Positions 1 through 13,818 of a stretch of DNA of 13,818 nucleotides are shown piece after piece. The stretch spans positions 1 to 13,818 of the forward strand of contig JAMWDA010000001.1 in the NCBI GenBank assembly GCA_023818995.1. Reading direction: 5' to 3'. Position 1 is the first letter of the stretch. Every line of letters starts with the position of its first letter. This DNA is from Candidatus Omnitrophota bacterium (lineage in GTDB: Bacteria; Omnitrophota; Gorgyraeia; Duberdicusellales; 4484-171). A program made the translations under genes and the position numbers. Below the pieces are notes generated by a model that ran no database searches, was not told the DNA's origin, and was given only the letters and a program-made list of their open reading frames with translations.

Positions 1-59
1 AATAACTCTTCGGGATGGGAAGGAATTTCTAAGAGAGGTAATATTTCTTTTAATCTCAT
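1..59 (-). CDS. murE: Probable MurE N-terminus, cut by the window edge
   Basis: Only the first 19 codons are present, starting at an ATG at 59-57 and running off the left edge. The peptide begins MRLKEILPLLEIPSHPEEL, which resembles the usual start of UDP-N-acetylmuramoyl-tripeptide synthetase (MRLKEL...). That enzyme adds the third amino acid of the peptidoglycan stem peptide in the cytoplasm. The position directly after the class B PBP gene is the standard place for murE in a dcw cluster, and this carries most of the call. The gap to the PBP stop is 18 bases and has no recognisable Shine-Dalgarno, so translation may depend on coupling. The peptide alone is too short to prove the family; murF or another Mur ligase is possible. 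Confidence 0.55.
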   Translation of the reverse strand, partial: MRLKEILPLLEIPSHPEEL

Positions 60-77
60 AAACAAAAGATAATTTAA

Positions 78-1775
78 TTATGGGAGGGACAAACTAACTA
101 CCTCTTTTACTCCTGCATTTTGATAATCTATAAGCTTCTGAGCAATTTTCTTAAAAAGAGGGGCAGCCACAACACCTCCTAAATGGGCCTTTTGTGGTTC
201 ATCTATTGTCACACATATAACAAAACAAAGACTATCTTTTTCCACAAATCCTACAAAAGAAGCACGATAAGCATACTCAGAATATCTCCCTACTTGAAAA
301 TCAAATTTCTGTGCAGTCCCTGTTTTACCTCCCACAGTCAACCCCTCAATCTTTGCCAACTTACCCGTTCCTTCCTCTACCACTTCAACTAATATCTCCT
401 TTGCTTTATTTGTTACTTTAGAAGATACAATTTCTTTTAATTCTAACTGTGTTTCTTGAGTAAAACCATTATCGCCTACGATTCTTTTTACAACATGGGG
501 TTTAACTATATACCCACCGTTAACAACGCTTGCTACTACACGGGCAAGTTGTAAAACAGTAACACCTATTTCTTGCCCCATAGGAATAATGTAAGGAGAT
601 GTTTTTGACCAATTCTTCAAATCTTTTACCACTCCACTACTCTCTCCCGGCAAATCCACACCTGTCTTCTCTCCAAAACATAATTTCCTTATATAATTGT
701 AAAATAATTCCTTGCCTAAAGCATTAGCTATTTTTGCTACCCCGATATTACTAGATTTCTTAAAAACATCCTTAAAGCTCAAATACCCATAAGGTTTCCA
801 ATCGTGAAGTATAGAACCAGGTATCTTATACTCTCCATTTTCACAAAAAATTTTGTCATTCAAAGAAAAAACTCCTTTATCCAAAGATGCTATTAAAGTA
901 ACTAATTTAAAAATAGAACCAGGCTCAAAAAAATCAGTAATTGCTACGTTTCTACGTTTCTCTAAGGGAGTAGAACTTATATAATTAGGATCATAGGTAG
1001 GATAATTCCCCAAAGCTAAGATTTCCCCGGTAAAGGGTTGCATAACTATCACACTTCCACCTTTAGCAGAATATTCTTTCACCGTTTGCTCAAGATAACT
1101 TTCTACCCAATACTGGATTTGTGCATCTATAGTTAAAAATATATCTTTACCTCTCTGTAATTGTAAATTCTGGGGAGAAAGGATAATTTCGTTAGAAACA
1201 CCGTCCCTTCTTACAAATAAACTGAAGTCTTTACCTTTAAGCTCTTTATCGTAAAATAGTTCTAACCCCTCTATACCTTCGTTATCTATATTAACTCCGC
1301 CTAAAACATGAGATAAAAGTTCACCTTGAGGATAAAAACGCGTCTTATCCTCAACAAACCCTATCCCTTTAATATTTAAACTTTCTATTCTCTTCTTAAT
1401 ATCAAGCATTATTTTCCTCTTAACCCATACAAAATCTCTATCTTTATTAAACTTATCTAACAATTCTTTTTCATTCAAATCTAAGATATCAGCTAAAAGT
1501 TTAGCCGCATGAACTTTATTATCTAACGAGCGAGGATCAGCATAAACAGAAAAAACACTTATATCTGTGGCAAGTAATCTACCACAAGCATCAAAAATTC
1601 TTCCTCTTTCGCCTTTTATAGGAATAAACTTGTAATGTTGTCTAATAGCAAAATTTTGTAGGAATTCCCTTTTAAAAATTTGAAGGTGGACTATACGAAA
1701 TATCAACCCCAAAAAGAGCAAAGAAAATATAAAAATTAAAAAATATTCATTTAACTTTATATTCTTATTCTTCAC
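78..1775 (-). CDS. ftsI: Class B penicillin-binding protein, FtsI/PBP2 type (septal transpeptidase)
   Basis: This 565-residue protein cross-links peptidoglycan on the outer face of the membrane, probably at the division septum. It has one N-terminal membrane anchor (about residues 11-30) and a dimerisation domain with the RGRIFDACGRLLA motif (58-69). The C-terminal transpeptidase domain has all three active-site motifs: SIFK with the acylated Ser287 and Lys290, SSN at 341-343, and KTG at 484-486. The protein stops about 80 residues after KTG with no PASTA repeats, so it is the FtsI/PBP2-like form and not the Gram-positive PBP2x/SpoVD form with PASTA. It follows the ftsL-like gene by 15 bases. 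The start codon is GTG (1775-1773) and the leader AATTTTTTAGA has almost no Shine-Dalgarno, which is odd for an essential gene. FtsI is preferred over elongation PBP2 because of the mraZ-rsmH-ftsL context. Confidence 0.93.
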   Translation of the reverse strand: MKNKNIKLNEYFLIFIFSLLFLGLIFRIVHLQIFKREFLQNFAIRQHYKFIPIKGERGRIFDACGRLLATDISVFSVYADPRSLDNKVHAAKLLADILDLNEKELLDKFNKDRDFVWVKRKIMLDIKKRIESLNIKGIGFVEDKTRFYPQGELLSHVLGGVNIDNEGIEGLELFYDKELKGKDFSLFVRRDGVSNEIILSPQNLQLQRGKDIFLTIDAQIQYWVESYLEQTVKEYSAKGGSVIVMQPFTGEILALGNYPTYDPNYISSTPLEKRRNVAITDFFEPGSIFKLVTLIASLDKGVFSLNDKIFCENGEYKIPGSILHDWKPYGYLSFKDVFKKSSNIGVAKIANALGKELFYNYIRKLCFGEKTGVDLPGESSGVVKDLKNWSKTSPYIIPMGQEIGVTVLQLARVVASVVNGGYIVKPHVVKRIVGDNGFTQETQLELKEIVSSKVTNKAKEILVEVVEEGTGKLAKIEGLTVGGKTGTAQKFDFQVGRYSEYAYRASFVGFVEKDSLCFVICVTIDEPQKAHLGGVVAAPLFKKIAQKLIDYQNAGVKEVVSLSLP

Positions 1776-1791
1776 TCTAAAAAATTATTTT

Positions 1792-2181
1792 TTATGGAAC
1801 TCCTGCTAAAGTTTTTGGAACTATAGAAAAATTAAAGAAACGATAAAAATAGGAAGCTAAGAAAGGAGTCTTTATATTATTTTTATTACGATAATTATCA
1901 TTCAACCTATGAGAAGAATCTTTATTTAGAGCTAAAACCATCTTTTCTTTAGCAAAATCAAAATTTTGCTTTTCTACCCACAAGTTTATTTTATTTAACG
2001 ATACTCTTTTATAGAAATGGTAACGGATGTCATCTAAAGTATGGACTAGCTCATTATATATTTTGCGATTATAATTTAACTTGTAAGCTTCTACATATAT
2101 ATTTATTTTCTGATGAAGATAAAAAAAAGAAAACAAAAACAAGAATACTATTCCGATTAATTTCTTAACCATAAACTTCAC
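1792..2181 (-). CDS. ftsL: FtsL-like small bitopic division protein
   Basis: The 129-residue product has a short basic N-terminus, one membrane helix (about residues 8-22) and a polar outer segment of about 105 residues that could form the coiled coil typical of FtsL/DivIC. FtsL is a scaffold that joins FtsB and FtsQ and helps activate the septal synthase FtsWI. Sequence conservation in this family is very low, so the call rests on size, topology and position between rsmH and ftsI. The start is a GTG whose GTGA overlaps the rsmH stop by 4 bases, a coupling arrangement; an ATG three codons later (2172-2170) is the alternative. The C-terminal 40 residues (from about 90, rich in Asn, Tyr and Phe) extend beyond a minimal FtsL and I cannot assign them. 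Confidence 0.72.
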   Translation of the reverse strand: MKFMVKKLIGIVFLFLFSFFYLHQKINIYVEAYKLNYNRKIYNELVHTLDDIRYHFYKRVSLNKINLWVEKQNFDFAKEKMVLALNKDSSHRLNDNYRNKNNIKTPFLASYFYRFFNFSIVPKTLAGVP

Positions 2182-3068
2182 AACTTTTCCGCAATCCTTA
2201 GTTTAGCTGAACGAGAAGAACTATTTACGGTTAGTTCTTCCTCAGAAGGCATCAAGGGCTTATTGTTAAGGATTTTCACTTCACCTTTCAAGGAAAACTC
2301 TCTTAAGGTATGTTTTACTATCCTATCTTCTAAGGAATGAAAAGAAATAACTCCTACTCTACCACCTTTAGATAGACGGGTAATTGCTTTTTTTAAACCT
2401 ATTTCTAATGAATCTAACTCTCTGTTAACTACTATACGCAGGGCTTGAAAAACTTTTGTAGCAGGATGTATACGATTACTCCCTAAATAAGAAACCGCTT
2501 CAGAAACAATACTACTAAGCTGGTAAGTAGTGGTTATAGGAGCATCTCTTCTTTTCTCTACTACTCTTTGAGCTATGCGTTTAGCAAATCTTTCCTCTCC
2601 AAATTTTTTAAAAATCTTATTCAATTCGTACTCACTTAAATAGTTAAGAAGGTCGGAAGCACATAAAAAAGCTGTTCTATCCATACGCATATCTAAAGGA
2701 CCATCTTTAGAGAAACTAAAACCTCTTTGAGAATCAGACAACTGATAACTAGATATACCCAAATCAAAAAAGAAAATATCTGCTTTTTCTATTCCTAATT
2801 GTTCTAAAACTAAATCTAAATTTTTAAAATCTTCCTTAAAAAGTTTATAACGAGGAAAATAACAGCTAAGTCTATCTTTTGCTACTTTAAGAGATTCACC
2901 ATCTTTATCTATACCGATAAGAAAGGCATCTTTATCTAATACCTCAAAGAATTTAGAAGCGTGAGAAGCAACCCCCACAGTGCAATCTACTATTATCTTC
3001 CTGTTTTTTAAAGATAACCATTCTATTACTTCTTTATACATTACAGGGTAATGTTCTCTTATCATCAT
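2178..3068 (-). CDS. rsmH: 16S rRNA m4C1402 N4-methyltransferase RsmH (MraW)
   Basis: RsmH methylates N4 of C1402 in the decoding centre of 16S rRNA using S-adenosylmethionine. The 296 residues cover the whole family, from HYPVMYKEV at the start to the SRSAKLRIAEKL tail (285-296). Clear motifs are DLGISSYQLS (102-111), RGFSF followed by KDGPLDMRMD (115-130), HPATKVFQALRI (201-212) and ISFHSLEDRIVK (241-252). The glycine-rich SAM loop is unusual: the family pattern DxTxGxGGHS reads DCTVGVASHA here (28-37), so both adjacent glycines are replaced. The start is ATGATG; the first ATG has GAGGGG about 8 bases upstream. That ATG overlaps by 4 bases the TGA ending the un-interrupted mraZ frame. Downstream it overlaps ftsL by 4 bases. 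Confidence 0.95.
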   Translation of the reverse strand: MMIREHYPVMYKEVIEWLSLKNRKIIVDCTVGVASHASKFFEVLDKDAFLIGIDKDGESLKVAKDRLSCYFPRYKLFKEDFKNLDLVLEQLGIEKADIFFFDLGISSYQLSDSQRGFSFSKDGPLDMRMDRTAFLCASDLLNYLSEYELNKIFKKFGEERFAKRIAQRVVEKRRDAPITTTYQLSSIVSEAVSYLGSNRIHPATKVFQALRIVVNRELDSLEIGLKKAITRLSKGGRVGVISFHSLEDRIVKHTLREFSLKGEVKILNNKPLMPSEEELTVNSSSRSAKLRIAEKL

Positions 3069-3145
3069 TCAATTAACCCCTCGGCAATATCTTCAAAATT
3101 TTTTCTATTATCATTATAAAAATTTTCCCAACGCTGTTCATCTTA
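3065..3145 (-). other. In-frame mraZ C-terminal coding remnant beyond a TAA
   Basis: Directly after the TAA at 3145-3143 the mraZ frame stays open for 25 codons (3142-3068) and ends at TGA 3067-3065. The encoded tail starts DEQRWENFYND and ends FEDIAEGLIE. It lines up with the normal MraZ C-terminus, where B. subtilis has a tryptophan followed by a helix with Trp, a run of charged residues and F-x-x-I-A-E. The TAA sits exactly at that tryptophan. With one sense codon in place of TAA the protein would be 144 residues, the usual family length. The TGA overlaps the rsmH ATG as ATGA, the normal coupled junction. The tail therefore has the marks of real coding sequence. Confidence 0.8.
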
Positions 3146-3499
3146 AATCTCTATCCTATACGAGACTCCTATTATTACTATATCCTTTTTAATTCCTGCA
3201 AACTCCTTCAAATATAAAGGTAAGGTTATTCTCCCCTGAGAGTCAGGAGATACTTCTAATGCTCCACTAAAATATATACGATTAAATACTCTCGCTTGCT
3301 GTTTAGTAATAGAGAAAGACTTTAGTTTTTCTTCCAATCCTCTCCATACATCTTCCGAGAAAATAAATAAACAGCCATCTAATCCACGAGTTATATAAAA
3401 ATTACTGATTTTTCTTTCTCTAATCTTTTCACGGAATTTAGCAGGAAGGACAAATCTATCTTTTACATCTAAAGAGTGTGTATATTCCCCATACCACAT
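3143..3499 (-). CDS. mraZ: MraZ, cell division cluster regulator, shortened by a stop codon
   Basis: MraZ is an AbrB-fold DNA-binding protein that represses its own dcw operon. The 118 residues start MWYGEYTHSLD, as expected for the family, and hold both AbrB-like repeats, each with its DxxxR signature: DVKDR at 11-15 and DSQGR at 86-90. The frame ends at TAA after GVSYRIEI, about 26 residues short of the usual 143-152. The missing C-terminal helix is still encoded in frame after the stop (3142-3068). A short product would keep both DNA-binding repeats but lose the last helix. The ATG lies about 25 bases after the inferred transcription start, and the three GTGG repeats cover its leader, so DNA binding could block both transcription and the weak ribosome site. 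It may be a pseudogene in the making, a readthrough gene or a sequence error. Confidence 0.88.
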   Translation of the reverse strand: MWYGEYTHSLDVKDRFVLPAKFREKIRERKISNFYITRGLDGCLFIFSEDVWRGLEEKLKSFSITKQQARVFNRIYFSGALEVSPDSQGRITLPLYLKEFAGIKKDIVIIGVSYRIEI

Positions 3500-3500
3500 A

Positions 3501-3530
3501 CCACTTTATTCCACTTTACTCCACAATGAT
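3501..3530 (-). promoter_or_regulatory. Probable MraZ-box operator: three 10-bp direct repeats
   Basis: On the minus strand this stretch is ATCATTGTGG, AGTAAAGTGG, AATAAAGTGG, three tandem 10-bp units all ending in GTGG, the last two sharing AAAGTGG. A further GTGG (3497-3494) lies inside the mraZ start. Known MraZ sites are short G-rich direct repeats with 10-bp spacing upstream of mraZ (TGGGN units in E. coli, AAAGTG-type boxes in Mollicutes), and this array has the same pitch and position. It begins right after the -10 box and covers the inferred transcription start and the mraZ leader. Autoregulation by MraZ is the natural reading; that the protein binds here is inferred. Confidence 0.8.
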
Positions 3531-3559
3531 AATATAATACTCCCTAAAAATATTGTCAA
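3531..3559 (-). promoter_or_regulatory. Sigma70-type promoter of the mraZ/dcw operon
   Basis: The minus strand has a perfect -35 TTGACA (3559-3554), a 17-bp spacer and a -10 TATATT (3536-3531). A run of seven A (3568-3562) lies just upstream of the -35 box and could act as an UP element. Transcription should begin near 3524-3526, giving a leader of about 25 bases before the mraZ ATG. This is the best promoter in the window. Confidence 0.85.
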
Positions 3560-3567
3560 GATTTTTT

Positions 3568-3592
3568 TGCTGTAACTTACAAGAATACAGCA
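3568..3592. repeat. Inverted repeat just upstream of the mraZ promoter
   Basis: TGCTGTA (3568-3574) is the exact inverse complement of TACAGCA (3586-3592), with 11 bases between. A second palindrome, TGTAA-C-TTACA, sits at 3571-3581 and shares bases with it. The repeat ends about 9 bases upstream of the -35 box. It is not followed by T residues on either strand, so it is not a terminator. It may be a binding site for a regulator of the dcw promoter, or chance. The rest of the 166-base gap between ribF and mraZ (3593-3665) holds only A+T-rich sequence with no gene I can support. Confidence 0.35.
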
Positions 3593-3665
3593 GGTTGTGC
3601 AACATTTATAAACTTAGCTCTATATATTGTGGTGGGGAATAAAAATTTTTCCTATTTATATTTAA

Positions 3666-4592
3666 TTAAATTTTAGGCAATTCATATTTATTCTTACGTA
3701 TTATTTCTAAATCTTTCTTTATAGCCAGTGCTAATTTACCTAAGGAAGAGAATTTTTTCTCTCTACGTATTTTTTCTAGGAATATTATCTTTATCCTTTT
3801 ACCTACTATATTCTCATTAAAATCAATAATATGAACTTCCAAAGAAATTCTTCTTTGATTATTAACCGTTGGGTTATACCCTATATTCACTGCTCCTAAG
3901 TATAATTTACTATCAAAAAGAACATAAGCAGAATAAACCCCTCTTTTAGGGATAACGAAACCTTGCCAATCACAATTAGCCGTAGGATACCCTATTTTTT
4001 CCCCTAAACCTGAACCTTTTATTACTTCTGTTTCTATGAAATAATCTTTCCCTAACATTATCTTTGCTTTCTTAAATTCTCCCTCTAATATAAATTCTCT
4101 TATACGTGAGCTACTCACAATTTCTTTGCCTATGCTTAATTTCTTTACCACAGTTAGTTTAAACTTAAATAAATTAGCAAGGTGCCTCAAATCATCTATC
4201 CCCCACTTAGCACCATCCCCAAATCTAAAATCTTCTCCCACAACTAACTCTAAGATAGAGAAACGTTCTAGGATATTCCTTATAAAAATATCTCCTGAAG
4301 TATTGAGTATTTTTTTATTTGTATCTAAAATTAATATATAATCTACACCTAAAGAAGATACTACCTTTATCTTACTTTCTATGCTCATTAAATAACCTAA
4401 AAATTTCTTTCCTAAAATAATATGAGGATCGGGCCAGAAAGTAATTAATAGTGAGGATATTTTATTTGAGCAGGCTTTCTCTATTACTTGCTTTAAAATA
4501 AACTGGTGTCCTTTATGAACACCATCAAAAACTCCAATAGTAGCTAAAAATCTATTTTTCAGCCGACTAAATTTTTCTAAGAGCGCTTTCAT
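3666..4592 (-). CDS. ribF: Bifunctional riboflavin kinase / FAD synthetase
   Basis: RibF converts riboflavin to FMN and then FMN to FAD in the cytoplasm. The 308 residues show both domains. The N-terminal FAD synthetase (nucleotidyltransferase) domain has ATIGVFDGVHKGHQ with the HxGH motif at 26-29, the WPDPH segment (53-57), GEDFRFG (119-125) and SSSRIR (160-165). The C-terminal flavokinase domain has KGSGLGEKIGYPTAN (192-206), GVYSAYV (218-224), NIGYNPTV (236-243) and the likely catalytic Glu252 in SLEVHIID. Length is normal. The ATG is preceded by GGAAG at 6 bases and overlaps the end of truB by 26 bases. It is the last gene of the DUF503-rbfA-nrnA-truB-ribF unit. There is no room for an FMN riboswitch before it. 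Confidence 0.95.
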   Translation of the reverse strand: MKALLEKFSRLKNRFLATIGVFDGVHKGHQFILKQVIEKACSNKISSLLITFWPDPHIILGKKFLGYLMSIESKIKVVSSLGVDYILILDTNKKILNTSGDIFIRNILERFSILELVVGEDFRFGDGAKWGIDDLRHLANLFKFKLTVVKKLSIGKEIVSSSRIREFILEGEFKKAKIMLGKDYFIETEVIKGSGLGEKIGYPTANCDWQGFVIPKRGVYSAYVLFDSKLYLGAVNIGYNPTVNNQRRISLEVHIIDFNENIVGKRIKIIFLEKIRREKKFSSLGKLALAIKKDLEIIRKNKYELPKI

Positions 4593-5244
4593 CGATGTCT
4601 TCCAAATTTACTGCTTCCAATAAACTAAAAGGACCTATAGCTAATCTTTTTATCTTTACTATATGAGCTCCACAACCTAATTTTTCTCCTACATCCTCAG
4701 CTAATTTCCTAATATACGTTCCCTTAGAACATTTCACATAAAATTCAACAAACGGTAAATCTATCTTATTAACGGTTAATTGGTATATTTTAACCTTACG
4801 AGGCTTTCGTTCTACCATCAATCCTCTTCTGGCTAATTTATATAACCTCCTCCCTTTAACTCTTATCGCACTTAACATAGGAGGAACTTGTTCAATCTCT
4901 CCTAAAAAAGAATTGAAACCATCTATTATCTTATCTTTATTTACTCCTGAATATGACCGAGATTCTATAACCTCTCCTTGAGAATCTCCACTCCTAGTAA
5001 TTTCTCCTAATTTCAATACACCCTCATACTCTTTATCAAAATCTACAAATCTTGAAAATAATTTAGTATATGTACCTACAAGAATAATCAATAAACCTTC
5101 GGCTAAAGGGTCTAAAGTCCCGGCATGCCCGACGGCTTTAATCCCAAAACGTTTGCGAACAAAATCAACTATATCGTGAGAAGTAACGCCTGGTGGTTTA
5201 TTTACTAGAATTATTCCTTCCTTTGTTAATCCTAACTTTTCCAT
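4567..5244 (-). CDS. truB: tRNA pseudouridine-55 synthase TruB
   Basis: TruB isomerises U55 in the T-loop of tRNAs to pseudouridine. The sequence has the family landmarks: GIILVNKPPGVTSHD near the start (10-24), the catalytic motif GHAGTLDPLAEGLL (39-52) with Asp45 as the nucleophile, the substrate segment ending QVPPMLSAIRVKGRRLY, and the KGTYIRKLAEDVG motif. At 225 residues it is a short TruB that ends soon after the catalytic core, without the C-terminal PUA-like extension of longer members. The ATG at 5244 lies inside the end of nrnA (47-base overlap). This is longer than usual, but no good ATG, GTG or TTG follows before the conserved motif. The upstream ribosome site (AGAAG) is weak. Confidence 0.93.
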   Translation of the reverse strand: MEKLGLTKEGIILVNKPPGVTSHDIVDFVRKRFGIKAVGHAGTLDPLAEGLLIILVGTYTKLFSRFVDFDKEYEGVLKLGEITRSGDSQGEVIESRSYSGVNKDKIIDGFNSFLGEIEQVPPMLSAIRVKGRRLYKLARRGLMVERKPRKVKIYQLTVNKIDLPFVEFYVKCSKGTYIRKLAEDVGEKLGCGAHIVKIKRLAIGPFSLLEAVNLEDIDESALRKI

Positions 5245-6178
5245 TGGTATATCTTCTTACAAAGGAAATAACTTTTTTCTCTACAGCTTCCAATGAATCT
5301 TCTATGGTAGTTCCACTCGCCCTTTTATGTCCTCCCCCCCCAAAAAACTTAGCTACTTTATCTACATCCACCTTAGATCTTGAACGAAAATTAACTCTTA
5401 TCTTTCTATTTTCTATTTTTTTAAAGAGTATAAAAACTTCTATATCTTTGAGAAATTTCATTATAGAAAAAATTACCTCGGTAATATCAAAATCCATCTT
5501 GGGCCAATTTTTAATTATTGCCCAACATACCTTATTATTTTGGTCAACCTTGAGGGAATGAATTATACTACCAATAAATTTCAAATCATCTATACTACAG
5601 CTACTATGAATATTCTCGTATACTCTATCAGGAGAAATAGAGTATTTAGTAAGTTTAGAAACTATTCTATGAACGTAAGGGGTAGTATTAGCGTAAGTGA
5701 AGTTTCCTGTATCGGTAAATATGCCTGTATACAGACAAAGAGCTATCTCCTTATTCATTACCTTGAATTCCTTACACAATCTATAAATCATCTCAGCAGC
5801 TGAACTAGCTTTCGGGTCTACCCAATTAATATCTCCAAAAAAAGTATTACTTATGTGATGGTCTATATTAACTATACAATCCGCTTTAGAGAGTGTATCC
5901 TTTACTTTACCTGTACGAGAAGAATCCGAACAATCCAAAACCAAAGCCACATCAAATTTATCTCTATCTAAATCATTATTTATAACACTAACGTAAGGCA
6001 AAAACTTATAAATAGGAGGAGTAATATCGTCGTTATATACAAATACCCTCTTTTTAAGTTTTCTAAGTAAACCGAACATAGCTAATTCTGAACCCAAGGC
6101 ATCACCTTCAAGATTAATATGTGCGGTCACTAAAAATACTCTATTTCTACTTATTACCTCTATAACTTTCCGAAACAC
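5198..6178 (-). CDS. nrnA: DHH/DHHA1 phosphoesterase, NrnA-type (nanoRNase / pAp phosphatase)
   Basis: NrnA-type enzymes degrade RNA fragments of a few nucleotides, often pGpG or pAp. The 326 residues carry the DHH domain: motif I HINLEGDALGS (20-30), motif II with Asp82, DHH at 106-108 and Asp156. The DHHA1 domain ends in FGGGGHKRASG (279-289). Motif I departs from the common HxxPDGDA: Pro is Leu23 and the first metal-binding Asp is Glu24. The start is GTG with AGGGAG 6 bases before it. The glycine motif is encoded by a run of eight G (5341-5334). It lies between rbfA and truB, the usual neighbours. pGpG cleavage would link it to the diguanylate cyclases upstream, but that is inference; pAp phosphatase is equally possible. 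Confidence 0.88.
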   Translation of the reverse strand: MFRKVIEVISRNRVFLVTAHINLEGDALGSELAMFGLLRKLKKRVFVYNDDITPPIYKFLPYVSVINNDLDRDKFDVALVLDCSDSSRTGKVKDTLSKADCIVNIDHHISNTFFGDINWVDPKASSAAEMIYRLCKEFKVMNKEIALCLYTGIFTDTGNFTYANTTPYVHRIVSKLTKYSISPDRVYENIHSSCSIDDLKFIGSIIHSLKVDQNNKVCWAIIKNWPKMDFDITEVIFSIMKFLKDIEVFILFKKIENRKIRVNFRSRSKVDVDKVAKFFGGGGHKRASGTTIEDSLEAVEKKVISFVRRYTNGKVRINKGRNNSSK

Positions 6179-6184
6179 TCTAAT

Positions 6185-6190
6185 CTCCCT
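6185..6190 (-). promoter_or_regulatory. Shine-Dalgarno fixing the GTG start of nrnA
   Basis: AGGGAG on the minus strand stands 6 bases before a GTG (6178-6176). It supports GTG as the true start, giving the family-like opening MFRKVIEVI. Confidence 0.7.
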
Positions 6191-6201
6191 ATCAACTTTT
6201 A

Positions 6202-6549
6202 TTAAAAGTTGTTATCTTTTCCCATAACCTCATCTATCTTTTTACATATCTCTACAGTATATTTTATGGAATCATCGCTAACAAAAATTAGTTCCGGCAA
6301 AATCTTTAATCTTATTTTCTTACCCAAATGAAATCTTATAAAATTTTTCATTTTATTAAGAATATTCAGAGCAATAGGGAAATTGTTATCTAAAACACTG
6401 AAATATATCTTACTCTCTCTTAAATCTTTCGTTGTTTCAACACGCGTAATACTCAATAAGCCAAGGTGAGGGTCATCTATCTCCTCAGTAATTATCTCTA
6501 TAATCCTTTTCTTTATTTCACTGTTTACCTTCTCTATTCTTACCGACAT
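6202..6549 (-). CDS. rbfA: Ribosome-binding factor A
   Basis: RbfA binds the 30S subunit during late maturation of 16S rRNA and is needed for cold growth in many bacteria. From the chosen ATG the protein is 115 residues and opens MSVRIEKVNSEIKKRI, a typical family start. It continues through DDPHLGLLSITRVETTKDL, the conserved segment of the single KH-like domain, and ends soon after the SIKYTVEICKKID helix. An upstream TTG (6579-6577) would add ten residues but overlaps DUF503 and has no support. The ATG at 6549 has GAGG 8 bases before it, and this GAGG overlaps the DUF503 stop, so the two are likely coupled. Confidence 0.92.
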   Translation of the reverse strand: MSVRIEKVNSEIKKRIIEIITEEIDDPHLGLLSITRVETTKDLRESKIYFSVLDNNFPIALNILNKMKNFIRFHLGKKIRLKILPELIFVSDDSIKYTVEICKKIDEVMGKDNNF

Positions 6550-6557
6550 ACTTTCTA

Positions 6558-6561
6558 CCTC
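6558..6561 (-). promoter_or_regulatory. Shine-Dalgarno that decides the rbfA start
   Basis: TGAGG on the minus strand merges the TGA stop of DUF503 (6562-6560) with a GAGG core 8 bases upstream of the ATG at 6549. It favours this ATG over the TTG at 6579. Confidence 0.7.
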
Positions 6562-6838
6562 AAAAAATCTCCTTTTCAATATCTACTATATGAATATCGG
6601 TATTCTTTAGAATAAACTCTTCTACTTTATCTAAAATTTCGCTTACGTATCCTTTTGTATAATTAACACACACAATATAAAGTTCACATACTTGCCACTT
6701 ATCCGATGGCTTCTCTGCCATAGAAACATTAAAACCATTCTTGATGCGAGATTTTATACGTTCAACAATTTGGCGTTTATCTTTTAACGACCGACTATGA
6801 GGTATAAATACGTTTGTTCTTAAACAACCAATGAACAT
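6560..6838 (-). CDS. DUF503 (YlxP-like) family protein
   Basis: This 92-residue protein matches the DUF503/YlxP family: the start MFIGCLRTNVFIPHSRSLKDKR, the FNVSMAE segment (about 36-42), then KWQVCELYIVCVN. The family folds as a small ferredoxin-like domain. Its members sit beside infB and rbfA in many bacteria, and a role in ribosome biogenesis has been proposed; I make no firm functional claim. The full length is present. It is the first gene of its unit, with a sigma70-like promoter in the gap upstream. The ATG has no Shine-Dalgarno in its A+T-rich leader. The stop is only 10 bases from the rbfA start. Confidence 0.88.
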   Translation of the reverse strand: MFIGCLRTNVFIPHSRSLKDKRQIVERIKSRIKNGFNVSMAEKPSDKWQVCELYIVCVNYTKGYVSEILDKVEEFILKNTDIHIVDIEKEIF

Positions 6839-6871
6839 AAACTATTTAAATTTGATATTATAAATTAGAGC

Positions 6872-6899
6872 ATTATACATTAAATAGAATAAAAAACAA
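6872..6899 (-). promoter_or_regulatory. Sigma70-type promoter of the DUF503-rbfA-nrnA-truB-ribF unit
   Basis: The 85-base gap between pgi and DUF503 holds a perfect -10 TATAAT (6877-6872) and a weak -35 TTGTTT (6899-6894) with a 16-bp spacer. Transcription would start near 6865, about 27 bases before the ATG. The gap contains no convincing terminator for pgi, so readthrough from upstream is possible too. Confidence 0.6.
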
Positions 6900-6923
6900 T
6901 GGGTTAAATTTGTTATTATTCAC

Positions 6924-8393
6924 TCAACTTTTCCTTTCTGTATCAATTGAAAATAAAATAGCTTTATCTTTTAAAGTAAGATAAGTAGCATAACTAATTA
7001 ACTTCTGGGTATTAACTTGTTCATCAAAAAGATCTTTACTTATTAAACTATCGCATAGACAGTAATTTTTTTTCAAAAGAATAACGTAAAGTGTATCCTG
7101 TGAACAGTAAGCTGATTGGTAAGAATGGTGATTCCAATCGCTACCTGTAAATATAAGAATCCCCCTCTTAGGGAAATTACTCTTAAGAGAATTTTCTAAC
7201 TTCCGATTAAATTTACTATCGCAAAAATAAACTATTACTTCAATAAAAATGTGGTGAGGCTGTAATTTCTGCTTAATCTCTCTAACTAACTCTTGTATAT
7301 TAATTTCTCTAATATTTCCCACATCTTCACTATGAAGTTGGCGCATTCTTTCTTTATATTTCTCTACGTAGGGTTGATTAACAAAGTTTATTCTCTTAAA
7401 GTAACTATAAAAAGCAACAAGATTCTCAAGATAATACATATAAGCCATCAACTTTTCTACTTTAGAAATATTTTCCATATCTAAATATATAGGGATAAAG
7501 AAACCTTTCCTAACCTTTCTATCAGTAACAAATGTTTTTAAAGGGAAAACATGCTCTTTAGAACCCATACTTTCTTGAAATAACTGAGTAATCCATATCC
7601 TAAAATCATCCTTAAAAACTCTATCCACGCAAATGGAAAAATATGCTCGCCGACAATCTCTGTAACTTAGCACGTCTCTGTAGGCTTTATTTACTATTCT
7701 ATCTATTAAAGAAGTATATCTAAGGTAATAATTCTTGATCTTTGATATATCCATTTTCATAATTAAAAACAACGGTAATAAAAATATAAGAGTATGGGGT
7801 GAAGAAAATCTACCACCAATATCATTTCTGCCATCAACTTGAATAGGTAAACGATAGTAACCTTGCCAGCCTAAATCATCTAATTTAGAAAACGAATCTT
7901 TATCAACCAACCATAAAAAATGTTTTTTCAAACAATCATCCATATCTAAAGTTTTTTTCTTAAAATCTAATTGACAAAAAGCGTATTTTAAACTTCGTGC
8001 AATTATCTGTGTTTCTAAAGTGGTAGCTGATTTAGAAATAGCAACTACAATTGTATCTTTGAGATTTTTTATTTTAGATAAAACATTTATCAAAACTGTA
8101 GGGTCTAAATTATCTATACAGTGTATATTATTATTTTTCTTAATTAAACTTAACACTGCTTTTATTCCATTGATAGAGCCTCCTATTCCCACAAAAATAA
8201 ATTCTTTTTTGTTTTCCATATATTTTCTTACATTATTTAAAGAATTTTCTACCGACTCCCATATAGGAGGTTTAACCCAACCCAATCTTAATTTTCCATC
8301 ATCAAAGCCTATATCTCTAAAACGATTAGAAAGGGGAACTTCTGTTTTTTGTTTACCTACCGCTTCCCATAACAGTTTTTTAACATCCTCCAT
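6924..8393 (-). CDS. pgi: Glucose-6-phosphate isomerase (SIS-fold PGI)
   Basis: PGI interconverts glucose 6-phosphate and fructose 6-phosphate. In the 489-residue form, the first SIS domain has VGIGGS (68-73), the phosphate-binding SKSATTLET (120-128) and the GGRF motif (193-196). The catalytic glutamate is most likely Glu274 in LFQESMGSK. The second part has INFVNQPYVE (335-344), matching the family pattern N-P-F-x-Q-P-x-V-E, and HHSYQ (422-426), matching the HSxxQ motif with the ring-opening histidine. The HSxxQ form recalls PGI parts of fused transaldolase-PGI proteins, but no transaldolase domain is present. The ATG at 8393 has AGGAG 5 bases before it; an upstream in-frame TTG (8417) is rejected. 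It follows a GGDEF gene by 14 bases. It is divergent, so a related sugar-phosphate isomerase is possible. Confidence 0.85.
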   Translation of the reverse strand: MEDVKKLLWEAVGKQKTEVPLSNRFRDIGFDDGKLRLGWVKPPIWESVENSLNNVRKYMENKKEFIFVGIGGSINGIKAVLSLIKKNNNIHCIDNLDPTVLINVLSKIKNLKDTIVVAISKSATTLETQIIARSLKYAFCQLDFKKKTLDMDDCLKKHFLWLVDKDSFSKLDDLGWQGYYRLPIQVDGRNDIGGRFSSPHTLIFLLPLFLIMKMDISKIKNYYLRYTSLIDRIVNKAYRDVLSYRDCRRAYFSICVDRVFKDDFRIWITQLFQESMGSKEHVFPLKTFVTDRKVRKGFFIPIYLDMENISKVEKLMAYMYYLENLVAFYSYFKRINFVNQPYVEKYKERMRQLHSEDVGNIREINIQELVREIKQKLQPHHIFIEVIVYFCDSKFNRKLENSLKSNFPKRGILIFTGSDWNHHSYQSAYCSQDTLYVILLKKNYCLCDSLISKDLFDEQVNTQKLISYATYLTLKDKAILFSIDTERKS

Positions 8394-8398
8394 AAATA

Positions 8399-8403
8399 CT
8401 CCT
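8399..8403 (-). promoter_or_regulatory. Shine-Dalgarno that decides the pgi start
   Basis: AGGAG lies 5 bases before the ATG at 8393. This is a better start than the TTG at 8417, which would overlap the preceding gene and add eight residues with no family match. Confidence 0.75.
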
Positions 8404-8407
8404 GTTT

Positions 8408-9370
8408 TTAAAACCAACTTACTCTATTCTTACCTGATTGCTTTGCTTTATACATCGCTTTATCAGCTATCTCTATAAGCATATCAGAAAAAAGAGAATC
8501 TTCAGGATACGATGATACACCTATACTAACCGTCACATTAATTTTCTCATCAAATGCTTTTATCTTTCTTAATGCTATTCTTTCCTGCATTCTCTTAGCT
8601 ACGATTATAGCACTATCCTTATTGGTCTCGGGCAAAATAATGGCAAATTCCTCTCCTCCTAACCGTCCAATAGAATCTATCTTTCTAATGTTCTCTTTTA
8701 AAATGTAAGCTATCTCTCTCAAAATAACGTCTCCTACAATATGGCCATAAGTATCGTTTAATTTTTTAAAATCATCAACATCTACCATAAGAAAAGATAT
8801 ATTAAAAGAGAATTTCTTTGCTCGTTCAAATTCTTCAGAAAACCTTTCCATAATATGACGCCTATTAAATACACCCGTAAGATAATCGTGAATTGATATC
8901 TCTTGAAGTTTCTTATACAATTCTATCCTTCCCAAGCAGAGATTAAGTTGATGTATAAAAATGGGAATATGCTCCTTTATCCTTTCAGGTATATATTCTA
9001 AATTTAAATATATTTGCGGTTCGGTCTTAAGTTTATAATTTATAAAATTTTCCTGAGGATGAGAGGTAAAATTTACCTCTTTTAATCCTATAAAATTGAT
9101 AAGTTTTTCTCTATATAAAGAAAGTAATTTATCTTCATCTAAAATAGGAGAAATATCTCTGGCTAATTCGTATACAAAAAATACCTCTTCTAATTTATCC
9201 TCCAGCTCTTTAACTTTTTTGCTCACTGCTTCATTTATAGACGATAGACTATTATTTTTATCACAGAGAGCTTGATATTGAACGTATAACTCCCTTTTAA
9301 CTTTAGCTAGGAAAATATAATTTTGCCATAAAATTCCTAAAAGTAAAGCAGTAATGATCAAGTAAAACAT
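8408..9370 (-). CDS. Membrane-anchored GGDEF diguanylate cyclase, inhibitory site intact
   Basis: The 320-residue protein makes c-di-GMP from two GTP. It has one N-terminal membrane helix (about 3-20), a predicted coiled coil (about 40-65), a poorly conserved middle region (about 66-150, perhaps a degenerate GAF) and a C-terminal GGDEF domain (about 158-320). The active-site loop is GGEEF at 238-242, and the substrate-binding segments DYLTGVFNRR and DVDDFKKLNDTYGH are intact, so it should be active. RKID at 229-232 is a proper RxxD inhibitory site five residues before GGEEF, which predicts product feedback inhibition. The ATG overlaps the preceding GGDEF gene by 13 bases; AGGAGG lies rather far upstream (13 bases). 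The signal it senses is unknown. Confidence 0.92.
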   Translation of the reverse strand: MFYLIITALLLGILWQNYIFLAKVKRELYVQYQALCDKNNSLSSINEAVSKKVKELEDKLEEVFFVYELARDISPILDEDKLLSLYREKLINFIGLKEVNFTSHPQENFINYKLKTEPQIYLNLEYIPERIKEHIPIFIHQLNLCLGRIELYKKLQEISIHDYLTGVFNRRHIMERFSEEFERAKKFSFNISFLMVDVDDFKKLNDTYGHIVGDVILREIAYILKENIRKIDSIGRLGGEEFAIILPETNKDSAIIVAKRMQERIALRKIKAFDEKINVTVSIGVSSYPEDSLFSDMLIEIADKAMYKAKQSGKNRVSWF

Positions 9371-10665
9371 ACTCTATTCTTACCCTCCTGTTTAGCTCGA
9401 TAAAGACATCTATCAGCAGAAATAATTAATTCTTGGCTATCTTTACCATCTTTAGGATACATAGCTAACCCTAAAGAAACAGTGAAATGTATCTCTTTCC
9501 TCCGAAAGCCAACTATACAATTATTCACATCTTTTCTTATCTTCTCAGCAATATTTTTAATCTCTTTTCTATTAGCCTCCACTATCAAAAAAATAAATTC
9601 CTCTCCTCCCCAACGCGCAACTATATTGCCAGAATTGCCTACATTTTTCTCTAATATATTAGCTATTCTCTTTATAACCAAATCACCAACAGTATGGCCG
9701 TAGGTATCGTTTATCTTCTTGAAATCATCTATATCTAAAATACCAATACCAAAGTAAGAATTATTCAAAGATGCCCTCTTAATCTCCTCTTCCATACGCT
9801 CAATAAAGTAATTTCTTAAAAATAAGTTTGTTAAAGGGTCTGTTATAGCTAATTCTTTTATTTTACTAAATAGATTTGCCTTTTCCAAAACAACCGCTCC
9901 TAAATCACAGATAACTCTTAAGACACGAGAATCTTCTAAAAAAAATAAATTTGCTTGCTTACTTTCCACTCTCACTACACCTAAAACTTTCTCCCCAACG
10001 GATAAAGGACTACTTATAATTGCACGCACATTTCTCTCCTTATAAGCAGGTATATTTGAGGGATCGAATCGATAATCGTTCAATAAATCTTCTATAAATA
10101 AACATCTGTTATTCTTTAGAACCCACCAATCTAAAATATCACCTTTTTTTTCTTTAATTATTTCTCCATCTTTTTTAACAGAATTATTAAGTAAAAGTAA
10201 ATCTTTATCTCTATAAAAAAGAAAAAGTAAAATATTATCTGCTTCTTTAAATACTTCTGATAAACCGGTAACGATCTTCTCAGAAGCTTCCTCTGGTTCA
10301 ATCAAATCTATCAAGCTTTGAACAATCTTATTTACAGCAAATATTCTTTTTGCTTTGGGGGGTAAATCTTTTAAAATACTATTATTTCTCTTCAATTCCT
10401 CTTCTAAAATATTAATCCTTTCCTGAAGTTCTTCCATTATGGTTTTGTATTTTCTAATTTCTTTGTTTGATAATTGTACTGTCAGATAGAAAAAAAATGA
10501 ACCTATGGAAACCACGGCGATAAAAAATTCAACATCTATTTTTTTAGGATAAAAAAAAAAGAAGGAAATAAAAAGAAAGAGAGAAAAAGAAATTATATGG
10601 GAATAATTCTTATACAATCGTCTCTTCTGTAGAAGGATCAAAAAAATGAACCTTCTCCATATCAA
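9358..10665 (-). CDS. GAF-GGDEF diguanylate cyclase, two membrane helices, no inhibitory site
   Basis: This protein of up to 435 residues has two membrane helices (about 24-39 and 46-65), a coiled coil (about 66-97), a GAF-like sensor domain (about 105-262) and a GGDEF domain (about 268-435). The active loop is GGEEF at 353-357, with DPLTNLFLRNYF and DIDDFKKINDTYGH, so catalysis is expected. At the place of the RxxD inhibitory site it has NSGN (344-347), so product inhibition is probably lost. The GAF suggests control by a small ligand. The start is uncertain: the TTG at 10665 has GAGG 6 bases upstream but overlaps the ABC gene by 56 bases. TTG codons at 10641 and 10617 (8-base overlap) are alternatives and would only trim the N-terminus. 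The gene lies just before its paralogue. Confidence 0.88.
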   Translation of the reverse strand: MIWRRFIFLILLQKRRLYKNYSHIISFSLFLFISFFFFYPKKIDVEFFIAVVSIGSFFFYLTVQLSNKEIRKYKTIMEELQERINILEEELKRNNSILKDLPPKAKRIFAVNKIVQSLIDLIEPEEASEKIVTGLSEVFKEADNILLFLFYRDKDLLLLNNSVKKDGEIIKEKKGDILDWWVLKNNRCLFIEDLLNDYRFDPSNIPAYKERNVRAIISSPLSVGEKVLGVVRVESKQANLFFLEDSRVLRVICDLGAVVLEKANLFSKIKELAITDPLTNLFLRNYFIERMEEEIKRASLNNSYFGIGILDIDDFKKINDTYGHTVGDLVIKRIANILEKNVGNSGNIVARWGGEEFIFLIVEANRKEIKNIAEKIRKDVNNCIVGFRRKEIHFTVSLGLAMYPKDGKDSQELIISADRCLYRAKQEGKNRVCFT

Positions 10666-11713
10666 AAACTACCTCTAAAGTGCTACCCGATTGTGGTTTA
10701 TTGTAACTTTCTACTGAAGCGATAAATGTGTGTTTACCTGCACAAAGATAAAGATAATTATGTGAGCCCATAGTTTCTACAACATCACAGATAACTCTCA
10801 CCGTATTACCAGGCGTAGAATTAGAGGCAAATAATTTATCAAAAATATCCTCGGCACGTATTCCCAAAGTTATATCTTTATAAATATAGGGGGATAATTT
10901 ATCATACATTTTTTCTAAAATCTTCAGAGTAAAAGCACCCTCTTCAAAATACATTTTCCCATTCTTCTTAATAATCTTGCCTTCAATAAAATTCATTGGA
11001 GGCGAGCCAATGAAACTAGCAACAAATTTATTTTTTGGCTTATCATATATATTTAAAGGAGTATCAAACTGTAATATCTTACCACCTTTCATAACTGCTA
11101 TTCTATCGCCAAGTGTCATTGCTTCCACTTGGTCATGAGTAACATAAATCATCGTCGTATTTATTTTTAAATGAAGTTTATGTATCTCTGTACGCATTTG
11201 CACACGCATCTTCGCGTCAAGATTACTCAATGGCTCATCAAACAAAAAAACCAATGGTTTACGCACTATCGCTCTACCCACAGCCACTCTTTGCCGTTCA
11301 CCACCGGAGAGCTCACGTGGTTTCCTGTTAAAAAGATGGTCTATTCCAAGAATACGTGCAGCCTCCCTTACCCTCGTATCTATCTCTTTACGAGAATATC
11401 CTCTAAGTTTTAGAGCGAATGCCATATTAGAATAAACATCCATATGAGGATAAAGTGCATAATTTTGAAACACCATCGCAATATTTCTATCTTTGGCTGG
11501 AACATTATTTACCAATCTATCACCTATGTAAATCTCTCCTTTTGTAGGTTGTTCTAAGCCGGCAATCATCCTTAAAGTAGTAGATTTCCCACATCCCGAT
11601 GGCCCAACTAACACAACAAACTCTTTATTTTCTATCCCTAAATTAATATTATCTACAGCTACAGAATCACCATTATAAATTTTTGTAACCTCTCTTATAC
11701 TAACTTGTGCCAT
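10610..11713 (-). CDS. ABC transporter ATPase, MsmX/UgpC/MalK type (sugar importers)
   Basis: The 367-residue protein is the ATP-hydrolysing subunit of a carbohydrate importer of the CUT1 kind. All nucleotide-binding motifs are present: Walker A GPSGCGKST (37-45), Q-loop Gln83, signature LSGGE (135-139), Walker B LVFLFDE (154-160) and the switch His193 in VTHDQ. After about residue 235 comes the TOBE/OB regulatory region, with FIGSPPMNF and GIRAEDI as typical segments. No permease or binding-protein gene is near, so it probably serves several importers encoded elsewhere, as MsmX does. Which sugar is unknown. It follows accD by 14 bases, with only a weak ribosome site (AAAGTAGT). Its sequence is more conserved than that of its neighbours, as expected for the family. 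Confidence 0.93.
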   Translation of the reverse strand: MAQVSIREVTKIYNGDSVAVDNINLGIENKEFVVLVGPSGCGKSTTLRMIAGLEQPTKGEIYIGDRLVNNVPAKDRNIAMVFQNYALYPHMDVYSNMAFALKLRGYSRKEIDTRVREAARILGIDHLFNRKPRELSGGERQRVAVGRAIVRKPLVFLFDEPLSNLDAKMRVQMRTEIHKLHLKINTTMIYVTHDQVEAMTLGDRIAVMKGGKILQFDTPLNIYDKPKNKFVASFIGSPPMNFIEGKIIKKNGKMYFEEGAFTLKILEKMYDKLSPYIYKDITLGIRAEDIFDKLFASNSTPGNTVRVICDVVETMGSHNYLYLCAGKHTFIASVESYNKPQSGSTLEVVFDMEKVHFFDPSTEETIV

Positions 11714-11727
11714 AATACTACTTTATT

Positions 11728-12570
11728 TTAAGAAAGGTAATCTAAACATTTATAAATTGTATCTTTTAATTCCTTCCTATTTACTACCATATCAATAAGG
11801 CCATGCTCTAAATTAAATTCTGATGTTTGGAAACCTTTGGGTAAATCCTGTTTAATTGTTTGTTTTATAACTCTAGGACCGGTAAAACCAATTAAAGCTT
11901 TGGGTTCAGCAATAATAATATCTCCTAAGCCAGCAAAAGATGCCATAACACCAGCCATCGTAGGATGCGTTAAAACGGAAATGTAGGGAAAATTAGCTTC
12001 TTTTAATCTTAAGATTGCTGAGCTCGTTTTTGCCATCTGCATTAAAGAAAGAACCCCTTCATACATTCTTGCTCCCCCCCCCGAACCAGAAACTATAACT
12101 AAAGGCACTCTTTCCTTTATGGCATAGTCTGTTATAAGCGTTATCTTTTCCCCTACTACTGAACCCATAGAACCCATTATGAATCGAGAATCTGTAACTC
12201 CTAAGGCAATCTTTTTCTTATTTATCTTTGCGCAACCCACGATTACCGCTTCCTTTAACCCCGTAGCTAACTGTTCCTCTCTTAGCTTTTCTTTATAAGA
12301 TTTAGGTCCTTTAAACTCAAGAGGGTCTTCGGCTTCTAAATTAGGATATAGCTCGCAGAAAGAATCAGCATCGGTAATTAGATTGACCCTTTCCCAACAA
12401 GTAAGAGGAAAATGATAATTACATTTATTACATACTTTCAAATTCTCTTCAAGAATTTTATTAAAAATAAGCTGATTACAATCAGGGCACTTATTCCACA
12501 AACCATTAGGAATATCCTTCTTCTTGCTCTTTTTATCTTTTGAGTTTAATTTTTTACCAAATATTCTCAA
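11728..12570 (-). CDS. accD: Acetyl-CoA carboxylase carboxyltransferase subunit beta
   Basis: AccD, with AccA, moves the carboxyl group from biotin to acetyl-CoA and makes malonyl-CoA, the first step of fatty-acid synthesis. The 280 residues include the N-terminal four-cysteine zinc ribbon (Cys28, Cys31, Cys47, Cys50) and the crotonase-fold core. The latter has the SLMQMAKTSSA helix, ASFAGLGDIIIAEP and GFTGPRVIKQTI. The catalytic loop reads SGSGGGARM where most members read SASGGARM. The extra glycine lies in a run of nine G (12082-12074). The start is TTG with AAGGAG 9 bases before it, and TTGA overlaps the DUF1015 stop by 4 bases. No accA is beside it, so the partner must be encoded elsewhere. 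Confidence 0.94.
   Translation of the reverse strand: MRIFGKKLNSKDKKSKKKDIPNGLWNKCPDCNQLIFNKILEENLKVCNKCNYHFPLTCWERVNLITDADSFCELYPNLEAEDPLEFKGPKSYKEKLREEQLATGLKEAVIVGCAKINKKKIALGVTDSRFIMGSMGSVVGEKITLITDYAIKERVPLVIVSGSGGGARMYEGVLSLMQMAKTSSAILRLKEANFPYISVLTHPTMAGVMASFAGLGDIIIAEPKALIGFTGPRVIKQTIKQDLPKGFQTSEFNLEHGLIDMVVNRKELKDTIYKCLDYLS
12074..12082 (-). repeat. G9 homopolymer inside accD
   Basis: Nine G in a row on the minus strand encode the glycines of the AccD catalytic loop. It is the longest G/C run I noticed in this A+T-rich window. Such tracts are prone to slippage in replication and to miscounting by some sequencing methods. Confidence 0.8.
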
Positions 12571-13772
12571 TTCTCAAATCTCCTTATCAATAGTCCAGAA
12601 ATAATCTTGGGATAAAAATAAGTTGACTTCTCGGGCAGAAGATAACCTTCTCTTGCTATATTAAATAACAAATTCAATAACGGCTTCTTCAAGATAAAAC
12701 TTAAATTACCATTATTGCCTAATTTTTTAGCTTCTTTTAGAGAAGAAGTATATAAAATATCTTTCTTACCTAACATAGGTAATACTAACCTGTGAAGAAT
12801 ATACACATCTAAATCTTTATAAATCTTCTCTTCTTTATTTAATATTTTATCCAAAATATTTCTTTTTTTCAACTTAATTATAAATTGCTTATTATCTTTA
12901 TAGATTCCAAAAGCTATATCTTTTGTGTAAGATAAAATATTCTCTATATTACCTCTTTTAATTTCTTCTATCTTAAAATAATAAGAAAGTTTTGTAAATA
13001 TATTTTCAAAGTTAGAAACATTTTTTAATACTCTATGTGTGGGAAGGACTAATAACCCATCATGCCAATCGGTAATATATGCTAAAATATAATTCAAATC
13101 CTTAAACCTATTACTTTCCTCCAAAAAATATCTATAAGCAACTTCAAAGCGATGATGACCATCGGCAATAAATAACTTTTTCCTTAAGATTTCTTTAGAT
13201 ATCTTATGTATAACGCTTTTTTCATCTATACGCCATAAGGTATTATCAATATTTAGAAAATCCTTAAATTTTATAAAATATGGTTTTCTCCGATAAAGTG
13301 TATGTATAGGATGAAGAATATTTAGTTTATTAGGAACAACTACGAATATAGGTGTGAGGTTAGATTTTAAATTTTTAATAATATAGTATCTATCTTTTTT
13401 GGGTAAAGAAAGAGTATTTTCATGAGGGAAAATAACATCCTTATTATCAATTCTTAATAAACCTATTATGCCAATACGATAATAATTTTTATTTTCAAAT
13501 CTAAATCTCTGCTGGTATAAATAGAGAGAAGGAGTATTTTCCTCTACTAAAATACCATCCCCTATCCACTGATTATACTTCTTACTTAAATCTTTATAAT
13601 CGTGATATTCATCTATACAAAGAATATTACAGAAATTATAAAGGTGCTTATTTTTAAATCTGTGTATATCTTCTCTACTCATTAAGTCGTAAGGGGGACA
13701 AACCAAAGAAGATATTTCTTTTAAAAGTTGAGGATTATAATGGAAAGACTTGAAGGGTTTAATTAATTCCAT
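12567..13772 (-). CDS. DUF1015 family protein, function unknown
   Basis: The 401-residue protein matches the DUF1015 family along its full length. Landmarks are IKPFKSF at the start, CPPYD (25-29), FPHENT (115-120), the best-conserved motif ADGHHR (203-208), LPTHRVL (243-249) and the C-terminal KSTYFYPK (382-389) with SGL after it. The conserved His, Asp, Arg and Lys residues suggest an enzyme, but I know of no established reaction that I can assign. It has no signal peptide or membrane segment. The ATG at 13772 has no clear Shine-Dalgarno; it sits 4 bases after a probable upstream stop. It is joined to accD by a 4-base TTGA overlap, which suggests linked expression but not a shared pathway. 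Confidence 0.87.
   Translation of the reverse strand: MELIKPFKSFHYNPQLLKEISSLVCPPYDLMSREDIHRFKNKHLYNFCNILCIDEYHDYKDLSKKYNQWIGDGILVEENTPSLYLYQQRFRFENKNYYRIGIIGLLRIDNKDVIFPHENTLSLPKKDRYYIIKNLKSNLTPIFVVVPNKLNILHPIHTLYRRKPYFIKFKDFLNIDNTLWRIDEKSVIHKISKEILRKKLFIADGHHRFEVAYRYFLEESNRFKDLNYILAYITDWHDGLLVLPTHRVLKNVSNFENIFTKLSYYFKIEEIKRGNIENILSYTKDIAFGIYKDNKQFIIKLKKRNILDKILNKEEKIYKDLDVYILHRLVLPMLGKKDILYTSSLKEAKKLGNNGNLSFILKKPLLNLLFNIAREGYLLPEKSTYFYPKIISGLLIRRFEN
12580..12585 (-). promoter_or_regulatory. Strong Shine-Dalgarno fixing the TTG start of accD
   Basis: AAGGAG lies 9 bases before the TTG at 12570. No ATG occurs in frame near the start, so the rare initiation codon is supported by this site and by the 4-base overlap with the upstream stop. 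Confidence 0.7.
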
Positions 13773-13776
13773 GGTT

Positions 13777-13818
13777 TTATTTATCTTTTTTCTCTTCAGA
13801 AGGATTTCTTTTATCTTC
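13777..13818 (-). CDS. Possible C-terminal end of an unidentified upstream gene
   Basis: From the right edge one frame stays open for 13 codons and stops at TAA 13779-13777, encoding a highly charged tail, EDKRNPSEEKKDK. The stop lies 4 bases before the DUF1015 ATG, the spacing expected within an operon, and no promoter is visible here. Too little is present to name the gene, and an open frame this short could be chance. Confidence 0.35.
   Translation of the reverse strand, partial: EDKRNPSEEKKDK

Follow-up and report, generated by a model that had tools for sequence, protein, structure and literature searches.

RESULTS

The mraZ locus and its interrupted frame

The window, that is, the whole stretch of DNA analysed here, spans bases 1–13,818 of contig C139 (32,245 bases) and belongs to a metagenome-assembled genome (G000) of 1.58 Mb, distributed over 222 contigs and 91.8% complete. 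Directly past the window, positions 13819–13828 of the contig are occupied by 10 N, reflecting either masked bases or a gap in the scaffold. Among named relatives, the ten nearest (61–93% identity) are all Candidatus Omnitrophota metagenome genomes. The mraZ gene is encoded on the minus strand, at 3499–3143 when counted from its ATG to an in-frame TAA. Judging from the order of the open reading frames, it heads a cluster, with repeat boxes upstream and, downstream, a gene that we take to be rsmH on the basis of its family and the gene order. The features of the locus are as follows.

3531–3559, minus strand: sigma-70-like pair TTGACA, 17 nt, TATATT, with 11 of 12 matches (sequence scan)
3500–3524, minus strand: three GTGG boxes with a 10-bp period, immediately before the mraZ ATG; probable MraZ operator (resemblance to Mollicutes repeats)
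3146–3499, minus strand: body of mraZ, 118 codons, first repeat whole and second repeat cut short (PF02381, TIGR00242 and omega)
3143–3145, minus strand: TAA replacing the Trp119 codon TGG (translation, codon and protein comparison)
3068–3142, minus strand: 25 open codons past the stop, encoding the usual last MraZ helix (24 of 25 residues identical in the same-genus relative G001)
3077–3082, minus strand: GAGGGG, likely rsmH ribosome-binding site, inside the mraZ tail (by eye; identical in G001)
3065–3067, minus strand: ancestral mraZ stop TGA, in ATGA overlap with the rsmH ATG at 3068–3066 (TGA also in G001)
2178–3068, minus strand: presumed rsmH (mraW), the next gene of the cluster (open reading frame)

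Translated from 3499 to 3065, the minus strand gives ...GVSYRIEI, a stop, DEQRWENFYNDNRKNFEDIAEGLIE and a second stop, so that 118 codons are followed by TAA (3145–3143), 25 sense codons (3142–3068) and TGA (3067–3065). This is the arrangement that an earlier note on this DNA had described, although without stating the strand, and the stop is a real feature of this assembly. The other 14 genes of the window end in 8 TAA, 5 TGA and 1 TAG, and the open runs past their stops extend over 0 to 25 codons, the longest being that of ftsI, which is cut by the contig end. Since an open run of 25 codons is by itself unremarkable, it is the sequence of the tail that identifies it as real. An independent start within the tail was also sought, but 3068–3142 holds no in-frame ATG, GTG or TTG.

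Among the genomes compared, the stop is seen in one only

The closest comparator is G001 (record JAMWBQ010000025.1), the only other genome of the genus compared, which is 92.6% identical over 14.9 kb; with a coverage of only 1.2 it is a thin comparator, and its TGG agrees with the other relatives read. Indeed, TGG stands at codon 119 in 29/29 relatives read codon by codon, G001 included, these being the best relatives among the 53 matching genomes (G000 itself included) of 58 searched. In the search rows, which cover the remaining 23 matching genomes as well, internal stops were confined to G000 and a short second piece in G013. The earlier note had proposed an alignment of mraZ from close relatives; no relative in this comparison shares the TAA. 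At the protein level (120 matches listed of 870, the window's own among them), the column of the stop holds Trp in all 119 other listed proteins (143–160 aa), none of which is truncated. Class-wide, an mraZ match was obtained in 348 of 384 genomes, and among the matches listed an internal stop was seen only in G000. The MraZ of the window falls into a protein cluster whose 2 member sequences lie on 1 contig.

These comparisons bear out the statement of the earlier note that TAA takes the place of the usual tryptophan and that two changes separate it from TGG: between the G001 codon and that of the window, two neighbouring bases have each gone from G to A. The codons one change away from TAA that the note had listed as possible parents (TAT, TAC, CAA, AAA, GAA, TCA and TTA) are moot, because the relatives have TGG. 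As direct paths from TGG to TAA pass via TAG or TGA, both of which are stops, we infer that either a first stop codon persisted until the second base changed or both bases changed together; in the latter case the event would read as CC to TT on the other strand.

Family assignment and predicted structure

The 118-aa form scores 87.9 bits against Pfam PF02381, in 2 stretches (cut-off 23), and 102.6 against the NCBI model TIGR00242 (cut-off 98.35), the latter score rising to 127.0 when the tail is read through. Together with the identity of 24 of the 25 tail residues to those of G001, this rise shows that the tail encodes, as the earlier note had stated, the C-terminus normally found in MraZ. 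In the structural model of the read-through form (pLDDT 85.9), residues 115–120 are predicted to form the last strand and residues 121–143 a helix, while the model of the 118-residue form (pLDDT 84.0) keeps the rest of the fold. The latter matches 16 chains with E up to 0.001, all of them MraZ or UPF0040, and the TM scores to Mycoplasma genitalium MraZ (9qlg_A), normalized by query length, are 0.87 for the short and 0.79 for the read-through form. A literature search found no paper on the M. genitalium MraZ cryo-EM structures. The 118-aa frame thus lacks a full second repeat with its Trp and C-terminal helix, which would exist only on readthrough of the stop. According to PMC7761207, MraZ forms a repeat-binding octameric ring. 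The models are of single chains, so that any effect of the lost helix on the oligomer is putative.

Upstream region

The GTGG boxes resemble the AAAGTG[T/G] repeats that are reported to constitute the MraZ site in Mollicutes (PMC8475190), and by this analogy they are probably the MraZ operator. In G001 the first of the three boxes reads ATGG, not GTGG. Among the 29 relatives, boxes in register number three in 18, two in 7 and one in 4, as counted with a loose pattern and with no chance control. Throughout the order, mraZ has an operator-like GTGG array of 10-bp period ahead of it, and the boxes seem to run into the first codons (ATGTGG). Sigma-70-like sites in the scanned stretch (2 found versus 3.2 expected in shuffles) were no more numerous than in shuffled sequence, and their number is consequently not evidence. 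The promoter-like pair, the operator-like repeats and the body of the gene all look intact, as would be expected of an mraZ that is freshly altered and not decayed. The gene would thus probably have retained its candidate operator while encoding a protein without the last helix.

Constraint on the body and the tail

In comparison with G001, the body of mraZ carries 8 nonsynonymous and 18 synonymous differences (pairwise omega 0.097). Decay of the whole gene was considered and rejected on the strength of this value, since the body does not differ in constraint from the other 14 genes of the window (Fisher p 0.54). The tail carries 1 nonsynonymous and 2 synonymous differences, giving an omega of 0.079 based on 3 differences only. 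Under a model with equal branches and a mean dS of 0.26, a tail free of constraint over the whole G000 branch would be expected to have acquired about 8 nonsynonymous changes (P(≤1) = 0.002), and for a tail free over half of that branch the probability of at most one such change is 0.06. The divergence of the tail is therefore compatible with a stop dating from roughly the last half of the branch, and readthrough is not required to account for it, but the tail alone does not separate recency from readthrough. The absence of excess amino-acid change in body and tail likewise fits a recent event and also a tail that is still in use.

The one amino-acid change in the tail is K121E, at a position occupied by Lys or Arg in 113/119 homologs and by Glu in none of the 119. 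Just before the stop, D114Y affects a site that is Asp in 105/119 homologs and Tyr in 0/119. The two substitutions point mildly to relaxed constraint near the break, or else to a local error.

DISCUSSION

Origin of the stop

Of the three options raised in the earlier note, a nonsense mutation is the one best supported. Programmed readthrough of the TAA, which would yield a short and a long MraZ, might seem attractive in view of a tail that is open, nearly unchanged and ends at the ancestral stop, and the RNA past the stop folds slightly better than shuffled versions (z −1.86), although an equal or better fold is reached by 14 of 200 shuffles. However, a stop found in this genome alone is not a shared, programmed signal, and we have rejected readthrough as the leading idea because the stop occurs in no relative examined. 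The context, TAA-G, is no known leaky signal; according to PMC5289835, bacterial genes with high expression prefer TAA as their stop, and the documented leaky context is UGA-C. The replacement of a nearly always basic residue by Glu at position 121 likewise speaks against readthrough, and the likely rsmH ribosome-binding site, lying where the tail ends, would preserve some of the tail even if it were untranslated. Among the papers listed in searches on MraZ with premature stop or readthrough, titles and abstract openings make no mention of MraZ readthrough. Altogether, readthrough appears very unlikely. Decoding of TAA as an amino acid, through an altered code or a suppressor tRNA, has only the open tail in its favour and can be given virtually no credence, since the 14 other window genes, eight of which stop at TAA, all have their stops placed as in G001. 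As regards both of these proposals, ARAGORN detected no stop-reading anticodon in the 39 stretches holding the 40 tRNA hits of this 91.8% complete genome, although the tRNA set looks incomplete (no tRNA was found for Phe and some other codons).

The third option of the earlier note was a sequence error: the true genome would have Trp, and the TAA would be an artefact of a fragmented metagenome assembly whose consensus is poor or mixed at this point. The stop does come from a single genome in 222 contigs, and Y114, the stop at 119 and E121, all absent from G001 and from the 119 homologs, are bunched within 8 codons (P ~0.006 for three random codons of 144, a post hoc figure). Moreover, other assemblies of the class also contain damaged mraZ genes. 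When 12 genomes with weak or multiple mraZ matches were re-examined, five (G271, G265, G134, G253 and G122) had the gene cut by contig ends, two (G013 and G264) had a frame broken away from contig ends, one of them at a run of A, and the remaining five had a full-length copy. Against an error stands the requirement that two adjacent bases must both be wrong, as well as the comparison of the other 14 window genes with G001: each stops where its G001 counterpart does, with no internal stop in the latter, and the only two length differences inside called open reading frames (6557 and 8404) are small and lie ahead of the next ATG of the respective genes. As for a mutation cluster, considered as a sign of error, it was rejected, its density and kind being ordinary apart from the post hoc run of three residues: the density of differences is not unusual (P 0.98), and 8-codon runs with at least 4 changed bases, all in nonsynonymous codons, are common in this comparison, numbering 68 of 4419 and occurring in 11 of 15 genes. 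An error is thus weakened as an explanation and seems unlikely, without being negligible.

In the family relative G013 (contig C4, about 9728–10155, minus strand), mraZ is frameshifted near codon 124 in an A run, and the shifted frame continues into rsmH for a total of 455 codons, which may reflect a homopolymer error or a real fusion. In the class relative G264 (contig C43, 24491–24947, minus strand), mraZ matches in two pieces (residues 1–45 and 59–143) with 67 bases between them, which puts them in different frames; no contig end is close by. In four Omnitrophota genomes (G020:C94, G290:C20, G368:C97 and G237:C4), very long open frames of 3395 to 9333 codons contain stretches with a weak resemblance to MraZ (E 3.8e-11 to 9.3e-4).

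We consider it likely that an ordinary, recent nonsense mutation specific to this lineage has shortened MraZ to 118 residues and removed the last helix. The Trp119 codon would have been converted by G-to-A changes at two adjacent bases, either one after the other or in tandem, on the G000 branch, after the split from the nearest sampled relative. Provided that the DNA is correct and the short protein is produced, ribosomes would end after residue 118, yielding a product with the first repeat and most of the second. Such an MraZ may be partly or wholly inactive, given that the helix probably aids subunit packing in the ring-shaped assembly. The persistence of the tail could then be ascribed to the recency of the change and to the likely rsmH ribosome-binding site at its end, and residues seen in none of the 119 homologs, flanking the stop at positions 114 and 121, would be expected if constraint had been relaxed there. 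On the other hand, for a recent event two adjacent changes are less likely than one.

A truncation of this kind is plausible insofar as loss of mraZ is tolerated elsewhere. It has no apparent phenotype in E. coli (PMC8475190), and some multicellular, longitudinally dividing Neisseriaceae have naturally lost the gene (PMC9395523). Within the class, an mraZ match is absent from 10 of 221 good genomes, some of which may have assembly gaps. When E. coli was evolved in the long-term experiment, an IS150 insertion near the C-terminus was the commonest mraZ allele and may, in the view of the authors, modulate MraZ activity (PMC4301190). The slower growth of M. genitalium without mraZ (PMC8475190) counts against a truncation. 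It is conceivable, though we regard it as rather doubtful, that the 118-residue protein has been kept as a working altered regulator that would bind the intact GTGG operator, assemble differently and shift expression of the division cluster in this lineage.

If real, the allele would be a natural case of a very widespread cell-division regulator losing its C-terminal end, and it could be of use in working out the role of the last helix; coming from a single metagenome-assembled genome, this one allele has little weight by itself. A genuine two-form MraZ would be of greater consequence, but it is disfavoured by the comparative evidence.

Comparison with known systems

By its sequence profiles, its fold, its place before rsmH and the operator-like repeats upstream, the window gene resembles the rest of the MraZ family; it differs from its relatives in that the frame ends at 118 residues, without their Trp-Asp-x-x-x-Trp helix. 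As in the E. coli IS150 allele described in PMC4301190, the C-terminal end of MraZ is disturbed and the rest is left, but there the cause is an insertion sequence in a laboratory population, whereas here it is two base changes in an uncultured lineage. The situation is also reminiscent of the Neisseriaceae, as reported in PMC9395523, in that mraZ function would be diminished or absent in a single lineage, the rest of the group retaining it; in those bacteria, however, the gene is gone, while in the present genome nearly all of it remains.
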